Source: Verrucomicrobia bacterium IMCC26134 | GTDB taxonomy: Bacteria > Verrucomicrobiota > Verrucomicrobiia > Opitutales > Opitutaceae | Length of the DNA: 64,000 nucleotides | Direction: 5' to 3' | NCBI GenBank assembly: GCA_000972765.1 | Contig: CP011265.1 | Location: 186,001 to 250,000, forward strand | Part shown: positions 1 to 64,000 of the stretch, piece after piece | How positions within the stretch are numbered: the stretch's first letter is position 1 | Layout: the number at the start of each line of letters is the position of its first letter | Position numbers and translations under genes: made by a program | The notes under the pieces: generated by a model | Told to the model about the DNA's origin: nothing | Seen by the model: only the letters and a program-made list of their open reading frames with translations | The model's database searches: none

Positions 1-743
1 TAAAGCAGCAAGGCCAGTGCGCTGAAGAAGAAGATGAAGCTGGTCCAAAAGGCGATGCGAAGCGGCCGCACCGAAAAACCGGCGATGGCGTCCACCGAGA
101 GTTTCACGAGCTTTTGGAAATTGTAGTTGGTCTGGCCGGTTTTCCTGGGTTGGCGGTCGTATAAAAGCCCGGTTTGCGGGAAACCGATCCAGCTAATCAT
201 GCCGCGGAAAAAGCGACCGGATTCCGGCAGGGCCAGAAACGCATCCACCACCCGTCGAGTCATCAACCGGAAATCGCCCGTATCTTCGGGTATCGGGTTG
301 TCGGTCAGTATATTAAAGACGCGATAAAACAGTTTTGCCGATATCAGTTTGAGCCAGGACTCGCCGGCGCGCGAGCGTCTCACGCCATAGACGACGTCAT
401 AGCCTTCTGCCATCTTGGCCCGCAAGGCCGGCAGCAACTCGGGCGGGTCTTGTAAATCGGCATCCAAGATAAGCACCTGCTCGCCAAGTGATTTTCTCAT
501 TCCCGCCGACGAGGCGGCTTCGTGGCCAAAGTTGCGCGAGAATCGCAGTCCCTTCACCTCGGCGATCCTTTCGCCGATCTTGCAGATGATCGCCCACGAC
601 AGATCGGTCGAACCATCGTCGACGATGATTATTTCATGAGCAAGACCGAGCTCACGGCATAAACAATGGACCCGGGTGATCGCCTTCTCCAGCCCCTCCG
701 CTTCGTTGTAGCAGGGAACGATGATTGAGAGTTCGGGGTTCAT
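1..743 (-). CDS. GtrB/DPM1-like family 2 glycosyltransferase (3' end outside window)
   Basis: The minus strand is open from an ATG at 743 to the left edge, so the C-terminus is missing. The protein begins MNPELSIIVPCYNEAEG, then IIIVDDGSTD and LILDADLQDPPELLP, which are the nucleotide-sugar and metal-binding motifs (DDGS and DxD-type DADLQDPP) of GT-A glycosyltransferases. Later NPIPEDTGDFRLMTRRV and the hydrophobic stretch beginning near the edge match GtrB/dolichol-phosphate mannosyltransferase-like enzymes, which move a sugar onto a polyprenyl phosphate at the inner membrane face. The next gene upstream on the same strand, a multispanning membrane protein, ends 24 bp before this start, so the two probably share a transcript and a cell-surface glycosylation role (inference). 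Confidence 0.88.
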   Translation of the reverse strand, partial: MNPELSIIVPCYNEAEGLEKAITRVHCLCRELGLAHEIIIVDDGSTDLSWAIICKIGERIAEVKGLRFSRNFGHEAASSAGMRKSLGEQVLILDADLQDPPELLPALRAKMAEGYDVVYGVRRSRAGESWLKLISAKLFYRVFNILTDNPIPEDTGDFRLMTRRVVDAFLALPESGRFFRGMISWIGFPQTGLLYDRQPRKTGQTNYNFQKLVKLSVDAIAGFSVRPLRIAFWTSFIFFFSALALLL

Positions 744-767
744 CTCTGCGAGGGGGATGCCATGATA

Positions 768-2768
768 TTAGCGCAGCTCGGAGCGACGCCAGTAACCGAC
801 CCTTTTACCCTCCGGCGTGGTGTAGGCGTCGCGCCATATATAATAGTCGTTAAGGAACACGTTCATTCGCGCCCATAATTCATTGGTGTCGGCCGTTTGA
901 TACCAGAGAATGTAATCAATTTTTTCAGCGGCGGGCCAGACCATGATGCCGTCGATATAGCCATTATACAAGGCTTCCACCTTTTCCATGCGCTGGTTGA
1001 TGGGTTGGGCATAGCCGTGCCAGAGCAGTTCGTGGCCGACCCAGCCCAGCCACATTTGTTTGCCGGCGAAGAGCGGCACCACTGCGGAGTTGGTGAAGGA
1101 ATTGGGGTTGGGGCGCTCGATCGCTATCCCCGTCGGCTCCAGAGTCAGTTGATCCAGCAGGTGCCGGGTGGATTCATCCCTGCGCAAATAGGCGTCCCCT
1201 TGGAGTTTAGCGAAATTAATTTTGGGCGTAAGCCACCAGTATCTGGCGAGTTGGACGCCAAAAACACAGGGGTAGGCACAGGCGATCGCGGCGCATACCC
1301 GCACCCACTTTCGGCTTGCACGCTCGATCAGCACAGGACCGAGCATCATGAGCGTGGCAGCGGCAATCCAGGGCCACCATTTCAGGGTGGTGTTGAAGCG
1401 CTCGGTATCGCCGGAGTAAATGTCGTCTATAAAAGTAAATTCCGAAAGCCCGAGATAGGCGAGGGTGAGCACGGCGAGCCAGAGGCAGAGTTTGTTCCTA
1501 GCGTAAAAGCCGAGCGAGCCGAGCGCGAGGGTAGGCAGGAGGAAAAGAATATAGAGAAGCAGCGGACTGTGGAGCTCCCACGGCACCAGCTTCAGGGAGG
1601 TGGCATAGCTGCCGGCGGCGCCGGTGAAGGCGGTGAGATAGACCGCCGCCGCGAGCCAGACCGCCGCCGCCCCCACGGCGAGTGAGCCGATGATCGCAGC
1701 CCAGTTTTTTCGCTCCCATAGCACCCATCCCGCAATCCAGATAGCTTGCAGCGGAAGGGTCCAGGTATTGGAGAGCAAGGTCCAAGTCAGGGTGGCGCCC
1801 ACGAGAGCGGCATAACGTTTCTTTTTTGTGCGACTGTATAAAACCGCCGCCAAGGCGCCCAAGCCGAGCAGACAATAGCCGGAGTAGGGCGGATGGTAAT
1901 CGCCGAGAAAGGCGGTGTAGGCGAAGGATTCACCTGCGAGGTCCTGCCGGGTATGCTGGCTGGCGTATTCCTGCATCATGGTGCCGACCGGCGCCTTGTC
2001 GTAGGTCATGCCTCCGACGAAGCGGTTTGTATTCCATGGCATCGGATCCTTGTAGAAAAGATATATAAAGCCTGATACACCCGGCCCCCCTACCATAAAG
2101 GCTGTCACCAACAGGATACGCACCCAGATTTTACGCGCCAGCAAGCTGACTACGCCCGCGAACGAGATGCCCGCCAGCGCGGTTATCACACAGAGGGCCA
2201 GATTGTAGGTGATGCCGGGGGTGAGCCCGAGCAGGCGGCCCATCAGGGCTGCGGCATAATATTGAAAACTGTAATAATGATAGGAGGGGTTTGGGGCCAG
2301 CCAGAAATCGGTGGCCGGCAGGGTGCCACCCGGCAGATAGGTGCAGATATACATCAGGTCGGGGATTTTCTCCGATGAACCGTCGATGTCCGGAAAGGCC
2401 AGCCGCCACGCGAAACAGTAGAAAAAAAGCAGCGCGAAGGTGATCAGGGGGCCATAGGCCGCGCCAGGCCTGAATTCCGCCCGCCAAAGTCCTAAATGCT
2501 TGTCGAGTGCGGCGTAACGTCCGCTGACCCAGCTTCCGTGGCTGAGTAGAATAATCCCGATGGACAGCAGCGTGAACACCACGCCGACCCCGTGCAACTT
2601 GCCCAGACCGTGGTGGGTTTCGATGGCGAAAAACAGCGTGGTCCAGATCCAGGGACCGCTCGCACTGGCCAGCCAGCGGTTGCGTATCAGCAAGCCGGTG
2701 GCCAGCACCATGCCCCAAAGGTTGATCAACAAGACCGTGATAGTGAAGAGAAGACCCAAATGTTGCAT
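768..2768 (-). CDS. DUF2298-like (YYY-type) multispanning membrane protein
   Basis: About 666 residues with roughly a dozen hydrophobic segments across the first 500, followed by a soluble C-terminal part rich in W and Y. A loop near residue 165 reads NPSYHYYSFQYYAAA, which resembles the tyrosine-rich signature of the DUF2298 (Chlor_Arch_YYY) family of predicted membrane proteins. That family is of unknown function, with a glycosyltransferase-C-like look. I chose the ATG at 2768 because the first membrane span follows it at once; an in-frame start at 2852 would add 28 hydrophilic residues. It lies directly upstream of the GtrB-like transferase, so a polyprenyl-sugar-dependent glycosyltransfer role is plausible but unproven. 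Confidence 0.65.
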   Translation of the reverse strand: MQHLGLLFTITVLLINLWGMVLATGLLIRNRWLASASGPWIWTTLFFAIETHHGLGKLHGVGVVFTLLSIGIILLSHGSWVSGRYAALDKHLGLWRAEFRPGAAYGPLITFALLFFYCFAWRLAFPDIDGSSEKIPDLMYICTYLPGGTLPATDFWLAPNPSYHYYSFQYYAAALMGRLLGLTPGITYNLALCVITALAGISFAGVVSLLARKIWVRILLVTAFMVGGPGVSGFIYLFYKDPMPWNTNRFVGGMTYDKAPVGTMMQEYASQHTRQDLAGESFAYTAFLGDYHPPYSGYCLLGLGALAAVLYSRTKKKRYAALVGATLTWTLLSNTWTLPLQAIWIAGWVLWERKNWAAIIGSLAVGAAAVWLAAAVYLTAFTGAAGSYATSLKLVPWELHSPLLLYILFLLPTLALGSLGFYARNKLCLWLAVLTLAYLGLSEFTFIDDIYSGDTERFNTTLKWWPWIAAATLMMLGPVLIERASRKWVRVCAAIACAYPCVFGVQLARYWWLTPKINFAKLQGDAYLRRDESTRHLLDQLTLEPTGIAIERPNPNSFTNSAVVPLFAGKQMWLGWVGHELLWHGYAQPINQRMEKVEALYNGYIDGIMVWPAAEKIDYILWYQTADTNELWARMNVFLNDYYIWRDAYTTPEGKRVGYWRRSELR

Positions 2769-3199
2769 AGATGTAGAGCCGGTGGATGTGCCCCCTTTGT
2801 CCTGATTTGACCAAGGCGAGCCACATGACTTGAACCGCGTTAAAAGGCGCACATTCCCTCGAACGATACAAGCCGGAAGCGGGGGGGGGCTTTGCGGCGA
2901 CGTTCCCCAAGCTTTGACGGGTTCAGGACCTTTTACTCACGCGACTCCCCGGCCTTTTCCTGTCCCCCATTCCCATCGTCCCGCGATTGAAAAGGGATTC
3001 GGGAAAATCGGGCGCTGCAGGCACTCTTCGCGCCAGCCAGACGGGACCTTCAGGCGGGACCATTATTACCGTTCGCCGGCAAGAAAAGGCTTTCCTCTTA
3101 ACAGGCAGACTTTACCTTGCACTGGGGAGACATACGCCGCCTCGCTTGGTTTCTAAGATTCATATGTTGTCCGCCTTGAGCCTAAACACTTCCAGATCC

Positions 3200-3871
3200 A
3201 TGAAATCAGGATCGACTTCCCCTCGGGTGGTTAATCGACGTTTTACGGGCGAGGGTGCGACCCGTCCGGCCCGTCGGCGGGGGCATACTTTGGTCGAGTT
3301 GATGATGGCCACTTTGCTTTTTACGTTGGCAACCGGCGGATTGCTCGCGGCATTGACCCAGTCCTACCGAATGGGAGAACGGGTGAAATACTCCTCCGAA
3401 GCCCGTTATGCGCTACGGACGATTGCGGATCTTTTTCTCAATGCGCCCTATTCCAAAGGGCAGTATAACGATATGGACACTCTGTTCATGGTGACCAGCG
3501 GTCCCACTGGCTCGGGAATGGCGTGGCGCAAGGATTTGGGTATATTTTGTTTCCTAAATCAAAAAATGGCCCGGCAGGGCACCGAGAGCGTTGAGCAAAA
3601 CAAGACCCGCATACGACTGGGATACGACATCAGCAGCACCGGGGTTGATCCGGATACCGGGGCAACCGGTGAAGTCATGATTTTCCATCTGGGGAAAATG
3701 GATGATACCACCATGTCGAGGATGAGGCCCCGGGTGACCCGGGATATCTCCATCATCGCCACAGATCCCTCACCGGCAGGTATATTGCTCAAGGGGGAAT
3801 TCGTCGTCAGTTACGAACTCGGCGGCAAAACTTACACCCAAGCCATCACCGTTCTAAGGGCTGCGCCATGA
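3200..3871 (+). CDS. Prepilin-like protein (PulJ/GspJ-type N-terminus), first of a three-gene set
   Basis: About 223 residues. A basic leader (RPARRRG) precedes [20 protein letters not shown], a type IV prepilin cleavage and helix motif: G at -1, the conserved Glu at +5, and His instead of the usual Phe at +1. The remainder is a soluble domain with no family I recognise. The ATG at 3200 gives a normal-length leader; an ATG at 3164 is also in frame. No clear Shine-Dalgarno is seen. The stop overlaps the next start (ATGA at 3868), so the two genes are translationally coupled. It presumably needs a prepilin peptidase encoded elsewhere. Minor pseudopilin is the best call; its role is unknown. Confidence 0.7.
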
Positions 3872-5970
3872 AAAAATATATCAAGAAAAGGCCGCGCAAA
3901 GCGTGGCTGCTCGTGCGAACTGTCAACGGCTTCACTCTCGTCGAGGTGCTCATCACCATGAGCCTTTCGGTCGTGCTCCTGGCAGGCGTAGCCTCCTTGT
4001 TGTTGTCCAGTAACATCGCATATCAAAAGTCCAGCATCCGCAACAATATCAATCAGAAGAGCAGCCTCGTGCACCAGCACCTGACCACGGAGATTTCCAC
4101 GGCCGTGAAGGTGCCGGAACTGAGCATGGGCAATCCGCAAAAGAGACTTCCTGACGGCTCTCTTGATCCGAGTGACACCAGCGCGGGCAGCAGTTTTGCC
4201 TTGATGACCTATTTCGTCACGCTCGGCGACCCCGGGATCCTGAACGCAGACATATCCTACGACACGGACACCCCCTCTTTGGTCGTGACCCTGAAGGGGA
4301 CCAGTAATCTGAATCGTCCGGTCGCGGGTGATTATCTGGTGCTGGCCACGCCCAAGCTGGGCGAAAACGGCGCCCGCATCGCCAGCGTTTCTGACGGCCG
4401 GGCGGAAGGCGCGGATGGCACGGTGACGATCACTTTGGCGAGTGCACTCAGTGCCTTGACCACAGAGTCCTCAACTTGGACCGATACCGATGGGACCACT
4501 AGGGTAAAACTGGCAAAAGCCGGTCAAAACGTAGCCTTTTGGCGGCAACGCGCTTACGAAGTGGAGCGTTATACGGCGGATAATACCGCCACCAAAAACT
4601 TTACCCGATTAGTTTGGTATCAAAGTTACGAATCCAAGGATGTTCACTCTGATCCCATCGTCGTGGCCAGCCAGCTTTCCGCCAACGCCGGAGATGACCG
4701 GTCTGACTACGGTGGAGCCACCACTGAGCAGGTGATGCAGTATCCGTTTCAAAAGGATTTCAACGGGGACCATACCACCGAGACCGACACCACTGCGGTC
4801 ACCAATGTGGTGTGTAACATCCTGATTGAGACCAAGGATCGGGTGAAAATGCTTGGCGGCAGGTCTGACGCCTACAGCCAGGCGGCGGTCGCCGCCGTTT
4901 TGATCAACAAGGCGGGCTCGGATTTTAAGCTCGAAGGCTACACTATTCCCGCCGCAGCTGAGACGCCGACGCCGACACCGACACCCTTGCCGACCGCTAC
5001 GCCGACAGCGACGCCGACGCCGACCAATACGCCGACGCCGACCAATACGCCCGTGCCGACCAACACGCCGACGCCGACGCCGACCAATACCCCGACGCCG
5101 ACGCCGACCAAGACTCCGACCCCGACCAAGACGCCTACTCCGACCAAGGTCCCGACGGCCACCCCCACCTCGACCCCCTTGCCGACGGCCACGCCGACGA
5201 TTACTCCGACGCCGACGCCGACCAATACGCCGTTGCCGACCGCCACGCCGACGATTACGCCCACGCCGACGATTACGCCGACGCCGACCAAGACGCCGAC
5301 ACCAACCGCCACGCCGACGATTACGCCGACGCCGACGCCGACCAAGACGCCGACGCCGACCAATACGCCGTTGCCGACCGCGACGCCGACCAAGACGCCG
5401 ACGCCGACGATTACGCCGACGCCGACCAAGACGCCGACGCCGACCAATACGCCGTTACCGACCGCGACGCCGACCAAGACGCCGACGCCGACGATTACGC
5501 CGACGCCGACCAAGACGCCGACGCCGACCAAGACCCCCCTGCCTACGGCCACCCCCCTGCCGACGGCCACACCGACGAAAACGCCCATCCCGACCGCGAC
5601 GCCGACGCCGACCAAAACCCCGTTGCCGACCGCGACGCCAATTCCACCGACCGCGACGCCAATTCCACCGACCAAGACACCAACGCCAATCCCGACCGCG
5701 ACGCCAATTCCACCGACCAAGACACCAGCGCCCACCGCAACCGCGACGCCAATCCCGACCGCGACGCCGACGCCCTTGCCGACCAAGACGCCAGCGCCCA
5801 CCGCGACGCCGACGCCAATTCCGACCAATACCCCCACGCCAGCGCCCACGAAAACGCCTGTGCCGACGTCGACGCCGACGCCCTTGCCGACCAAGACGCC
5901 CACGCCGATGCCGACGTCCACGCCCACGCCGATTCCGACCGCGACGCCGACGCCGATTCCGGACTTTTAA
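3868..5970 (+). CDS. Prepilin-like protein with ~330-residue Thr/Pro repeat tail
   Basis: 700 residues in three parts. Residues 1-45 are a basic leader and prepilin motif (G, then [19 protein letters not shown], Glu at +5). Residues 46-365 are a globular domain with no family I recognise. Residues about 366-696 are almost purely TP-type repeats ([24 protein letters not shown]), ending IPDF. Such Thr/Pro tails are known in other secreted proteins as extended, often O-glycosylated linkers or stalks; here that is inference. No cell-wall anchor or further domain follows the tail. It overlaps the gene upstream by 4 bp and ends 12 bp before the next start, so the three genes form one operon. The tail DNA is an imperfect tandem repeat. 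Confidence 0.75.
4963..5955 (+). repeat. Thr-Pro codon tandem repeat (tail of the 3868-5970 gene)
   Basis: About 1 kb built from ACN/CCN codon pairs with AAN, AAR, ATT, TTG and GCN interspersed. Codon use is skewed to ACG and CCG, and long stretches are nearly identical to one another. The opposite strand is also open and would encode Val-Gly repeats; I treat that as a shadow of the base pattern. Confidence 0.9.
5341..5508 (+). repeat. Two 84-bp tandem units inside the Thr-Pro tail
   Basis: 5341-5424 and 5425-5508 are identical apart from one silent change (TTG to TTA in the Leu codon after the sixth Pro region). Each unit encodes 28 residues. A third unit starts at 5509 and then diverges. 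Confidence 0.85.
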
Positions 5971-5982
5971 TCTTCGATCCCC

Positions 5983-8139
5983 ATGCTTCCCTACCGTCGT
6001 TACCCTTCCCGCCAGCGCGGCGGCATGATTCTGGCCGCCATGTTCGTCATCATTGTGATGGCGATGATGGCCACGTCGGTCGTTTCCCACAGTTTGCAGA
6101 CCTATCGGGATGCGAAGCGCTTAGAGCAGCTTGACCAGGTAAAGCTGAAGGCCGAGAGCGAGATGGAAGTGGTTTACTATAATTGGAAAAAGCAGATCTT
6201 CTCGGTCAAATCCCGCACGGAGATCCCTGGTCAATTAACGTCGGCTGGCATCACCGTGGATGAGACCTCGGTGAACACGGCGACGATGACGCCGACCCTG
6301 GCCAAAACCAGCCGGGAGCAGGGTGAGTGGACGGTTTCTCGTTCACTCCGCATCGGCAAGCCGCCAGCCACGGGCCAGACGAATGGCAAGCTTGGCCAGC
6401 TCACGGAATACACCGCGCTCACCCGTGCGGTGAACAACCATCCCACCTTCGGCAATGTGGAGTATCGAATGGGCCGCCGTTTCGCCCAGCTCGATACCAC
6501 GCTCTTCCAGTTCAGTGTGTTTTATCAGGATGTGATGGAGTTTAGCGCCGGAAGTGCGATGACGATCAAGGGCAAGGTTTCCGGTAACAACAAAGTGTAT
6601 ATGAGCTCCAAGCTCGCGTCCGCCCCTATCGTTATTCGCGATGAAGTGATGTTTTATGAGACCTTCAATGGTTGCCGCGGACCCAATCCCGATACGACCA
6701 ATATTGACCCTTCTTTACGCGAGGTGGAGCAGCTTCAGTATCGCAGCACCGGCTCTGCCTTTGCGCCTATTTTCGATCCTACGCCCGAAACCTCCGCGCG
6801 CCCCGCCGACCAGGCCGCTCAACGGGCGCTCCAGGTTAAAAAGATGGGCGAGAAAGAGAACTTCCTCGGCGGTATCAATGTAGATGATGCTAAAGTGGCC
6901 TACGGCCCGATCACCACATTGCCCGATGGTTCAGTGGTCGGCACGGGAGCGTATCCCACCGAAAATGACATTTACCGTTCGGTGGTGGCTCCTTCGCCTA
7001 AAAAGGCGGATGGCACCCTGATCGATGAAGACCCGACCGTGAAAGCCACCCGCATGTATAGCAAGGCGGGCGTGGTCATTGAGGTCCGCGATGCGTCCAC
7101 TATTTCCGCTTCAGAGTTTTCCGCCCGTCCGGTTGATGTCTATGTGGGCGTGGGCACGGGCCGCACCAAGCTGGACTACGCCTCGACGAGTTATCTAGCG
7201 GTGGTCGCCACGGTCAACGCCCGTAAAAACGTTTACGATAGTCGCGAACAGACCAATGTGAAAGTGACCACCCTCAATGTGGGCCAGTTTGCCAGCGTGA
7301 TCGAGGGTCTGGCCGGCACTTCTGACCCTCTCCTAACCAACTACAACGGTGTGGTCTATGTCTACGATCCGAATGCCGAAGTGGATTCACCCACCAGCGC
7401 CGCGTTGGATGATGATAATCGACCGGACTTGAACGCTGTGCGCCTCACGAACGGCTATCAACTGCCTTGGGTTGAGAAAGACGGAAAGCCCGTTGGGTTT
7501 ACTTTGGCGACGGATAACGGCCTCTACGTTCAGGGGGATTATAATACCGTGCAAAACGCGTCTGCGACCGCTGACACCCGTAATATGGGAGCGCTTCTGG
7601 CTGATGCAGTCACCGTGCTATCCGGCAGTTGGGATGATGATAAGTCGGGCATAAAGTATCAGCGAGACGCCATCACCAATGCATTTTTGCTCGATGCGAG
7701 TGGTAATAAAATCCCTGAAACGGTGACCTCAGGCGGTGTCACCAGTAACGTTTACTACAAGGCCTCGGAAAGGGTCGCGTCTGATACGGTGGTGAATTCA
7801 GCCATCCTGAGTGGCAACACCGCCTCCTCCGATCCCACGGGGACTGGAACGATCAACAGCGGTGGCGTGCAGAATCTGGTCCGCCTGATGGAAAACTGGA
7901 CTGGGCGCAGCTTTACCATGCAAGGTTCCCTCGGTCAGCTTTTTGCCTCAAAACACTTCACCGCCGCAATCCGTGGCACGGGCGACGCCAATGGCCTGTA
8001 TTTCGCTCCCGCGACGCGTAATCTCACGTTCGATGAAAAACTGGCGGAGTCTCCGCCCAATCAGTCACCCACGACCACGAAGTTCTACCGTGGCGACTAC
8101 TTCATCTGGCATAAGGGCAACGATCCCACGAAGCTCTGA
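5983..8139 (+). CDS. PilX/GspK-like membrane-anchored protein, third of the prepilin-like set
   Basis: 718 residues. A short basic leader (RRYPSRQRGG) is followed by MILAAMFVIIVMAMMATSVV, a single N-terminal hydrophobic helix that lacks the prepilin Glu at +5, as in PilX/GspK-like proteins. The rest is a large extracytoplasmic region. Its end includes SGGVQNLVRLMENWTGRSF and RGDYFIWHKGN, a style I associate with PilX-N/DUF4900-type proteins of unknown function. The gene starts 12 bp after the Thr/Pro-tailed prepilin gene and completes an operon-like set of three. No assembly ATPase, secretin or peptidase gene is nearby, so the set must use machinery encoded elsewhere (inference). Confidence 0.6.
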   Translation: MLPYRRYPSRQRGGMILAAMFVIIVMAMMATSVVSHSLQTYRDAKRLEQLDQVKLKAESEMEVVYYNWKKQIFSVKSRTEIPGQLTSAGITVDETSVNTATMTPTLAKTSREQGEWTVSRSLRIGKPPATGQTNGKLGQLTEYTALTRAVNNHPTFGNVEYRMGRRFAQLDTTLFQFSVFYQDVMEFSAGSAMTIKGKVSGNNKVYMSSKLASAPIVIRDEVMFYETFNGCRGPNPDTTNIDPSLREVEQLQYRSTGSAFAPIFDPTPETSARPADQAAQRALQVKKMGEKENFLGGINVDDAKVAYGPITTLPDGSVVGTGAYPTENDIYRSVVAPSPKKADGTLIDEDPTVKATRMYSKAGVVIEVRDASTISASEFSARPVDVYVGVGTGRTKLDYASTSYLAVVATVNARKNVYDSREQTNVKVTTLNVGQFASVIEGLAGTSDPLLTNYNGVVYVYDPNAEVDSPTSAALDDDNRPDLNAVRLTNGYQLPWVEKDGKPVGFTLATDNGLYVQGDYNTVQNASATADTRNMGALLADAVTVLSGSWDDDKSGIKYQRDAITNAFLLDASGNKIPETVTSGGVTSNVYYKASERVASDTVVNSAILSGNTASSDPTGTGTINSGGVQNLVRLMENWTGRSFTMQGSLGQLFASKHFTAAIRGTGDANGLYFAPATRNLTFDEKLAESPPNQSPTTTKFYRGDYFIWHKGNDPTKL

Positions 8140-8173
8140 CGTGGCTGCGACGGGCGCGCTCGTCGCCTTGGTT

Positions 8174-9271
8174 TCAACCCTTCCCGTTCGCTGGTTTCGA
8201 CCCCGGTGACTCACGACGTTGCTGCCAGCGGTAGAGGCTGGCGCGGTTGATGCCGAGCAGGCGCGCCGCCAGAGACAGGTTGCCGGCAGCCACAGTGATG
8301 GCCCTGGCGATGAGTTTGTCCTCCGCCTCGGCCAGATTAAGCGGCAGCCCGGCCAAGTCGGCGGGCACCGGCCCAGCATTGGACTGGGACTGGGCGAAGA
8401 CTGCATTTCCCGGAATGGCAGGGGGAGTGAACACAATGTGGGTGCCCCGCAGTGTGTCGGCGCCGGCGTGAATCAGCGCCCGCTCGATCGTATTCTTTAG
8501 CTCCCGTATATTGCCGGGATAACGGTGGGTGAGAAGGCGCTGGATCACCTCCGGCCGCAGCCTGGACGGCGCGAGTTTTTGCTCGCTCGCCAGGGTTCGC
8601 GCAAAATGCCTGGCCAGCGCGGGCACATCGTCCATTCGCTCGCGCAGCGGAGGCACCGGCAGGTGAACCTGCATGAGACGGTAATAGAGATCCTGCCGAA
8701 ACGTCCCCTCGGCGACACGTGCGGCAAGGTCGGCGTGAGTGGTGGCGATCACACGCCCCCGGACGTCCTTGTTGCCGGCTGACGCTGCGGTATCGGGGCC
8801 CATGCCCTCATCGAGCAAGCGCAGTAAATACGGCTGGATCTCGAGTGGCATGTCGCCGATCTCGTCGAGGAACAAGGTGCCCCCGTGGACCGGATCGAGG
8901 GCCCCTCTGGGCTCGGGGACGGGGCTGGCGCCGGGACTGCGCGCCGCTCCCCGAAAAAGGATCTCGGCCTGCCCGGCGACGAGTGTGGAGCAGTTAACGG
9001 GAGTAAACGGAGTCTTGGCCAGAGGACTGCCAAAGTGGATGGCGCGGGCGAGCAGCTCTTTGCCCGTGCCGGTCTCGCCGGTGATGAGGACATTGGCCTC
9101 AGGGTAGGCTTCCAGGCTGCGCAGTCGCTCCATGAGCTGGGTAAAGCAAGGACTGGAGCCGATCAGGCCCGCCATGGCCCGCGGGCGAGCCTCGTCCGCA
9201 ACCGGCGCCGCAGGCGCTACGGCCGCAACGGGCGAGAACAGGGGGGCGTGGGGCTTGGTGGTGGCGTTCAC
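8174..9271 (-). CDS. Sigma-54-type AAA+ transcriptional regulator with degenerate GAFTGA loop
   Basis: 365 residues. Residues 1-35 are Ala/Pro-rich with no sensor domain. The AAA+ core has Walker A GETGTGKE (about 64-71), Walker B GGTLFLDEIGDMP, the arginine-finger region FRQDLYYRL and PPLRERMDD. A Fis-type helix-turn-helix (NLSLAARLLGINRASLYRW) closes the protein. Where NtrC-type activators carry GAFTGA, this one reads roughly ARSPGAS in a Gly/Pro/Ala-rich loop. GAFTGA contacts sigma-54, so loss of it suggests the protein may not open sigma-54 promoters in the usual way; TyrR is a known relative that lost this function. It is convergent with the prepilin set, and its target is unknown. Confidence 0.82.
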   Translation of the reverse strand: MNATTKPHAPLFSPVAAVAPAAPVADEARPRAMAGLIGSSPCFTQLMERLRSLEAYPEANVLITGETGTGKELLARAIHFGSPLAKTPFTPVNCSTLVAGQAEILFRGAARSPGASPVPEPRGALDPVHGGTLFLDEIGDMPLEIQPYLLRLLDEGMGPDTAASAGNKDVRGRVIATTHADLAARVAEGTFRQDLYYRLMQVHLPVPPLRERMDDVPALARHFARTLASEQKLAPSRLRPEVIQRLLTHRYPGNIRELKNTIERALIHAGADTLRGTHIVFTPPAIPGNAVFAQSQSNAGPVPADLAGLPLNLAEAEDKLIARAITVAAGNLSLAARLLGINRASLYRWQQRRESPGSKPANGKG

Positions 9272-9381
9272 AGGGCGGGGCGACCGACCTTATTAGCAAG
9301 CTTCAGACCAAGCCCGTGTTTCTAAGTTAAATAGGGGCTGACAGGCTGGCCCGCATATTGCTTTTTGACCGCATCAAACCC

Positions 9382-9633
9382 ATGAAAATCACCGCTCTGT
9401 TTCGCCCGCTCGCACTACCCGCCGCCGCATTTTTATTCGTCTCCAAGGCACACGCCCATCCCGGCCATGACGGCGAACACGGCGGTGGGTTGACCTGGGA
9501 TTTTACCGGCGGCTTGGTTCATGTCCTCACGAGTCCTTACCACATGGTGCCGGCGCTGGTGACCGGTGCCCTCGCCTTTTATTTCTGGAGACGTATGCGC
9601 GCTAAGCGCGCTGGTTCGCAATCCCGGGACTGA
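9382..9633 (+). CDS. Small HupE/UreJ-like membrane protein
   Basis: 83 residues from the ATG at 9382. An in-frame ATG at 9358 is possible but only adds MLFDRIKP. A signal-like segment (ITALFRPLALPAAAFLFVSKAHA) is followed by a His/Gly-rich stretch HPGHDGEHGGG, then GGLVHVLTSPYHMVPALVTG, one hydrophobic span and a basic tail. The spacing of Gly, His, Leu and His resembles the HPLxGxDHLLAM motif of HupE/UreJ putative nickel/cobalt transporters, but those have six or more spans. It is transcribed towards the convergent urease accessory genes. A nickel-related role is a guess from motif and context; it may simply be an uncharacterised small membrane protein. Confidence 0.45.
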   Translation: MKITALFRPLALPAAAFLFVSKAHAHPGHDGEHGGGLTWDFTGGLVHVLTSPYHMVPALVTGALAFYFWRRMRAKRAGSQSRD

Positions 9634-9660
9634 TACCGGCGCCCGGCATAAAATAGACGT

Positions 9661-9731
9661 TTTGAACGCAAAGCCGCCAAGACACAAAGGGGGCAAAGGA
9701 ATGGAAATGAACCTTTGCTTATCTCCGCGCC
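9661..9731. repeat. Intergenic palindromic repeat, copy A
   Basis: Imperfect inverted repeat with a left arm rich in CGCAAAG/CCAAGACACAAAG and a right arm CTTTGCTTATCTCCGCGCCTC. It abuts the ureD stop codon. It shares its central GGAATGGAAATGAA segment with copy F near 41 kb. Confidence 0.6.
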
Positions 9732-10574
9732 TCAGAGCTTGCGTGCGTCGCACGCGAGGTGGGGCGCATGAGGCGTGAGTATGCGACGGATCTCCGCCAG
9801 CGTGCGGCGCAGGCGCGGGCCGTCGGGTGCGACAAATTTGATGCTCCAGCCCGCGCCGGTGCGAAGCTGGCTGGCTCCGATCCAGACCCCGTCCGTCTGC
9901 AAGTCATGCAACGCGGAGCGCCAGGGCGGAACGGGGTCGGCGGCGAGACCGGGCGCGAGGAAGACGGCGTTGCCAAAAGAAGCAGTCTCTCCGGACCCGG
10001 CGAGCGTGGCCAGGGCGTGCAGATGGTCGGCGCTTTGGTCGAGGCGTTCACGCAGGAGAAGATCGGTGCCGGAGCGAACTTCAAGCTCGAGCACGAGACG
10101 ATCCCAGCCCCACACCTCACCATGGGCGACACGACCAGGGAGGAGCAGGTCGGCGTAGAAGGCCGCCCCGCCGGGCGCGACCTCGAGCACGGTGCGTTGG
10201 TGAAAACGCGAGCCGCGATGAGGCACGAGGGGCTCGGGCAGCACTTCGAGCCAGCCGCCGCCGGCGACGGAAAAGTGCTGGAGTGATCGCGCCTCGTCCT
10301 CGCCGCTTCGCATCCGGAAAACCCGGCTGGCGCTGGGAGTGGTGAGCAGCACGGCCGCGCCGGCCTCGACGGTGACAGCGGACTCCAGGCGGTCGCCGGA
10401 CAGGATGCCGGCGGTGGGGTTTACGACCTGCACGACGAGGGTGCGGGTGTCGGCGTCCCAGTAGGGCTTGCTCAGGTGGTAGGGTGCGCGGAAGGACTGC
10501 GCGGCGAGCGAGGTGAGGCCGTCGTCGGGGCGGGCGGCGGCGCGGAGGGAGAGGTGTCCGTGGAAATCGGCCAT
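9732..10574 (-). CDS. ureD: Urease accessory protein UreD (UreH)
   Basis: 280 residues, usual length for UreD, the scaffold that binds apo-urease and recruits UreF and UreG for nickel insertion. Typical segments are visible: the N-terminal LSLRAAARPDDGLTSL, AQSFRAPYHLSKPYW, VVNPTAGILSGDRLES, LLTTPSASRVFRMRSG and a mid-protein EVLPEPLVPHRGSRFHQ. The start is the ATG at 10574. It is the last gene of the accessory set on the minus strand and is separated from ureG by an 80-bp palindrome (copy B). Another palindrome copy begins right at its stop. The C-terminal third diverges most, as is normal for the family. Confidence 0.93.
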   Translation of the reverse strand: MADFHGHLSLRAAARPDDGLTSLAAQSFRAPYHLSKPYWDADTRTLVVQVVNPTAGILSGDRLESAVTVEAGAAVLLTTPSASRVFRMRSGEDEARSLQHFSVAGGGWLEVLPEPLVPHRGSRFHQRTVLEVAPGGAAFYADLLLPGRVAHGEVWGWDRLVLELEVRSGTDLLLRERLDQSADHLHALATLAGSGETASFGNAVFLAPGLAADPVPPWRSALHDLQTDGVWIGASQLRTGAGWSIKFVAPDGPRLRRTLAEIRRILTPHAPHLACDARKL

Positions 10575-10590
10575 TGGAAACGAGTCGGGA

Positions 10591-10670
10591 ATTTAGCCGC
10601 AAAAAACACAGAGAGCACAAAGATCGGAGATGGGTTTTCTCTGCGCTCTTTGCGTTCTCTGCGGCTAAAT
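10591..10670. repeat. Intergenic palindromic repeat, copy B (80 bp)
   Basis: Ends are a perfect inverted pair (ATTTAGCCGC and GCGGCTAAAT), with inner arms of the form AACACAGAGAGCACAAAG and CTCTTTGCGTTCTCT. It fills the ureG-ureD gap, and its end shares one base with the ureG stop codon. In RNA it would fold into a long hairpin. Confidence 0.85.
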
Positions 10671-11290
10671 CAGGTTCGAGGTTGGGTGGCGAAGAGGACC
10701 TGGGTTTCGATCCAGGCAATAACCTGGTCGAGGTTGTGCTCGCGTTTGAGGTCGCAGAAGAGGAAGGGGCGCGGACCGCGCTGCACTTTGGCGTCGCGGT
10801 CCATGACCGAGAGGTCTGCGCCGACGAGCGGGGCGAGGTCGATTTTATTGATGATGAGCAGGTCGCTGTGACGGATGGCGGGGCCGCCCTTGCGAGGTAT
10901 TTTTTCGCCCTCGGCGACGTCGATCACGTAGATGAAGGAATCCACCAGCTCGGGCGAGAAGGTGGCGGTGAGGTTGTCGCCGCCGCTCTCGACGAGCACG
11001 AGTTGCAGGTCGGGGAAGGCGGCTTCGAGGGCCTGGCAGGCTTGCTCGTTCATGGTGGTGTCGTCGCGGATGGCAGTGTGCGGGCAGCCACCCGTCTCCA
11101 CGCCTCGGATACGCTCGGCGGGCAGCGCGCTCTGGCGGATGAGGAACTCCGCGTCCTCGGAGCAATAGATGTCGTTGGTGACGACGGCCATCGAGTAGCG
11201 CTCGCGCAGCTTTTGGCAGAGCTTGAGGCAGAGCATGGTTTTTCCGGAGCCGACGGGGCCGCCGATGCCGATACGAGGAGGACGTTTCAT
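10670..11290 (-). CDS. ureG: Urease accessory GTPase UreG
   Basis: 206 residues, the usual length. It has the P-loop GPVGSGKT (residues 11-18), the VTNDIYC segment, [14 protein letters not shown] carrying the metal-binding Cys-Pro-His, [11 protein letters not shown], and [14 protein letters not shown] as the guanine-specificity region. UreG is the SIMIBI-class GTPase that carries nickel and drives its delivery to the urease active site with UreE, UreF and UreD. It starts 54 bp after the ureF stop. The stop codon touches a palindromic repeat. Confidence 0.97.
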
Positions 11291-11344
11291 GAGGAGGGAA
11301 GAAGTCGGAAGTCAGGATTCGGAAGTCAGCAGGAAATGCCTGGA

Positions 11345-12058
11345 TCAGGAGATGAACATGCGGGCGTTGGCGGTTTCGTGGCGCGCGCTGGCGATGTCGA
11401 GCCAGGGATTGGACCAGCCGATCTCGGCGAGCGGCACGGTATTCGCGGTGGCGATGAGTCGGGGCGCGTGGGCGAGCATTTCAGTGAGCAGGGTCTGGCC
11501 TGCGTTCTGGCCGAGGCGGAGGAGCTTCATCGCGGCGGCGAGAGAGGAGGACAGGGTCGAGTAAGTGATGCCGGCGAGCACGGCGTCGCCGGGGGCGCCA
11601 AGGATGCGGCCTTCCAGCGCGGCGGAGACGGCGGCGGAGAAAGGCCAGGCTCCGGCGGCCGCGTGGGCGGTGTAGTCGGCGCCGAGCGGGTGGGGGTGCA
11701 GGCGGGTGGCGAGTTCGGCGCGTTGACGACCGATGTTTTCGGTGGCGGCGCGGAGTTCGCGCGGGCTTTTGAGCGCGTGGGCGAGGGCGCAGAGCTCGGC
11801 GACGCGCGCCCAGTCGGGAGCTGCGGGGTCGAGTGCGTTATAGGCATGGGCGGCCAGCGGAAGCTCGGCCTGACGGAGGGTGGGCAGCACGGAGAGGAGG
11901 AAAAAGGAGCGGAGCGTGGCGCGGTCATGGACGACGCCGAGTTCGATCAACCCCTCCAGGCCGAAGGAGTGGGCGTAGCCGCCGGTCGGGTAAAAGGAAT
12001 CGCCGGCCTGAAGCAGGCCGACGAGCCAACGGGCAGAGGAGTTTTCGGAATCGATCAT
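11345..12058 (-). CDS. ureF: Urease accessory protein UreF
   Basis: 237 residues from the ATG at 12058 (MIDSENSSARWLVGLLQAGD). Conserved UreF pieces are SFYPTGGYAHSFGLEGLIE near the N-terminus, ALKSPRELRAATENIGRQR, and AAALEGRI- and TYSTLSSSLAAAMKLLRLGQ-like helices. UreF is the all-helical bridge between UreD and UreG that gates GTP hydrolysis. The frame stays open upstream to 12226, but that stretch is encoded by palindromic repeat and the end of the antisense-free neighbour, so I reject the longer start. The true start lies immediately beside the left arm of repeat C. Confidence 0.93.
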   Translation of the reverse strand: MIDSENSSARWLVGLLQAGDSFYPTGGYAHSFGLEGLIELGVVHDRATLRSFFLLSVLPTLRQAELPLAAHAYNALDPAAPDWARVAELCALAHALKSPRELRAATENIGRQRAELATRLHPHPLGADYTAHAAAGAWPFSAAVSAALEGRILGAPGDAVLAGITYSTLSSSLAAAMKLLRLGQNAGQTLLTEMLAHAPRLIATANTVPLAEIGWSNPWLDIASARHETANARMFIS

Positions 12059-12099
12059 TTTAGCCGCGAAAGAACGCAAAGAGCGCAAAGAAAGGAACC
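12056..12099. repeat. Palindromic repeat C, left arm
   Basis: Sequence of the type TTTTAGCCGCGAAAGAACGC followed by AAAGAGCGCAAAGAAA. It matches, in inverted orientation, the right arm at 12513-12547, so the GxxExxY gene sits in the loop of one large palindrome. On the minus strand this arm encodes the last residues FFALFAFFRG and the stop of that gene. Confidence 0.8.
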
Positions 12100-12506
12100 A
12101 GAGCGGAGGCGATACGGGTGGGTTTGATGCCTGGGTCGGAGAGAGCGTATTTTTTGATCTGAAAACGGAATGAGCCAAAGTTGATGAGAAGGCCGTGCTC
12201 GATACGGGTGGATTTGAGATAGCCAAGTAGCTGGGCGACGTGCTCGTCGGCCAATGAACGGACGGCCTTTAGTTCAACGACGAGACGGCCATCCACCAAC
12301 AAATCAGCCAGATATTCGCCGATCACGGTGCCATCCTCATCGAGGACTTGAATTGGATGCTGCTGTTTTACGTCGATGCCCGCCTTAGTGAGGCGATGCA
12401 GCAACGCATTTTCGTAAACTTTCGCCAAATGACCGTGCCCGTGAAAAACGTGAATCACATAAGACGTTTCACGGACTATGTCACATAATTCATTGATAGT
12501 TTTCAC
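12060..12506 (-). CDS. GxxExxY-family protein (PD-(D/E)XK nuclease fold)
   Basis: 148 residues from a GTG at 12506. GHGHLAKVYENALLHRL is the signature helix of the GxxExxY family, except that the eponymous Glu is Ala here. IGEYLADLLVDGRLVVELKAV gives the Asp and Glu-x-Lys of a PD-(D/E)XK nuclease fold, and a helix LADEHVAQLLGYLKSTRI follows. The family's function is not established. The gene sits in the middle of a urease accessory operon, between ureE and ureF, and is bracketed by inverted copies of a genome repeat whose left arm supplies the C-terminus and stop codon. This suggests it travels or evolves with the repeat rather than serving urease. Confidence 0.82.
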   Translation of the reverse strand: MKTINELCDIVRETSYVIHVFHGHGHLAKVYENALLHRLTKAGIDVKQQHPIQVLDEDGTVIGEYLADLLVDGRLVVELKAVRSLADEHVAQLLGYLKSTRIEHGLLINFGSFRFQIKKYALSDPGIKPTRIASALVPFFALFAFFRG

Positions 12507-12512
12507 GGTTCG

Positions 12513-12547
12513 TTCTTTGCGATCTCTGCGTTCTTTTGCGGCAAAGA
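12513..12547. repeat. Palindromic repeat C, right arm
   Basis: TTCTTTGCGATCTCTGCGTT followed by CTTTTGCGGCAAA. Its reverse complement aligns over about 33 bp with the arm at 12056-12099. It ends one base from the ureE stop codon. Confidence 0.8.
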
Positions 12548-12548
12548 A

Positions 12549-13022
12549 TCAGTGTTTGTGGCTCGGACCGAGGTCATCGATGAGGGGAGTGGTGACACTG
12601 CGTTTAAAACGGCCGGGGCGGAAGACGGCCCATGCGGGTGTGTAGGGAATTTGGATACGTGAGAAAAGTTGGCGGGCGGCGGGTTCGTCAGGGGTCAGCA
12701 GACGCCCTGCCTCGGAGGAGAATTCAAGATGCAGGTTGCCCACCGCCCAGCCGATGCCGGCGGTGGCGGAGGGAGGCAGTCCTGCGAGGGGTATCTCCAG
12801 CACGGCCTCGGGCTCCTGGGCGATCACGTAGCGGACCGCGCCTGTTTTATGGAAAAAGTCGCCCGGTTGCAGGGGGTTTGAGAGCTCGAAGCCGAATTCC
12901 ATCCCGTCGGCGGCGACGCCGCGCCAGAGGCGTTTTGCGAGGGTGCGCCGGTCGATGCGCAGCTCGACGGCGGGCAGGCCGGAATCGCACGAGGGCAGGG
13001 GGGCGTGGATGAGGATCAGCAT
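12549..13022 (-). CDS. ureE: Urease accessory nickel chaperone UreE
   Basis: 157 residues. The N-terminal domain has the UreE pattern VELRIDRRTLAKRLWRGVA, DGMEFGFELSNPLQPGD, and AVRYVIAQEPEAVLEIPL. The C-terminal metal-binding domain shows AVGNLHLEFSS, the GN(x)H region, then RLLTPDEPAARQLF. It ends DLGPSHKH, a short His-containing tail rather than the long polyhistidine of Klebsiella. UreE delivers nickel to UreG. As first gene of the accessory set it probably sets expression of the operon. A weak sigma-54-like motif lies 57 bp upstream. Confidence 0.9.
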   Translation of the reverse strand: MLILIHAPLPSCDSGLPAVELRIDRRTLAKRLWRGVAADGMEFGFELSNPLQPGDFFHKTGAVRYVIAQEPEAVLEIPLAGLPPSATAGIGWAVGNLHLEFSSEAGRLLTPDEPAARQLFSRIQIPYTPAWAVFRPGRFKRSVTTPLIDDLGPSHKH

Positions 13023-13048
13023 CGGGGTTTAGAGGGCACTCGTTGAAT

Positions 13049-13065
13049 GCATCCGAAGCGGATGC
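13049..13065. repeat. 7-bp-stem hairpin upstream of ureE
   Basis: GCATCCG, AAG, CGGATGC: a perfect short inverted repeat in the 91-bp gap between the lipoprotein gene and ureE. It could be an operator or leader hairpin; no function can be assigned. Confidence 0.4.
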
Positions 13066-13078
13066 CAGGGGTGCGCTC

Positions 13079-13094
13079 AGCGGACCGCATGCCA
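13079..13094 (-). promoter_or_regulatory. Weak sigma-54-like promoter motif upstream of ureE
   Basis: On the minus strand the sequence reads TGGCATGCGGTCCGCT, with GG and GC at the spacing sigma-54 promoters require, but with mismatches in the -12 TTGC element. The position (about 57 bp upstream of ureE) is right, the match is poor. Confidence 0.25.
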
Positions 13095-13113
13095 ACGCAC
13101 GCCGGCGAGACTG

Positions 13114-13569
13114 TTAATTCCGCAGGGACTGGTCGATGACGGTGACCACGGCGTTTTTGAAGGTGATGCGCACGCGCTCCTCACTGCGGGACTCGTAGAC
13201 GGGCTGGTAGTCGGGTTGTTCTACGACACGGTAGCTCTTCACGGCCTCGTCATAGACGACCGTGCGCCGGTAGCTTACGAGACGGCTCCCCTGATATTCG
13301 CGCCAGTAGTTGTTGTAGATCCAGGTTGTGGCCTTGCCGGAGGCGTCGATGATCTCGCGTTTTTCATCGGGCGTGCCGAGGGCGATGTAAACCATGTCGG
13401 CGGTGTCGCCCATCTGGATGGACCGGGCTTCGAGGCGGGTGCGGGTGTCGGCGTCGAGGGTGTTGTAAACGGCGGACTTTTCCGCGGCGCGCTTTTGGTA
13501 GGTGTTGCAACCGGCGAGGAACAGCGTGGCGGTGCAGAGGGCAAAAAGGACGGGACGGAGGGTTCGCAT
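13114..13569 (-). CDS. SmpA/BamE-like lipoprotein
   Basis: 151 residues from the ATG at 13569. MRTLRPVLFALCTATLFLAG then C gives a lipoprotein signal peptide with lipobox LAGC. The mature part contains SIQMGDTADMVYIALGTPDE and TTWIYNNYWREYQG, the 'GMtpeeV..alGkPd...WvY' pattern of small SmpA/OmlA (BamE)-like folds, then a Y/V-rich C-terminal strand region ending VVTVIDQSLRN. It is likely anchored in a membrane facing the periplasm. A frame extension to 13656 overlaps the next gene and is rejected. The role is unknown; a BamE homologue proper is possible but the match is only to the general fold. Confidence 0.65.
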   Translation of the reverse strand: MRTLRPVLFALCTATLFLAGCNTYQKRAAEKSAVYNTLDADTRTRLEARSIQMGDTADMVYIALGTPDEKREIIDASGKATTWIYNNYWREYQGSRLVSYRRTVVYDEAVKSYRVVEQPDYQPVYESRSEERVRITFKNAVVTVIDQSLRN

Positions 13570-13618
13570 GAAGGGTAAAGTGACGAGGTCTGGTAACGAG
13601 GGCAAACCCGGGGACGGG

Positions 13619-14092
13619 CTAGCTTTGGGGCCGTAAGGCGGCGAGGTCGTCGTCATCGAGGGCGACCTGCCGCCAGGACTCGTCCTCCGCGATGACTGCG
13701 TCGAGCAGGCGGCGGGCCTCGGGCACGTCGCCGAGCAGGCAGGCGTAGCAGGCGAGATTGTAGGCGACGAGGAGCGTGGGTTTTGGAATCAGCCGTGCAC
13801 CGGTGAGCAGGATATCGCGGGCTTCCTCGATGCGGTGCAGCTCGCGCAAGGCGTAGGCCCAGGCAATCCACGGGCGTTCGTCGGTGTTGTCGTGGGCGAC
13901 GAGTTCTGGCGCGAGGTCGATGACTTCGGGCCAGGCTGAGTCGGACATGGCGATTTCCTGCCTGAGCGAAAGCGCGGCGGGGGTGGCGAGCACCTCGGGC
14001 GAGAGATCGGCCAGCTCCGCGCGGGCTTCGGCAAGGAGGCCGAGCTGCAGATAACCGACCGCGTAGTCGAGGTGTTTGGCCGGGTTAATCAT
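13619..14092 (-). CDS. TPR-like repeat protein
   Basis: 157 residues from the ATG at 14092 (MINPAKHLDYAVGYLQLGLL). It is built of helix pairs with tetratricopeptide spacing, for example AVGYLQLGLLAEARAEL, AWAYALRELHRIEEARDIL and AYNLACYACLLGDVPEARRL. There is no signal peptide, so it is probably cytoplasmic and used for protein contacts. It lies 49 bp upstream of the lipoprotein gene and 26 bp downstream of a hydrolase gene on the same strand. No specific partner can be named. Confidence 0.7.
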   Translation of the reverse strand: MINPAKHLDYAVGYLQLGLLAEARAELADLSPEVLATPAALSLRQEIAMSDSAWPEVIDLAPELVAHDNTDERPWIAWAYALRELHRIEEARDILLTGARLIPKPTLLVAYNLACYACLLGDVPEARRLLDAVIAEDESWRQVALDDDDLAALRPQS

Positions 14093-14118
14093 GGCGCTGA
14101 CAGGGATACACTGGCGGT

Positions 14119-14931
14119 TTAGCGGTGGCTGGCGAGCCAATCGAGCAAGGCCGCGCCCCAAGGCAGATTGGGGCCGAGACCTGAACCGTGCGTGGCGCCC
14201 TCGGTGACGAGCAGAGTGGCGGCCACGTTTTGCGCCGTGAGCGCGGCGTAGAGCGCGAGGGAGTTGGCCGAGGGAACGGCCTTGTCGAATTGTTCATGCG
14301 TGATGAACATAGGGGGAGTGTGCGCGGTGACGGCTTTCTCGATGGATAGCTGGCGGGCGAGGGAGAGGTCGGCTGGGATGCCGAGGAGGTTGTCGCGCGA
14401 GCCGAAGTGGGACCATGGTTCGACGAGGCTCACGACCGGATAAATCAGGATGGCGAGGTCGGCGTGCGCGGCGATGTTGTCCAACGCATCGCCCACCAGA
14501 CCGGCGGGGTGCGCGGCCTGGGTGGCGACGGTGCCGGCGAGGTGACCGCCGGCGGAGAAGCCCATGACGCCCACCCGGTCCGTGCGCAGGCCGTGGGTGA
14601 GGGCGAGCTGGCGCAGCTGGCGCATGGCGCGCTGGGCATCGAGCAGCGGCACGGGGTGGCGGCTCGGGGCGTGGCGGTATTCGAGCACGGCGGCGGCGAT
14701 ACCGTGGGAGGCAAAAAGCTGGGCGGGCCGGTGCCCCTCCTTGGGGGTGGAGACCATACTGTAGCCGCCGCCGGGTAGGATGAGGATGGATTGGCCGGTG
14801 CGGAATTCGTCGCTGGGCAGGTAGTAGGTCAGGCGTGGCAGCACCCCGTCCTCGGCGGTCGCGAGCGGAGTGCGTCCGGCGGGCCAGAGCGGGATGATTT
14901 GAGGGAGGTTGGGGGATGCGTTGGTATGCAT
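14119..14931 (-). CDS. Alpha/beta hydrolase (BD-FAE-type esterase/acetylxylan-esterase-like)
   Basis: 270 residues from the ATG at 14931. ILILPGGGYSMVSTPKEGHR supplies the oxyanion-hole GGGY loop, VGVMGFSAGGHLAGTVATQ the nucleophile elbow GFSAG, and a late Asp/His pair is seen in EQFDKAVPSANS and EGATHGSG. This matches the esterase family often annotated as BD-FAE, xylan esterase or 'dienelactone hydrolase-like', acting on acylated sugars. There is no signal peptide with this start; an in-frame extension to 15015 is basic and does not create a convincing one. The substrate is unknown. Confidence 0.82.
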   Translation of the reverse strand: MHTNASPNLPQIIPLWPAGRTPLATAEDGVLPRLTYYLPSDEFRTGQSILILPGGGYSMVSTPKEGHRPAQLFASHGIAAAVLEYRHAPSRHPVPLLDAQRAMRQLRQLALTHGLRTDRVGVMGFSAGGHLAGTVATQAAHPAGLVGDALDNIAAHADLAILIYPVVSLVEPWSHFGSRDNLLGIPADLSLARQLSIEKAVTAHTPPMFITHEQFDKAVPSANSLALYAALTAQNVAATLLVTEGATHGSGLGPNLPWGAALLDWLASHR

Positions 14932-15092
14932 GGTTGGAAAAAACTTCACTTTTCTCCGGCGAACGCGAGCCCGCGTGAGGCGCGAAGCGGCGGGCGACAT
15001 CAGGATAACGGTCAAGGGATGAGAAATAGTTCGCTGACGAGTTTGCCGTTGCGTCCGGTTTTCTTACTTTTGAAACTATCGCCCTATTCTCC

Positions 15093-15824
15093 ATGAGTTT
15101 CCCCCTCATTCTCCAAAGCCGCGGCGTGCGCCGTGCATTCACCTTGATCGAGCTGCTGACGGTCATCGCCATCATCGGCATCTTGGCGGCGATCACGTTC
15201 GGTGCGGCGCGAGGGGTTTTCCAGCAAAGTCGAATCAACCGCTCCAAAGCCGAGCTTGGGTCGCTTGGAAGTGCCCTCGAAGAATACAAAAAGTATTACG
15301 GGGACTATCCCGGGATCCGTGCGACCGAAACTGCTCCCGATCAGATTGATCCCAAGGACCTGCCCTTTTTATCTACTGGAGGACCTAAACAGACCGACAG
15401 GGCATATAACTTTTTTCGCGCCCTTTGCGGTCGCTTTGGCCCTGACCAGTCGATCAATGAACGCCGTGTGTCCAAGACCATTTTAAAGAAGAAATACGGG
15501 AAATCCTTTATTTCCCCGGCGCTTTTTTCATTAGAGCGAAGCGACAAAGATAACGACAAGCCAGTCGGGGAGTTGGCCATTCCGACTCCGGATGTCAGCG
15601 TCGCTAAAGACGACCCCGATTTCTCCAATGCTTTGCTGGACCCCTGGGGCCACCGGTATCTCTATTATTATAAAGACCTTGGTTCGGCAGGGACTTGGAA
15701 GAATACAACCTATGTCCTGTATTCAGCCGGCCCCGATGGATTGGCCACCTTTCCAAGCACAGCGGGCGCAATGCCTGATCCAGCCGACTTAAAGAACGCG
15801 GACAATATTTATCCACAGCCCTAA
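15093..15824 (+). CDS. GspG-like pseudopilin 1
   Basis: 243 residues. The leader ends RRA, and the helix is FTLIELLTVIAIIGILAAI; Ala stands at -1 instead of the usual Gly, which prepilin peptidases tolerate poorly. After the helix come KAELGSLGSALEEYKKYYGDYPG and near the C-terminus DPWGHRYLYYY, the GspG hallmark of a major pseudopilin. GspG forms the core of type II secretion pseudopili. Here no other type II machinery is adjacent; instead a second GspG-like gene follows at 11 bp and then the Verru_Chthon cassette. The longer middle region has no family I recognise. Confidence 0.8.
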   Translation: MSFPLILQSRGVRRAFTLIELLTVIAIIGILAAITFGAARGVFQQSRINRSKAELGSLGSALEEYKKYYGDYPGIRATETAPDQIDPKDLPFLSTGGPKQTDRAYNFFRALCGRFGPDQSINERRVSKTILKKKYGKSFISPALFSLERSDKDNDKPVGELAIPTPDVSVAKDDPDFSNALLDPWGHRYLYYYKDLGSAGTWKNTTYVLYSAGPDGLATFPSTAGAMPDPADLKNADNIYPQP

Positions 15825-15834
15825 ATTATAATAT

Positions 15835-16650
15835 ATGAAAATGCATTCAAATTCCAAGCGAGCCAAGGGTTTTACACTCATAGAGTTGCTCACCGTGATT
15901 GCAATTATCGGAATACTCGCGGGCATTACCATCCCGGTTGTAGGCGGGGTTCGTAATAGCGCCAAGAAAGCAAAAACCCGCGTGCAGTTCAGCCAGTGGG
16001 GCGCAGGTATCAGTGTGTTCAAGAACACCTACGGTTATTTCCCCCGGTTTGATACGGCTGCGGCAAACTTTGCCAAGCACAAGGTGAACGGTGGATTGAA
16101 AAACGCCGATACCTTAATTAGTGATGATGACTATCTTTTCCGAGAGTTGCTATCCGGTAAAGGGGCTAAGTGGAGCTCTCCCGATTTCATTTTTGCGAGC
16201 GATGAACAGCAGACATCCACAAACGCAAAAGTTCAAAACAAGAAACGAACGGAGTTTGTTAAGTTTGATATATCGGAGATTACCTCTACAACGGGTTCGG
16301 ATGCAAACGAACCTGATATCAAGGTCGACGGAGCGCTCAAAGATGCGTTCGGAAATATGGAGATGGTGGTGCTGGTGGACCGTAACGGAGATGGTTTAGT
16401 AAACAAAGACGACCTCGCTACGGGTGTAACCGATTATCCGTCGGTTCGGGCGAAAGGCGGTATCACCGCTGCAACGCTAAAGTCCACCCTCACTACAGAT
16501 GATGATAAAGATCCGTCAATTGAACATAAGTTCAATATTGCCGATGCGAGCAAGAAGGGCGTGAGGGCGGATGTTGTATTCTACAGTCCCGGTAAAGGTG
16601 GAAAAGATGGCGCATATATTACTCCATCGGATGCCGTTTGGAGCTGGTGA
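15835..16650 (+). CDS. GspG-like pseudopilin 2
   Basis: 271 residues, starting MKMHSNSKRAKG then FTLIELLTVIAIIGILAGIT, a textbook prepilin cleavage site with Gly at -1 and Glu at +5. The second Met (15841) is an equally good start. After the helix come ISVFKNTYGYFPRFD, reminiscent of GspG (Y-P spacing), then an Asp-rich region with DRNGDGLVNKDDLA, which looks like a calcium-binding loop of the kind many pseudopilins and dockerins carry. The C-terminus lacks the classic DPWG. The gene is AT-richer than the flanking housekeeping genes. It is presumably exported to the cell surface. Confidence 0.78.
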   Translation: MKMHSNSKRAKGFTLIELLTVIAIIGILAGITIPVVGGVRNSAKKAKTRVQFSQWGAGISVFKNTYGYFPRFDTAAANFAKHKVNGGLKNADTLISDDDYLFRELLSGKGAKWSSPDFIFASDEQQTSTNAKVQNKKRTEFVKFDISEITSTTGSDANEPDIKVDGALKDAFGNMEMVVLVDRNGDGLVNKDDLATGVTDYPSVRAKGGITAATLKSTLTTDDDKDPSIEHKFNIADASKKGVRADVVFYSPGKGGKDGAYITPSDAVWSW

Positions 16651-16680
16651 TTGTATTAGCGACACAAACATACCGATCTT

Positions 16681-17385
16681 ATGTCACCCCTCTCAAAACG
16701 TCGCGCTTTCACTCTAGTCGAGTTGTTGGTGGTCATTGCGGTAATCGGTATTTTGGTCGGTTCCCTAGGGCTTGCGCTTAGCAATGGCGATCGCGGCGTA
16801 GCCATGCAGGGTGCACAATCAAGCCTGTCGGCACTTGTCTCCGGCGCGCGGGCCCAGGCCGCGCTAAATCTTTCCAACGCATCGATTGTGGTTTGGGGTG
16901 ACAAAGACGACCCTGAAACCTACCTGCGTCGCGCTGCGGTCATGGTAAATGTAAAGCCTGCAGTGGGCGCGGCATTTTGGGTGAGAAAAGGAGATGTTGT
17001 AGAGCTTCCGACGGGGATTTATTTCGTGCCGCCTGACGCCAGTGGTTCCCTGCCAGCCAAATTTGAAAAGCCGGCAGATTGGTCTAGTTTAAAATATACG
17101 GAGTCCAGCTCGTTAAATCCGACTTCTTTGGACGTGCGTCTTTCCGAATCTGCGAGTTCCAGTGCGGCAGAGAATATCACGGTCAAAGGATATGTGTCCG
17201 TCGGATTTAATGCCTATGGGCAGATCACGGCCTCCGCCGTTAATACTATGATGGTAGCAACAGGTGAATTGCAGCCACCGGCGGACGGTATTATTTTCAA
17301 AAATGCCGAGAGTGTGCGGGGACTGGTCGTGAGCACCTACGGTATCTCAACTTTAATAAATGAGAAATTGGGATTTAAGCCTTAA
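16681..17385 (+). CDS. GspH/FimT-like pseudopilin (Verru_Chthon cassette protein D-like)
   Basis: 234 residues. MSPLSKRRA then FTLVELLVVIAVIGILVGSL is a prepilin leader with Ala at -1. The next region, AQSSLSALVSGARAQAALNL, matches the GspH/FimT helix that follows the N-terminal stalk. Position and size fit protein D of the four-gene Verru_Chthon cassette, a set described in Verrucomicrobium and Chthoniobacter with no known function. It starts 30 bp after the second GspG-like gene and is followed 9 bp later by a GspI-like gene. Confidence 0.7.
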   Translation: MSPLSKRRAFTLVELLVVIAVIGILVGSLGLALSNGDRGVAMQGAQSSLSALVSGARAQAALNLSNASIVVWGDKDDPETYLRRAAVMVNVKPAVGAAFWVRKGDVVELPTGIYFVPPDASGSLPAKFEKPADWSSLKYTESSSLNPTSLDVRLSESASSSAAENITVKGYVSVGFNAYGQITASAVNTMMVATGELQPPADGIIFKNAESVRGLVVSTYGISTLINEKLGFKP

Positions 17386-17394
17386 TTTTTGTCG

Positions 17395-18066
17395 ATGAAT
17401 AATCCTCCGTCAGTTCCCCAATCATCAAGTTCCCGTGCAAAGCATAGCGGCTCCGGGTTTTCTCTCGTGGAAGTGGTGGTGTCGGTCGGTATATTTGCGG
17501 TGGCCGTATTGTCCATACTCGCGTTGCTTTTACCCAACACCAAATCGGTTGCCGATCAGATCGACGCCGGTGTAGCGCAGCGTTTGGGAGAAAACATCCA
17601 GCTTGAGCTGGATCGTTATGGATTTACCGCCGTTGTCGGCGCCTTGCCCAACAAAACTTCGCGCATCTTTATGGTCGCGACGAAAGACGGAGAGCGCGTC
17701 TTGATTACCGGTGAAGATCCATATGCGGCTTGGAACGACACATATGGTAAATACATCCCTAGTGCCTCAAGTTATACATCGGTATCTCCTGCTCTTGCTG
17801 CGGAAAATGATCTAATCGTGGGAATTCCGCCTGGAATCGCATTCCGCGATCGGTTCTTTCTGATTGAGGTGTCTTGGCCGGATACCTATCCACAGTATCA
17901 AGCAAATTCCGGCGCCATGCCTGTGAACGTTCGTTTGCTTTGGCCTTATCGGCTGCCCGATGGTCCTCCAGACTCGACGGCTACGATCTATAATCAGTTA
18001 CCCTGGCTGGTTGTTTCGCCTTCTGCGCACAATTCTCTATTGTTTAATTTTGCCCTCAAGCCATGA
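17395..18066 (+). CDS. GspI-like pseudopilin (Verru_Chthon cassette protein B-like)
   Basis: 223 residues from the ATG at 17395; a TTG at 17389 is also in frame. The leader ends SGSG and the helix is FSLVEVVVSVGIFAVAVLSI, the GspI/PilV pattern. After it, VAQRLGENIQLELDRYGF resembles cassette protein B. Its stop overlaps the next start by 4 bp, so B and C are translationally coupled. In type II systems GspI, GspJ and GspK form the pseudopilus tip; the same trio logic may apply here (inference). Confidence 0.7.
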   Translation: MNNPPSVPQSSSSRAKHSGSGFSLVEVVVSVGIFAVAVLSILALLLPNTKSVADQIDAGVAQRLGENIQLELDRYGFTAVVGALPNKTSRIFMVATKDGERVLITGEDPYAAWNDTYGKYIPSASSYTSVSPALAAENDLIVGIPPGIAFRDRFFLIEVSWPDTYPQYQANSGAMPVNVRLLWPYRLPDGPPDSTATIYNQLPWLVVSPSAHNSLLFNFALKP

Positions 18067-19277
18067 GTTATATTCTTAGAGATACTTCACAGGCAGGCGC
18101 TGCAAAAGCCAGAAAGAAGAAAGCGGGTTTCACCATTGTCGAATTATTGGTCGCCGCAGCCGTCACGTTGGTGCTTCTTGGCTTGATGGTCCAAATTACT
18201 TTATCGGTGCTCAAGACCTTTGATAAAGTGACGGGTTCTCTTACTACCAAAACCCAAGCGAGCACTGCACTCGAATATCTTCGTCGTGACCTTCAATCTA
18301 TAGTGTGGCGTCGAGACAATAATGTGTGGCTAATCGCTACAATCCAGCCTGATCAAACGAATTACGGTGACAGAGGTGATACAAATATTGCGGATGCGAA
18401 TTGGAATCCGTTGAAAGGAACAGCAAAGCCTGGGAATGCCAATCCCGGAAATGATTATTCTTCACTCCGTCTCGAAAATCCAGTGGCTGCGAGCACAAAC
18501 AGATTTATAGATTTGGATGAATATCGATTTGGTCAAGCTGGCGTCTGGCTTCGATTTTTCACCAATCAGGTTTCTGAATCCAAGAGCACCACTTCCCCAA
18601 TTGCGGTTTCCTACCAGATCGTGCGTATGAAGCCTCGCCCTAATAGCACCGAGTATAGATACCAATTATTTCGCTCCGTCGTTCGCCCAGGGCCTGTCAC
18701 GACTAACCTTTCCGTTGTGACTGCAGGTTACAATCTCCTCGTTCCTGCTGCTACGGTCAATAACTACAACAGCACGCCCACTGGAGCGACCAACGACGCC
18801 AATGGTGATCCGGGCAGTGTTCGGAAGCCGGACCGTGAGGTTTTGCTGGCTAATAATGTGATAGATTTCGGCGTTAGGTTTTGGAGAAAAGGCGCTGGAG
18901 GCGCTCTGGAGTTGCAGTTTCCTGCCAATGTGAGTTTCGCGGTGCCGAAACCAGACCAAAAAAACATAGCATTCTTAGCTACTTCACTTGACGCAGCAGC
19001 CATCACCCCCGCTGAAAAAACCTTTCTTGGGTTGGGCGGTGGTGACACCTTTAATTTGGGGTATCCGGATTTCGCGGACATTGTGCTGCGGGTTCTAACC
19101 GATGAAGGGGCCCGAATAATCGAGGCTTACGAAAACGGAAACCTTACTGCTCCGCCAAAACCGGCAGCGTCCACCTTGACCACCGCTCAGTGGCAGGACG
19201 CCTATTGGTGGACCTTGGCGTTGGAGCACAGTAAAGTCTTCGTGGAGCGGATCCCTATCACCGCGCGTCCTTTGTAA
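18063..19277 (+). CDS. GspJ-like pseudopilin (Verru_Chthon cassette protein C-like)
   Basis: 404 residues. A basic leader (AAKARKKKAG) precedes FTIVELLVAAAVTLVLLGLM, the GspJ/PilW type of prepilin helix. Then QASTALEYLRRDLQSIVWRR is characteristic of cassette protein C. The middle includes YQIVRMKPRPNSTEYRYQLFR and VIDFGVRFWRK; the C-terminus has YPDFADIVLRVLTDEGARII. It sits between B (4-bp overlap) and the large protein A (20-bp gap), the expected cassette order. Confidence 0.75.
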   Translation: MSYILRDTSQAGAAKARKKKAGFTIVELLVAAAVTLVLLGLMVQITLSVLKTFDKVTGSLTTKTQASTALEYLRRDLQSIVWRRDNNVWLIATIQPDQTNYGDRGDTNIADANWNPLKGTAKPGNANPGNDYSSLRLENPVAASTNRFIDLDEYRFGQAGVWLRFFTNQVSESKSTTSPIAVSYQIVRMKPRPNSTEYRYQLFRSVVRPGPVTTNLSVVTAGYNLLVPAATVNNYNSTPTGATNDANGDPGSVRKPDREVLLANNVIDFGVRFWRKGAGGALELQFPANVSFAVPKPDQKNIAFLATSLDAAAITPAEKTFLGLGGGDTFNLGYPDFADIVLRVLTDEGARIIEAYENGNLTAPPKPAASTLTTAQWQDAYWWTLALEHSKVFVERIPITARPL

Positions 19278-19297
19278 TTCTATTATCCTTACTGGCC

Positions 19298-22200
19298 ATG
19301 TTAATGCGCTCTGCTCAGCCGTTTTCCGGTTCTCGCCAACGGGGTATTGCCCTGTTACTGACGATTGTCCTGTTGGTTTTCCTTGTCCTGATCATGGTCG
19401 CCATGAGTTCTTTGGTCAGGGTCGAGACCCAGATTTCAATCAACACCCAGTCGCTAGCGCAGGCCCGGCAAAATGCAATGTTCGGACTTAATACTGCTAT
19501 CGGTAAACTGCAGGAAACCGCTGGCCCAGATCAACGCGTGACAGCTCGTGCTGACTTGGTTGTAGCCGCAGGTAAACCGCAGGTAAACCTCACCGGCGTG
19601 TGGGATACTTCAGCTGGCGCACCGAATTTAATCACCTGGTTGGTAAACGGTAATGAAGATCCGCTAAATCCGCTCGAAGTAAAACCAGACGCGCTCGTTA
19701 CCGCAGAATCCAATTCTTCAAGCACTATGATGGATGCGACCGACACAGCTGGCGACCATCCGCTGGTCGATTCGCTCTATGATGATTCGGCACCGAAGGC
19801 GCATGCATTTCCAAGCGGTCTTCGCTTTGGCGACGGACATGTCTATTTGGTCGCGGGTGGCTCGGTTGATTTAAAGACGACGGTTGGCTATAAGGGAAAT
19901 GCAGCAACAGGATCAGTCTCCAAGAGTGAGCGCGTAATCCTCCGAAAGTCGCCGATTATTATAGACGGAGACAAAGTGGCTGGTAAAGCACCGGGCAATC
20001 CTGTCACTGTCGGAAATTATGCCTTTTGGGTTTCAGATGACGGGATCAAGGCTTCGTTGGGAACAGGGAACCGCAGTCCTTTAGTTAAGTATGATGACTC
20101 GCCGGTAGGCGATGGATTAAATTACCTTCCTGCTGCAAATGCGGCCAACGACCAAGCCTATATAAATCGAAAAATGCTTAATAACCTGCAACTTCAGGGT
20201 CCACGCCTGGATCTGGTTTTGCGTGATTATTCGGCATCCGATATTTTTTCACCGGCACGGGTCGATTTTTATGGCGTAATAGCCCACCCGCAAACCGAAA
20301 ACTTGCGCAATGAACTTTCCACTTCTTCCCAGTTGGAATACGGGATATACGAACGTCCGTTTGCCAATCCTACGCTCACTATTCCCGCATTAGCTGCGTC
20401 CTTGGCTACATATAAAGATTTTATTCATGATCGCTTGAAACAGAACTTTCACGATGTCACCCCACATACTTACAGCGTTTTAACCAACATGCTGACGGGG
20501 GATTTGAAAGGTGACCTTAGTCAACAGCTTGAATTAGACGCGCTTGCTCCGGTCGAATTTCAAAACGCGGTTAAATCCTTCGTTGATGCCTGGAGGCCTT
20601 CGGTCGGGATAAGTGTGCCTTTTTCGACTACTACTAAAACAGGCTTATTGCAGCAGGTCGTGGCCATAACCCCTCCGGCTGCGTCTGCTTTTGTTGCTGG
20701 AAAGTCTGCATTCCCTATCGTTCCAAGTATCAGCGAATTTGAGTTCTTTTTAGGACTCACAGCGGTCACAGATGGGAGCGGGACCGCCGCTAATGTTATG
20801 GCGACTCCGTCAATCCGATTGGAATTGTGGAATAGTTATAATGCGATCATGAAGGTTAAGGGGTTGGAAAAACTTTACATCGAACTTCCTCTGATTGATG
20901 CGGCTGGAAGTGAGCTTTTAGCGTCTCCGGATATTGATGATGGTGCCGTTACGGCTTCCTTGAGCGTGGCCTACACTTTGGGGTGGAATGGATCAGACAA
21001 ACCTTGGGCGGCAACGTTTGAGCTGACCGCGGCGAATCCTGGTAATTGGAAACCGGGTGAAATCAAGTTATGGAACGCTACGCCAACTGCGGGAAATGCC
21101 AAGAATACTGGCGGAGATAATATTACAGGATTTGCGGCCGGCTCGTCGGATTTCAATGTGGTAGTCGCATCGAGCAAGCTGGATATTAATTTACTAATGG
21201 GCCCCGATGTGGCTAATGCCAAAAAGCTTTATGGAGTATCTGCGGTTGAATTTGAAGATATAAATTCTAAGACAGCAGTCGATGGATTGAATTATTATTT
21301 CAGGCTTAGGGATACGGATAATAATGCGAACTCGAATTGGCTGAACAAAATTGATCCCCGCGGGCCTCAACTGGCCTATAGTGCATCAAACTTTGCGACA
21401 CTTAATCTGAATGCTCTTCAACAGTTTGATGCCGTCGCGAATTATTTGCTCAGAAATGATACTCATTCGTCGCCTGCCCAGGTCGCGTTGTTCGATATCC
21501 CGCGGCAAGAAGTTTTAGGCGTAGGGGCGTTTCAACACTTGGTCTACAGTGTGGGCGGTGCATCCTATAAAATTGGTTCCAGCTCGGCCGGAGCCGGGAA
21601 CGGTCTCTTTGATCAATACTTCTTCTCCTCCGTGCCGAGGGCTGGAGGCACATGGAATCCAAAGGTCGGTGATGTGATGGCGAATACTTCGATGGTCGTA
21701 TTCGATCCGGCCGTCCATTCCGATACCACTAAAGCCGCGTTGAAAACTGCCCTGCAAAGTCAAAATTCACCTGAGTATCTTCTACTGCGTGATGCCTTTA
21801 ACATTAACTCAACTTCGATTGCGGCCTGGCGCTCCATACTTGGAGGCGCTTTGCCAACCTTGGCCGATCCTGCCGCAACGTTAGTGGCTGATCAGGACGA
21901 TTATGTGTGGGATGGGACCGCCGGAGTGGTGCAAATGAAGGCCAATTGGAGATACTTTGATGGAACGACTGATAAGACCGAGCCGGTGCGGAATGTCTTT
22001 TTTCGCCTGCCACAGACGGCGACCAATATCGGTGCCGATTACCTTTCGCTACGCGGCGATCTAACTGGTAACAACAAAACGAATCAGCGCACCGCTACCT
22101 ACCGCGTAGGTCTTCGTGAGTTAACGAAGGAGCAGGTGGACGGAATGGCCGGCGATGTCGTTAAGCATTTGAAGCTCCTGGCGAAACCCTTTGCTTCAGT

Positions 22201-22582
22201 TAAGGAGTTTATCGACGCGGGGATTTTACAGAATGCGATTGATTCCCAAGTTTCTATAAATGAGCCGACGCTCACGGTTCCGATTCCCAAGTATTCACCC
22301 GGCTACCTCACGCAGGCCGATATTCTGCAGTTGATAGGACATCGTTTGGTGGCGCGTTCAGACACGTTTACGATCCGAGCTTACGGCGATGTGGTAAATC
22401 CGGTCTCGGGCGCAGTCGAGGCGCGTGCCTGGGTGGAAGCCACCGTGCAAAGGACTCCGGTCAAGCACCCTACATCAGCAACCCCTGGAAACAACATGAA
22501 GACAACGGGTAGCGCGGCGGGCAATTTTGGCCGTCAATTCAAGGTGATCAGCATGCGGTGGTTGGGTAGCGACGAAATATGA
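19298..22582 (+). CDS. Verru_Chthon cassette protein A-like large surface protein
   Basis: 1094 residues. After the leader RQRG comes IALLLTIVLLVFLVLIMVAM, a single N-terminal helix of the PilX/GspK kind without Glu at +5, then VETQISINTQSLAQARQNAM and GLNTAIGKLQETAGPDQRVTA, which I associate with cassette protein A. The long remainder is extracytoplasmic and Asn/Thr/Ala-rich, ending with DILQLIGHRLVARSDTFTIR and GRQFKVISMRWLGSDEI. By analogy with GspK it could cap a pseudopilus built from the upstream proteins. It ends in a 4-bp overlap with the next gene. Confidence 0.75.
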   Translation: MLMRSAQPFSGSRQRGIALLLTIVLLVFLVLIMVAMSSLVRVETQISINTQSLAQARQNAMFGLNTAIGKLQETAGPDQRVTARADLVVAAGKPQVNLTGVWDTSAGAPNLITWLVNGNEDPLNPLEVKPDALVTAESNSSSTMMDATDTAGDHPLVDSLYDDSAPKAHAFPSGLRFGDGHVYLVAGGSVDLKTTVGYKGNAATGSVSKSERVILRKSPIIIDGDKVAGKAPGNPVTVGNYAFWVSDDGIKASLGTGNRSPLVKYDDSPVGDGLNYLPAANAANDQAYINRKMLNNLQLQGPRLDLVLRDYSASDIFSPARVDFYGVIAHPQTENLRNELSTSSQLEYGIYERPFANPTLTIPALAASLATYKDFIHDRLKQNFHDVTPHTYSVLTNMLTGDLKGDLSQQLELDALAPVEFQNAVKSFVDAWRPSVGISVPFSTTTKTGLLQQVVAITPPAASAFVAGKSAFPIVPSISEFEFFLGLTAVTDGSGTAANVMATPSIRLELWNSYNAIMKVKGLEKLYIELPLIDAAGSELLASPDIDDGAVTASLSVAYTLGWNGSDKPWAATFELTAANPGNWKPGEIKLWNATPTAGNAKNTGGDNITGFAAGSSDFNVVVASSKLDINLLMGPDVANAKKLYGVSAVEFEDINSKTAVDGLNYYFRLRDTDNNANSNWLNKIDPRGPQLAYSASNFATLNLNALQQFDAVANYLLRNDTHSSPAQVALFDIPRQEVLGVGAFQHLVYSVGGASYKIGSSSAGAGNGLFDQYFFSSVPRAGGTWNPKVGDVMANTSMVVFDPAVHSDTTKAALKTALQSQNSPEYLLLRDAFNINSTSIAAWRSILGGALPTLADPAATLVADQDDYVWDGTAGVVQMKANWRYFDGTTDKTEPVRNVFFRLPQTATNIGADYLSLRGDLTGNNKTNQRTATYRVGLRELTKEQVDGMAGDVVKHLKLLAKPFASVKEFIDAGILQNAIDSQVSINEPTLTVPIPKYSPGYLTQADILQLIGHRLVARSDTFTIRAYGDVVNPVSGAVEARAWVEATVQRTPVKHPTSATPGNNMKTTGSAAGNFGRQFKVISMRWLGSDEI

Positions 22583-23340
22583 TTTTCATGAATAGCAGGA
22601 TTCTTTTCGGGTTATTATTTATGGGTTTGCTCAATCTGGCACCGGGGCAGGGCGCGCCTGGTCCGGCACCGCAGCAACGCACGCAGGTGTCGTTTTTGTT
22701 GGTGGGTGGAGCGATTCCTGTTGATGGGGCGTTTTTTGAGACGGCCAAGAAAGTCCCAATGCCGGTTCAATTAAGAGACTCAGGTAAATCCGCACTCTAT
22801 TTGTATGATGGCGCATCCGAATTTACCTTGTTGGTTTCTCCAAAAAATCAACCTACGGTGAGGCGTGCAGTCGTCAGCTTGACCCTGCCGGTTGGAGCCA
22901 GACAACTGCTGGTTCTTTTGGCCAAATCGCCTAATTCAACCGAGGCCGCTCCACTCTATATTGGTATGGCGGTGGAAGACGATTGGACGGTATCTCCGGC
23001 CGGTTCGGTGCGGGTGCTAAACTATTCCTCAAAAAAACTAGCTGCTAAAATTGGTAGCGCTCAAATCGAGATCGGAAATGGTCCGGCAAAAGCCATCGCT
23101 ATAGCGGATGGACGGCCGGAGGCGAAGGAGGTGGATCTACAGATTGCGAGCTTGGACGGGGCCGGCTACGCGATGGCCTATACAAACAAGCTTAAGCCTA
23201 GTCTGAATCATCGTTATACCGTGGTCGTGTTACCTCCGGAGGTGGCAAACTCACCTGGTGTCCAAGTGGTTTTGACGCGGGAATCCACACCGTTCTTGCC
23301 CAAACCCGGCAAGCCCATGCCGCCTAAGCCCAGAATTTGA
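22579..23340 (+). CDS. Secreted protein co-transcribed with the Verru_Chthon cassette
   Basis: 253 residues. A second in-frame ATG lies at 22588. ILFGLLFMGLLNLAPGQGA is a cleavable signal peptide. The mature protein is beta-rich with VSFLLVGGAIPVDGAFF, SALYLYDGASEFTLLVSP and GMAVEDDWTVSPAGSVRVLN, and ends in a Pro/Lys-rich tail (FLPKPGKPMPPKPRI). I do not recognise a family. The ATGA overlap with the cassette A gene and the same AT-richer base use mark it as part of the operon, so it may be an extracellular partner of the pseudopilus-like structure. Confidence 0.7.
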   Translation: MIFMNSRILFGLLFMGLLNLAPGQGAPGPAPQQRTQVSFLLVGGAIPVDGAFFETAKKVPMPVQLRDSGKSALYLYDGASEFTLLVSPKNQPTVRRAVVSLTLPVGARQLLVLLAKSPNSTEAAPLYIGMAVEDDWTVSPAGSVRVLNYSSKKLAAKIGSAQIEIGNGPAKAIAIADGRPEAKEVDLQIASLDGAGYAMAYTNKLKPSLNHRYTVVVLPPEVANSPGVQVVLTRESTPFLPKPGKPMPPKPRI

Positions 23341-23359
23341 TTCTGGAGATTTGCTCGGT

Positions 23360-23584
23360 TTAGCGCCGGGCTCGATAGAGCGCGTAGACCACCAGCGCGG
23401 CGATGAGATCGATCGCGGCCACGGACGCTCTTAACGGCATGGGCAGGGGGAGCGGCAGCGCTAGCATCGTGATCGCAGATACACAGAGGAAAAAAACCAC
23501 TGCGCGCATCGTGAGGGTATTTTTACGGCGCTTGACCTCGTCGGCATCGAGCGTGGGCGGAGGGACGGTGAAGGGGGAAGACAT
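23360..23584 (-). CDS. Small two-span membrane protein
   Basis: 74 residues from the ATG at 23584. The N-terminus SSPFTVPPPTLDADEVKRRK is hydrophilic, followed by two hydrophobic spans (AVVFFLCVSAITMLALPL and ASVAAIDLIAALVVYALY) and a basic end RARR. No family recognised. It is convergent with the cassette operon (20 bp apart). A half copy of the intergenic repeat lies just upstream. Confidence 0.55.
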   Translation of the reverse strand: MSSPFTVPPPTLDADEVKRRKNTLTMRAVVFFLCVSAITMLALPLPLPMPLRASVAAIDLIAALVVYALYRARR

Positions 23585-23596
23585 GGCTTGAGTTTT

Positions 23597-23624
23597 AGGC
23601 TTTAACGCAAAAATGCAAAGCCGC
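23597..23624. repeat. Half copy of the intergenic palindromic repeat
   Basis: GGCTTTAACGCAAAAATGCA followed by AAGCCGCA resembles one arm of the repeat family; no matching second arm is seen. Confidence 0.4.
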
Positions 23625-23635
23625 AGGGGGGAAGC

Positions 23636-23735
23636 GAGCAAGCGACTGAGTGATTAGCCGCAAAGAACGCAGAGAACTCAAAGAAAGGAAGTGAACGATT
23701 GGATGTTCTCTGTGCTCCTTGGGTTCTTTGTGGCT
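23636..23735. repeat. Intergenic palindromic repeat, copy D
   Basis: Left arm TTAGCCGCAAAGAACGCAGA, right arm GTTCTCTGTGCTCCTTGGGT then TCTTTGTGGCT. It is nearly identical over about 100 bp with copy E at 25675-25773, including the outside sequence GAGCAAGCGACTGAGT. The two bracket the histidine kinase gene as direct repeats. Confidence 0.8.
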
Positions 23736-23798
23736 CTGACTTACTTGAAAATTCTATAAAGTCGGAGTTTTACGGGCGATTGGTATAAACGGGTGGGT

Positions 23799-25568
23799 TC
23801 ACGGCGCGACAGGCAGGCGGATGCGCATGGTGGTGCCGCCGGGGCCGGTGGCATGGAGGGCGATATCGCCATGGTGGGAGAGTAGGATGCGCTTGGCGAT
23901 GGCGAGGCCTAGGCCGGTGCCGTCGGCCCGGCCGGAGAGGAAGCTGTCGAAGATATGGGCGGTGAGATCAGCCGGGATGCCGGTGCCGGTGTCGATGACA
24001 TCGACGATTGCCTGCTGGCCGCCGCCGGTTTCCTCGCAGGAAAGCGCGACCATGATGGTGCCGCCGTCGGGCATGGCTTGGGTGGCGTTGATGAGCAGGT
24101 TGAGCAGCACCTGCTGGATCTGGCCCTTGTGGACGTTGACCTGCAGGGGGCGGAGCGGCGGCGCGTAGTGGAGCTTGATCTTGCCCTGGGCGAGCTTGAG
24201 GCGGATGAGCACGAGGGTGTCGCTGACGATCTCCGAGAGCGACCAGCGGGAGTGGAGGCTGGAGGGCGCCTTGGCGAACTGGAGCACGCGCGTAACGATG
24301 GACTCGAGCTGGTCAAGTTTTTCGCCGATGACGCGGATATCGGTGCGGCGGGGGTCGTCGGGCGGGAAGTCGATACCGAGGTAGCCGTAGAGAAGCTTGA
24401 TGACGGTGAGCGGATTGCGGATCTCGTGCGCGATCTCGGCGGCGAGCAGGCCGAGGGTGGTGAGTTGTTCGTTTTTACGCAGCGTCTCCTCGCTTTGGAA
24501 GACGCGGGTGTAGAGGTGGGAGTTTTGCAGGGTGACGGCGGCGAGGCTGCCGAAGGCGGCGAGCAGACGCTTCTCGTCGTTGTTGTAACGATGGGGGTGG
24601 TCGGTGAAGACGGCGAGGATGCCGATGGGCTCGTTTTCCCAGTGGAGCGGGACGGCGAGGATGGAGCGCAGCGTCGGGTGGCGCGGCAGGTCGACGACGT
24701 CGATGAACTCGGGAGACTGGATATTTAAAAACTCGATGTGCCGGCGGCTGAGCAGGGTGCTGGCGAGCAGGCAGGAATCGACGGGCAGATCGCCGCCGGG
24801 CAACACGGCGTCGGCCGCGCCGTTGAAGGAGACGGCCCTGAGGCATCGCCGGGCGGGGACGTATTCATAAAGTGCGGACGCGCTGGTGGCGAGGAGGCTG
24901 CGGGTGTCGCGGGTGATGGCATCGTGCAGCTCCTTGCGCTCGAGCTTGGTGACGAGGGTGAGGCCGGCGTTGACGAGGTTTTCCAGCTGGCAGGCCTTGC
25001 CGCGGAGATGCTGGAGCTGCCAGAGGCGCAGGAGCACGGCGGTGCTCTCCTCGGCGAGGGTGACGAGGCCGGCGAGGTGGGCGGGGGTGAAACCGCGCAC
25101 GGTGTCGCTATCGAGGTTGATCACGCCGATGACCTGATCGGTGCCGGAGACGAGGGGCGCGGTCACCTCGGAGCGGACGGCGGGGCGGACGGGGATGTAG
25201 CGGGGATCGGCGCGGACATCGGGAACGAGTTGCGGGCGGCCGTGGAAGGCGACCCAGCCGGTGATGCCCTGACCGGGCCGGAGGACGACCTCGTCGATGT
25301 CGGCGGGCATGCCTTGGTGGACCTCGACCTCGAGTTTTCCGGTGTCGGGGCTCAGTAATCCGATGCTGCCGGAGGAGGCGCCGAAGTGGGCGATGGCAAG
25401 GCGGAGTATCTCCTCCATCGCGGCGCGGGGGCTATCGGCGGTGGCGGCCAGCCGGCTGATGGAGTGGAGCAGGGCGAAATCAGAAACCGTCGCGGGCGCG
25501 GCTTTGGCGGCAGACGACACGGCGTAGGGCGAAAGGGAGGGAGGCGTTGAATCCACGTCGGCCAGCAT
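23799..25568 (-). CDS. Soluble sensor histidine kinase with two GAF domains
   Basis: 589 residues, no membrane span. GAF domain 1 is at about 35-185 (GITGWVAFHGRPQLVPDVRA, VTAPLVSGTDQVIGVINLDS) and GAF domain 2 at about 205-350 (RSILAVPLHWENEPIGILAV). The dimerisation helix has the phosphoacceptor His381 (LLAAEIAHEIRNPLTVI). The ATPase domain shows the N box LLINATQAMPDGG, G1 DVIDTGTGIPADL and G2 GTGLGLAIAKRIL. It lacks a receiver, and no response regulator is adjacent, so its partner must be elsewhere. The ligand of the GAF domains cannot be told. Nearly identical repeats flank it on both sides. Confidence 0.93.
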   Translation of the reverse strand: MLADVDSTPPSLSPYAVSSAAKAAPATVSDFALLHSISRLAATADSPRAAMEEILRLAIAHFGASSGSIGLLSPDTGKLEVEVHQGMPADIDEVVLRPGQGITGWVAFHGRPQLVPDVRADPRYIPVRPAVRSEVTAPLVSGTDQVIGVINLDSDTVRGFTPAHLAGLVTLAEESTAVLLRLWQLQHLRGKACQLENLVNAGLTLVTKLERKELHDAITRDTRSLLATSASALYEYVPARRCLRAVSFNGAADAVLPGGDLPVDSCLLASTLLSRRHIEFLNIQSPEFIDVVDLPRHPTLRSILAVPLHWENEPIGILAVFTDHPHRYNNDEKRLLAAFGSLAAVTLQNSHLYTRVFQSEETLRKNEQLTTLGLLAAEIAHEIRNPLTVIKLLYGYLGIDFPPDDPRRTDIRVIGEKLDQLESIVTRVLQFAKAPSSLHSRWSLSEIVSDTLVLIRLKLAQGKIKLHYAPPLRPLQVNVHKGQIQQVLLNLLINATQAMPDGGTIMVALSCEETGGGQQAIVDVIDTGTGIPADLTAHIFDSFLSGRADGTGLGLAIAKRILLSHHGDIALHATGPGGTTMRIRLPVAP

Positions 25569-25674
25569 GCGCAGGACAGGCGTGGAGGTAAAGCGCGGGT
25601 CTAGGGCGCGCTGTCGGACGGAGCCGGTCGCGTTATCGGTAGGCTTTAGTTAAGCCGTAGCCGCCGGCCCTTGT

Positions 25675-25773
25675 GAGCAATCGACTGAATAATTGGCCGC
25701 AAAGAACGCAGAGAACTCAAAGACATGAAATAAACTGATGAATGTTCTCTGTGCTCCCTGTGTTCTTTGTGGC
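25675..25773. repeat. Intergenic palindromic repeat, copy E
   Basis: Same structure as copy D (TTGGCCGCAAAGAACGCAGA on the left, GTTCTCTGTGCTCCCTGTGT then TCTTTGTGGCT on the right). It lies between the kinase gene and the small gene at 25808. Confidence 0.8.
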
Positions 25774-25807
25774 TATGGCTTTTTGAAAACCATTTAACGG
25801 AACTTCA

Positions 25808-26014
25808 TCAGACGCAGCTGCGGAGGATTTCGAGCTGTTGCTCGATGTCGGAGACTCCGGTCAATTCGCGTTTAGCCTGCTCGTAGTCGAGCTGGGTGAT
25901 ATCGCCCGAGTCGCGACCGGCGTTCTTCGCGAGTTGTCGCGTGCGGTCGTGAATCATGGCCCAGGTCAAGGGATACAGAGCCGGCGTGGAGTCTGGGCTG
26001 AGTAAGGGTTGCAT
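25808..26014 (-). CDS. Hypothetical small protein
   Basis: 68 residues from an ATG at 26014. The sequence is mostly helical and charged, with HDRTRQLAKNAGRDSGDITQ and YEQAKRELTGVSDIEQQLEI. No signal peptide, membrane span or known motif. It lies 51 bp downstream of the PRC-barrel gene on the same strand and could be its operon partner. Coding status rests on codon pattern and context only. Confidence 0.5.
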   Translation of the reverse strand: MQPLLSPDSTPALYPLTWAMIHDRTRQLAKNAGRDSGDITQLDYEQAKRELTGVSDIEQQLEILRSCV

Positions 26015-26065
26015 CGGGGAGGTGTTTTTGAGGTGTGCGAGTCGACCGGCGGGAGCCTCGGCGCG

Positions 26066-26761
26066 TCATACGTGCGCGTGGGCAATGCGGTGCTCGGCGG
26101 TGTGCTGGATGTCTGACTTGGTGAGTTTTACGAAAACCGTGGATTCCTCGTAAGAAATGCGGTCGATCTGAGCGGGAGCGATGTAGACCTGCTTGCCCGC
26201 ATACCAGTGCCCGGTTTGCACAACCAGGTCGCATATCGACCAGCTTTTGTCGTCCATGAGAAAGTTGATGACGGTGCCGGCCTGGCCGTCGGTGGCTGCG
26301 ATGGCGTAGCCGGTGATGGCTCTGGTGCTGCGCAGGTGTTCGTCCTCGTTGGGATGTTGCCCGTGGTGGGTGTGGTGGGCGGTTACAAAAGGCGGGGTGT
26401 AGATCGGGTAGGAGGCATAGCCCCAGATGCCGCCGCCGTTCCAGTAGGCGGGCCAGCCGTAGTAGCTGTAATAGTCCTGCTCGTATTGGCGCGAGACCGG
26501 GCGGTGCTTGTCGATCGAGGGGCAATCTTCAATTTGTTTTCGCGTGAGGTTTACGTAGATGAGCTTGTTGGCAGGGTCAAAGTGGCCAAAGGCGTGGGGT
26601 GAGAGCAGGACGAGTTGCTGCTCAAGCCAGGTGCCGGTGTTCACCACGAGATAGCGCACGGTCCAAGTTTGATCGTCGAAGTAGCAGTCTTTCACTTCGC
26701 CGATATAGCCATCGGTGGCGACGAGTTTATGGCCGTAAATATCTTTAATGTTATTAAGCAT
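26066..26761 (-). CDS. Double PRC-barrel domain protein
   Basis: 231 residues from the ATG at 26761; the frame extends to 26827 but MLNNIKDIYGHKLVATDGYI is the natural PRC start. Two PRC-barrel repeats are visible: residues about 1-80 (GEVKDCYFDDQTWTVRYLVV, LLSPHAFG) and about 145-225 (GTVINFLMDDKSWSICDLVV, YIAPAQIDRISYEES). The linker between them is rich in Tyr, Trp, Gly and His. PRC-barrels are small beta-barrels found in RNA processing, photosynthesis and stress proteins. In soil and environmental bacteria such twin-barrel proteins often sit among stress genes, and here CbpM and CbpA follow upstream. Confidence 0.85.
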   Translation of the reverse strand: MLNNIKDIYGHKLVATDGYIGEVKDCYFDDQTWTVRYLVVNTGTWLEQQLVLLSPHAFGHFDPANKLIYVNLTRKQIEDCPSIDKHRPVSRQYEQDYYSYYGWPAYWNGGGIWGYASYPIYTPPFVTAHHTHHGQHPNEDEHLRSTRAITGYAIAATDGQAGTVINFLMDDKSWSICDLVVQTGHWYAGKQVYIAPAQIDRISYEESTVFVKLTKSDIQHTAEHRIAHAHV

Positions 26762-26887
26762 GGCGGGTGAGTTATCCGTTTCACGTTGCGCCCCGACGGG
26801 CGGCGTTGCTTCGATTGCCACGTCCAACGATAGCAGGCGGCGCGTCTGGGGACGATGGGGTGTTACCCTGAAATGAAGCCCGGCCGT

Positions 26888-27229
26888 TCATCTTGCGCGA
26901 AGTATTCGCAGCTCGGTTTCGAGGCGGTCCACATCGTGCCAGAGACTGCAGAGCAGGCGCAGGGTCCGGCGTTCGATACCATGGTGGCGACGGTAATGTT
27001 CGACGCGGCGCAGTTCAAACAAGGTGTCGTCGTTGAACACCGGTTCGCCGTCCGGCTGCGCGAGCGCGGGACCGAGGAGGCCGATTCGGCAATAGTGCAA
27101 CACCAAGGCGGGGTGCACGCCGCACTGGGTGGCGGCCACGGATAGCGAGTAGGTCGCGGGAGCGTGAACGGGCAGGTCCAGCTCAAGCACCATGAGTGCG
27201 GACGAGGAGTCGGGTGCGATGGTGTTCAT
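26888..27229 (-). CDS. cbpM: CbpM-like chaperone modulator (MerR-like)
   Basis: 113 residues from the ATG at 27229. The N-terminal MerR-type helix-turn-helix region reads YSLSVAATQCGVHPALVLHY then CRIGLLGPA; this is followed by a helical part FELRRVEHYRRHHGIERRTL and LLCSLWHDVDRLETELRIL. CbpM binds the J domain of CbpA and blocks its work with DnaK. The start overlaps the cbpA stop by 4 bp, the classic cbpA-cbpM arrangement, and this strongly supports the call. Confidence 0.85.
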   Translation of the reverse strand: MNTIAPDSSSALMVLELDLPVHAPATYSLSVAATQCGVHPALVLHYCRIGLLGPALAQPDGEPVFNDDTLFELRRVEHYRRHHGIERRTLRLLCSLWHDVDRLETELRILRAR

Positions 27230-28185
27230 GATTCGGTCCTTGGATTGAAGCGGGAGATCGTGGCGAGTTGCTTCCACAGGGCGCGTTCGTCGTCCGAAAC
27301 GGGCGTCGGAGTGCACAGCCGCACCGTGGCGAGGAGGTCTCCGCGGACGCCGCCTTCGCGGGGCAGCCCGAGCCCGCGCAGACGGAGTCTCACCCCCGCC
27401 GCCGTGCCGGGCGGCACCCGCAGCGAGGAATTGCCATCAAGGGAGGGAATGTTGACCCGCACGCCGAGAACCGCCTCCCACGGCGCGAGATCGAGATCGT
27501 ATTCGAGGTCTGCGCCTTGAACGCTAAAGTTGGGATGACGTGCGAGCCGGACCCGCAAGTAGAGATCGCCGGCCCCGGCGCTTGAACCGCCCGGGCCGGG
27601 GTCACCTTGACCGGCCAAACGGATCCGCTGGCCCTCGCGAATGCCGGCCGGGATGCGCACCTGATAGGTGTCGCTGCGTTCTCCTGCGCCCTTTGCCCCG
27701 GGGCGTCGCAGGGTGATTTTGCGAGAGGAGCCGTGCAGCGCTTCCTCGAGCGTGACCAGAAGGTCGGCCTCGACGTCGCGGGGCTCGGTCCGGCCCTCGA
27801 AAGCGGAGCGCATGCCGCCGGGGGATCCACCGAAAAAAGACTCGAAGAAATCGCTGAAGCCGGTGCCGTCGTATTCAAACCCGCCGCCTGCCGATGGCCG
27901 CCCGCCCGGTCCGTGCGACCCGTCGAAAGCATGGTCTGGCGCGGCACCGGGACCGTCCTGCCACTTTGCCCCCAGCTCGTCGTAGCGGCGGCGTTTTTCC
28001 GGGTCGCCCAGCACCTCGTAGGCCTCGTTGATCTCCTTGAACTTCGCCTCGCCGGCGACCTTGTTTTTGGCGACATCGGGGTGGTGGATACGGGCGAGAT
28101 TTCGGAAGCCCAGCTTTATCTCCTCCGCCGTGGCGGTGCGCGCCACGCCGAGGGTCTGGTAGTAGTCCTGGAATTTTACCGCCAT
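27226..28185 (-). CDS. cbpA: CbpA-type DnaJ co-chaperone
   Basis: 319 residues. The J domain at 1-70 has FQDYYQTLGVARTATAEEIK and the HPD motif in ARIHHPDVAKN. A Gly/Phe-rich linker follows (GGGFEYDGTGFSDFFESFFG), then the two C-terminal substrate-binding barrels (DVEADLLVTLEEALHGSSRK, RLAGQGDPGPGG, VNIPSLDGNSSLRVPPGT). The zinc-finger of true DnaJ is absent, which makes it CbpA. It stimulates DnaK and may bind curved DNA in E. coli; that second activity is not assumed here. Confidence 0.93.
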   Translation of the reverse strand: MAVKFQDYYQTLGVARTATAEEIKLGFRNLARIHHPDVAKNKVAGEAKFKEINEAYEVLGDPEKRRRYDELGAKWQDGPGAAPDHAFDGSHGPGGRPSAGGGFEYDGTGFSDFFESFFGGSPGGMRSAFEGRTEPRDVEADLLVTLEEALHGSSRKITLRRPGAKGAGERSDTYQVRIPAGIREGQRIRLAGQGDPGPGGSSAGAGDLYLRVRLARHPNFSVQGADLEYDLDLAPWEAVLGVRVNIPSLDGNSSLRVPPGTAAGVRLRLRGLGLPREGGVRGDLLATVRLCTPTPVSDDERALWKQLATISRFNPRTES

Positions 28186-28213
28186 ACCGGGGATGCGTTC
28201 GAGCGGGCAGGCT

Positions 28214-29142
28214 TCAGTTTATCAACAGGACCAGTTTTCCGCAGGTATGGCCGCGCTGGCTGAGCTCCTGGGCGCGTTTGGCGGCGGAGAGGGGGAGAAT
28301 GGTTTCGACGTAGGACGTGAGTTTTCCGGCATCGATCAGACGGGCGAGTTCCGCCAGCTGGCCGGCGTTTGACTGGGTGAAAATGAAGCGCGCCCGCACC
28401 TTGTGGGCGGTCGCGAGCTCGGTGGAAGGCGGGTTGACGATCGAGACAAGGAAGCCCCCGGCTTGAGCACTTTCAATGAACGGGTCTGCGTATCACCGCC
28501 GATCGTATCCAGCACCACGTCCACGGGCGCGACCACCGTTTCGAAGCGCTCCGTCTCGTGGTCCACCACCTGGTCAACGCCAAGCCTGCGGAGGAAATCG
28601 TGGTTTTTAGCGGAGGAGGTGCCGATGACGTGGGCGCCCTTCCATTTGGCGAGCTGGACGGCGATGTTGCCGACTCCGCCGGCGGCGGCGTGGATGAGGA
28701 TGCGTTGACCGGCCTCCAGGCCGGCGGTCTCGAAAAGCGCCTGCCATGCGGTGAGGCCGGCCAGCGGTAGGGCGGCGGCGTGGACGTGGTCGATGGATAC
28801 GGGCTTCAGTGCGACCTCGGATTCCTTGATGACGATGAACTCTGCATAGGCTCCGTCCCGTGTGATGTCGGGCTTGCTAAAGACCTCGTCTCCGATGCGA
28901 AGACGTTTGGTGTCGGGCCCGACTTTTTCTACAACCCCCGAGACATCCCAGCCCAGAACCAAAGGAAAGGTGTGATGTAATAGAGTGTGGAGTTGCCCTT
29001 CGCGGATTTTCCAGTCGATCGGATTGACCCCGGCAGCATGCACCCGCACCAGAACTTCGCCGGCTTTATGCCTGGGGCGGGGGATTTCCTCGTAGCACAA
29101 AACCTCCGGCCCGCCGTGCGAGTAGATGGATACGGCTTTCAT
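28214..29142 (-). pseudogene. Zinc-independent quinone oxidoreductase-like (MDR family), frameshifted
   Basis: The N-terminal 240 residues are intact: MKAVSIYSHGGPEVLCYEEI, the GroES-like fold (HAAGVNPIDWKIREGQLH), and a Rossmann NADP site ILIHAAAGGVGNIAVQLAKW. After LKVLKPG the frame shifts at a run of five G on the coding strand (28455-28459 as C on plus). Adding one G restores FLVSIVNPPSTELATAHKVR joined to ARFIFTQSNAGQLAELARLI and the proper C-terminus GHTCGKLVLLIN. So this is one gene with a 1-base deletion, either a true mutation or a read error in a homopolymer. Its ATG overlaps the stop of the hybrid kinase gene. Confidence 0.82.
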
Positions 29143-31097
29143 CAATTCATAAGTTGGCGTGGCGGACTGGTGGTGCCGGCCGGTTCGGCGAGAACCTCCT
29201 GGATCATCTCCAGCAGGGTCTCCGCCGTGTAGGGCTTCAGTAGAAAATTTTTCACGCCGATGGCTTTGGCCCGGCCGTATATTTCGCCCGAATCCATGCC
29301 GCTTGAGGCGATGATGCGTATTTTAGGATTCAGCTTTCGCACCGCTTCGATGGTATCGACGCCGTCGAGGACGGGCATCATCAAGTCTGTGATCATCAAG
29401 GCCACCTCGCTCACGTTTGCGGCGAAAAGCTCGATGGCCTTGGAGCCGGATCCGGCGGTCAAAACGCGGTATCCGTAAACTTCGAGCACCTGCCGCGTGA
29501 TGTCGCGTATGGAGCTCTCATCATCCACGATCAACACGAGTTCCTTGTGACCGGTCGGGGGCTGGTGGAAGCCGGAGCCAAAGACCGCCGTGGCATTGGC
29601 CCGGTTTATCGCCGGAAGGTAGATGCTGAAGATAGATCCTTGATCGACAATGCTCTCGACGGTTTTGAATCCACCGTGGCGCTTCACGATCGCATCCACG
29701 CTGGCGAGACCGATTCCGGTGCCCTTGCCCTCTTTTTTGGTCGTGAAAAACATCTCGAAGATACGGGCGACCACGTCGGCGGACATGCCTTGTCCAGTAT
29801 CGCTGACTTTGATTAAAACATAGGGACCGGGGGGGGCCTTCTCGTTGAGGGGCACGCCTTGGTCTCCGATTAACTGATTGCTGATTTGAATCGTGAGCTT
29901 TCCTCCGTTCGGCATGGCATCCCGGGCGTTTACCGCGAGATTAAGCAAAACTTGATGGATCTGCGTGGGATAGCCGACAACGAGCCACAGGGCGTCGGAA
30001 GCATTGAGGTCGATTAAGATGTTACGGGGAAACGTATGTCGGATGATGCCGCCGAGCTCATCGAGCATGGGGCCCAGATTAACATAGATGCGCTCTCCAT
30101 CCATGCCGCGCGTAAACTCCAAAACCTGGCGCACGAGATCAGCTCCGCGTTTCGCGCTGTTGTTGATCACGTCCAGGATACGTCCCTTGTGCTGGTCGGT
30201 GCTTGTTTTGTGTTTGAGCAGGTCGATGGACAGCATGATCGGCGCGAGCACATTGTTCAGGTCGTGCGCGATGCCGCCGGCCATTGTGCCGATACTGGCC
30301 ATGCGCTGGGCGCGCAGATACTCCGCCTCAATGGATTTTTGCGTGGTGAGATCCTGCATGCCGCCGACCATGCGCACGGCTTTCCCGAATTCATCGCGAA
30401 CGATGTAGCCGCAGTCATGGACCGACGCATAGGTGCCGTTTTTCCGTTCGAAGCGGTAGTCGTCGCGCCAGGTTTCCGCTTTGGAGTCGATCGCCAGCCT
30501 GAAGCTCGTGGTGACGCGCAAAGCGTCCTCCGGATGCAAGCGCTCAATCCACGAGTCTATGGAATTCGAAACTTCCCCGGCTGAATAGCCGAAGGTGCTG
30601 TAAAAGCCATCGCTCCACCAAAGGACATCGGTGCGCAGGTTTAGATCCCAGACGACATCGCTCACGGCGCGGGAGATCAGACGAAAGCGCTCCTCGCTTT
30701 CGCGCAGCTCCATTTCGCATTTTTTACGCAGCGAGATGTCGCGGATGTTGCATTGAATGATGTGCCGATCGCCTTCCGGGTAGAGATTACACACGCATTC
30801 GACGTCGATCTGTTGGCCGTCGCAGCGCCTCAGGGGCAGGTCATCGTAGCGAACATACCCGGAAGTGCGAAGGACTTCAAACATCGCCTGGCTCTCGGCT
30901 TCGTCCTTATGCAGGCCGATTTCGAACATCTCTTTGCCAATGATGTAGTCACGCGGGCGGTCCATCAAATCAGCCAGGTAGGGATTCACGTCCACGATCT
31001 TCCGCGTATCCGGATCGATCAGCAGGATGCCATCGCGCGCGGCCTCGAAAAGCCGACGATAACGTAATTCCGATAGAATGAAGGCGGCGGAGGACAT
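29142..31097 (-). CDS. Hybrid sensor histidine kinase: PAS-PAS-HisKA-HATPase-REC
   Basis: 651 residues, soluble. PAS 1 is at about 10-125 (ARDGILLIDPDTRKIVDVNP) and PAS 2 at about 135-250 (VVWDLNLRTDVLWWSDGFYS, PAC DLTTQKSIEAEYL). His278 lies in GTMAGGIAHDLNNVLAPIML. The ATPase has LLNLAVNARDAMPNGG, VSDTGQGMSADV and GKGTGIGLASV. The C-terminal receiver at about 518-640 has acidic pair Asp525/526, phosphoacceptor Asp571 (MITDLMMPVLDG) and the Lys in FLLKPYTAETL. HDLNNVL-type kinases commonly phosphorylate their own receiver. No output domain is present. The stop overlaps the start of the oxidoreductase-like gene. An inverted repeat lies just upstream of its start. Confidence 0.93.
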   Translation of the reverse strand: MSSAAFILSELRYRRLFEAARDGILLIDPDTRKIVDVNPYLADLMDRPRDYIIGKEMFEIGLHKDEAESQAMFEVLRTSGYVRYDDLPLRRCDGQQIDVECVCNLYPEGDRHIIQCNIRDISLRKKCEMELRESEERFRLISRAVSDVVWDLNLRTDVLWWSDGFYSTFGYSAGEVSNSIDSWIERLHPEDALRVTTSFRLAIDSKAETWRDDYRFERKNGTYASVHDCGYIVRDEFGKAVRMVGGMQDLTTQKSIEAEYLRAQRMASIGTMAGGIAHDLNNVLAPIMLSIDLLKHKTSTDQHKGRILDVINNSAKRGADLVRQVLEFTRGMDGERIYVNLGPMLDELGGIIRHTFPRNILIDLNASDALWLVVGYPTQIHQVLLNLAVNARDAMPNGGKLTIQISNQLIGDQGVPLNEKAPPGPYVLIKVSDTGQGMSADVVARIFEMFFTTKKEGKGTGIGLASVDAIVKRHGGFKTVESIVDQGSIFSIYLPAINRANATAVFGSGFHQPPTGHKELVLIVDDESSIRDITRQVLEVYGYRVLTAGSGSKAIELFAANVSEVALMITDLMMPVLDGVDTIEAVRKLNPKIRIIASSGMDSGEIYGRAKAIGVKNFLLKPYTAETLLEMIQEVLAEPAGTTSPPRQLMN

Positions 31098-31107
31098 CTA
31101 AAGGTGC

Positions 31108-31147
31108 GGATTATGGGGTTTATTAACGGGGTATTAAACCCTAATCC
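31108..31147. repeat. Inverted repeat just upstream of the hybrid kinase gene
   Basis: Arms GGATTATGGGGTTTATTAA and TTAAACCCTAATCC pair with small bulges. A related palindromic block AAGGTTTAAACCCC lies at 31174-31187. The repeated GGTTTAA/TTAAACC half-site could be an operator. The rest of the 320-bp gap 31098-31419 holds nothing else I can name. Confidence 0.45.
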
Positions 31148-31419
31148 TAACGGAAGGAAGTGGTCGATTAAATAAGGTTTAAACCCCATTTAAACGACTT
31201 ACCCCCAGCGAGGTTGAAGTGGAGGCCAAGCGGGCGGGGGCGTCGGATACCGTAAGCAGGATGATCGGCCCACGCGTATGGGGCGCTGCAGCGCAGGAAT
31301 AATCAGCGTATATCACATAAACTATTCTCAATTATATTTTAACGACTGATACCGAAGTGAGGCAGGAGTCGTTAAAAAGAAGGTCCCGCTCCTTCCCGGA
31401 GCTTGGGGAGGCGGGTTAA

Positions 31420-32619
31420 TCAGACTGGGGGCTGAAAGGGGATACGGGTCACGATTTTCGTGCCGGCGCGTGGGGCGGTCTTGATCTGGAAAGTGCCTCC
31501 GACGTGATTCGCGCGCTCGCGCATGCCGAGCAAACCCAAGTCGATCATGCCCCGTCGTCGAAGGGAAGGCAGTGCGGGGTCGAAGCCGACGCCATCGTCT
31601 TGTATGCTCAACCTGACACCGTCGGGCGAGCCGTTCAGGCGGACGATCACGTGGCTGGCCCGGGCGTGGCGCTCGATGTTCTGAAGTGCTTCCTGGAGGA
31701 TGCGGTAGAGCACGAGCTCGGCCTCGGCCGAGAGGCGGGTGTTGAGCGTATCGCAGGTGAGGCGGAGTCGTATGCCGGTGCGCCGGGCAAACTCAGTGCA
31801 GGTGCCTTCAAGCGCGGCGGCCAGGCCGAGGAATTCCAATACTCCGGGCCGCAGGTTGCGGGAGATGCGCTCCACATCGGTGCTGGTCCGGCTGATCATT
31901 TCACGCAGGGCCAGCGCTTCTTCCCGCGTGGGGCCTTCGTATCCGGCCAGACTGACCGCGAGGGTCTGGCTGCGGAAGAGGACGGCGCAGAGCATCTGGG
32001 TGATGTTGTCGTGCAAATCGAGCGCCACGCGCCCGCGTTCGGCCTCTTGGACCTCCGCGACGCGGTTGGCCAGGGCGCGCAAGCGCTCCTCATTGCGCCG
32101 CGCCTCAGTCATGTCCGTGACCACCATGCCGAGGGTGACGAGGGCGGAGCCCGGATCGACGAGGCGATGGATCGAGATCTGCGCCGGGACAGAGGCGGCG
32201 TCGCCAGTGATGAGCCTGACCTGGATTTTATGGTCCGCCATCGCGCTGCGTTTCAGGAGCGTGCGCAAGGCGGACAGATCGGCGGGGGAGAGGAAGCGGC
32301 GGAAGGAGGTGCCGGTCACCTGTTCCAGCGGGGTTTTGACGAGCCGGGCGAAACACTGGTTCGTAAACAGGATCGTGTGGTCGGATGCGAGGGTGAGCGC
32401 GCCCTCGTTCATGGTCTCGATGAGCATGCGATAGGTGTGCGCGGCTCCGTTGAGCGTGAAAATATGCGATCCCTGTTTACCCGCGACGAGGACGGTATCC
32501 ACCTCGCCGTTGCGGATGGCCCGCAGCGTTTGCTCCGTTTCGGCCAGGCGCGTGCGAACGGCGGCGAGTTCGCGCGCCGGTGTGGCACGTGCGGGGGCGG
32601 GTTTTCGCTTCGATTTCAT
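31420..32619 (-). CDS. NarL-type sensor histidine kinase with PAS domain, KaiB partner
   Basis: 399 residues from the ATG at 32619, which overlaps the kaiB-like stop region. The N-terminus is a coiled-coil (ELAAVRTRLAETEQTLRAIR, NGEVDTVLV), PAS at about 60-175 (MNEGALTLASDHTILFTNQC). The HisKA_3 helix carries His203 (ERGRVALDLHDNITQMLCAV). The ATPase domain shows LVLYRILQEALQNIERHARA, SIQDDGVGFDP and LGLLGMRERANHVGG. A frame extension to 32826 is basic, overlaps kaiB and is rejected. In cyanobacteria the kinase SasA reads KaiC state; here coupling of a kinase directly to a KaiB-fold gene is seen without KaiC. Confidence 0.9.
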   Translation of the reverse strand: MKSKRKPAPARATPARELAAVRTRLAETEQTLRAIRNGEVDTVLVAGKQGSHIFTLNGAAHTYRMLIETMNEGALTLASDHTILFTNQCFARLVKTPLEQVTGTSFRRFLSPADLSALRTLLKRSAMADHKIQVRLITGDAASVPAQISIHRLVDPGSALVTLGMVVTDMTEARRNEERLRALANRVAEVQEAERGRVALDLHDNITQMLCAVLFRSQTLAVSLAGYEGPTREEALALREMISRTSTDVERISRNLRPGVLEFLGLAAALEGTCTEFARRTGIRLRLTCDTLNTRLSAEAELVLYRILQEALQNIERHARASHVIVRLNGSPDGVRLSIQDDGVGFDPALPSLRRRGMIDLGLLGMRERANHVGGTFQIKTAPRAGTKIVTRIPFQPPV

Positions 32620-32954
32620 GTGGCGGTGCTGGATCTGACGGCCAGATCCAACTCCACGAGCAGGCTGTCCAGGGCGGCGAGATTTCCCATGTGGCGGCGC
32701 ACCGGGAGGGGGATCTCCTTGATGAGGGTGGGCGTAACGACGATCTGGTGCAGGCGGGCGAGTTCCGGCTGTTGATAAATGTCGATGACCTTCAGATCGT
32801 AGCGACCGGCGAGCTCGGTTTCGCAAAACCTGCGGATAAGCAATACGGCCTGGCGTGAGCGTGTGGTGGCGCCTGCGACGTAGAGCCGGAGGCTGATTTT
32901 TCCCCCGGCCGGAGTCCTTGTCCGAGGGGAGGCGGAGGTGGTTTTTTTAGGCAT
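32616..32954 (-). CDS. KaiB-like protein
   Basis: 112 residues from the ATG at 32954. After a 20-residue basic, disordered lead come LRLYVAGATTRSRQAVLLIR, YDLKVIDIYQQPELARLHQI and VVTPTLIKEIPLPVRRHMGN, the full pattern of the KaiB thioredoxin-like fold including the cis-Pro region (VVTPTL) and the final helix ALDSLLVELDL. KaiB proper binds KaiC in the cyanobacterial clock; many KaiB homologues outside cyanobacteria work in stress or are uncharacterised. No kaiC occurs in the window. It sits between a NarL-type regulator (62 bp upstream) and a kinase (4-bp overlap), so signalling by protein contact is a likely role (inference). Confidence 0.9.
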   Translation of the reverse strand: MPKKTTSASPRTRTPAGGKISLRLYVAGATTRSRQAVLLIRRFCETELAGRYDLKVIDIYQQPELARLHQIVVTPTLIKEIPLPVRRHMGNLAALDSLLVELDLAVRSSTAT

Positions 32955-33016
32955 GGGCGAACCGGCTGGATGTCGCCAAAGCCGTGGCGGACTCGGAGGT
33001 GGCACGGCGCGAAACC

Positions 33017-33703
33017 CTACAGGACTTCCCTTAGCAGATTGCTTTCGATCACGCCGGTGGAGATGGCGTAGCGGGTGAGGCCGGCGGTGTCGTGGATGTT
33101 GAGTTTATCCATGAGACTCTGGCGGTGCTTTTCCACGGTCTTGATGCTGATGCCGAGTGAGGCGGCGACCTGCTTGTTGGCGGCGCCCTCGGCGACGAGT
33201 TGCAGGACCTCGCGCTCGCGGGCGGTGAGGCGATTGCCGTTGGCCACGGAGTGGCCGTCGCGGTCGAGAGGGACCACGAGCATGAGCTGCATCCGGCGTA
33301 AAATCGCGGGACTGAAAAAAGGCTGGCCGCCGGCCACGGTGCGGATCGCTTTCGCCAGGATTTCCGAGGAAGTCTGTTTCTCGAGAAAACCTTGCGCGCC
33401 GATGTCCACGGCGCGGCTGACGTATTCATCCTCGTTATGGGCGGAGAGAATGATCACGCGGGCGGCGGGCTGCGCGGCCAGGATCTGGCGGGCGGCGTCG
33501 ATGCCGTTCAAAAAGGGCATCCCGATATCGAGCAGTATCACATCGGGACGCAGGGAGGCAGCGAGATTGACGGCCTCGCGGCCGTCCTTGGCTTCGCCCG
33601 CGATTTTGAAGTCGCCGTCGGCGTTGAGCAGCGAGCACAGGCCCTGGCGGACGACCACGTGGTCCTCGGCAATCAGCACGGTGATTTTAGGGGTGATGTT
33701 CAT
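33017..33703 (-). CDS. NarL/LuxR-family response regulator
   Basis: 228 residues. The receiver has acidic residues in VLIAEDHVVV, phosphoacceptor Asp59 (VILLDIGMPFLNGID) and Lys in GFLEKQTSSE. The C-terminal LuxR-type helix-turn-helix reads LTAREREVLQLVAEGAANKQ then VAASLGISIKTVEKH. It binds DNA as a dimer when phosphorylated. The start overlaps the stop of the upstream kinase gene by 4 bp, so that kinase is its likely partner; the kinase downstream of kaiB could also address it. Confidence 0.95.
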   Translation of the reverse strand: MNITPKITVLIAEDHVVVRQGLCSLLNADGDFKIAGEAKDGREAVNLAASLRPDVILLDIGMPFLNGIDAARQILAAQPAARVIILSAHNEDEYVSRAVDIGAQGFLEKQTSSEILAKAIRTVAGGQPFFSPAILRRMQLMLVVPLDRDGHSVANGNRLTAREREVLQLVAEGAANKQVAASLGISIKTVEKHRQSLMDKLNIHDTAGLTRYAISTGVIESNLLREVL

Positions 33704-34863
33704 GGGATTTTATCCGTCGGTGTGAATGGGATCTCCGCGCGCACGGTGGTGCCTTTGCCCTTGATCGACAGGAGGGTGAGGCGGCCGCCGACCATCTCGA
33801 CCCGCTCCCTCATGCCGAGGAGGCCCAGACGGCCACGGGTGCGCGCGATCTGAACTTTTTCGACCGCGAAAGATTTTCCATTATCGGCAACCTCCAGGCG
33901 GATGGCCCCGCCTTTAATCGCGCGGATCTTTATAACCACTTGGGTTGCGTGCGCGTGGCGGGCGACATTGGTCAGGGCTTCTTGCGCCACGCGGAAGAGA
34001 ACGGTGCGTTTGGCGGAGTCCAGGGCCTCGACACCGGCATAGGCGCTGAAGCGGATTTTCAGATTTTTGCGCACGGCGAGGTTCTTGCTGTAGGCGTTGA
34101 GCGCGGGGATAAGGCCGAGCGCGTCGAGCACGGCCGGCCGCAGTTCCCGTGCGAAGCGGTGGACGGCGTTGACCGAGTTCGTCACGAGGCGCTGGGTGCT
34201 TGCGATTTTGGACTTGAGGGCGCGCAGGCCGACCGAGGCACCCTTGCCGAGGGCGGAGAGCTCCACGTTGATGCCGACGAGCGTTTGCACCACGTCGTCG
34301 TGTAACTCGCGACTGATCTCACGCCGCTCCTCTTCCTGTGCGGAGATGATCTGGTGTGTCAGGCTGCGCAGTTTTTTCTCCATGATCTGGGACTTAAGGA
34401 AGAGCAACCGGTAGCGCTCCTTGGTCTCGTGGATGAGCCCCATGCTGGCTTTGCGCCGGGCGATCTCGCGTTCGAGCCGGCGATTGGCACGGGCGAGGGC
34501 GACGGCCTGCTGGCGCAGGGCCCGGTTACCGGCGATCAGGGTGCGGCTCGCCTCGCGGTTGGCGTTCTGCTCCCGATGCAAGGGAACCAGGGCGCGGGTG
34601 AAAAAACGTCCGGCGTCACGAAGCGCCGCATTATTACGAGTGGTGAAATCAAAGCGCCTGGCGAGGGCGAGCACCGCCTGCTCATGGATGATGGCCAGAT
34701 CGAGTGTCGCGAGCCCGCCGAGTTGGGCGGATCTTCCCAGCTCGGTCGCCTTCCGCATGCTTTCGGCGCCAGCCTGCGCGAGTTGTGCTTTCAAGGCTTT
34801 GTGGTAACGCAGGGCGAGTGAATGGCGGATGTCCTTTTGGGCGTTTGGGACGGTGGATGGCAT
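33700..34863 (-). CDS. NarL-type histidine kinase with RsbU-N/KaiA-like helical domain
   Basis: 387 residues, soluble. Residues about 15-95 (ALRYHKALKAQLAQAGAESM, then RKATELGRSAQLGGLATLDL and AIIHEQAVLAL) match the pattern of the RsbU N-terminal phosphatase domain, a four-helix dimer structurally related to the KaiA C-terminal domain. A long coiled coil spans 100-165 (RQQAVALARANRRLEREIAR). HisKA_3 has His188 (ISAQEEERREISRELHDDVV). The ATPase domain shows LFRVAQEALTNVARHAHATQ, LEVADNGKSF and GLLGMRERVEMVGG. The pairing with a KaiB-fold protein two genes downstream is notable. It starts the four-gene set; about 230 bp with no evident gene separate it from glnD. Confidence 0.88.
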   Translation of the reverse strand: MPSTVPNAQKDIRHSLALRYHKALKAQLAQAGAESMRKATELGRSAQLGGLATLDLAIIHEQAVLALARRFDFTTRNNAALRDAGRFFTRALVPLHREQNANREASRTLIAGNRALRQQAVALARANRRLEREIARRKASMGLIHETKERYRLLFLKSQIMEKKLRSLTHQIISAQEEERREISRELHDDVVQTLVGINVELSALGKGASVGLRALKSKIASTQRLVTNSVNAVHRFARELRPAVLDALGLIPALNAYSKNLAVRKNLKIRFSAYAGVEALDSAKRTVLFRVAQEALTNVARHAHATQVVIKIRAIKGGAIRLEVADNGKSFAVEKVQIARTRGRLGLLGMRERVEMVGGRLTLLSIKGKGTTVRAEIPFTPTDKIP

Positions 34864-35096
34864 TTATGCGAAAGGCTGAGACTGCGGCGCGGTTGCCTGC
34901 GCCGCCGACAAAGCGGAAGCGGCGGTCAGGCTGCTACTGGGCACTTTATCTCAGTTCAAGAAACACGGTTCAGCCGGCGATTGCGATGAGGAAAAAGCCT
35001 TATTTACGCATCGCGGTTTTTGGCGAAACGACGAACCCGACCGCTGTTAGGGGTGCGATGCAGCGAGCTGCGCGGAACTTGCGTGAATGCGCGAGA

Positions 35097-37919
35097 CTAA
35101 CCGGCGGCGGCTTGAACCGCGACGGGCGGGGTGATGGCCTCGGCCAGCGCGGTTTGCAGGCGTCCGAGGCGGGCGGTGTCGACGACCTCATCGGAACGGG
35201 CGTTTTCGATGTAAAAGCTGTCGATGGCGATTTCGCGCTCGGTGCCGACGCGGGCGAAGGTGATGTCGAAGCCGTGGTCGCTGATGATCTTGGCCAGCCG
35301 GAACAGGAGGCCAATCTCATCGAGGGCCTGCACCTCGACGATGGTGCGTTGCATGGAGAGTTCGTGATAGACCTCGACAGTCGGCGGGAATGAGGCAGGC
35401 AGGGCGGCGACCCTGTCGGAGCCGAAACGGATGCCGCGGACGCGTTTGGCCTGGGCGACGATGTCGGGGTAGAGGTCCTTGTCGGTGACGAGCGCCTCCT
35501 CGATGGTGCGTTCGAAGATTTGCTGGAGCTTGGCGTTTTGCACGGCGCCGCGACCCGGCTCGACGACGTAGAAGGTGTCGATGGCGATGTGGTCGTTGCG
35601 CGAGATTACTTTGGCGGAGAGGATGGAGAGGCCGGCGACGGAGAAGGCCCCGGCGAGTTTATAGAAAAGGCCGGCGCGGTCCCAGGTGACGATGTCGACG
35701 ACGGTGAGGGAGCGGTTTAGGTCGTCGTGCCAGTCGATAACGGGCTTCAGGCTGCTGACGGAGTTGGCGTTCGAGATGGAGGTGAGGAGCCGGTTCACCA
35801 TCCGGATGTGGAGGGCGATTTCATCGGCGTCGGTGTGGATGAAGTAGCGCTCGGGCAGAAGTTGGAAATGGGCGGTGATCTCATCGGCGCTGATGCCGGG
35901 GATCTTCTTGGCGACGAGTTCCTGGTAAGTGGACTGCATGCGGGCGGTGTTGCGGAGGGCGACGTTGGGGCCGTGGATCAGCTGTTCAAGGGTCGCGCGG
36001 TAGAGGGAGCCGTGCAGGGTGTCCTTGTAGCTGTTCCAGAGACCGGCTGCGGTGCCGCGTGCGTCGCAGAACGTGTGCACGTAGAGGTAGCGGAGTTTAT
36101 CCGGGTCGGGCACGAGCTCGGCGAAGGCAATGGCGCTGGCGGGGTCATCGATGTCCCGCTTTTGCCAGAATCGTGCCATGATCAGATGGTATTTGATGAT
36201 GAAAATGACGATTTCCTGCTCGGCTGCGTCGACCTCGAGGCGGGCGAGCAAGGGCAGGGCGATATCGACGCCGAAATCAGCGTGGCCTTTGATGCCCTTG
36301 GCTTTACCGATGTCGTGCAGGAGGAGGATGAGGTAGAGCAGGGTGGGGTTGATGGTCTCGTGCAGGACGTCGCGATATTTTTGTGTGACGGGTTCGGAGG
36401 CGGTGAAAATCACATCTAACTCATGAATCGCGTTCAGGGTGTGGATGTCCGCGGTGTAGCGGTGATAAAACTCGTGCTGCACGAGGCAGGTGAGGCCTTG
36501 GAACTCGGGGATGAAGCGGCCGAGCACGCCGAGTTCGTGCATGAGTGCCAGGGTGGGGTGCACGGCGCCGGCGGCCTCAAGGATGGCCTTGAAGCTGGTG
36601 TTGGCGGCAGGGTCGTGGATGACCTTGCGCGTGATCAAAGGCAGGGAATCGTGGATGAGTGACTGGAGGGCGAAGTCGGGCTGGGCCTCGAGTGACTGGC
36701 AGTGTCGAAACACGCGGACGAGGCGCACGGGATCCTCGCGGAATACGCCCGGGGTCTCCGCGCTCAGCTCTTTGCCGCGCAGGATGAAGCCGTCGATGCG
36801 CTTCGATTTTTGGTAGCGGTGGGCGCGCACCAGATCGCGGAAGGAGATTTTTTTGTCTTCGGCGGCGTCGAGGGTGAGGGCGAGGCGGTTTTCTACCAGT
36901 TTGCTGATGCGATAGACGATCTGGGCGGCACGGTAGTAGTCGTGCATGAACTGCTCGACGCGGCCGAGCAGATCCTGATTGGTGTAGCCGAGGCCGAAGG
37001 CGATGCGGGGCTGGGCTTCGAGGTCGAGGAGGTCCGTGGGGCGCTTGCTCTGGAAGTGGAGCTCGTTACGGGTCCGGAGCAGGAAGTCGTAGCTACGGAT
37101 GAAGTCGCGAAGTTCATTGCGTAGCAGGTAGCCTTGCTCGACGAGTTGCTCGATCTTGTCGATGCCGAGCTTCACCCGCGCCATCCAAAGGGTGTTTTGG
37201 TAATCGCGCAGACCGCCGACGCCGTTTTTGATGTCCGGTTCCTGAAGGAAAACGGTATGGCCGTATTTGGCGCGACGGGTGGATTGATCCTCCAAACGCG
37301 AGGCTATGTAGCCCTTGGCGTCCTCCTGAGTGTAGAAATTACGGTAGGCCTGGGCAAACCCCTCGAAAAGCGCCTCGCCGCCGGCGATGAGACGGGCTTC
37401 AAGCAGGGCGGTCTTGGTCTGGATATCCTTGCGCGCCTCGACGAAGACGTCGTCCACGTTCCGGGTGGAGTGGCCGACCTTCAGTCCGCAGTCCCAGAGC
37501 ACGTAAAGCACCTCGTCGATGAGGTGTTGTTGCAACGGCTGGACGGTGGCGGTCTTCACCTTCGAAGGGTAAAGAAACATGATGTCGATATCGCTCAGCG
37601 GACAGAGCTCACTCCGCCCGTAGCCGCCCAGGGCCAGCAATGAGACCGCGGTGGGAATCTTGCCCTGGACGCGCTCGAAGCTTGAGACGGCGAAATTGAA
37701 TAAGTGCGCCAGCAGCACATCGACCATGGCGGAACGTGCGCGCGTCACGGCCAGTCCGGCCTCGCCGCCGTCGTGGCGCATGCGGATCATCGCGCTCTCC
37801 AGCCGCAGGAAGGTTTTACAGGCGGCAAGACGATCGGCCCGCGAGACATCACCGGTGAAGTTAAGGCGTTCGCGGGCGTGTTTTTGGATGCGACCTATGA
37901 CAGGGGCGGAGCTGGGCAT
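35097..37919 (-). CDS. glnD: [Protein-PII] uridylyltransferase / uridylyl-removing enzyme GlnD
   Basis: 940 residues, normal for GlnD. The nucleotidyltransferase domain has LLALGGYGRSELCPLSDIDI with catalytic Asp110 and Asp112. The HD hydrolase domain follows with LLHDIGKAKGIKGHADFG. Two ACT domains close the protein (TVVDIVTWDRAGLFYKLAGA; TIVEVQALDEIGLLFRLAKI). GlnD senses glutamine and uridylylates PII, thereby controlling glutamine synthetase and NtrB/NtrC. It is divergent from valS, with 205 bp between. Its presence a few kb from the urea-transport and urease operon fits nitrogen control, though glnD location need not be functional. Confidence 0.96.
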   Translation of the reverse strand: MPSSAPVIGRIQKHARERLNFTGDVSRADRLAACKTFLRLESAMIRMRHDGGEAGLAVTRARSAMVDVLLAHLFNFAVSSFERVQGKIPTAVSLLALGGYGRSELCPLSDIDIMFLYPSKVKTATVQPLQQHLIDEVLYVLWDCGLKVGHSTRNVDDVFVEARKDIQTKTALLEARLIAGGEALFEGFAQAYRNFYTQEDAKGYIASRLEDQSTRRAKYGHTVFLQEPDIKNGVGGLRDYQNTLWMARVKLGIDKIEQLVEQGYLLRNELRDFIRSYDFLLRTRNELHFQSKRPTDLLDLEAQPRIAFGLGYTNQDLLGRVEQFMHDYYRAAQIVYRISKLVENRLALTLDAAEDKKISFRDLVRAHRYQKSKRIDGFILRGKELSAETPGVFREDPVRLVRVFRHCQSLEAQPDFALQSLIHDSLPLITRKVIHDPAANTSFKAILEAAGAVHPTLALMHELGVLGRFIPEFQGLTCLVQHEFYHRYTADIHTLNAIHELDVIFTASEPVTQKYRDVLHETINPTLLYLILLLHDIGKAKGIKGHADFGVDIALPLLARLEVDAAEQEIVIFIIKYHLIMARFWQKRDIDDPASAIAFAELVPDPDKLRYLYVHTFCDARGTAAGLWNSYKDTLHGSLYRATLEQLIHGPNVALRNTARMQSTYQELVAKKIPGISADEITAHFQLLPERYFIHTDADEIALHIRMVNRLLTSISNANSVSSLKPVIDWHDDLNRSLTVVDIVTWDRAGLFYKLAGAFSVAGLSILSAKVISRNDHIAIDTFYVVEPGRGAVQNAKLQQIFERTIEEALVTDKDLYPDIVAQAKRVRGIRFGSDRVAALPASFPPTVEVYHELSMQRTIVEVQALDEIGLLFRLAKIISDHGFDITFARVGTEREIAIDSFYIENARSDEVVDTARLGRLQTALAEAITPPVAVQAAAG

Positions 37920-38124
37920 GCGCGTTGGATCGAGGCGGAATTATGGACTACAACGGTGCACGCTGAGCGCAAACGCCGTCCGGCGCAAAGCGCTAAACGC
38001 GCCTGTTTCATCATGGTCCGGCCGCGAAGCGGCCGCCACCGGCCTGTCCATGCGCCTTGTCCTCGGGCTTGCTTCGCGTGCCGGGCGGCGGTTGCCTATG
38101 CGGTTTCCCACCTTTCCCCCGCCC

Positions 38125-40896
38125 ATGTCTGAGATCACCAAGAGCTACGAGTCCCGCGATGTTGAGTCCAAGTGGTATGCCGCCTGGCAAGAGGCGAAGT
38201 GTTTCGCCGGCAAGGCCGCGCCAGGCCAGAAGACCTACACCATCGTCATCCCGCCACCCAATGTCACCGGCATCCTGCACATGGGCCACGTGCTGAATAA
38301 CACGCTTCAGGATGCCCTCATCCGCCGCGCCCGCCTCGAGGGCAAGGCCGCGTGCTGGATACCCGGCACCGACCATGCCGGCATCGCCACCCAGACGATG
38401 GTGGAAAAGCACCTCAAGAAAACCGAGGGCAAAGGCCGCCGCGATCTCGGCCGTGAGGAGTTCCTCAAGCGCGTCTGGACCTGGCGCGACGAGAAGGGCG
38501 ACCACATCCTCAAGCAGCTCCGTGAACTCGGCTGCTCCTGCGATTGGGAACGCACCCACTTCACCATGGACCCCGGCTACTCCAAGGCCGTGCTCACGTC
38601 CTTCGTGAAACTTTTCGAGCAGGGCCACATCTATCGCGGCAAACGCATGGTCAACTGGTGCCCCGTTTCGCTCACCGCCCTTTCTGACGAGGAGGTCGAG
38701 ATGCGTCCGACCAAGGGCCACATCTACCGCCTGCAATATGAGCTGGTCGAGCCGTCCACCGCCCGTGACCCAGAGGGGAACTTGATCCCGCTCACCCATC
38801 TCATTCTCGAAACCACCCGCCCCGAGACCATCGCGGCCGACGTCGCCGTGGCCGTGCATCCGACGGATCCCCGTTACCTGCATCTCGTCGGCAAGAAAGT
38901 CTGGCGCCCGCTCGGCGAGCGTATTCAGATTCCCATTATAGCGGACGAGGCTGTCGATCCGGCCTTCGCCGCAGGGGCTCTCAAGGTCACCCCCGCTCAC
39001 GACAAGGTGGATTTCGAGATCGGCCAGCGCCACCGCCTCCCTGTCATCGATTCGATCAACGCCGACGGCATCATGAACGAGCTAGCCGGCCCCGAACTGG
39101 CCGGCATGGAGCGCTTCGCCGCCCGTAAAAAAGCCGCGGAAATCCTTCACGAGCGCGGCGCACTCCTCGAGGCCAAGCCCTATGAGAACAACGTCGGCCA
39201 CTCCCAGCGCGCCGGCGTGCCCATCGAGCCGCGCCTTACCCAGCAGTGGTGGCTCAAATACCCGCGCGTTGAAGAGGCAAAAGCGGTCGTGCGGGATGGT
39301 CTCATCCAGATGCACCCCGAGCGCTGGTCGAAGGTTTACCTGAACTGGCTCGAAAACATCCAGGACTGGTGCATCTCCCGCCAGCTCTGGTGGGGCCACC
39401 GCATCCCGGTCTGGTATGCCAAGGGCGTGGACCGCGAGCACCTCACTGAGGCCGACCTTCGCGACCCGAAGAAAATCCACGTCTCCCTCGAAGGGCCCGC
39501 CGACCCCGAGAACTGGACGCAGGAGGACGACGTGCTCGACACCTGGGCCTCCTCCTGGCTCTGGCCTTTCGCCACCCTCGGCTGGAATGACGCCGAGGAG
39601 CAGGCCAAGGCCGGTTTCTCCCAGTTCTATCCGACCACCACCCTCGCCACCGGCGCCGACATCATCTTCTTCTGGGTCGCCCGCATGATCATGGCCGGCC
39701 TCGAGTTCGCCAAACCCGGCGCACCGGTCGAGGAACGCATCCCCTTCAAACACGTTTATTTCAACGGCATCGTGCGTGACAAGCAGGGCCGCAAGATGTC
39801 GAAGACCCTCGGCAACTCGCCTGATCCTCTCGACCTCATCGTCAAATACGGCGCCGACGGTCTGCGCTTCGGCCTGCTCCAGATCGCGCCGCTCGGCCAG
39901 GACGTGAAGTTCGACGAGGATCGCATCGAGAGCGGAAAGGGTTTTTGCAACAAGCTCTGGAACGCCACCCGCTTCCGCCAGATGAGCGGTCCGATGAGCG
40001 ACAACACCTCGCTTGAAGCCATCCTCTCGCGCTTCGACCCCGCTCACTTCGATGACGACGACCACGCCCTGCTGGCCGCCCTGCTCGATCTCACCGCGCT
40101 GCTCGAAAAGTGTTTCGCCGATTTCGAATTCGCCGCCGCCACCCAGGGGTTGTATTCGTTTTTCTGGAACGATTTTTGCGACTGGTATGTCGAGGTCGCC
40201 AAGACCCGAGTGCAAGACCCGCACGCCAAGGACCACGCGCTCGCGGTGCAGGACCTCGTCATCCGCCAGTTCCTGCTCCTCTTCGAGCCCTTTGCGCCCT
40301 TTATCACCGAGGAGCTCTGGTCGCTGCTTGGCTACTCGTCGGCGGGCAAACGTTTCGTGCAGGACACCCGCCTTGAGACCGCCGCCGTGCTGTCCGCCGC
40401 CATCGCCAAACGCGGCACTTCGGTGGACGCCGCCGCCGCCGGGCGCGTGGAAAAACTCAAGCAGGTCGCGACGCTGGCCCGCCAGCTCAAGGCCGACCAG
40501 TCGGTCGCGCAGAAACGCGACGTGAAGTTCTTCGTGCTCGGCACCCAGTCCGAATGGCTCGCGCTGGAAAAGAATGCAGCCAAGCTTGCCCGCATCGTCG
40601 GTGCATCGGAGATCGCGCGCACCACCGAGGAGCTGTCGCTGCCCGCTATCGTGACCCCGCTCGGCACACTCTACCTCGACACCGGGGTCAAGATCGACCC
40701 TGTCGCCGAGCGCGCGCGCCTGACCAAGGAGCTCGACCAAGTCACCAAGCACATTGCCGGCACCGAGTCCCGCCTGAGCAACGAAGCCTTCACCAGCAAG
40801 GCGCCGCCGGCCGTGCTCGAAGGCGCGCGCAAGCAACTCGCCGAACAAATCAACAAACGCGCTGACCTCCAACGCCTGCTCGCAGCGTTGGGTTGA
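38125..40896 (+). CDS. valS: Valyl-tRNA synthetase
   Basis: 923 residues from the ATG at 38125 (MSEITKSYESRDVESKWYAA). The HIGH-type motif is in PPPNVTGILHMGHVLNNTLQ, KMSKS in GRKMSKTLGNSPDPLDLIVK, the editing domain has ETTRPETIAADVAVAVHP, and the C-terminal coiled-coil tRNA arm reads AERARLTKELDQVTKHIAGT. It charges tRNA-Val with valine. The frame is open upstream to 37651 on the strand opposite glnD, but that stretch has no synthetase similarity and I take the ATG at 38125. A strong hairpin follows the stop. Confidence 0.97.
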   Translation: MSEITKSYESRDVESKWYAAWQEAKCFAGKAAPGQKTYTIVIPPPNVTGILHMGHVLNNTLQDALIRRARLEGKAACWIPGTDHAGIATQTMVEKHLKKTEGKGRRDLGREEFLKRVWTWRDEKGDHILKQLRELGCSCDWERTHFTMDPGYSKAVLTSFVKLFEQGHIYRGKRMVNWCPVSLTALSDEEVEMRPTKGHIYRLQYELVEPSTARDPEGNLIPLTHLILETTRPETIAADVAVAVHPTDPRYLHLVGKKVWRPLGERIQIPIIADEAVDPAFAAGALKVTPAHDKVDFEIGQRHRLPVIDSINADGIMNELAGPELAGMERFAARKKAAEILHERGALLEAKPYENNVGHSQRAGVPIEPRLTQQWWLKYPRVEEAKAVVRDGLIQMHPERWSKVYLNWLENIQDWCISRQLWWGHRIPVWYAKGVDREHLTEADLRDPKKIHVSLEGPADPENWTQEDDVLDTWASSWLWPFATLGWNDAEEQAKAGFSQFYPTTTLATGADIIFFWVARMIMAGLEFAKPGAPVEERIPFKHVYFNGIVRDKQGRKMSKTLGNSPDPLDLIVKYGADGLRFGLLQIAPLGQDVKFDEDRIESGKGFCNKLWNATRFRQMSGPMSDNTSLEAILSRFDPAHFDDDDHALLAALLDLTALLEKCFADFEFAAATQGLYSFFWNDFCDWYVEVAKTRVQDPHAKDHALAVQDLVIRQFLLLFEPFAPFITEELWSLLGYSSAGKRFVQDTRLETAAVLSAAIAKRGTSVDAAAAGRVEKLKQVATLARQLKADQSVAQKRDVKFFVLGTQSEWLALEKNAAKLARIVGASEIARTTEELSLPAIVTPLGTLYLDTGVKIDPVAERARLTKELDQVTKHIAGTESRLSNEAFTSKAPPAVLEGARKQLAEQINKRADLQRLLAALG

Positions 40897-40922
40897 GTGA
40901 CGCGGCAGGGACGCTCCGGCGC

Positions 40923-40955
40923 GGTGAAGACCCGACCGCTCGTCGGGTCTTCACC
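40923..40955 (+). terminator. Hairpin terminator after valS
   Basis: GGTGAAGACCCGAC, loop CGCTC, GTCGGGTCTTCACC: a perfect 14-bp stem 27 bp after the valS stop, followed by GTTTATG with only a weak T tract. Confidence 0.7.
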
Positions 40956-40987
40956 GTTTATGCCCGAATCCCTTATAAATAGACTTT

Positions 40988-41343
40988 TTCACCGTAAAGT
41001 CGCCAAGGCACAATCGGCGTAAAGACTTGGAAATGAATTCAACCCGAACCCCGCGATTGCTCGCCGCGATTCGACGCAAGCTCCTGCTATCTGTCTGTTT
41101 GTTCAAGCGTTGCGCCTGCCTTTACCCTCGCTGCGGGTGCCCACAGCAGGCGACCCTTCGGGCCATCGCCGTAGGCGATGCCATCTAAGCGCTGCCGCGC
41201 TACGCCGATGCACTCACGAGTGCACATCGGGCTTCACTGATCGCCATCCGCTCCTCGAACTTGCACCGCCTCATTGGCTACAGTCGCAGATTTCGGGCTC
41301 AATCTTTGCTTATCTCTGCGCTCCTGCTTCTTTGCGTTAAATC
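40988..41343. repeat. Intergenic palindromic repeat, copy F, with ~260 bp inside
   Basis: Left part CACCGTAAAGTCGCCAAGGC and CTTGGAAATGAA match copy A. Right part ATCTTTGCTTATCTCTGCGC and CTTCTTTGCGTTAAAT match copy A's right arm. The 260 bp between show no gene; they contain TGCACTCACGAGTGCA, an inverted repeat at 41209-41224, and GCCATCGCCGTAGGCGATGC, another hairpin. Confidence 0.55.
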
Positions 41344-41700
41344 TGGAAATGGCAGTCGGGCGATGGAGTGTAGGCGTCCCGCATTCGCGGGATTGAGTCG
41401 GGCGGCGCTCGCGGAATCCCGCGATGGATATCAGTCAGTGCACCCCGGGCTTCACAAAAGAAGCTCTGCTCCCGCATAGTGCTCCGCCGCCTCGGCTCCA
41501 ACTGCGGCGTTCGGGTTTAAAGCGCACGGTAGTTGGGGCCCTTGGCCGGCTGATGTATCATGAATTTGTATTATATTTAATCACCTAACACCTAACCCTC
41601 GTTCAATATGATGCAAAATGCAGCGTATTTAGGGGGGGTATTTAGAAGCGAAAGCCGTCTAAGTTGTTAGTGTTGAATATCGATTTCTGGACTAGGCAGT
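41344..41700. other. Gene-free stretch before the porin gene
   Basis: No coding region is supported. 41377-41392 (TCCCGC, ATTC, GCGGGA) is a short hairpin. A degenerate echo of the segment near 41221-41290 (GTGCAC..CGGGCTTCAC, GCACCGCCTC/GCTCCGCCGCCTC) occurs at 41437-41510. From about 41550 the sequence turns AT-rich, as expected for a promoter region. Confidence 0.5.
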
Positions 41701-41716
41701 TGGCACGAAGTTCGCT
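41701..41716 (+). promoter_or_regulatory. Sigma-54 promoter of the porin-urt-ure operon
   Basis: TGGCACGAAGTTCGCT. It has the -24 element TGGCACG and GC at -12 with ten bases between GG and GC, the invariant sigma-54 spacing, and a single mismatch in TTGC (TCGC). The start of transcription would be near 41727, leaving a 75-base leader before the porin ATG. No well-matched NtrC site was found upstream. Confidence 0.65.
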
Positions 41717-41801
41717 ATACATGGTTTTATTCAGTGCCTGAATCAGGACAGGTCGTCTTGGTTTCGGTGCTGATAACACAAACCAACAAACAGCCTAAGA
41801 T

Positions 41802-42767
41802 ATGAATACACAAATCAAACTCGCTGGGTTTACCGCCCTGCTCGCCGCCGCTGCGGCCACCGTCCAAGCCGAAGTCAAAATCAACGAGAACCTCAAGATC
41901 GATGGTTATGCAATCGGCTCTGCCGTCATCACCCATGGCACTTCCGACACCAATAAAACCATTCTTGGTAAAAGCGGTAACCAGTTCGACTCCGTTTTCG
42001 TCGGAGTGAGCGGTAAATACAACGATTTGTCGGGCCGCGTCAGCTTCCAAGCCGCGAATCCCTTCGACAACACCTCTGACGATACCTCTGGCGTCTTGGA
42101 TGCCTATGTCACCTACACTGCCGGTGATGTTGCTGTCACCGCTGGCAAATACCTCGGCTACCTCGGTTTCGAGTCCTACCACACGCCCAACAATGCGTTC
42201 ATCTCCTATAGCAACGCATTTTACGCCAGCCCCTTCGCCACGGGCGTGAAGGTTGACTATACCGGTGATGGATTCTCCGCCGGTGTTTCTGCGCGCGATA
42301 GTCAGATCGTGGGCGGCTCCAATTTCGCTACCGGTGACGGCGAGTATTCCGATGATATCGGTTACGAGGCCTTTTTCTCCTACACCGGCATCAAAGACCT
42401 CACCCTGTTCTTCGGCGTTGGCTACGAGAATGTGGATGGTTTCGACAGCGTGCTCGAGGGCGACTTCTGGCTCAACTACAACGTCTCCGACAAGCTTAGC
42501 GTGGCTGGCGAGGTCACTTCTGTCCAGGACGCTACCGACCTTTCTTGGCTCGGTCAGGTCAGCTACAAGGTTACCCAGGAGCTCTCCGCTTCCGCTCGCG
42601 TGACCTATTTCGACGGCAAGTCCGGTGACGTGTTTGGCTACGGCGTTGCCTCCACCTACACCTTCACCCCCAACTTCTCGTTGAAGGGTGAAATCAGCCT
42701 CAATGACAGGAATGTCGGTGGTCCTAACACCGCTCAATACGGCGTCCAGGGTCTCTTCCGCTTCTAA
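41802..42767 (+). CDS. Outer-membrane beta-barrel protein, probable porin
   Basis: 321 residues. The signal peptide is MNTQIKLAGFTALLAAAAAT ending VQA. The mature protein alternates polar and aromatic residues in strands, e.g. KIDGYAIGSAVITHG, SGRVSFQAANPFD, AVTAGKYLGYLGFESYHT, TLFFGVGYENVDG, LSWLGQVSYKVTQEL, and ends GVQGLFRF with the C-terminal Phe of outer-membrane barrels. It resembles the BBP2/porin-like families. Being first behind a sigma-54-type promoter and directly before urtA, it may let urea or other small solutes through the outer membrane (inference). A 12-bp-stem hairpin follows it. Confidence 0.8.
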   Translation: MNTQIKLAGFTALLAAAAATVQAEVKINENLKIDGYAIGSAVITHGTSDTNKTILGKSGNQFDSVFVGVSGKYNDLSGRVSFQAANPFDNTSDDTSGVLDAYVTYTAGDVAVTAGKYLGYLGFESYHTPNNAFISYSNAFYASPFATGVKVDYTGDGFSAGVSARDSQIVGGSNFATGDGEYSDDIGYEAFFSYTGIKDLTLFFGVGYENVDGFDSVLEGDFWLNYNVSDKLSVAGEVTSVQDATDLSWLGQVSYKVTQELSASARVTYFDGKSGDVFGYGVASTYTFTPNFSLKGEISLNDRNVGGPNTAQYGVQGLFRF

Positions 42768-42800
42768 TCGGATCTGACCGACTGTTTCGGTAATCTCTGC

Positions 42801-42840
42801 GCAGGGCCGCTTGGAAGTGTATAAGCGGCCCTGCCTTTCA
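42801..42840 (+). terminator. Hairpin between porin and urtA
   Basis: GCAGGGCCGCTT, ten-base loop, AAGCGGCCCTGC, then CTTTCA. A perfect 12-bp stem 33 bp after the porin stop. It could terminate most porin transcripts or stabilise them. Confidence 0.7.
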
Positions 42841-42934
42841 GCTCTTCAGTAAGTCCTCTCAGAGGCGCACACCTCTGGCTACTGCCTTGCCCAAATTTTC
42901 CAAGCTCAACGCATTCCGACCTATTTTTCCCGCC

Positions 42935-44161
42935 ATGATTAATAAAATAAACAAGACCCTCGGAGCTGGCGCCATCGCGCTCGGTCTCCTCGCCTCCACC
43001 GCACTGCAAGCCGCCGAGACCGTCAAGGTCGGCGTGCTTCATTCTCTCTCTGGCACCATGGCCATCAGCGAGACTTCGCTGCGTGACGTGCTGCTCTTCA
43101 CCTTCGACGAGATCAACGCCTCCGGTGGCGTCCTCGGCAAGAAGATCGAGCCTGTCGTCGTGGACGGCGCCTCCAACTGGCCCCTCTTCGCCGAAAAGGC
43201 CAAGCAGCTCCTGGAGCAGGACAAGACCGCCGTGACCTTCGGTTGCTGGACTTCCGTTTCCCGCAAGTCGGTTCTTCCCGTTTACGAGAAAAACAACGGT
43301 CTCCTCTTCTACCCCGTGCAATACGAGGGCGAAGAGCTTTCCAAGAACATCTTCTACACTGCCGAGGCTGTCGGCCAGCAGGCCACCCCAGGCGTTGACT
43401 ATCTGTTGAGCGAACTCGGAAAGAAAAAGTTCTACCTCATCGGCTCCGACTACGTCTATCCCCGCACCACGAATCTCGTGCTGAAGGAGTATCTCGCTTC
43501 CAAGGGCATTCCCGAGAGCGCGATCATCGAGAAATACACTCCCTTCGGTCACACCGACTACCAGCAGATCGTTGCCGAGATCAAACAATTCGGCGCCTCT
43601 GGCGATGCTTGCGTGGTCTCCACCTTGAACGGTGACACCAATGTCCCTTTCTTCCGCGAGCTCGCCAACGCCGGCATCAAGTCCGAGGATATCCCCGTCA
43701 TCTCCTTCTCGGTTTCCGAGGATGAGTTCCGCGGTCTGCCCACCAAGGACCTCGTCGGTCACCTCGGCGCCTGGAGTTACTTCATGTCCGTGGACTCGCC
43801 TGCCAACACCAAGTTCAAGAACGCTTTTTTTGCCTGGCTTGAGAAGAGCACCGTCCCCGGCATCGAGAAGAAGGGCCGCGTGACCAACAGCCCCATGGTT
43901 CTCTCCTACGTGGGAGTTTACCTCTGGAAAGCTGCAGTTGAAAAAGCCGGCACCTTTGATGTGGACGCCGTCCGCACCGCCCTTGAGTCCGGCGTGACCT
44001 TCGACGGTCCCGGCGGCAAGGCCACCATGCAGAAGAATCACCACATGACCAAGAACGTTTACGTCGGCGAGACCCTTGCAGACGGACAGTTCAAGATCCT
44101 CAAGTCCTATGAGGGTGTCTATGGCGAGCCCTTCCTGAAGGGCACCTTCGGAAAGAAGTAA
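42935..44161 (+). CDS. urtA: Urea ABC transporter substrate-binding protein UrtA
   Basis: 408 residues from the ATG at 42935 ([20 protein letters not shown]); an upstream in-frame TTG gives an implausible start. A signal peptide ends TALQA. The mature protein has [60 protein letters not shown] and [20 protein letters not shown], which are hallmarks of UrtA and the related amide-binding AmiC/FmdD proteins. The C-terminal [20 protein letters not shown] and [13 protein letters not shown] match UrtA well. It captures urea in the periplasm and delivers it to UrtBC. Two hairpins follow it. Confidence 0.95.
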
Positions 44162-44197
44162 TCCCGTAGGCCCTGCTTGGTTCTGAGTGCACTTATC

Positions 44198-44231
44198 GCG
44201 GCGCGCCGTCCCCTCGGAATGAGCGCGCCGC
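44198..44231 (+). terminator. GC hairpin after urtA
   Basis: GCGGCGCGC, sixteen-base loop, GCGCGCCGC: a 9-bp stem, 36 bp after the urtA stop, without a T tract. It may protect the urtA message from decay. Confidence 0.5.
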
Positions 44232-44293
44232 CCCTCCCTTTCCACGGCGCTTCTGGTTAAAGCGCGCGTGTTTTCAATCGGTTCGTTTGGTTT

Positions 44294-44334
44294 TCGGGGC
44301 GGGTCTTTCATCAGACTCCGCCCCGATTTTTTTT
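44294..44334 (+). terminator. Rho-independent terminator between urtA and urtB
   Basis: TCGGGGCGGGTCT, loop TTCATC, AGACTCCGCCCCGA (one bulged A), then eight T. This is a complete intrinsic terminator that lies 40 bp before the urtB start. It should lower urtBCDE-ureABC relative to urtA. Confidence 0.85.
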
Positions 44335-44373
44335 AGGCCCGAATCCTGCTGGGCCGTCAGCGCGATTCGCGCC

Positions 44374-46059
44374 ATGCTCCGACTCCTCGTCCGCTTCTCC
44401 TTTTCCCTTGCGCTGTTGCTCGCCGCCGCGCTCGTTCTACGAGCTGCACCTGAATCGGCCGCCCAGCCCACCGCCCGCGCCCAGCTCATCGCCGCGTTGA
44501 TCGCCGCGCCTGTCCAGCAGGTCGCCGCCATACGCGCTCTTGTTGGCGTCGAAGACGCGGCGATTACTCCAGCACTCACGGCATGGCGGGCTGGAGAACT
44601 TTATCTTGTAACCCTTGCCGACGGAAAGCGTGCGCCTGCCATGCTCGCACCTGACCCTGGCGTTGAGGGGCAACGCATAGCCCTGTCGGTGGACACCGGC
44701 GCACCCTTGTTGGATTACGCTACAGGCAAGCCGCTGGTTTTCGCGCTCAATCAACTCAAGCCGCTCGACACCACCGCCCCGCTCCGTCGCGCCATCCGTG
44801 ATGTTCTGGAAGTCGCAGGTGTATCAGATCCCAATCCTGCCACGCGTCGCGAATCGATCGAGCGCCTCGGGCAGTCCCGCAAGGCCGAGCATCTTCCGCT
44901 CTTAAAGGCGCGGTTGGTGATCGAGAAGGTGTTCGCAGTGCGCTCCGCTCTTGCCGATGCGATTGCGTTTATCCAGCTCGCCGACGTCGATCCGAAGATT
45001 CGCCTCGCTGCCATAGGCAGTCTCGCCGAGGCGCACTCGCTGGCCGCCGCCGCCCGTTTCAAGGAGCAGCTCGCGGCTAAACCCGCCCCCCCGGCCGACG
45101 AATCGGCCGCGATGGTCTCCGCCCTGAAAAAAATCGAGGGTCACTGGCAGGTGGTTAACTTTTTCGGGAATCTTTTTCGCGGCCTTAGCGCCGGTTCCGT
45201 GCTCCTGCTCATTGCACTCGGCCTCGCGATCACGTTCGGCCTTATGGGAGTCATCAATATGGCCCATGGCGAACTGATGGTGGTGGGCGCCTACGCCACT
45301 TTTGTGGTTCAAAAGGGGTTTGTTTCCGCGTTTGGCCTTGGTTCAACCGGTTTCAATTTTTACTTCATCGCGGCACTGCCGGTGGCGTTCGTTTCCGCCG
45401 CGGGCGTGGGCCTGCTGCTGGAGCGGAGTATCATCCAGTTTCTCTACAAGAGACCCCTTGAGAGCCTGCTCGCAACCTGGGGCGTCTCGCTCGCCTTGCA
45501 GCAGACCTTCCGCCTCGTTTTCGGCCCGGCCAACGTGCAGATAAACGCTCCATCCTGGCTTCAGGGAAGCGCTGCGATCAGCGATGTGCTTTTTGCCTAT
45601 AACCGTCTTTTCGTTTTCGGTTTCGCCGGCCTTGTCGTGTTCGGTGTCTGGTTGGTGTTGAATCGCACTCCCCTTGGTTTGCTGGTCCGCGCTGTGATGC
45701 AAAACCGCCAGATGGCTTCGTGTATCGGCGTGAAGACGACTCACGTTAACATGCTTACGTTTGGCTTTGGTTCCGGGCTCGCCGGACTAGCCGGCGCCTG
45801 CCTTTCCCAGCTCGGCAATGTCGGCCCCAGCATGGGCCAGCTTCATATTATCGACGCCTTCATGGTCGTGGTATCCGGCGGGGTGGGCAACATTCTTGGC
45901 TCGGTCGCGGCCTCGCTCGGCATCGGCACGGTTGACCAGTTGCTGCAACCCGTGCTCGGCGCAGTGATGGGCAAGATTCTCGTGCTCTTTGCCATCATCC
46001 TCTTCTTGCAGTGGCGGCCAGGCGGTCTTTTCCCGACTCGCAACCGCAGCCTCGATTGA
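44374..46059 (+). CDS. urtB: Urea ABC transporter permease UrtB
   Basis: 561 residues from the ATG at 44374. A signal-like segment LLVRFSFSLALLLAAALVLR precedes a 230-residue extracytoplasmic region with ALTAWRAGELYLVTLADGKR and LLDYATGKPLVFALNQL, typical of long-form UrtB. The permease part has the LivH-type ITFGLMGVINMAHGELMVVG motif, VRAVMQNRQMASCIGVKTTH and VVVSGGVGNILGSVAASLG. It forms the urea channel with UrtC in the inner membrane. An open stretch upstream of 44374 spans the terminator and is not coding. Confidence 0.95.
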   Translation: MLRLLVRFSFSLALLLAAALVLRAAPESAAQPTARAQLIAALIAAPVQQVAAIRALVGVEDAAITPALTAWRAGELYLVTLADGKRAPAMLAPDPGVEGQRIALSVDTGAPLLDYATGKPLVFALNQLKPLDTTAPLRRAIRDVLEVAGVSDPNPATRRESIERLGQSRKAEHLPLLKARLVIEKVFAVRSALADAIAFIQLADVDPKIRLAAIGSLAEAHSLAAAARFKEQLAAKPAPPADESAAMVSALKKIEGHWQVVNFFGNLFRGLSAGSVLLLIALGLAITFGLMGVINMAHGELMVVGAYATFVVQKGFVSAFGLGSTGFNFYFIAALPVAFVSAAGVGLLLERSIIQFLYKRPLESLLATWGVSLALQQTFRLVFGPANVQINAPSWLQGSAAISDVLFAYNRLFVFGFAGLVVFGVWLVLNRTPLGLLVRAVMQNRQMASCIGVKTTHVNMLTFGFGSGLAGLAGACLSQLGNVGPSMGQLHIIDAFMVVVSGGVGNILGSVAASLGIGTVDQLLQPVLGAVMGKILVLFAIILFLQWRPGGLFPTRNRSLD

Positions 46060-46068
46060 TCCCGCGCC

Positions 46069-47232
46069 ATGTCTTCATCCGCCTCCGCCTCCCTGCTTGA
46101 CATCGAACCGCGTTTTTTCACCCGCGCGCAGTGGGCTTCGTTTCTCGTTCCTACACTTATCCTCGCTGTTCTTCTCCCGGTTTTTAACGCCCTGCTGCCG
46201 TCCGAAAATCTGCTGCACCCGAGTATCTTTACCCTGAATCTTTACGGCAAATACGCCACCTATGCGGTGCTCGCCCTCGGGGTGGATTTGCTCTGGGGTT
46301 ACCTTGGAATTTTATCGCTCGGTCAGGCCTTGTTTTTCTCCTTGGGAGGCTACGCCTTTGGCATGCATTTGCTACTGATGATTGGTAAGGACGGCCAGTA
46401 TAAGTCCGACTTGCCCGACTACATGGTTTTCCTCGGCTACAAGGCCCTTCCGGCGCACTGGGAGCCTTTCTACTCTTTCTGGTTCGCTGCGCTTGCGGTG
46501 CTGGTCGTGCCCGCGCTCCTCGCCTTTGTCTTTGGATGGCTCGCCTTCCGATCGCGGATCAAGGGCGTATATCTCTCGATCCTGACCCAGGCGCTCACCT
46601 ATGCCGCCGCCCTGCTCTTTTTCCGCAACGACTTCGGCTTCGGCGGCAACAATGGGTTCACCGACTTCAAGCGTGTGCTGGGAGCGGACCTTAATTCCGT
46701 CGAAACCCGCCGGGGGCTCTACATCGCCTCCGTCTTGCTGCTAGCCTTTGTTTTCCTGCTCTATCGCTGGCTCACGCGCGCCAAATTCGGTCACCTCATG
46801 CAGGCCATTCGTGATGGTGAAAACCGGGTGCTTTTCTCCGGCTACGCCACGGCGCGCTACAAGCTTTTCGTTTTCGTTCTCGTTGCCGCCATCACCGGTA
46901 TCGCCGGCGCACTCTACGTTCCCCAGGTGGGTATCATCAACCCGTCCGAAATGACGCCCGAGAAATCCATCGAAGCTGTCGTTTGGGTCGCAGTCGGTGG
47001 CCGTGGAACTCTCCTTGGTCCCATCTTGGGCGCCCTGTTCGTCAACGCCCTCAAAAGCTGGGCCACCCGCGCCGCGCCCGAACTCTGGCTCTATTTCCTC
47101 GGCGGACTTTTCGTCACCGTCGTCCTCTTTCTGCCGGGTGGTTTGATCAGCATCCCCGGAAAGCTCCGTTTACTCTGGGCCAAATCCAGCTCCAAGGCAC
47201 CAGCCGCGGATTCATTGGTCGTTGGTCATTAG
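46069..47232 (+). CDS. urtC: Urea ABC transporter permease UrtC
   Basis: 387 residues, LivM-like with about ten spans. Recognisable parts are [49 protein letters not shown], the EAA-type loop [20 protein letters not shown] and [20 protein letters not shown] then [15 protein letters not shown]. It pairs with UrtB. It starts 9 bp after urtB, so the genes are co-transcribed. Confidence 0.95.
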
Positions 47233-47249
47233 TCATTCACGAAACGCCC

Positions 47250-48020
47250 ATGCCACATCCGATTTTACAGGCCGAGGAAGTCACGAAAACCTTCGACGGC
47301 TTTCGTGCCATCAACGCGCTTAATTTTTACCTGTTTTCCGGGGAGCTTCGGACCGTCATCGGGCCGAATGGCGCAGGCAAATCCACCTTTTTCGATTTGC
47401 TAACTGGTCGCGCAAAACCCGACAAGGGCTCCGTCCGCTTCGCGGCAGACGACGCGGCGCCGAGCGTAGATCTGACTGCGCTCAATGAATACGAAATCCA
47501 GCGCCTCGGCATAGGCCGCAAGTTTCAGACCCCTTCCGTCTTCGCCGAGCACACCGTGTTTACCAATCTGGTCCTTTCTCTCAATGGACCGCGCGGCGTG
47601 TTCGCCTCGCTTTTTCACCGTCTCGACTCCATCGCCCGGGACCGTCTCGACGCCTTGCTCAAACTCGTCCGCCTCGACGATAAACGGCACTGGAAGGCCG
47701 GACTGCTCTCCCATGGCGAGAAGCAGTGGCTTGAGATTGGCATGTTGCTCGCCTCCGAACCCCGTGTCCTTCTCGTGGATGAACCCGCCGCCGGCATGAC
47801 GGACGAGGAAACCCATCGCACCGGCGAGCTCCTGCTCAGTCTTGCGGGTAAACACAGCATCGTCGTCGTTGAGCACGACATGTCGTTTGTTAAACAGATT
47901 TCCGTCAACGGCCAGGTCACCGTGCTTCATCAAGGCAGTGTGCTCTGCGAGGGGAAGTTTGACGACGTGCAGTCCAACCAAAAAGTTCGCGAGGTCTATC
48001 TTGGCCGAGGAAAACATTGA
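47250..48020 (+). CDS. urtD: Urea ABC transporter ATPase UrtD
   Basis: 256 residues from the ATG at 47250 (MPHPILQAEEVTKTFDGFRA). Walker A is IGPNGAGKSTFFDLLTG, the Q-loop region GIGRKFQTPSVFAEHTVFTN, the signature LLSHGEKQWLEIGMLLA (a non-canonical LSHGE, normal for UrtD), Walker B VLLVDEPAAGMTDEE and the H-loop IVVVEHDMSFVK. It energises urea uptake with UrtE. Seventeen bases separate it from urtC, and it runs into urtE after a further 17. Confidence 0.95.
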   Translation: MPHPILQAEEVTKTFDGFRAINALNFYLFSGELRTVIGPNGAGKSTFFDLLTGRAKPDKGSVRFAADDAAPSVDLTALNEYEIQRLGIGRKFQTPSVFAEHTVFTNLVLSLNGPRGVFASLFHRLDSIARDRLDALLKLVRLDDKRHWKAGLLSHGEKQWLEIGMLLASEPRVLLVDEPAAGMTDEETHRTGELLLSLAGKHSIVVVEHDMSFVKQISVNGQVTVLHQGSVLCEGKFDDVQSNQKVREVYLGRGKH

Positions 48021-48037
48021 TTCATTCCACCGTCCCG

Positions 48038-48832
48038 ATGCCCGACGTTCTCCTCAATCTCTCCGCTGCCGAAGTCGATATCGATGGCTCCCGCATTCTT
48101 CGCGGCGTCACGCTGGAGGTTCGTCCCAATGAACTCGTCGCCCTCATGGGGCGCAATGGCGTGGGGAAGACCACCACGCTGCGCGCCCTGATGGGGCTGC
48201 GCCCGCTGCGCTCGGGCGTGATGACCCTCGGCGGCACCAATCTCGTGCCGCTCGACACCGCCTCGCGGGCCCGCGCCGGCCTTGGTTACGTTCCTCAAGG
48301 GCGCGACATTTTCCCGCACCTGACCGTTGAGGAAAACCTGCGTATCAGCCTCGTCGTTCACCGTATCAAAGGAGTCGCCGCCCGCGAGGCGCTCGACGAG
48401 GTTTACACCTTGTTTCCCATTTTGAAGCAGTTCGTGTCCCGCAAGGGTGGCGTGCTCTCAGGCGGTCAGCAACAACAGCTCGCCATCGGCCGCGCCCTGC
48501 TCACCAAGCCTAAACTTCTGCTTCTCGACGAGCCGACCGAGGGCATACAGCCCAGTATCATCGAGGAGATAGGGGATACGTTGAAGAAGCTCAAATCCCC
48601 GCCGGTAAGCGCCGCGATCGATCAGGCCGTTCGCGACGTCGAAGAGATAAAATCAGCGATTAAAACCATCAAACGCACCCCGGGGCTTTCCATCCTTCTG
48701 GTCGAGCAATACGTGGATTTTTGCCGGGCCATCGCCGACCGTTTCTACGCCATGGATCGCGGTGCCGTCACGGTCTCAGGTCCGATTTCCGCTCTTACGG
48801 ACCAGGTTGTCCAAAAACATCTTCAGGTCTAA
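48038..48832 (+). CDS. urtE: Urea ABC transporter ATPase UrtE
   Basis: 264 residues from the ATG at 48038; an in-frame TTG at 48017 would overlap urtD. Walker A is LMGRNGVGKTTTLRALMGL, signature VLSGGQQQQLAIGRALL, Walker B LLLLDEPTEGIQPSIIEEIG. After LKKLK it carries an insertion of about 27 residues (SPPVSAAIDQAVRDVEEIKS and AIKTIKR) before the switch segment ILLVEQYVDFCRAIADRFY. UrtE is usually about 230 residues, so this insertion accounts for the extra length. It looks helical and charged. The function is otherwise standard. Confidence 0.94.
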   Translation: MPDVLLNLSAAEVDIDGSRILRGVTLEVRPNELVALMGRNGVGKTTTLRALMGLRPLRSGVMTLGGTNLVPLDTASRARAGLGYVPQGRDIFPHLTVEENLRISLVVHRIKGVAAREALDEVYTLFPILKQFVSRKGGVLSGGQQQQLAIGRALLTKPKLLLLDEPTEGIQPSIIEEIGDTLKKLKSPPVSAAIDQAVRDVEEIKSAIKTIKRTPGLSILLVEQYVDFCRAIADRFYAMDRGAVTVSGPISALTDQVVQKHLQV

Positions 48833-48886
48833 ATGCCGTGTCTTTCTTCGCGCGGTTTTGTGTAAGCTGCGCTAAAAACTCCACCT

Positions 48887-49189
48887 ATGCACCTCACCCC
48901 ACGCGAACGCGAAAAACTCCTCGTCGTCACCGCCGCCGATCTCGCCCGCCGCCGTCAGGCCCGTGGCCTCAAACTCAACTACCCCGAGGCCATCGCCATC
49001 ATCACCTACGAGATCATGGAGGGCGCTCGCGATGGGCGCACGGTTGCGGAGTTGATGAGTTACGGCACCACCCTGCTGAAGCGCGACCAGGTCATGGAGG
49101 GCGTTGGCGATATGATTCATGACGTGCAGGTCGAGGCCACTTTTCCCGACGGCACCAAGCTCGTCACCGTTCACAATCCCATCCGCTGA
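48887..49189 (+). CDS. ureA: Urease gamma subunit UreA
   Basis: 100 residues, the standard size. [75 protein letters not shown] and [10 protein letters not shown] span the whole gamma subunit. It is 54 bp after urtE and 2 bp before ureB. Together with UreB and UreC it forms the (alpha-beta-gamma)3 urease that splits urea to ammonia and carbamate in the cytoplasm. Confidence 0.98.
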
Positions 49190-49191
49190 CC

Positions 49192-49503
49192 ATGATACCC
49201 GGTGAAATCATCGTATCCTCGGATGCCGCGCCTTTTGAGGCCAATGCCGGTCTTGCTACCGTCACGGTCACCGTCGCCAACACCGGCGACCGTCCCATAC
49301 AGGTCGGCTCCCATTTTCACTTCTTCGAGACCAACGCCGCCCTCCGTTTCGATCGCGCCTCCGCACGTGGTTTCCGCCTCAACATCCCCGCTGGCACCGC
49401 AGTCCGTTTCGAGGCCGGCGATACAAAACAAGTCGAGCTGGTCGCCCTCGCCGGCACGCGCGAAGTTTGGGGCCTGAACGCTCTCATCAACGGAAAACTC
49501 TAA
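49192..49503 (+). CDS. ureB: Urease beta subunit UreB
   Basis: 103 residues. [60 protein letters not shown] and [20 protein letters not shown] are the classic beta-subunit blocks; [12 protein letters not shown] ends it. It stabilises the trimer around the alpha subunit. It stands 5 bp before ureC. Confidence 0.98.
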
Positions 49504-49508
49504 TCCCG

Positions 49509-51275
<1,767 letters not shown>

Positions 51276-51336
51276 TTTGTTTTGAGAAAAAATGGAGTCT
51301 GTTCGAACCGGACTTCGTTGGGGGAATCTCCGTGAC

Positions 51337-51639
51337 TCACTGTGCGTCGTAAATCTGCACCTTCACCCAGTCGGTTTTGAAGCGGGCAACGAATGCCTTG
51401 TGGACCGGGTCAATTTGGTAGGCGTCGTGTGCCGCGACATCGGCGAACACGGCCGTAATGGCGTAGTCATACGAGGCATCGACCACCGGGCGGGGCGGAA
51501 TGGCCGCGGGTCGCCCAATGTGGAGCTGGCTCACGCTTGGCACCGCCCGGAGCGACTCCAACCCCTCCTGAAGAAAAGCCGCGTGTAGCGCGGGACTGAG
51601 ATCTTTTCGAAGCCAGAATACGACGGTGTGGACGAGCAT
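51337..51639 (-). CDS. Dabb (stress-responsive A/B barrel) domain protein
   Basis: 100 residues. MLVHTVVFWLRKDLSPALHA starts the domain, PSVSQLHIGRPAAIPPRPVV and DASYDYAITAVFADVAAHDA follow, and VHKAFVARFKTDWVKVQIYD ends it: the ferredoxin-like alpha/beta barrel of the Dabb family. Such proteins form dimers; the function is unclear, and plant homologues respond to stress. It is convergent with ureC. Confidence 0.9.
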   Translation of the reverse strand: MLVHTVVFWLRKDLSPALHAAFLQEGLESLRAVPSVSQLHIGRPAAIPPRPVVDASYDYAITAVFADVAAHDAYQIDPVHKAFVARFKTDWVKVQIYDAQ

Positions 51640-51735
51640 GGTGACGCATTTACGAGAAAAGCGGATGCGACATGCGAGTCCAAAAAACGGCTTTCAACCC
51701 TGAGTGGCAAAGAGTAGTCTCGCGGTCTTTTCCTC

Positions 51736-52038
51736 ATGCACACACCCTCCAATATCCAACTCATAGGCGACGAAGTGGCCATCGGTTGGAGTGATGGTGC
51801 CGAGACCTATTTTAAAGGCGAGGATCTGCGTGCCGCCTCCCCGAGCGCGGAAAACATAGGTGAACGTGATATTTTGGGTAATCAGTATGGCGGCGACGGC
51901 CCCAAACGCTTTCCGGGTGTGACCGTGGTCGGCTGGGAGCTGGTCGGGAATTACGCGATTCGCTTTGATTTCAGCGACCGCCATCGCACCGGACTTTTCA
52001 GCTATGCATTTCTCCGCGAGTTGGCCGAGCGACATTGA
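51736..52038 (+). CDS. DUF971 (gamma-butyrobetaine hydroxylase N-terminal-like) protein
   Basis: 100 residues. [54 protein letters not shown] and [20 protein letters not shown] match the DUF971 fold, also found at the N-terminus of gamma-butyrobetaine dioxygenases and in some iron-sulfur proteins. As a stand-alone domain its role is unknown. The short distance to hisI (71 bp) suggests they may share a transcript. Confidence 0.82.
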
Positions 52039-52109
52039 TAGGAGCACGGTCTGCGTGCTCCGTTTCCGGCGTCAGTGATTCTCAATTTAAACATCGTCCC
52101 ATTCCGCTT

Positions 52110-52568
52110 ATGTCTTTTCCCGCCCGCACCACTCTTGCCGAGATCGAACTCGGCGTCACGCTTCAGCCTAAATTCGGCCCGGATGGGCTGATTCCTTGCA
52201 TCACGCAGGACATCGCCACCGGTCAGGTGCTCATGTTCGCTTTCATGAACGCGGAGTCTCTCGCGCACACCCTCAAATCCAGGAAGGCGACCTACTGGAG
52301 CCGTTCCCGCAACAAGCTTTGGGTCAAGGGCGAGGAGTCTGGCAACGTCCAGTGGGTAAAGGAGCTCTACACCGACTGCGATCAGGACGTTGTGCTGATT
52401 AAAGTCGAGCAATCGGGCTCTGCAAACGCGTCGTGTCATAACGGATACAAGAGCTGTTTTTATCGCCAGCTGTCCGATCTCGACGCCGCTGCCTCAGGCA
52501 CCGGCTTCACTTTGACCTACACGGCGGAACGTCTTTTCGACCCCGCGACCGTTTACAAAAAGAAGTGA
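52110..52568 (+). CDS. hisI: Phosphoribosyl-AMP cyclohydrolase
   Basis: 152 residues from the ATG at 52110 ([20 protein letters not shown]). [59 protein letters not shown] and [19 protein letters not shown] carry the conserved zinc and magnesium ligands, with the final Cys residues in [15 protein letters not shown]. It opens the ring of PR-AMP in histidine synthesis. The HisE domain is absent, so it is HisI only; HisE must be elsewhere. Confidence 0.95.
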
Positions 52569-52599
52569 CGTTGCCCTGCGGCTTTCCGGCCGGGTCTTT

Positions 52600-53901
52600 T
52601 CAGCCATTTATCTTGCGGGCCGCGCGAACGAAGCGCGCGCCCGCCTCCGCCAAGGCCTCGGGGGAGAGCACTCCGTAGCTGAGCCTGACGGTGTTGCCGG
52701 GAGGGTTGTCGCCGAAGCAAAGCTCGCCCGGCACGTAGAGCACCCCCTCGGCCAGGCAGGCACGGCAAAAAGTGGAGTCAAACCCAGTGTCGAGTCCGGC
52801 CGGACCTTTCAGCCAGAGGTAGAGCCCGCCTTGCGGAAGTCGCCAGCTCCAACCCAGATCCGCCAATCCGGCTGAAATGAGCGTGGCATGCAAGGCGTCG
52901 CGCTTCTTCGAATAGATTCGGCGCAGCACACTCAGTTGTTGGTCGAGCGCACCGGTTAAAAGTGCATGCTCCAAAATGGCTTGGGCGAAATTGCCGCTGC
53001 CGAAATCGTGATGGCCTTTGACGTGTAACATCGCGGAGCGCCAGCGGGTGTCCGGGCACACTCCGTAGCCCACCTTTAGCCCGGTGGCGAAAGGCTTTGT
53101 CAGCGTGCCCGTGTAGAGCAGTGGAAATCCCTCCCAGACTTCGTCGCCCAGGATGCCGGGAACAGCGTTCGCCGAGGCCGGATCGAAGCCAAGTTCCCGG
53201 TAGGCGGCGTCCTCCATCACGGGAATCACGCAACCCGTCTCGCGCAAGGTGGCGGCAAGCCCCTGTTTTTCTTCGGTGGTCAAAGTTCGTCCGGAGGGGT
53301 TGGAGAAATAGCTGACGAAATACACGGCCTTCAGTCGTTCGCGCTCACCCCTTGCGATGAGTGCGTTGAGCTGCGATTTCAGCGCCGGCAGATCCAGGTT
53401 TTCGTCTTTGTCGACCGGCATGGATCTGGCCTCCACTCCGAGCCCCCGGAGTAGTTCCAGGAAAACAAAGTAACTCGGCCGGTCCACCAGCACGATGTCG
53501 CCGGGTTCGCACAGAGTTTGAATCGCGAGGTAGAGCGCCTGCTGCGAGCCGTTCGTCATGAACGTAGCATCTCGCAACGCAGTTATGCGGCTTTGATCCG
53601 GGGTGGTGACAGACGGGGCGTCTTGTCCCGCGAGTCTTGCGGCGAGCGCCATGCGCAGTGCGGGCCGGCCTGCGTTGGTGCCATATTGTAAATGCTCCGC
53701 GTCGTTGGCACTCGCGCCAAGCGCCCGAACTGCCTCGCTTATGAATGTGACTGGCAGACTCGAGTTGTCGGTAAAGCCGGCTGCGAGGGAGAGAAGCCCG
53801 GGAGTCTCGAGCGCCACTTGCATCAATTTCGTGATGGCCGGTGGTCCGGCGCGTCGACCGATGCCGGAAAAAACGGCTTCACTGGGCGGGTTCGAGTTCA
53901 T
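52600..53901 (-). CDS. PLP-dependent aminotransferase (MocR/2-aminoadipate transaminase-like)
   Basis: 433 residues, fold-type I. FMTNGSQQALYLAIQTLCEP is the substrate-site entry, VLVDRPSYFVFLELLRGLGV follows, FVSYFSNPSGRTLTTEEKQG carries the Asn, VMEDAAYRELGFD the PLP-binding Asp, and LLYTGTLTKPFATGLKVGYG the Schiff-base Lys. The C-terminus has RLPQGGLYLWLKGP. The closest known types are LysN 2-aminoadipate transaminase and MocR C-terminal domains, but there is no helix-turn-helix. The substrate cannot be assigned. It is convergent with hisI. Confidence 0.88.
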   Translation of the reverse strand: MNSNPPSEAVFSGIGRRAGPPAITKLMQVALETPGLLSLAAGFTDNSSLPVTFISEAVRALGASANDAEHLQYGTNAGRPALRMALAARLAGQDAPSVTTPDQSRITALRDATFMTNGSQQALYLAIQTLCEPGDIVLVDRPSYFVFLELLRGLGVEARSMPVDKDENLDLPALKSQLNALIARGERERLKAVYFVSYFSNPSGRTLTTEEKQGLAATLRETGCVIPVMEDAAYRELGFDPASANAVPGILGDEVWEGFPLLYTGTLTKPFATGLKVGYGVCPDTRWRSAMLHVKGHHDFGSGNFAQAILEHALLTGALDQQLSVLRRIYSKKRDALHATLISAGLADLGWSWRLPQGGLYLWLKGPAGLDTGFDSTFCRACLAEGVLYVPGELCFGDNPPGNTVRLSYGVLSPEALAEAGARFVRAARKING

Positions 53902-53960
53902 GGGGAAAGCTTCGGAAGCGTTGCTCGCGGTCGCACGATAAAAATCGCGACCGCAGTTCC

Positions 53961-54806
53961 TCAGGCCTTGAGCGGCAGCTCCGAGTCGGGCCAGCGATCC
54001 AAAAACTCAAGTTGGGCGGCGCGATCAGGAACGCCCTCGTAGCCTGGACGGAGTAGGAATCGACGCGGATAAGCCGGCCCCAGCAAGTCCACCTCTACAC
54101 GACGGTCGGAAACGGTGAAACGTGCCCGCCAGGCGCCGCAGCCGATCTCAAAACAGTTGCCGGGCTGGCGTCGGATACGTCGCGTGCGATGGGGCGACGG
54201 ATCGCGCGAGAGCAGCTCGTGCAGACGGGAGGTGTAGTCGATCCCGTGCGCGCGCAACCAGTCGGCTTGTTCTTGCGCCTTTTTGCCCAGGTGCACGGCA
54301 AATGTTGGCGGCGCGGCATCGGCGGCATCCACTTCGTCGATCCATCCCGCTGCATCATCCGGAAAAGAATCGTAGGCAGGAACGTAGGGCTTGATGTCGA
54401 AGACGGGGGTGCCGTCCACAAGGTCGCAGGGGCCCAGAAGCAGGCGCCGGCCTTCGATGCCAAGCAGTCGCACGGGTGTCATGCCGAGTGGATTTGGCCG
54501 GTGGGGTGAACGCGTGGCAAAGACCCCGCGTTTTTGAGATGGGCCGCGAGGGGGGCGCACCAGCGGGGTCCAGGTTTCATTGCGGTGGAACCACCAGAGC
54601 AGCCAGATGCGCTCAAAACCGGCCAGGTCGCGCAGCGCGAGGTCAAGGCCTGCGTCAGGAAGTAATTCGAGCACGTTGCGAACCGTTCCGTTTTCGGATG
54701 TGGATTCGTTTTCGTCGGGCTGGTGGCGCGCTTGAAATTTCACCTGTTGCGAGGTGCGCACGTGCCCGATGGGGCGGAGGGTCAGGGAAGCGGTGTCGGG
54801 CGGCAC
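53961..54806 (-). CDS. TrmO-like tRNA N6-methyltransferase (TsaA/YaeB family)
   Basis: About 281 residues if it starts at the GTG at 54806 (VPPDTASLTLRPIGHVRTSQ); no ATG precedes the conserved region. FERIWLLWWFHRN, GVFATRSPHRPNPLGMTPVR and LLGPCDLVDGTPVFDIKPYV match TrmO, which methylates t6A37 in tRNA with SAM. The N-terminal RPIGHVRTS is the usual beginning of the family. The frame runs on upstream over the ftsH terminator and ftsH itself, which I reject. The C-terminal 60 residues extend past E. coli TrmO, as in several longer family members. Confidence 0.85.
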   Translation of the reverse strand: MPPDTASLTLRPIGHVRTSQQVKFQARHQPDENESTSENGTVRNVLELLPDAGLDLALRDLAGFERIWLLWWFHRNETWTPLVRPPRGPSQKRGVFATRSPHRPNPLGMTPVRLLGIEGRRLLLGPCDLVDGTPVFDIKPYVPAYDSFPDDAAGWIDEVDAADAAPPTFAVHLGKKAQEQADWLRAHGIDYTSRLHELLSRDPSPHRTRRIRRQPGNCFEIGCGAWRARFTVSDRRVEVDLLGPAYPRRFLLRPGYEGVPDRAAQLEFLDRWPDSELPLKA

Positions 54807-54842
54807 GGGTGGAGCGAAATCGCAGTGGGTGCGAATTGACGA

Positions 54843-54877
54843 AACAAAAAACCCGCCGGCCCATGGGGCGGCGGGTT
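54843..54877 (-). terminator. Rho-independent terminator after ftsH
   Basis: On the minus strand: AACCCGCCG, loop of about ten bases, CGGCGGGTT, then a T run. It lies 25 bp downstream of the ftsH stop and upstream of the TrmO start, and supports the downstream start for that gene. Confidence 0.85.
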
Positions 54878-54901
54878 GGTGAGAATTCTGGCACTCGTCG
54901 T

Positions 54902-56923
54902 TTAGGCCGGAGACGGGGCGTGGCTTCCGCCTATGGCTTCTACCTCTGGACGCGGAGCGGAGGCGGGGCTTTTTACATCGGGCTTGGTCTCGGGGAGCGG
55001 GGGCGGCTCGGGCAGTCGCACCGGGGTGCGCATCTCGCCGTGGTCCACGATTTCCTGCACATGCACGCCGTCGATGGTCTCGTGTTCGAGCAGGGCCTCG
55101 GCTATCTTGTCGAGAGCGGAGCGGTGCGTGAGGATGATGTCCTTTGCCCGGGCGTATTGCGCGTCCACGATTTTTTTCACTTCCTCGTCGATGACGCGGG
55201 AAGTTTCCTCGCTGTGGGTTTGCGAGCGGGTGATTTCGCGGCCGAGGAATACGGTGTCCTGGGTGTCGCCGAAGGCGATGGGGCCGAGCACGCTCATGCC
55301 CCAGTCGCATACCATGTGGCGGGCGAGTTTGGTCGCCTGCTGGATATCTCCCGAGGCACCGGAGGTGATGTCGCCAAGGGCCACTTCCTCGGCGATACGT
55401 CCGCCGAAAAGGGTCGCGAGGCGGTTGAGCATCTTTCGTTTGGCGTAGTTGTAGGTATCCTTGGAGGGGATATACATCGTGCTGCCGAGCGAGCGACCGC
55501 GCGGGATGATGGTGACCTTGTGAACGGGCATGGTCTCGTCTTTCATCACAGTGGAGACGAGCGCGTGGCCGGCTTCGTGGTAGGCGACGATCTTTTTATC
55601 CTCGGCGTCCATGCCCTTGCGGCGTTCGAGGCCGAAGAGGATCTTGTTGCGGGCGTCGTCTATGTCCTGGGCGTCCACGCGCTTTTTGTTGCGGCGGGCG
55701 GCGAGCAGGGCGCCTTCGTTGAGAAGGTTGGCGAGCTCGGCGCCGGAGAGGCCGGGGGTGCCCCGGGCAACCACGTTGAGATCCACATCGTCGGAGAGCG
55801 GGATTTTGCGGGCGTGGACTTTGAGGATCTGTTCGCGTCCGGCCAGGTCGGGCAGGTCGACGTAGATCTGGCGGTCGAAGCGACCGGGACGAAGCAGCGC
55901 CTGGTCGAGCACATCGGCGCGGTTGGTGGCGGCGATGATGATAACGCCTTCGGAGGTGTCGAAGCCGTCCATCTCCACCAGCATCGAGTTGAGGGTCTGC
56001 TCGCGCTCGTCATTGCCACCGCCGAGACCGGCGCCGCGCTGACGGCCTACGGCGTCGATTTCGTCGATGAAGATGATGCAAGGAGCGTTTTTGCGGCCCT
56101 GTTCGAACATGTCTCTCACGCGGCTGGCGCCGACGCCGACAAACATCTCCACGAAGTCGGAACCGGAGACGCTGAAGAAGGGGACCTCGGCCTCGCCGGC
56201 GACGGCTTTGGCGAGCAGGGTTTTTCCGGTGCCGGGAGGTCCGACGAGGAGGATGCCTTTGGGGATGTGGCCGCCCATCTTTTGGAATTTTTTCGGGTCC
56301 TTGAGGAAATCAACGACCTCGGATATCTCGAGCTTGGCTTCGTCGCAGCCTGCAACTTGAGAGAAAGTGGTTTTGTCGCGCTCGCGGGTCAGTAACTTGG
56401 CCTTGCTCTTGCCGAAGCTCATCGCGCCGCGGCCGGCGTTCTTGAGCTGTCGGATGAAAAGGAAGTAAAGCAGTCCGATCACGACCAGAAACGGGATGAC
56501 GTTGGAAAGCAGTTGGGTCCAAAAGGTGGTGGCTGGTTCTTCGCGGAAAACCCCGGTTTTCTGGAGCGCTTTGTAGTCGTCGTTCGACAGGAAGCCCAAG
56601 GCGTGAAACGAGGTGGGGCGTGCGCTGCCGTCGGTCGCCTTGCCGAGGGCGCCATCGAGGGTCTCTCCACTCAAGATCCGCCAATCACGGCCATCGCCGC
56701 TATCCCGGATGACGCCCGTCTTGATTTTGCCGGACCCGGCCAAGGTCATCACCTCTTGGATACCCAGAGAGGCTTGTCCGCCGGTTTTCGGCGGGCTTAG
56801 ATAAAGCACGGCCACGACGGCTGCCAGCAGGGCCGTCCATATCAGCCACATGCGAGGCTGGAAACGGTCGGGCGGGAGGTTTTTGAGCGGACGGCGCTTG
56901 GGTTCGGGAGTGGGATCAGGCAT
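54902..56923 (-). CDS. ftsH: ATP-dependent zinc metalloprotease FtsH
   Basis: 673 residues. Two membrane spans ([19 protein letters not shown] near 25-43 and [16 protein letters not shown] near 142-157) frame a periplasmic part. The AAA+ domain has Walker A GPPGTGKT (228-235), Walker [17 protein letters not shown] region [20 protein letters not shown], and the peptidase carries the zinc site HEAGH (449-453). The C-terminal tail is Pro/Glu-rich ([20 protein letters not shown]). It degrades membrane and regulatory proteins. The gene starts 106 bp from the tilS stop and ends at a terminator. Confidence 0.97.
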
Positions 56924-57029
56924 CAGTGAATGGACTGAGGTTTGAACGTGCAGGTTCCCTCCTAATAAGTCAACGAACCGGGACGGATGATGCCGTCCCC
57001 CCGGCGTGTTTGCTACAACATCCAGCCAG

Positions 57030-58094
57030 TCACCCTGTAACGGATGCTTTTTCGCACCTCAAGCGTCCGCGACGGACTACCGCAAAGTGTTTCGCACCAA
57101 GGCTCTGTCGCCCTTCGTGGCCTGATGCGATGAGTGCGATCAACGAGTTGAAGCCGTTGCGATTCAAGTCGGTGCGCGCGGGTGCAGACGCCAGCCAGTG
57201 ATGAAGGACTCTGCGTAAAATAGCAGTCGGGGCGTTTTGTAAAGGTGCCAGGGCTAGCCCGCCGCTGGCGTCCAAGCGCATGCAGCGGCCCGCCCAGGAT
57301 TCCAGGGCGTCGTCATCTTCTTCCAATAAATCGCGTGAAAGCGCGAGGCCCCCGAGTGCATCGCGGCCCGGTTCTGCGGCGGAGGCGCGCCAGGCGGGGA
57401 TAAGGCTGGCACGAACTCGATTACGGAGGTGGGCGGCGGAGGCGTTTGAGGCGTCCTCTCTCCAGCTTGCACCGGCATCCCGCAGGACTGCGAGCAGGGC
57501 GGACTTGTCTAGCGAGAGCAGAGGGCGCAGGTGAACGCGGCTGGCCTCAGGCTGTCCATGCGTGTGCACGGGGCGCGGCGCGGCGAGACCGCCGGTGCCG
57601 CTGCCCCGGGCGAGCCGCATCAGCATGGTTTCCGCGACGTCATCCCGATGGTGCCCGAGAAAAAGTGCTCTGATGCGACGGCGGCGCAGCTCTGTCGTGA
57701 AAAAGCCGATACGCGCGCCGCGTGCCGCGGCCTCCGGCACCGCGGCGCCGGAGCGAAGCGGCGGCCGGTCCGTCCACCGGCCGGTTGTGAGCTTGACCGC
57801 GAGGGCGCGGCAGAGGGTGGCGCAAAAGCGCGCGTCGCCGGCCGAGGCTCGTCCGCGCAGGCGATGGTCGAAGTGCAAGGCGAGCAGTCGGGCGCGGCGC
57901 TCAGGCCAATGCGCCCAAAGCAGAAGCAGCAGCGCCACCGAGTCGGCCCCGCCTGACAGGGCCACGCCCCAACTCGCGTTGGCCGGCTGGCCCTCCGTCC
58001 ACAGGAGCACGGATGGATGCAGACGCTGTCGTGGAATCGCTTCAGCCAGGCGGGTGGCGACGGCGGTCCAGTCGACTCGGGCGGCGGTTTTCAC
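57030..58094 (-). CDS. tilS: tRNA(Ile)-lysidine synthase TilS
   Basis: 354 residues. The P-loop-like ATP motif SGGADSVALLLLLW near residue 48, LLALHFDHRLRG, ALFLGHHRDDVAETMLMRLA and RGSGTGGLAAPRP are the TilS N-type ATPase hallmarks. RPLLSLDKSALLAVLRDAGA and ASWREDASNASAAHLRNRVR complete the family signature. It converts C34 of tRNA-Ile(CAU) to lysidine. The C-terminal part is shorter than in E. coli TilS, a common form. It stands 26 bp after serS, so the two may be transcribed together. Confidence 0.93.
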   Translation of the reverse strand: MKTAARVDWTAVATRLAEAIPRQRLHPSVLLWTEGQPANASWGVALSGGADSVALLLLLWAHWPERRARLLALHFDHRLRGRASAGDARFCATLCRALAVKLTTGRWTDRPPLRSGAAVPEAAARGARIGFFTTELRRRRIRALFLGHHRDDVAETMLMRLARGSGTGGLAAPRPVHTHGQPEASRVHLRPLLSLDKSALLAVLRDAGASWREDASNASAAHLRNRVRASLIPAWRASAAEPGRDALGGLALSRDLLEEDDDALESWAGRCMRLDASGGLALAPLQNAPTAILRRVLHHWLASAPARTDLNRNGFNSLIALIASGHEGRQSLGAKHFAVVRRGRLRCEKASVTG

Positions 58095-58120
58095 GTTTGG
58101 GCGCGCCCGACGCTCAGTGC

Positions 58121-59389
58121 TCAGCTGAAGCGGAGCGTGTCGCGGCCGAAGTAGGGGACGAGGGCGGCGGGCAGTTTTACGGTGCCGTCGGCTTGCAGGT
58201 TGTTTTCAAGCAGGGCGGCGAGCACCCGAGGCACGGCCAGGCCGGAGCCGTTGATGGTGTGCACGAGCTCCGGTTTGCTGTCGGCGTTGCGGAACCGGAT
58301 CTGAGCGCGGCGGGCTTGGAACGACTCGAAGTTGGAGCAGCTCGATACCTCCAGCCAGCGTTGCTGGCCTGCCGCCCAGACCTCCAGGTCGTATTTCTTG
58401 GCTTGTGAAAAACCAACGTCGCCACCGCACATAAGCAACACGCGGTAGGGGAGTTCGAGCTTTTGCAACAGACGCTCGGCGTCGAGGCGGAGTGCGTCGA
58501 GTTCGGCGTAGCTGGTCTCGGGGTGGACCCACTTGAGCAGCTCCACCTTGTCGAATTGGTGAAGGCGATTCAGCCCGCGCACGTCCTTGCCGTAGCTGCC
58601 AGCCTCACGGCGGAAGCAGGGGGTGTAGGCCGCGCGTTTTACGGGCAGTAAATCCGCGTCGATGATTTCGTCGCGGAAGAAGTTGGTCAAAGGCACCTCG
58701 GCAGTAGGCACGGCGTAAAAGCCGTCGGCGACGGCCTCATACATCTGGCCTTCCTTGTCGGGTAACTGGCCGGTGGCGGTGGCGCTGGCGGCGTTGACGA
58801 AGATGGGCGGGTTTACTTCGGTGTATCCGGCGGCGACAGCTTCATCCAAAAAGAACTGGAGCAAGGCGCGCACGATGCGGGCTCCGTCGCCGATATAGAA
58901 CGGGAAACCGGCGCCGGTGACCTTCGAGCCGCGGGTGAAGTCGATGATTTTGTCGAAACCGGGTATTTCCCAGTGTGGCTTGGCCGAGGCCGACAGGGAC
59001 TCGCAGGAGCCCCAGGTGGCGAAGGTGACGTTATCCTCCGGTGTGCGGCCCTCGGGCACGGTGGAGTGGGGGAGGTTGGGCAGCGTGAGCATGGCCGCAC
59101 GGTGGCGGGCCTCTATCTCAGCCAGGCCGGCCTCGCGGGCCTTTACCTCGGCGGAGACGGTCTTCATTTCCTGGACCTTGGCGATGAACTCCGGCGAACC
59201 CTTGGGCAATCGGGCCATTTCGGTGTTGGCGGCCTTTTGTTTGGCGCGCAGCGCCTCGACCTCGACCAACTGCGCGCGCCACGCGGTGTCCAAGGCGAGC
59301 ACGGCGTCAAGATCGACATCGAGATGTTTCTTGGCGATGGCGGCGCGGACGAGATCAGGGGATTCGCGGAGTAGCTTGGGATCGAGCAT
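58121..59389 (-). CDS. serS: Seryl-tRNA synthetase
   Basis: 422 residues from the ATG at 59389 (MLDPKLLRESPDLVRAAIAK). The coiled-coil tRNA-binding arm is at about 25-110 (VEALRAKQKAANTEMARLPK). The class II core has TEVNPPIFVNAASATATGQL, TAEVPLTNFFRDEII, the motif 2 loop YTPCFRREAGSYGKDVRGLN with RLHQFDKVELLKWV, and motif 3 NGSGLAVPRVLAALLENN. It charges tRNA-Ser and tRNA-Sec. The frame is open to 59428 upstream but the ATG at 59389 matches the family start. Confidence 0.97.
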   Translation of the reverse strand: MLDPKLLRESPDLVRAAIAKKHLDVDLDAVLALDTAWRAQLVEVEALRAKQKAANTEMARLPKGSPEFIAKVQEMKTVSAEVKAREAGLAEIEARHRAAMLTLPNLPHSTVPEGRTPEDNVTFATWGSCESLSASAKPHWEIPGFDKIIDFTRGSKVTGAGFPFYIGDGARIVRALLQFFLDEAVAAGYTEVNPPIFVNAASATATGQLPDKEGQMYEAVADGFYAVPTAEVPLTNFFRDEIIDADLLPVKRAAYTPCFRREAGSYGKDVRGLNRLHQFDKVELLKWVHPETSYAELDALRLDAERLLQKLELPYRVLLMCGGDVGFSQAKKYDLEVWAAGQQRWLEVSSCSNFESFQARRAQIRFRNADSKPELVHTINGSGLAVPRVLAALLENNLQADGTVKLPAALVPYFGRDTLRFS

Positions 59390-59481
59390 GGCGGGTGGAC
59401 GAAACGCGCAATATCGCGGGGCGTTCATGCCTTCAGCAAGTGGAAATACGCGACGTTTTTGTCCTCTTCGCCCCGCGATGA

Positions 59482-59673
59482 TGCGTTTCTTCCCCTCTGC
59501 TGATTGGCTGGGCCAACTTAGCCACTCAGACCGCTGCTCATTGTATCGCCTGCGACTGCCTTGCTAGAAATCTCGCCGTCTACGCCCAGATTGAGGGTCC
59601 AGTCACCTCGTATTACCGCTGGCAGGGCACACTCGAGCCTGCCAAGGTGGAAACTGAGCTAATCGGAGAAAAT
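59482..59673 (+). pseudogene. cutA remnant (divalent-cation tolerance protein fragment)
   Basis: The frame starting after a TGA at 59479-59481 has no ATG but reads LLIGWANLATQTAAHCIACD, CLARNLAVYAQIEGPVTSYY and RWQGTLEPAKVETELIGEN. This aligns with CutA from the strand-1 region through the conserved E/PGxTSxYxWxGxLE core. The C-terminal third, normally with KTT and HPYExPE, is missing. The start codon is missing too. The same frame continues without a stop through the upstream region of the small basic protein and into that gene. Confidence 0.72.
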
Positions 59674-59748
59674 ACTTGTCATGGGCCCGCGCGACCCGTA
59701 GCTCCATCAACCTTTAACTCGTTTCCAACCCTCTTCGTATTTCCCGCC

Positions 59749-59904
59749 ATGTCCCAACACAACAGCCTCCAAGGTGCCAAAGGCATCGTTATCAAACGTA
59801 ATGTCCTGAAGCGTTTCGAACGCGTCGCCATTCTCAAAAAGCGCGGCCAGTGGAAGGAAGGCGAGCGTATCATCGGTATCCGTAAGACCAAGCCGGACGT
59901 CTAA
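59749..59904 (+). CDS. Small basic protein (Chlamydiae/Verrucomicrobia family)
   Basis: 51 residues from the ATG at 59749: MSQHNSLQGAKGIVIKRNVL, KRFERVAILKKRGQWKEGER and IIGIRKTKPDV. It is Lys/Arg-rich, with the RNVLKRFERV and KGxW/Y-KEG pattern of a small basic protein family conserved in Verrucomicrobia and Chlamydiae; a ribosome or RNA link has been suspected for it, which I recall only loosely. The strong terminator right after the stop, and the isolated single-gene layout, fit a highly expressed small gene. The in-frame open stretch before it belongs to the cutA remnant. Confidence 0.8.
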   Translation: MSQHNSLQGAKGIVIKRNVLKRFERVAILKKRGQWKEGERIIGIRKTKPDV

Positions 59905-59929
59905 GCCGGCGCCCGCATTATCACTCTTC

Positions 59930-59962
59930 GGCAGGTCGGCTCGCAGCCGCCCTGCCTTTTTT
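59930..59962 (+). terminator. Rho-independent terminator after the small basic protein gene
   Basis: GGCAGG-T-CGGCT, loop CGC, AGCCG-C-CCTGCC, then six T. It lies 26 bp after the stop codon. Confidence 0.85.
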
Positions 59963-60081
59963 GTGTCAACGATGTCCGTTGAGGCTATGCCGAACCTGCC
60001 GGTTTCGTATCGCCTTCACTCCCGAAGCGAGGAAACACTCGACTCTGTTTCCGTGTCTTTTCGACCCTCTCTCCCGAATTC

Positions 60082-61044
60082 ATGAACGCCTTTCTCGCTC
60101 CTCGTTATGTGCGTCGCGCTCCGGCTCGCGCCCTGATGGCGGGATGCGTCGTGCTGGCGCTGGCAGGTTGCTCCGTCAATAAGATGGCCGTGAATAAACT
60201 TGGCGACGCCCTCGCCAGCGGCGGGACCACCTTCGCATCCGACGATGACCCCGAGCTGGTCAAGCAAGCCGTTCCGTTCAGCTTAAAACTGATGGAGAGC
60301 CTGTTGGCCGAAAGTCCCGGACATCGCGGGCTGTTACTGGCGGCGACCAGCGGGTTCACCCAATACGGCTTTGCATTCGTGCAGCAGGACGCAGACGAAC
60401 TCGAGGCGACGAACTTTGCCACCGCTCAAACGCTGCGCCTCAGGGCGAAGCGACTCTTCCTTCGCGCGCGTGACTACGGACTGCGCGGGTTGTCGACCCG
60501 CCACCCTGATTTTCGCGCCGCGCTCGCGGCGGATCCGCAGGCTGCGGCTGCCATGCTTCGTGCGGATGAAGTGGCGCAGGTTTACTGGACCGCCGCCGCA
60601 TGGGGCGCCGCGATCGGCGTGGGCAAGGATGACCCCGCCCTGCTGGCCGAAATCCCGCAAATGGAAGCCTTGATCGACCGTGCCCAGGCCTTGAATGAGA
60701 GCTGGGGCGAAGGCTCGATACACGGTTTCCTCATCACCTACGAAATGAGCCGGCAGGGTGAAGCCGGGGATCCGGCCATCCGTGCCCGCGCCCATTTCGA
60801 CCGCGCGGTCGCACTCTCCGGCGGACGCCAAGCGGCCCCTTTTGTCAGTTATGCCGAGTCTGTCTGCGTGGCCACCCAGGATCGCGAGCAATTCGAAGCT
60901 TCGTTGAAACAAGCTCTGGCAATCGACGCCGACGCGGTGCCGGAGCAACGACTTTCCAACCTGGTGATGCAACGCCGCGCCCGCTGGTTGCTCGCACAGA
61001 AAGACGATCTTTTCCTGACCTTCTCCAAACCCGCCAAGTCCTGA
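60082..61044 (+). CDS. TatT-family TRAP-associated lipoprotein
   Basis: 320 residues. The signal segment ALMAGCVVLALAG then CSVN has a lipobox (LAGC). The mature protein is all helical with TPR-like repeats: FSLKLMESLLAESPGHRGLL, LRLRAKRLFLRARDYGLRGL, VAQVYWTAAAWGAAIGVGKD and ARAHFDRAVALSGGRQAAPF. This is the TatT (T component) family, a TPR lipoprotein known in Treponema to bind the substrate-binding TatP of a TRAP system. The next gene, 2 bp on, is exactly such a binding protein. Confidence 0.87.
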   Translation: MNAFLAPRYVRRAPARALMAGCVVLALAGCSVNKMAVNKLGDALASGGTTFASDDDPELVKQAVPFSLKLMESLLAESPGHRGLLLAATSGFTQYGFAFVQQDADELEATNFATAQTLRLRAKRLFLRARDYGLRGLSTRHPDFRAALAADPQAAAAMLRADEVAQVYWTAAAWGAAIGVGKDDPALLAEIPQMEALIDRAQALNESWGEGSIHGFLITYEMSRQGEAGDPAIRARAHFDRAVALSGGRQAAPFVSYAESVCVATQDREQFEASLKQALAIDADAVPEQRLSNLVMQRRARWLLAQKDDLFLTFSKPAKS

Positions 61045-61046
61045 CC

Positions 61047-62072
61047 ATGTTTCACCTTTCGCCACGATCCTTCCCGCGCGCGCTGCTCGCCGCACTGTGC
61101 CTGACCTTAGCCTTTAGCGCGTCGGCGGCGCCTGCCCGACTCAAACTCGGCACGCTGGCCCCCAAAGGCACCTCCTACTACAACTCGCTCAAGGCCATGG
61201 GGGATCAGTGGAGGGTGGATTCGGGCGGGGCGGTCAATCTCTCTATTTTCGCCGGCGGCGCCCAGGGCGGCGAAGCCGACATGGTCGGCATGATGAAGCT
61301 CGACTCCATGCAGGCCGCCATGCTGACGGCGGTCGGCTTGTCGGAGATCGAGGCGGGCGTGAGCGGCCTGCAAAACATTCCGATGGGATTCCGCACCTTG
61401 GAGGAGGTCGATTTCGTCAACGAACGCATGCGCCCGCTGCTCGAGGAGCGCCTGGCCGCAAAGGGGTTCATCGTCCTGTTTTGGACCAACGGAGGCTGGG
61501 TGCGCTTTTTCTCCAACCAACTGGTGAACCGTCCCGATGATTTGCGAAAGTTAAAGGTTTTCAGCTGGTCTGGCTTCCCTGAGCAGGTGGCGATCTACAA
61601 GTCGGCCGGATTCAACCCCATCGCGATCGAAACTGCGGACATCGTGCCCAGTCTCCAGACCAAGCTTATAGACGCAGCGCCGTTGCCCCCGTTTTTTGCA
61701 ATGGCGGCCCAGGTCGATACGCGCGCCCCCTACATGCTTGATGTGAACTGGGCTCCCTTGGTCGGAGCGCTGGTGGTGCGCAAGGACACTTGGGAAAAAA
61801 TCCCGGTCGAAGTCCGCACTAAGCTGGTTGTCGCGGCGGCGATCGCAGGTAACGAGATCAAGTCCACCGCGCGTCGCGAGATGAATGACTCGGTGTCGGC
61901 GATGGAGAAGCGCGGACTCAAGGTCACGAAACCGAGCGACGAGGTTTTGCAGGAGTGGCGGCAGGTCTGCGAGTCGACTTATCCGCGTATCCGCGGTCAG
62001 GTCGTGCCGGCCGATATTTATGACCAGACGATGAAGCTTCTTACGGAGTATCGCGCGGCTCCGGCGAAGTGA
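61047..62072 (+). CDS. TRAP transporter solute-binding protein DctP-like
   Basis: 341 residues. A signal peptide (PRALLAALCLTLAFSASAA) precedes RLKLGTLAPKGTSYYNSLKA and MGDQWRVDSGGAVNLSIFAG; GEADMVGMMKLDSMQAAMLT, FVNERMRPLLEERLAAKGFI and NRPDDLRKLKVFSWSGFPEQ with the substrate-contact Arg region follow. It is the DctP family with the TAXI-unlike extended form used with TatT. The ligand is probably an organic acid or hydrophobic compound, but cannot be read from sequence. Confidence 0.93.
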   Translation: MFHLSPRSFPRALLAALCLTLAFSASAAPARLKLGTLAPKGTSYYNSLKAMGDQWRVDSGGAVNLSIFAGGAQGGEADMVGMMKLDSMQAAMLTAVGLSEIEAGVSGLQNIPMGFRTLEEVDFVNERMRPLLEERLAAKGFIVLFWTNGGWVRFFSNQLVNRPDDLRKLKVFSWSGFPEQVAIYKSAGFNPIAIETADIVPSLQTKLIDAAPLPPFFAMAAQVDTRAPYMLDVNWAPLVGALVVRKDTWEKIPVEVRTKLVVAAAIAGNEIKSTARREMNDSVSAMEKRGLKVTKPSDEVLQEWRQVCESTYPRIRGQVVPADIYDQTMKLLTEYRAAPAK

Positions 62073-62127
62073 ATTTGGCCCGTAAACAGCCCTCCATCAC
62101 CTTGGATTCCGTTATTTTATCCCTCCT

Positions 62128-63996
62128 GTGAGCGCACCCGCATCCTTAAACTCCGCCTCGGCGGCTGCACGACCGCGCTGGGTGCGGATCTTCTGCGGGT
62201 GCGAGGATCTCGTCGTGGTCGCCATCCTGGCGGTTATGATGGTTCTACCCGTCATCGAGATACTGCTGCGCAAGTTCTTTAACGGCGGGGTCCCCGCGTC
62301 GGCGACTATCGTGCAGCATCTGGTGCTGGCGGTGGGTATGCTCGGCGGCGCGATCGCGGCGAGGGAGAATCGTTTGCTTGCTCTCTCGGCGGCGGCGCAG
62401 TGGTTCAAAGGCGGTGCATTGACCGCGTCGCGAGTAGTCGGCTTCGGATTCGCTGCGGCGGTGAGCGCACTGCTTTGCACCTCGAGCTGGGAGTTTGTTC
62501 TCTCCCAACGCTCGCTCGGGAAGGTTTTCGCCTACGGGTTGCCCTTGTGGATCGTGCAACTATTACTCGTGGCCGGCTTCGGGCTGGTGGCTTTGCGTCT
62601 GGTGTGGACAGTGGCGCCGCAATGGCGGTGGCGGGCGGCCACGTTTATTCTGGCCGCCGGCATGATCGTATTGGCGCTCATGGGGCCGTTTTCGCCCGAG
62701 CAATTGCGCTGGCCGGCTATGATCGTGCTTTGTGTGGCGGTGGCCTTGGGCGCACCGGTATTCACCGCGCTTGGAGGCGCAGCGATGATCCTGCTCTGGA
62801 CAGCCGGCGAGCCGGTGACGCCTGTGTTATTAAAACACTACAGCCTCACGGTTAACCCGACTCTGCCGAGCATCCCCTTGTTCACCCTTGCAGGATACTT
62901 CCTCGCGGAGAGCGGTGCCGCCCGGCGGTTGGTTCGGCTCTTTCAGGCTCTGTTCGGCGGCATGCGGGGTGGACCTGCGATCGTGACCACGTTGGTGTGC
63001 GCGTTTTTCACCTCCTTCACCGGAGCTTCCGGGGCGACCATTCTTGCGCTTGGCGGCGTGCTCATGCCCGTGCTGATGACCGCGAATTATTCGGAACGAA
63101 ATTCCATCGGTTTGCTTACCGGAGCGGGCTCGCTGGGCATGCTCTTTCCTCCGTGCCTGCCGCCCATTCTTTACGCGATCATTGCCAGTAGCGGCAACGT
63201 GGTAAGCGTAAGCATCGAGCAAATGTTTTTGGGTGGATTACTCCCGGGCTTACTGCTGGTCGGTTTGACCGCGTGGTGGGGTGTGTCAAAAGGTCCGCGC
63301 GCGGGGCAGGATGGCAGGCAGCCGTTTGAGCGCCATGAAGCTTGGGCCGCTACCAAGGCCGCAAAGTGGGAGCTACTCGTCCCGGTGATCGCCCTCACCG
63401 CCTTGTTTAGCGGCTTTGCCACTCCGGTCGAAGCGGCTGCGCTCACGGCCTTCTACACTTTCCTGGTGTCGGTGATAATCCATCGTGACCTGCACCTCAT
63501 TCGCGACGTGCCCCGTGTCATTTCGGAATGTGGACTCTTGGTGGGCGGCGTGATGCTGATCCTTGGTGTGGCGCTCGGCTTCACCCATTATCTGGTCGAT
63601 GCGCAGATCCCTGACCAAGCGGTGGAATGGACGACGGGCGCAATCCATTCGAAGTGGCTATTCCTGCTGGGGCTTAATCTCGTGCTGCTTGTGGTGGGCG
63701 GCCTGGTGGAAATCTACGCGGCGATCGTGGTCGTGGTGCCCCTTCTGGTGCCCCTCGGTGTGGCTTACGGCATTAACCCGGTCCACCTCGGGATTATTTT
63801 TCTGGCGAACATGGAGCTGGGCTTCCTTGCTCCGCCGGTGGGGTTGAATCTATTGCTCGCTTCCTATCGTTTCAATAAACCCATGAGCGAAGTCACGAAA
63901 GCGTCTTTGCCCATGCTCGGCGTGATGGTCGTGGGAGTGCTTCTGATCACCTACGTCCCTTGGCTGACGACATGGCTGCCATCGCTGTTTCATTAA
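62128..63996 (+). CDS. TRAP transporter fused permease DctQM
   Basis: 622 residues from a GTG at 62128. Residues about 25-180 are the small DctQ-like permease (VVVAILAVMMVLPVIEILLR, QHLVLAVGMLGGAIAAREN, four spans). About residues 190-620 are the large DctM permease with roughly a dozen spans (PSIPLFTLAGYFLAESGAAR, FFTSFTGASGATILALGGVL, LTGAGSLGMLFPPCLPPILY, ANMELGFLAPPVGLNLLLAS). Fusion of Q and M is common. With TatT and DctP it forms a complete three-gene sodium-driven uptake system, ending 4 bp from the window edge. Confidence 0.94.
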   Translation: MSAPASLNSASAAARPRWVRIFCGCEDLVVVAILAVMMVLPVIEILLRKFFNGGVPASATIVQHLVLAVGMLGGAIAARENRLLALSAAAQWFKGGALTASRVVGFGFAAAVSALLCTSSWEFVLSQRSLGKVFAYGLPLWIVQLLLVAGFGLVALRLVWTVAPQWRWRAATFILAAGMIVLALMGPFSPEQLRWPAMIVLCVAVALGAPVFTALGGAAMILLWTAGEPVTPVLLKHYSLTVNPTLPSIPLFTLAGYFLAESGAARRLVRLFQALFGGMRGGPAIVTTLVCAFFTSFTGASGATILALGGVLMPVLMTANYSERNSIGLLTGAGSLGMLFPPCLPPILYAIIASSGNVVSVSIEQMFLGGLLPGLLLVGLTAWWGVSKGPRAGQDGRQPFERHEAWAATKAAKWELLVPVIALTALFSGFATPVEAAALTAFYTFLVSVIIHRDLHLIRDVPRVISECGLLVGGVMLILGVALGFTHYLVDAQIPDQAVEWTTGAIHSKWLFLLGLNLVLLVVGGLVEIYAAIVVVVPLLVPLGVAYGINPVHLGIIFLANMELGFLAPPVGLNLLLASYRFNKPMSEVTKASLPMLGVMVVGVLLITYVPWLTTWLPSLFH

Positions 63997-64000
63997 GCGG

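Follow-up and report, generated by a model that had tools for sequence, protein, structure and literature searches.

KaiB is known mainly as a ligand of KaiC. In Verrucomicrobia bacterium IMCC26134, a kaiB gene lies among genes for two histidine kinases and a response regulator with no kaiC beside it, and the question is whether these genes form an independent KaiC-free module, as the first-pass annotation had proposed, or the remainder of a kai operon. We analysed the locus in a stretch of 64,000 nucleotides (positions 186,001 to 250,000 of contig CP011265.1), here called the window, and compared it to the complete genome and to relatives.

The locus and the search for KaiC

The four open reading frames of the locus are all real and are located on the minus strand in the order HisKA_3 kinase, NarL-type regulator, KaiB protein and PAS-HisKA_3 kinase, with the following features:

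33700..34863, minus strand: histidine kinase of 387 aa, with an RsbU_N/KaiA_C-like four-helix N-terminal domain, a linker, HisKA_3 (ELHDD) and HATPase_c
34537..34863, minus strand: putative KaiA_C/RsbU_N-like domain of the first kinase, aa 1-109 (Pfam matches of homologues, structure model, PDB matches)
33017..33703, minus strand: NarL-type response regulator with a receiver and a GerE/LuxR HTH domain (Pfam, same-genus orthologues)
32928..32963, minus strand: putative deletion scar, the kaiB start region that resembles the kaiC start of same-genus relatives
32616..32954, minus strand: kaiB2, encoding a 'YQQP'-type KaiB for which the model has the fold-switched, thioredoxin-like form (Pfam, structure model)
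31420..32619, minus strand: PAS-HisKA_3 histidine kinase of 399 aa (DLHDN), with a 4-bp overlap with kaiB2

This run and its two 4-bp overlaps had been described in the first-pass annotation, with which the reading frames, the Pfam matches and the ATGA overlaps (33700-33703 between the first kinase and the regulator, 32616-32619 between kaiB and the PAS kinase) agree. In Pfam, the ORF at 33700-34863 matched HisKA_3 (44.8 bits) and HATPase_c (56.8 bits), the ORF at 33017-33703 Response_reg (93.7 bits) and GerE (68.5 bits), the ORF at 32616-33005 KaiB (PF07689, 73.4 bits, cut-off 27), and the ORF at 31420-32826 PAS, HisKA_3 (37.8 bits) and HATPase_c (49.2 bits). We read the start of the PAS kinase as ATG 32619 rather than TTG 32826, and the kaiB start is most likely ATG 32954, 62 bp past the regulator, rather than GTG 33005. 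The catalytic motifs of the kinases and the receiver are present, and the HisKA_3 kinase with its H-box and the receiver-LuxR regulator have the makeup of a NarL/HisKA_3 two-component system. Orthologues of the regulator were identified in the same genus (352 bits in genome G323, 347 bits in G322).

The KaiB protein scored below the cut-offs of the KaiB clock equivalogs (TIGR02654, 68.4 of 145.3 bits; PRK09301, 71.9 of 110 bits). The one structure prediction gave the fold-switched, thioredoxin-like form, with Legionella KaiB (4kun) as the best match and fold-switched KaiB (5jwo/8fwj) also among the closest structures.

The genome consists of one contig of 4.0 Mb, is 100% complete and contains one kaiB. 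A whole-genome profile search with the KaiC model NF006799 yielded two weak matches (best E 1.4e-6, 27.3 bits), none at E<=1e-20 and none at 1e-10; the first-pass annotation had noted no KaiC at the locus, and none was found in the genome. With regard to a Kai oscillator (KaiBC/KaiABC), KaiB is present in the window, and KaiC, a double-domain ATPase, was not found in the complete genome.

Gene order in relatives and the start of kaiB

In relatives, the genes are arranged as kinase-regulator-KaiC-(KaiB1)-KaiB2-PAS kinase, whereas kaiC is missing between the regulator and kaiB2 in the window. The full order was recovered in G181 (with KaiB1), and its first part, kinase-regulator-KaiC, in G374. 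The same-genus genome G323 encodes the kinase (533 bits), overlapping by 4 bp with the regulator, followed by KaiC on one contig, and KaiB2-PAS kinase on a second, so that its order is pieced together from two unjoined contigs (L196 plus L067/L086). The other same-genus genome, G322 (L066), has regulator-KaiC-KaiB2-PAS kinase; the KaiA-like kinase was found neither in the 835 bases before the regulator nor in the genome, which is 83% complete. G322 also lacks kaiB1, and the loss of kaiB1 may therefore have preceded that of kaiC. Phylogenetically, the window KaiB clusters with the two same-genus KaiB2 proteins (support 0.997).

Of the 57 GTDB loci in which 2.6 kb or more of sequence precedes KaiB2, 54 have KaiC no further than 900 bp upstream, and a script recovered a PAS-kinase match after KaiB2 in 74 of 77 GTDB loci, to which L160, where both matches touch, can be added. 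Within the family, 40 of 45 KaiB-bearing genomes have KaiC over the cut-off. The module thus does not look like an independent KaiC-free one, as these genes are found together with kaiC in members of its own genus. The co-occurrence of kaiB with a kaiC elsewhere, which the first-pass annotation had named as evidence against its proposal if seen in all relatives, holds for most relatives but not for the window genome itself.

In an Oleiharenicola MAG (G352, L073/L136), KaiB2-PAS kinase is followed 3 kb on by the pair of KaiA-like kinase and regulator, and the 9.9 kb upstream contain no kaiC; a different cluster of this MAG does hold a kaiC, broken across two frames, so it is KaiC-free at this locus only. 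In G085, an 88% complete MAG, kaiC is present only as a fragment of 109 aa. The lone KaiB2 loci L094 and L141 were rejected as KaiC-free, as KaiC is encoded elsewhere in their genomes, and so was G303, with a KaiC piece at a contig edge. Left out of the count were G690, with a KaiB pair less than 1 kb from the contig end, and G683, with a KaiB of 27.5 bits.

The start of the window kaiB resembles the kaiC starts of G323 (identity 0.72) and G322 (0.61), which were the top two of 211 candidate start contexts and are more similar to it than any sampled kaiB start; the best of 1650 other ATG contexts in the window reached 0.58, all in a comparison of a 36-base context that contains an A-rich run. 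An internal deletion has thus probably left the kaiC-like start behind as its scar. In a tblastn search of the window module with one KaiC (of G181), the only matches had E values of 0.93 and above, and the same query gave no match within 800 bases around the L073 kaiB2 start. No common flanks around the module were found on the contig pieces compared from G322 and G323.

The N-terminal domain of the first kinase

The RsbU/KaiA-like domain of the first-pass annotation was supported by sequence profiles for RsbU and by structure models for KaiA. Among the Pfam matches listed at E<=10, RsbU_N was the top family for the N-terminus in all 14 homologues (E 1.3e-7 to 0.043), of which four scored over the curated cut-off of 25.5 bits and one at the cut-off. 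The window kinase itself scored below it, both at full length (13.6 bits, E 0.08) and with the N-terminal domain alone (16.3 bits, E 0.012), so the RsbU_N support comes from the homologues. A profile search of PDB sequences placed RsbU in the four top rows (E 0.046-0.11). By sequence, KaiA was matched neither in Pfam, where it was listed for no member, nor in PDB sequences. A lack of profile similarity to RsbU_N/KaiA, which the first-pass annotation had also named as evidence against its proposal, was therefore not what the searches showed.

The model of the domain (pLDDT 89) had KaiA C-domains as its top PDB matches. The top seven VIA rows were KaiA (Z 9.6-10.2), nearly tied with a designed protein (9.2) and a photocobilin protein (9.1) in rows 8-9, and helical bundles with Z under 13 may be chance. 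The top Foldseek row was KaiA (probability 1.00, E 0.11), with no match at E<=0.001. The domain sits at the extreme N-terminus with the kinase after it; a KaiA-style N-terminal pseudo-receiver is absent from the protein, as is an RsbU-type PP2C phosphatase domain, in the place of which are HisKA_3 and HATPase_c. Profiles and models support an RsbU_N/KaiA_C-like domain on the first kinase, with the caution that helical bundles call for.

Origin and possible function of the module

The order of genes in relatives and the kaiC-like start of kaiB argue for a kai operon minus KaiC rather than an independent invention. The window would then represent a kai operon that lost KaiC by internal deletion with a surviving KaiB2-kinase function, to which we assign a probability of about 0.65 as a whole. 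Its first part, the origin by deletion of kaiC, is very likely, whereas for the second part, the surviving function, the odds are about even. An ancestral verrucomicrobial operon of KaiA-like kinase, NarL regulator, kaiC, kaiB2 and PAS kinase would have undergone a deletion of net ~1.8 kb (measured against G322) that removed kaiC and fused its start codon to kaiB2. KaiB2 in its thioredoxin-like state may serve as an adapter by binding to one kinase of the pair, a contact that is a reasonable inference; candidate partners are the PAS kinase, whose gene overlaps kaiB2, and the KaiA-like domain of the other kinase. Such binding would tune how strongly the kinases phosphorylate the NarL regulator, and without KaiC the module would act as a switch that answers to a stimulus and would not keep time.

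Alternatively, kaiC was lost recently and kaiB2 is a passenger in decay, retained through its overlap with the PAS kinase, while only the kinases and the regulator still function, forming a NarL-type two-component system of the ordinary kind. We consider this the less likely outcome, although it accounts for several observations. No kaiB match was found in 12 of 15 same-genus genomes, suggesting that loss of the system is common in the genus, and the kaiC fragment in G085 also fits. Of 92 positions in KaiB2, 13 changed on the window branch, 5 on that of G323 and 6 on that of G322. The corresponding numbers are 33:22:52 in the PAS kinase (399 positions) and 19:23:17 in the regulator (224 positions); the difference of KaiB2 from these two pooled has p 0.0375, and the single tests gave p from 0.036 to 0.41. 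However, KaiB2 is full length and retains 38 of the 40 conserved positions, which ranks it 9th in deviation among 58, and the kinase motifs are present. Pairwise dN/dS values, which average the time before and after the loss of kaiC, were far below 1 for KaiB2 (0.35 against G323, 0.47 against G322), with 0.21 for the PAS kinase, 0.34 for the regulator and 0.25 for the KaiA-like kinase against G323. By these substitution counts, KaiB2 is mildly accelerated on the window branch yet still constrained, an acceleration that would also fit a relaxing constraint. No relaxation was seen in the KaiA-like domain (own changes 8:8).

A new clock-like or stress switch that was KaiC-free from its origin would agree with the genome without a detectable KaiC and with the KaiA_C/RsbU_N-like domain, but it is highly improbable given that relatives in the genus and family carry these genes together with kaiC, and given the kaiC-like start of kaiB. 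Even less credit is due to another ATPase in the place of KaiC as partner of KaiB2; the ATPase-domain model PF06745 gave two short, weak matches in the genome, but we take their ORFs, read by eye, to be the housekeeping proteins RecA and DnaB.

With an operon that has lost KaiC as the preferred reading, the locus can be compared to known systems. Bacterial kaiBC operons contain kaiC, as in Legionella, whereas none was found here. As in the window, KaiB is encoded near sensor kinases in such operons of Rhodospirillum, Rhodobacter and Legionella (PMC10931921), and Legionella KaiB, the best structural match, has been described as a stress protein and not a clock protein (PMC10808063). In the KaiA3-KaiB3-KaiC3 system of Synechocystis, a four-helix domain of the KaiA_C/RsbU_N-like type, putative in the window, and a receiver of the NarL type are likewise encoded beside kaiB, but KaiC3 is included, and the single protein KaiA3 combines the receiver with the KaiA_C domain (PMC11372060); in the window the putative domain is fused to a HisKA_3 kinase, and a separate gene encodes the NarL regulator. 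In SasA-RpaA, a KaiB-fold element feeds a histidine kinase and response regulator, as it may in the window, but in SasA the KaiB-like domain is within the kinase (PMC5520375), as compared to a separate kaiB gene and a HisKA_3/NarL-type pair. The RsbU/RsbT stress switch of Bacillus would share the RsbU_N-type domain, which dimerises in RsbU and whose proposed partner site there corresponds to the KaiC site of KaiA (PMC11372060); the RsbU effector is a PP2C phosphatase, here a histidine kinase.

We recognised no description of a kaiB retained without kaiC, or of a KaiA-like histidine kinase, in the accessible parts of a mainly open-access literature including PMC11372060, PMC5520375, PMC8113500, PMC10808063, PMC10076222, PMC3164672 and PMC10931921. 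Few KaiA counterparts outside cyanobacteria have been reported (PMC8113500, PMC11372060), and a KaiA-shaped domain on a kinase encoded beside kaiC would be a candidate for another. It is a tentative suggestion that in part of Verrucomicrobiota the role of KaiA is taken by kinases with KaiA_C/RsbU_N-like domains, that KaiB2 addresses them directly, and that this unit can outlive KaiC, with the window and L073/L136 as clockless descendants. With kaiC lost and kaiB2 and the kinases retained, the locus would provide a natural test of the role of KaiB without KaiC.

Gene anatomy and KaiC content of the window genome

The four open reading frames proposed in the first-pass annotation are all present and supported by Pfam, and both of its 4-bp overlaps were confirmed, each being ATGA. 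Unlike that annotation, we read the start of the PAS kinase as ATG 32619 and that of kaiB as ATG 32954. The window genome (G000) is a single contig of 4,001,000 bases, 100% complete, with one KaiB. KaiC was not found in it with models of the KaiC ATPase domain and the KaiC family: the matches to the ATPase domain, identified by eye, are presumably RecA and DnaB, and the family model gave weak matches only (best 1.4e-6, 27.3 bits), with none at E<=1e-20 and none at 1e-10.

After a gap of 322 bp, the PAS kinase gene is followed on the same strand by a gene for a hybrid kinase of the PAS-HisKA type (29142-31097, -) that includes a receiver domain. Its best NCBIfam match is CckA, far under the CckA cut-off. 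It was left outside the module because no clear counterpart was found in the kai contig pieces of two same-genus genomes, G322 and G323.

Kai operons in relatives and the start of kaiB

KaiB scored over the cut-off in 45 of the 252 family genomes, of which 40 also contained KaiC over its cut-off. The remaining five are the window genome, which has none; G303, with no KaiC at 1e-20, yet with a KaiC piece at a contig edge; G277 and G306, where KaiC is partial; and G352, an Oleiharenicola MAG, where KaiC is split over two frames and sited in another cluster. Within the genus of the window genome, kai genes are patchy, with a kaiB match in 3 of 15 genomes. The order is regulator-KaiC-KaiB2-PAS kinase in G322. 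In G323 the genes are spread over two contigs, one with kinase-regulator-KaiC and the other with KaiB2-PAS kinase at its end. In the family genome G181, the order is kinase-regulator-KaiC-KaiB1-KaiB2-PAS kinase, and RsbU_N was not found in its first kinase at E<=0.01.

Kinase upstream of the regulator in G181
L034:2701-7407, +, 1568-aa CheB-CheR-PAS-HisKA_3 protein

We also compared GTDB loci around KaiB2, using the best 80 of at least 573 relatives, a sample that leans to close kin. KaiC was present in 71 of these and two KaiB proteins in 63. Upstream sequence of at least 2.6 kb was available for 57 loci; in 54 of them KaiC was no more than 900 bp upstream of KaiB2, the others being L094, L136 (from G352) and L141. 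A kinase matching the window PAS kinase (>60 bits) followed KaiB2 in 74 of the 77 loci with room; that of L160 escaped the count because its match abuts that of KaiB2, and L094 and L141 are real exceptions, the genomes of which carry KaiC elsewhere.

In the window, the 36-base context of the kaiB ATG has an identity of 0.72 to the kaiC start of G323 and 0.61 to that of G322, the two best matches among 211 candidate start contexts of the loci (59 kaiC, 62 kaiB2 and 90 kaiB1). The best kaiB1 and kaiB2 contexts reached 0.58 and 0.53, and the window's 1650 other ATG contexts peaked at 0.58. At the protein level, the KaiB N-terminus, MPKKTTS, resembles MPKKRTS of G323 KaiC. We infer that an internal deletion, with a net loss of about 1.8 kb by G322 coordinates (1835 versus 54 bases), fused the kaiC start with kaiB2; the resemblance is good but not final evidence of this, because the context is short and A-rich.

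In the phylum sample, KaiB scored over the cut-off in 26 of 383 genomes, 21 of which had KaiC over its cut-off; KaiC was not found at 1e-10 in the window genome, G021, G491, G683 and G690. G683 was dropped for its marginal KaiB (27.5 bits) and G690 for KaiBs less than 1 kb from a contig end, which leaves the window genome, G021 and G491. In the order sample, no KaiC was found in G139, and all that was seen of KaiC in G085 was an N-terminal fragment of 109 aa, sited between KaiB and a hybrid kinase and possibly representing kaiC decay under way.

kaiC N-terminal fragment in G085
L032:9701-9910, -, reading frame of 109 aa, Walker A stretch altered

G021, G139 and G085 have another KaiB, adjoining large PAS hybrid kinases. 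In G491 (L201:1798-9127), a KaiB without a KaiC match is found among receiver and kinase genes, with neighbors that by eye include STAS-like and anti-sigma-like genes. Unlike the window genome, these four genomes are assembled in many contigs, so that kaiC may have been missed in them. Schmelling et al. (2017; PMC5520375) state that KaiB occurs in bacteria only together with full-length KaiC, for a set filtered for KaiC.

The KaiA/RsbU-like domain of the first kinase

The likeness to RsbU_N claimed for the first kinase was supported by a profile search, in which RsbU_N was the top Pfam family in 14 of 14 homologous kinase N-termini (E<=10; range 1.3e-7 to 0.043), each other family appearing in at most one. 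Relative to the curated cut-off of 25.5 bits, four N-termini scored above, one equal and nine below; the window kinase scored 16.3 bits, below the cut-off. A profile of the N-termini against PDB sequences returned RsbU in the four best rows (E 0.046 to 0.11). The model of residues 1-109 (pLDDT 89) has four helices, and its best Foldseek match was the KaiA C-domain (1q6a; probability 1.00, TM 0.65, E 0.11), with no match at E<=0.001. A second structure comparison placed KaiA in the top seven rows (Z 9.6-10.2, rmsd 3.1-4.5), nearly tied with a designed protein at 9.2 and a photocobilin protein at 9.1, with RsbU lower (6.9-7.6), and helical-bundle matches with Z < 13 may be due to chance. The predicted KaiA_C/RsbU_N-like nature of the domain is credible, because the KaiA match agrees with the independent RsbU_N signal and with the likeness of RsbU_N to KaiA_C described in PMC11372060.

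The domain was identified in 51 of the 252 family genomes. It co-occurs with KaiB in 23 of the 45 KaiB-bearing genomes (expected 9.1, p 2e-7, kinship of genomes ignored), whereas the other 28 of the 51 lack KaiB; the domain is thus not confined to kai. In six genomes (G000, G352, G154, G323, G374 and G379), it is encoded no more than about 4 kb from kaiB or kaiC. Among the best 80 of at least 573 GTDB loci, it was found in 10 of the 49 with at least 2.5 kb upstream, two of the 10 being weak; most such operons in the sample thus do without it. Five loci contain a second, tandem copy upstream of kaiC, comprising the domain and the DHp part with no HATPase match, and L098 has one further short copy with the domain.

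Tandem copies without a HATPase match
L087:5732-6442, +, H-box histidine reads Q
L108:5819-6682, +, domain and DHp region
L127:5821-6696, +, H-box histidine reads Q
L142:5025-5813, +, domain and DHp region
L160:3714-4544, +, domain and DHp region

Constraint on the genes and the proposed role of KaiB2

The main rival explanation is that KaiB is a passenger in a decaying operon. The window proteins have the H- and N-box motifs of the kinases and the aspartate region of the receiver. Departures at conserved positions number 2 of 40 in KaiB2 (ninth most of 58), 11 of 138 in the PAS kinase (fifth of 55), 6 of 86 in the regulator (fourth of 30) and 4 of 85 in the KaiA-like kinase (fifth of 22), and 0 of 40 in KaiB2 of L136. 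The dN/dS values between the window and G323 are 0.35 for KaiB2, 0.21 for the PAS kinase, 0.34 for the regulator and 0.25 for the KaiA-like kinase, and 0.47 for KaiB2 between the window and G322. Amino-acid changes specific to the window genome, G323 and G322 were 13:5:6 of 92 in KaiB2, 33:22:52 of 399 in the PAS kinase and 19:23:17 of 224 in the regulator. The comparison of KaiB2 with the others (p 0.0375 when pooled, 0.036 to 0.41 when taken singly) hints weakly at relaxed constraint on the window KaiB2. No relaxation was seen in the KaiA-like domain (8:8 versus 16:9 for the core of the kinase; p 0.52).

The KaiB2 model has a mean pLDDT of 77 (five models: 77, 77, 73, 55 and 53); the order of its elements is fold-switched, and it matches Legionella KaiB and fold-switched KaiB. 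The power of AF2 to separate alternative folds is disputed (PMC11344769, PMC10836070).

The anatomy of the module, its conservation and the negative KaiC searches are observations, and each contact of KaiB2 is one that we infer. Most likely, KaiB2 would serve as an adapter, coupling either to the PAS kinase, the gene of which is overlapped by kaiB2, or to the KaiA-like domain, and would modulate the phosphorylation of the NarL regulator.
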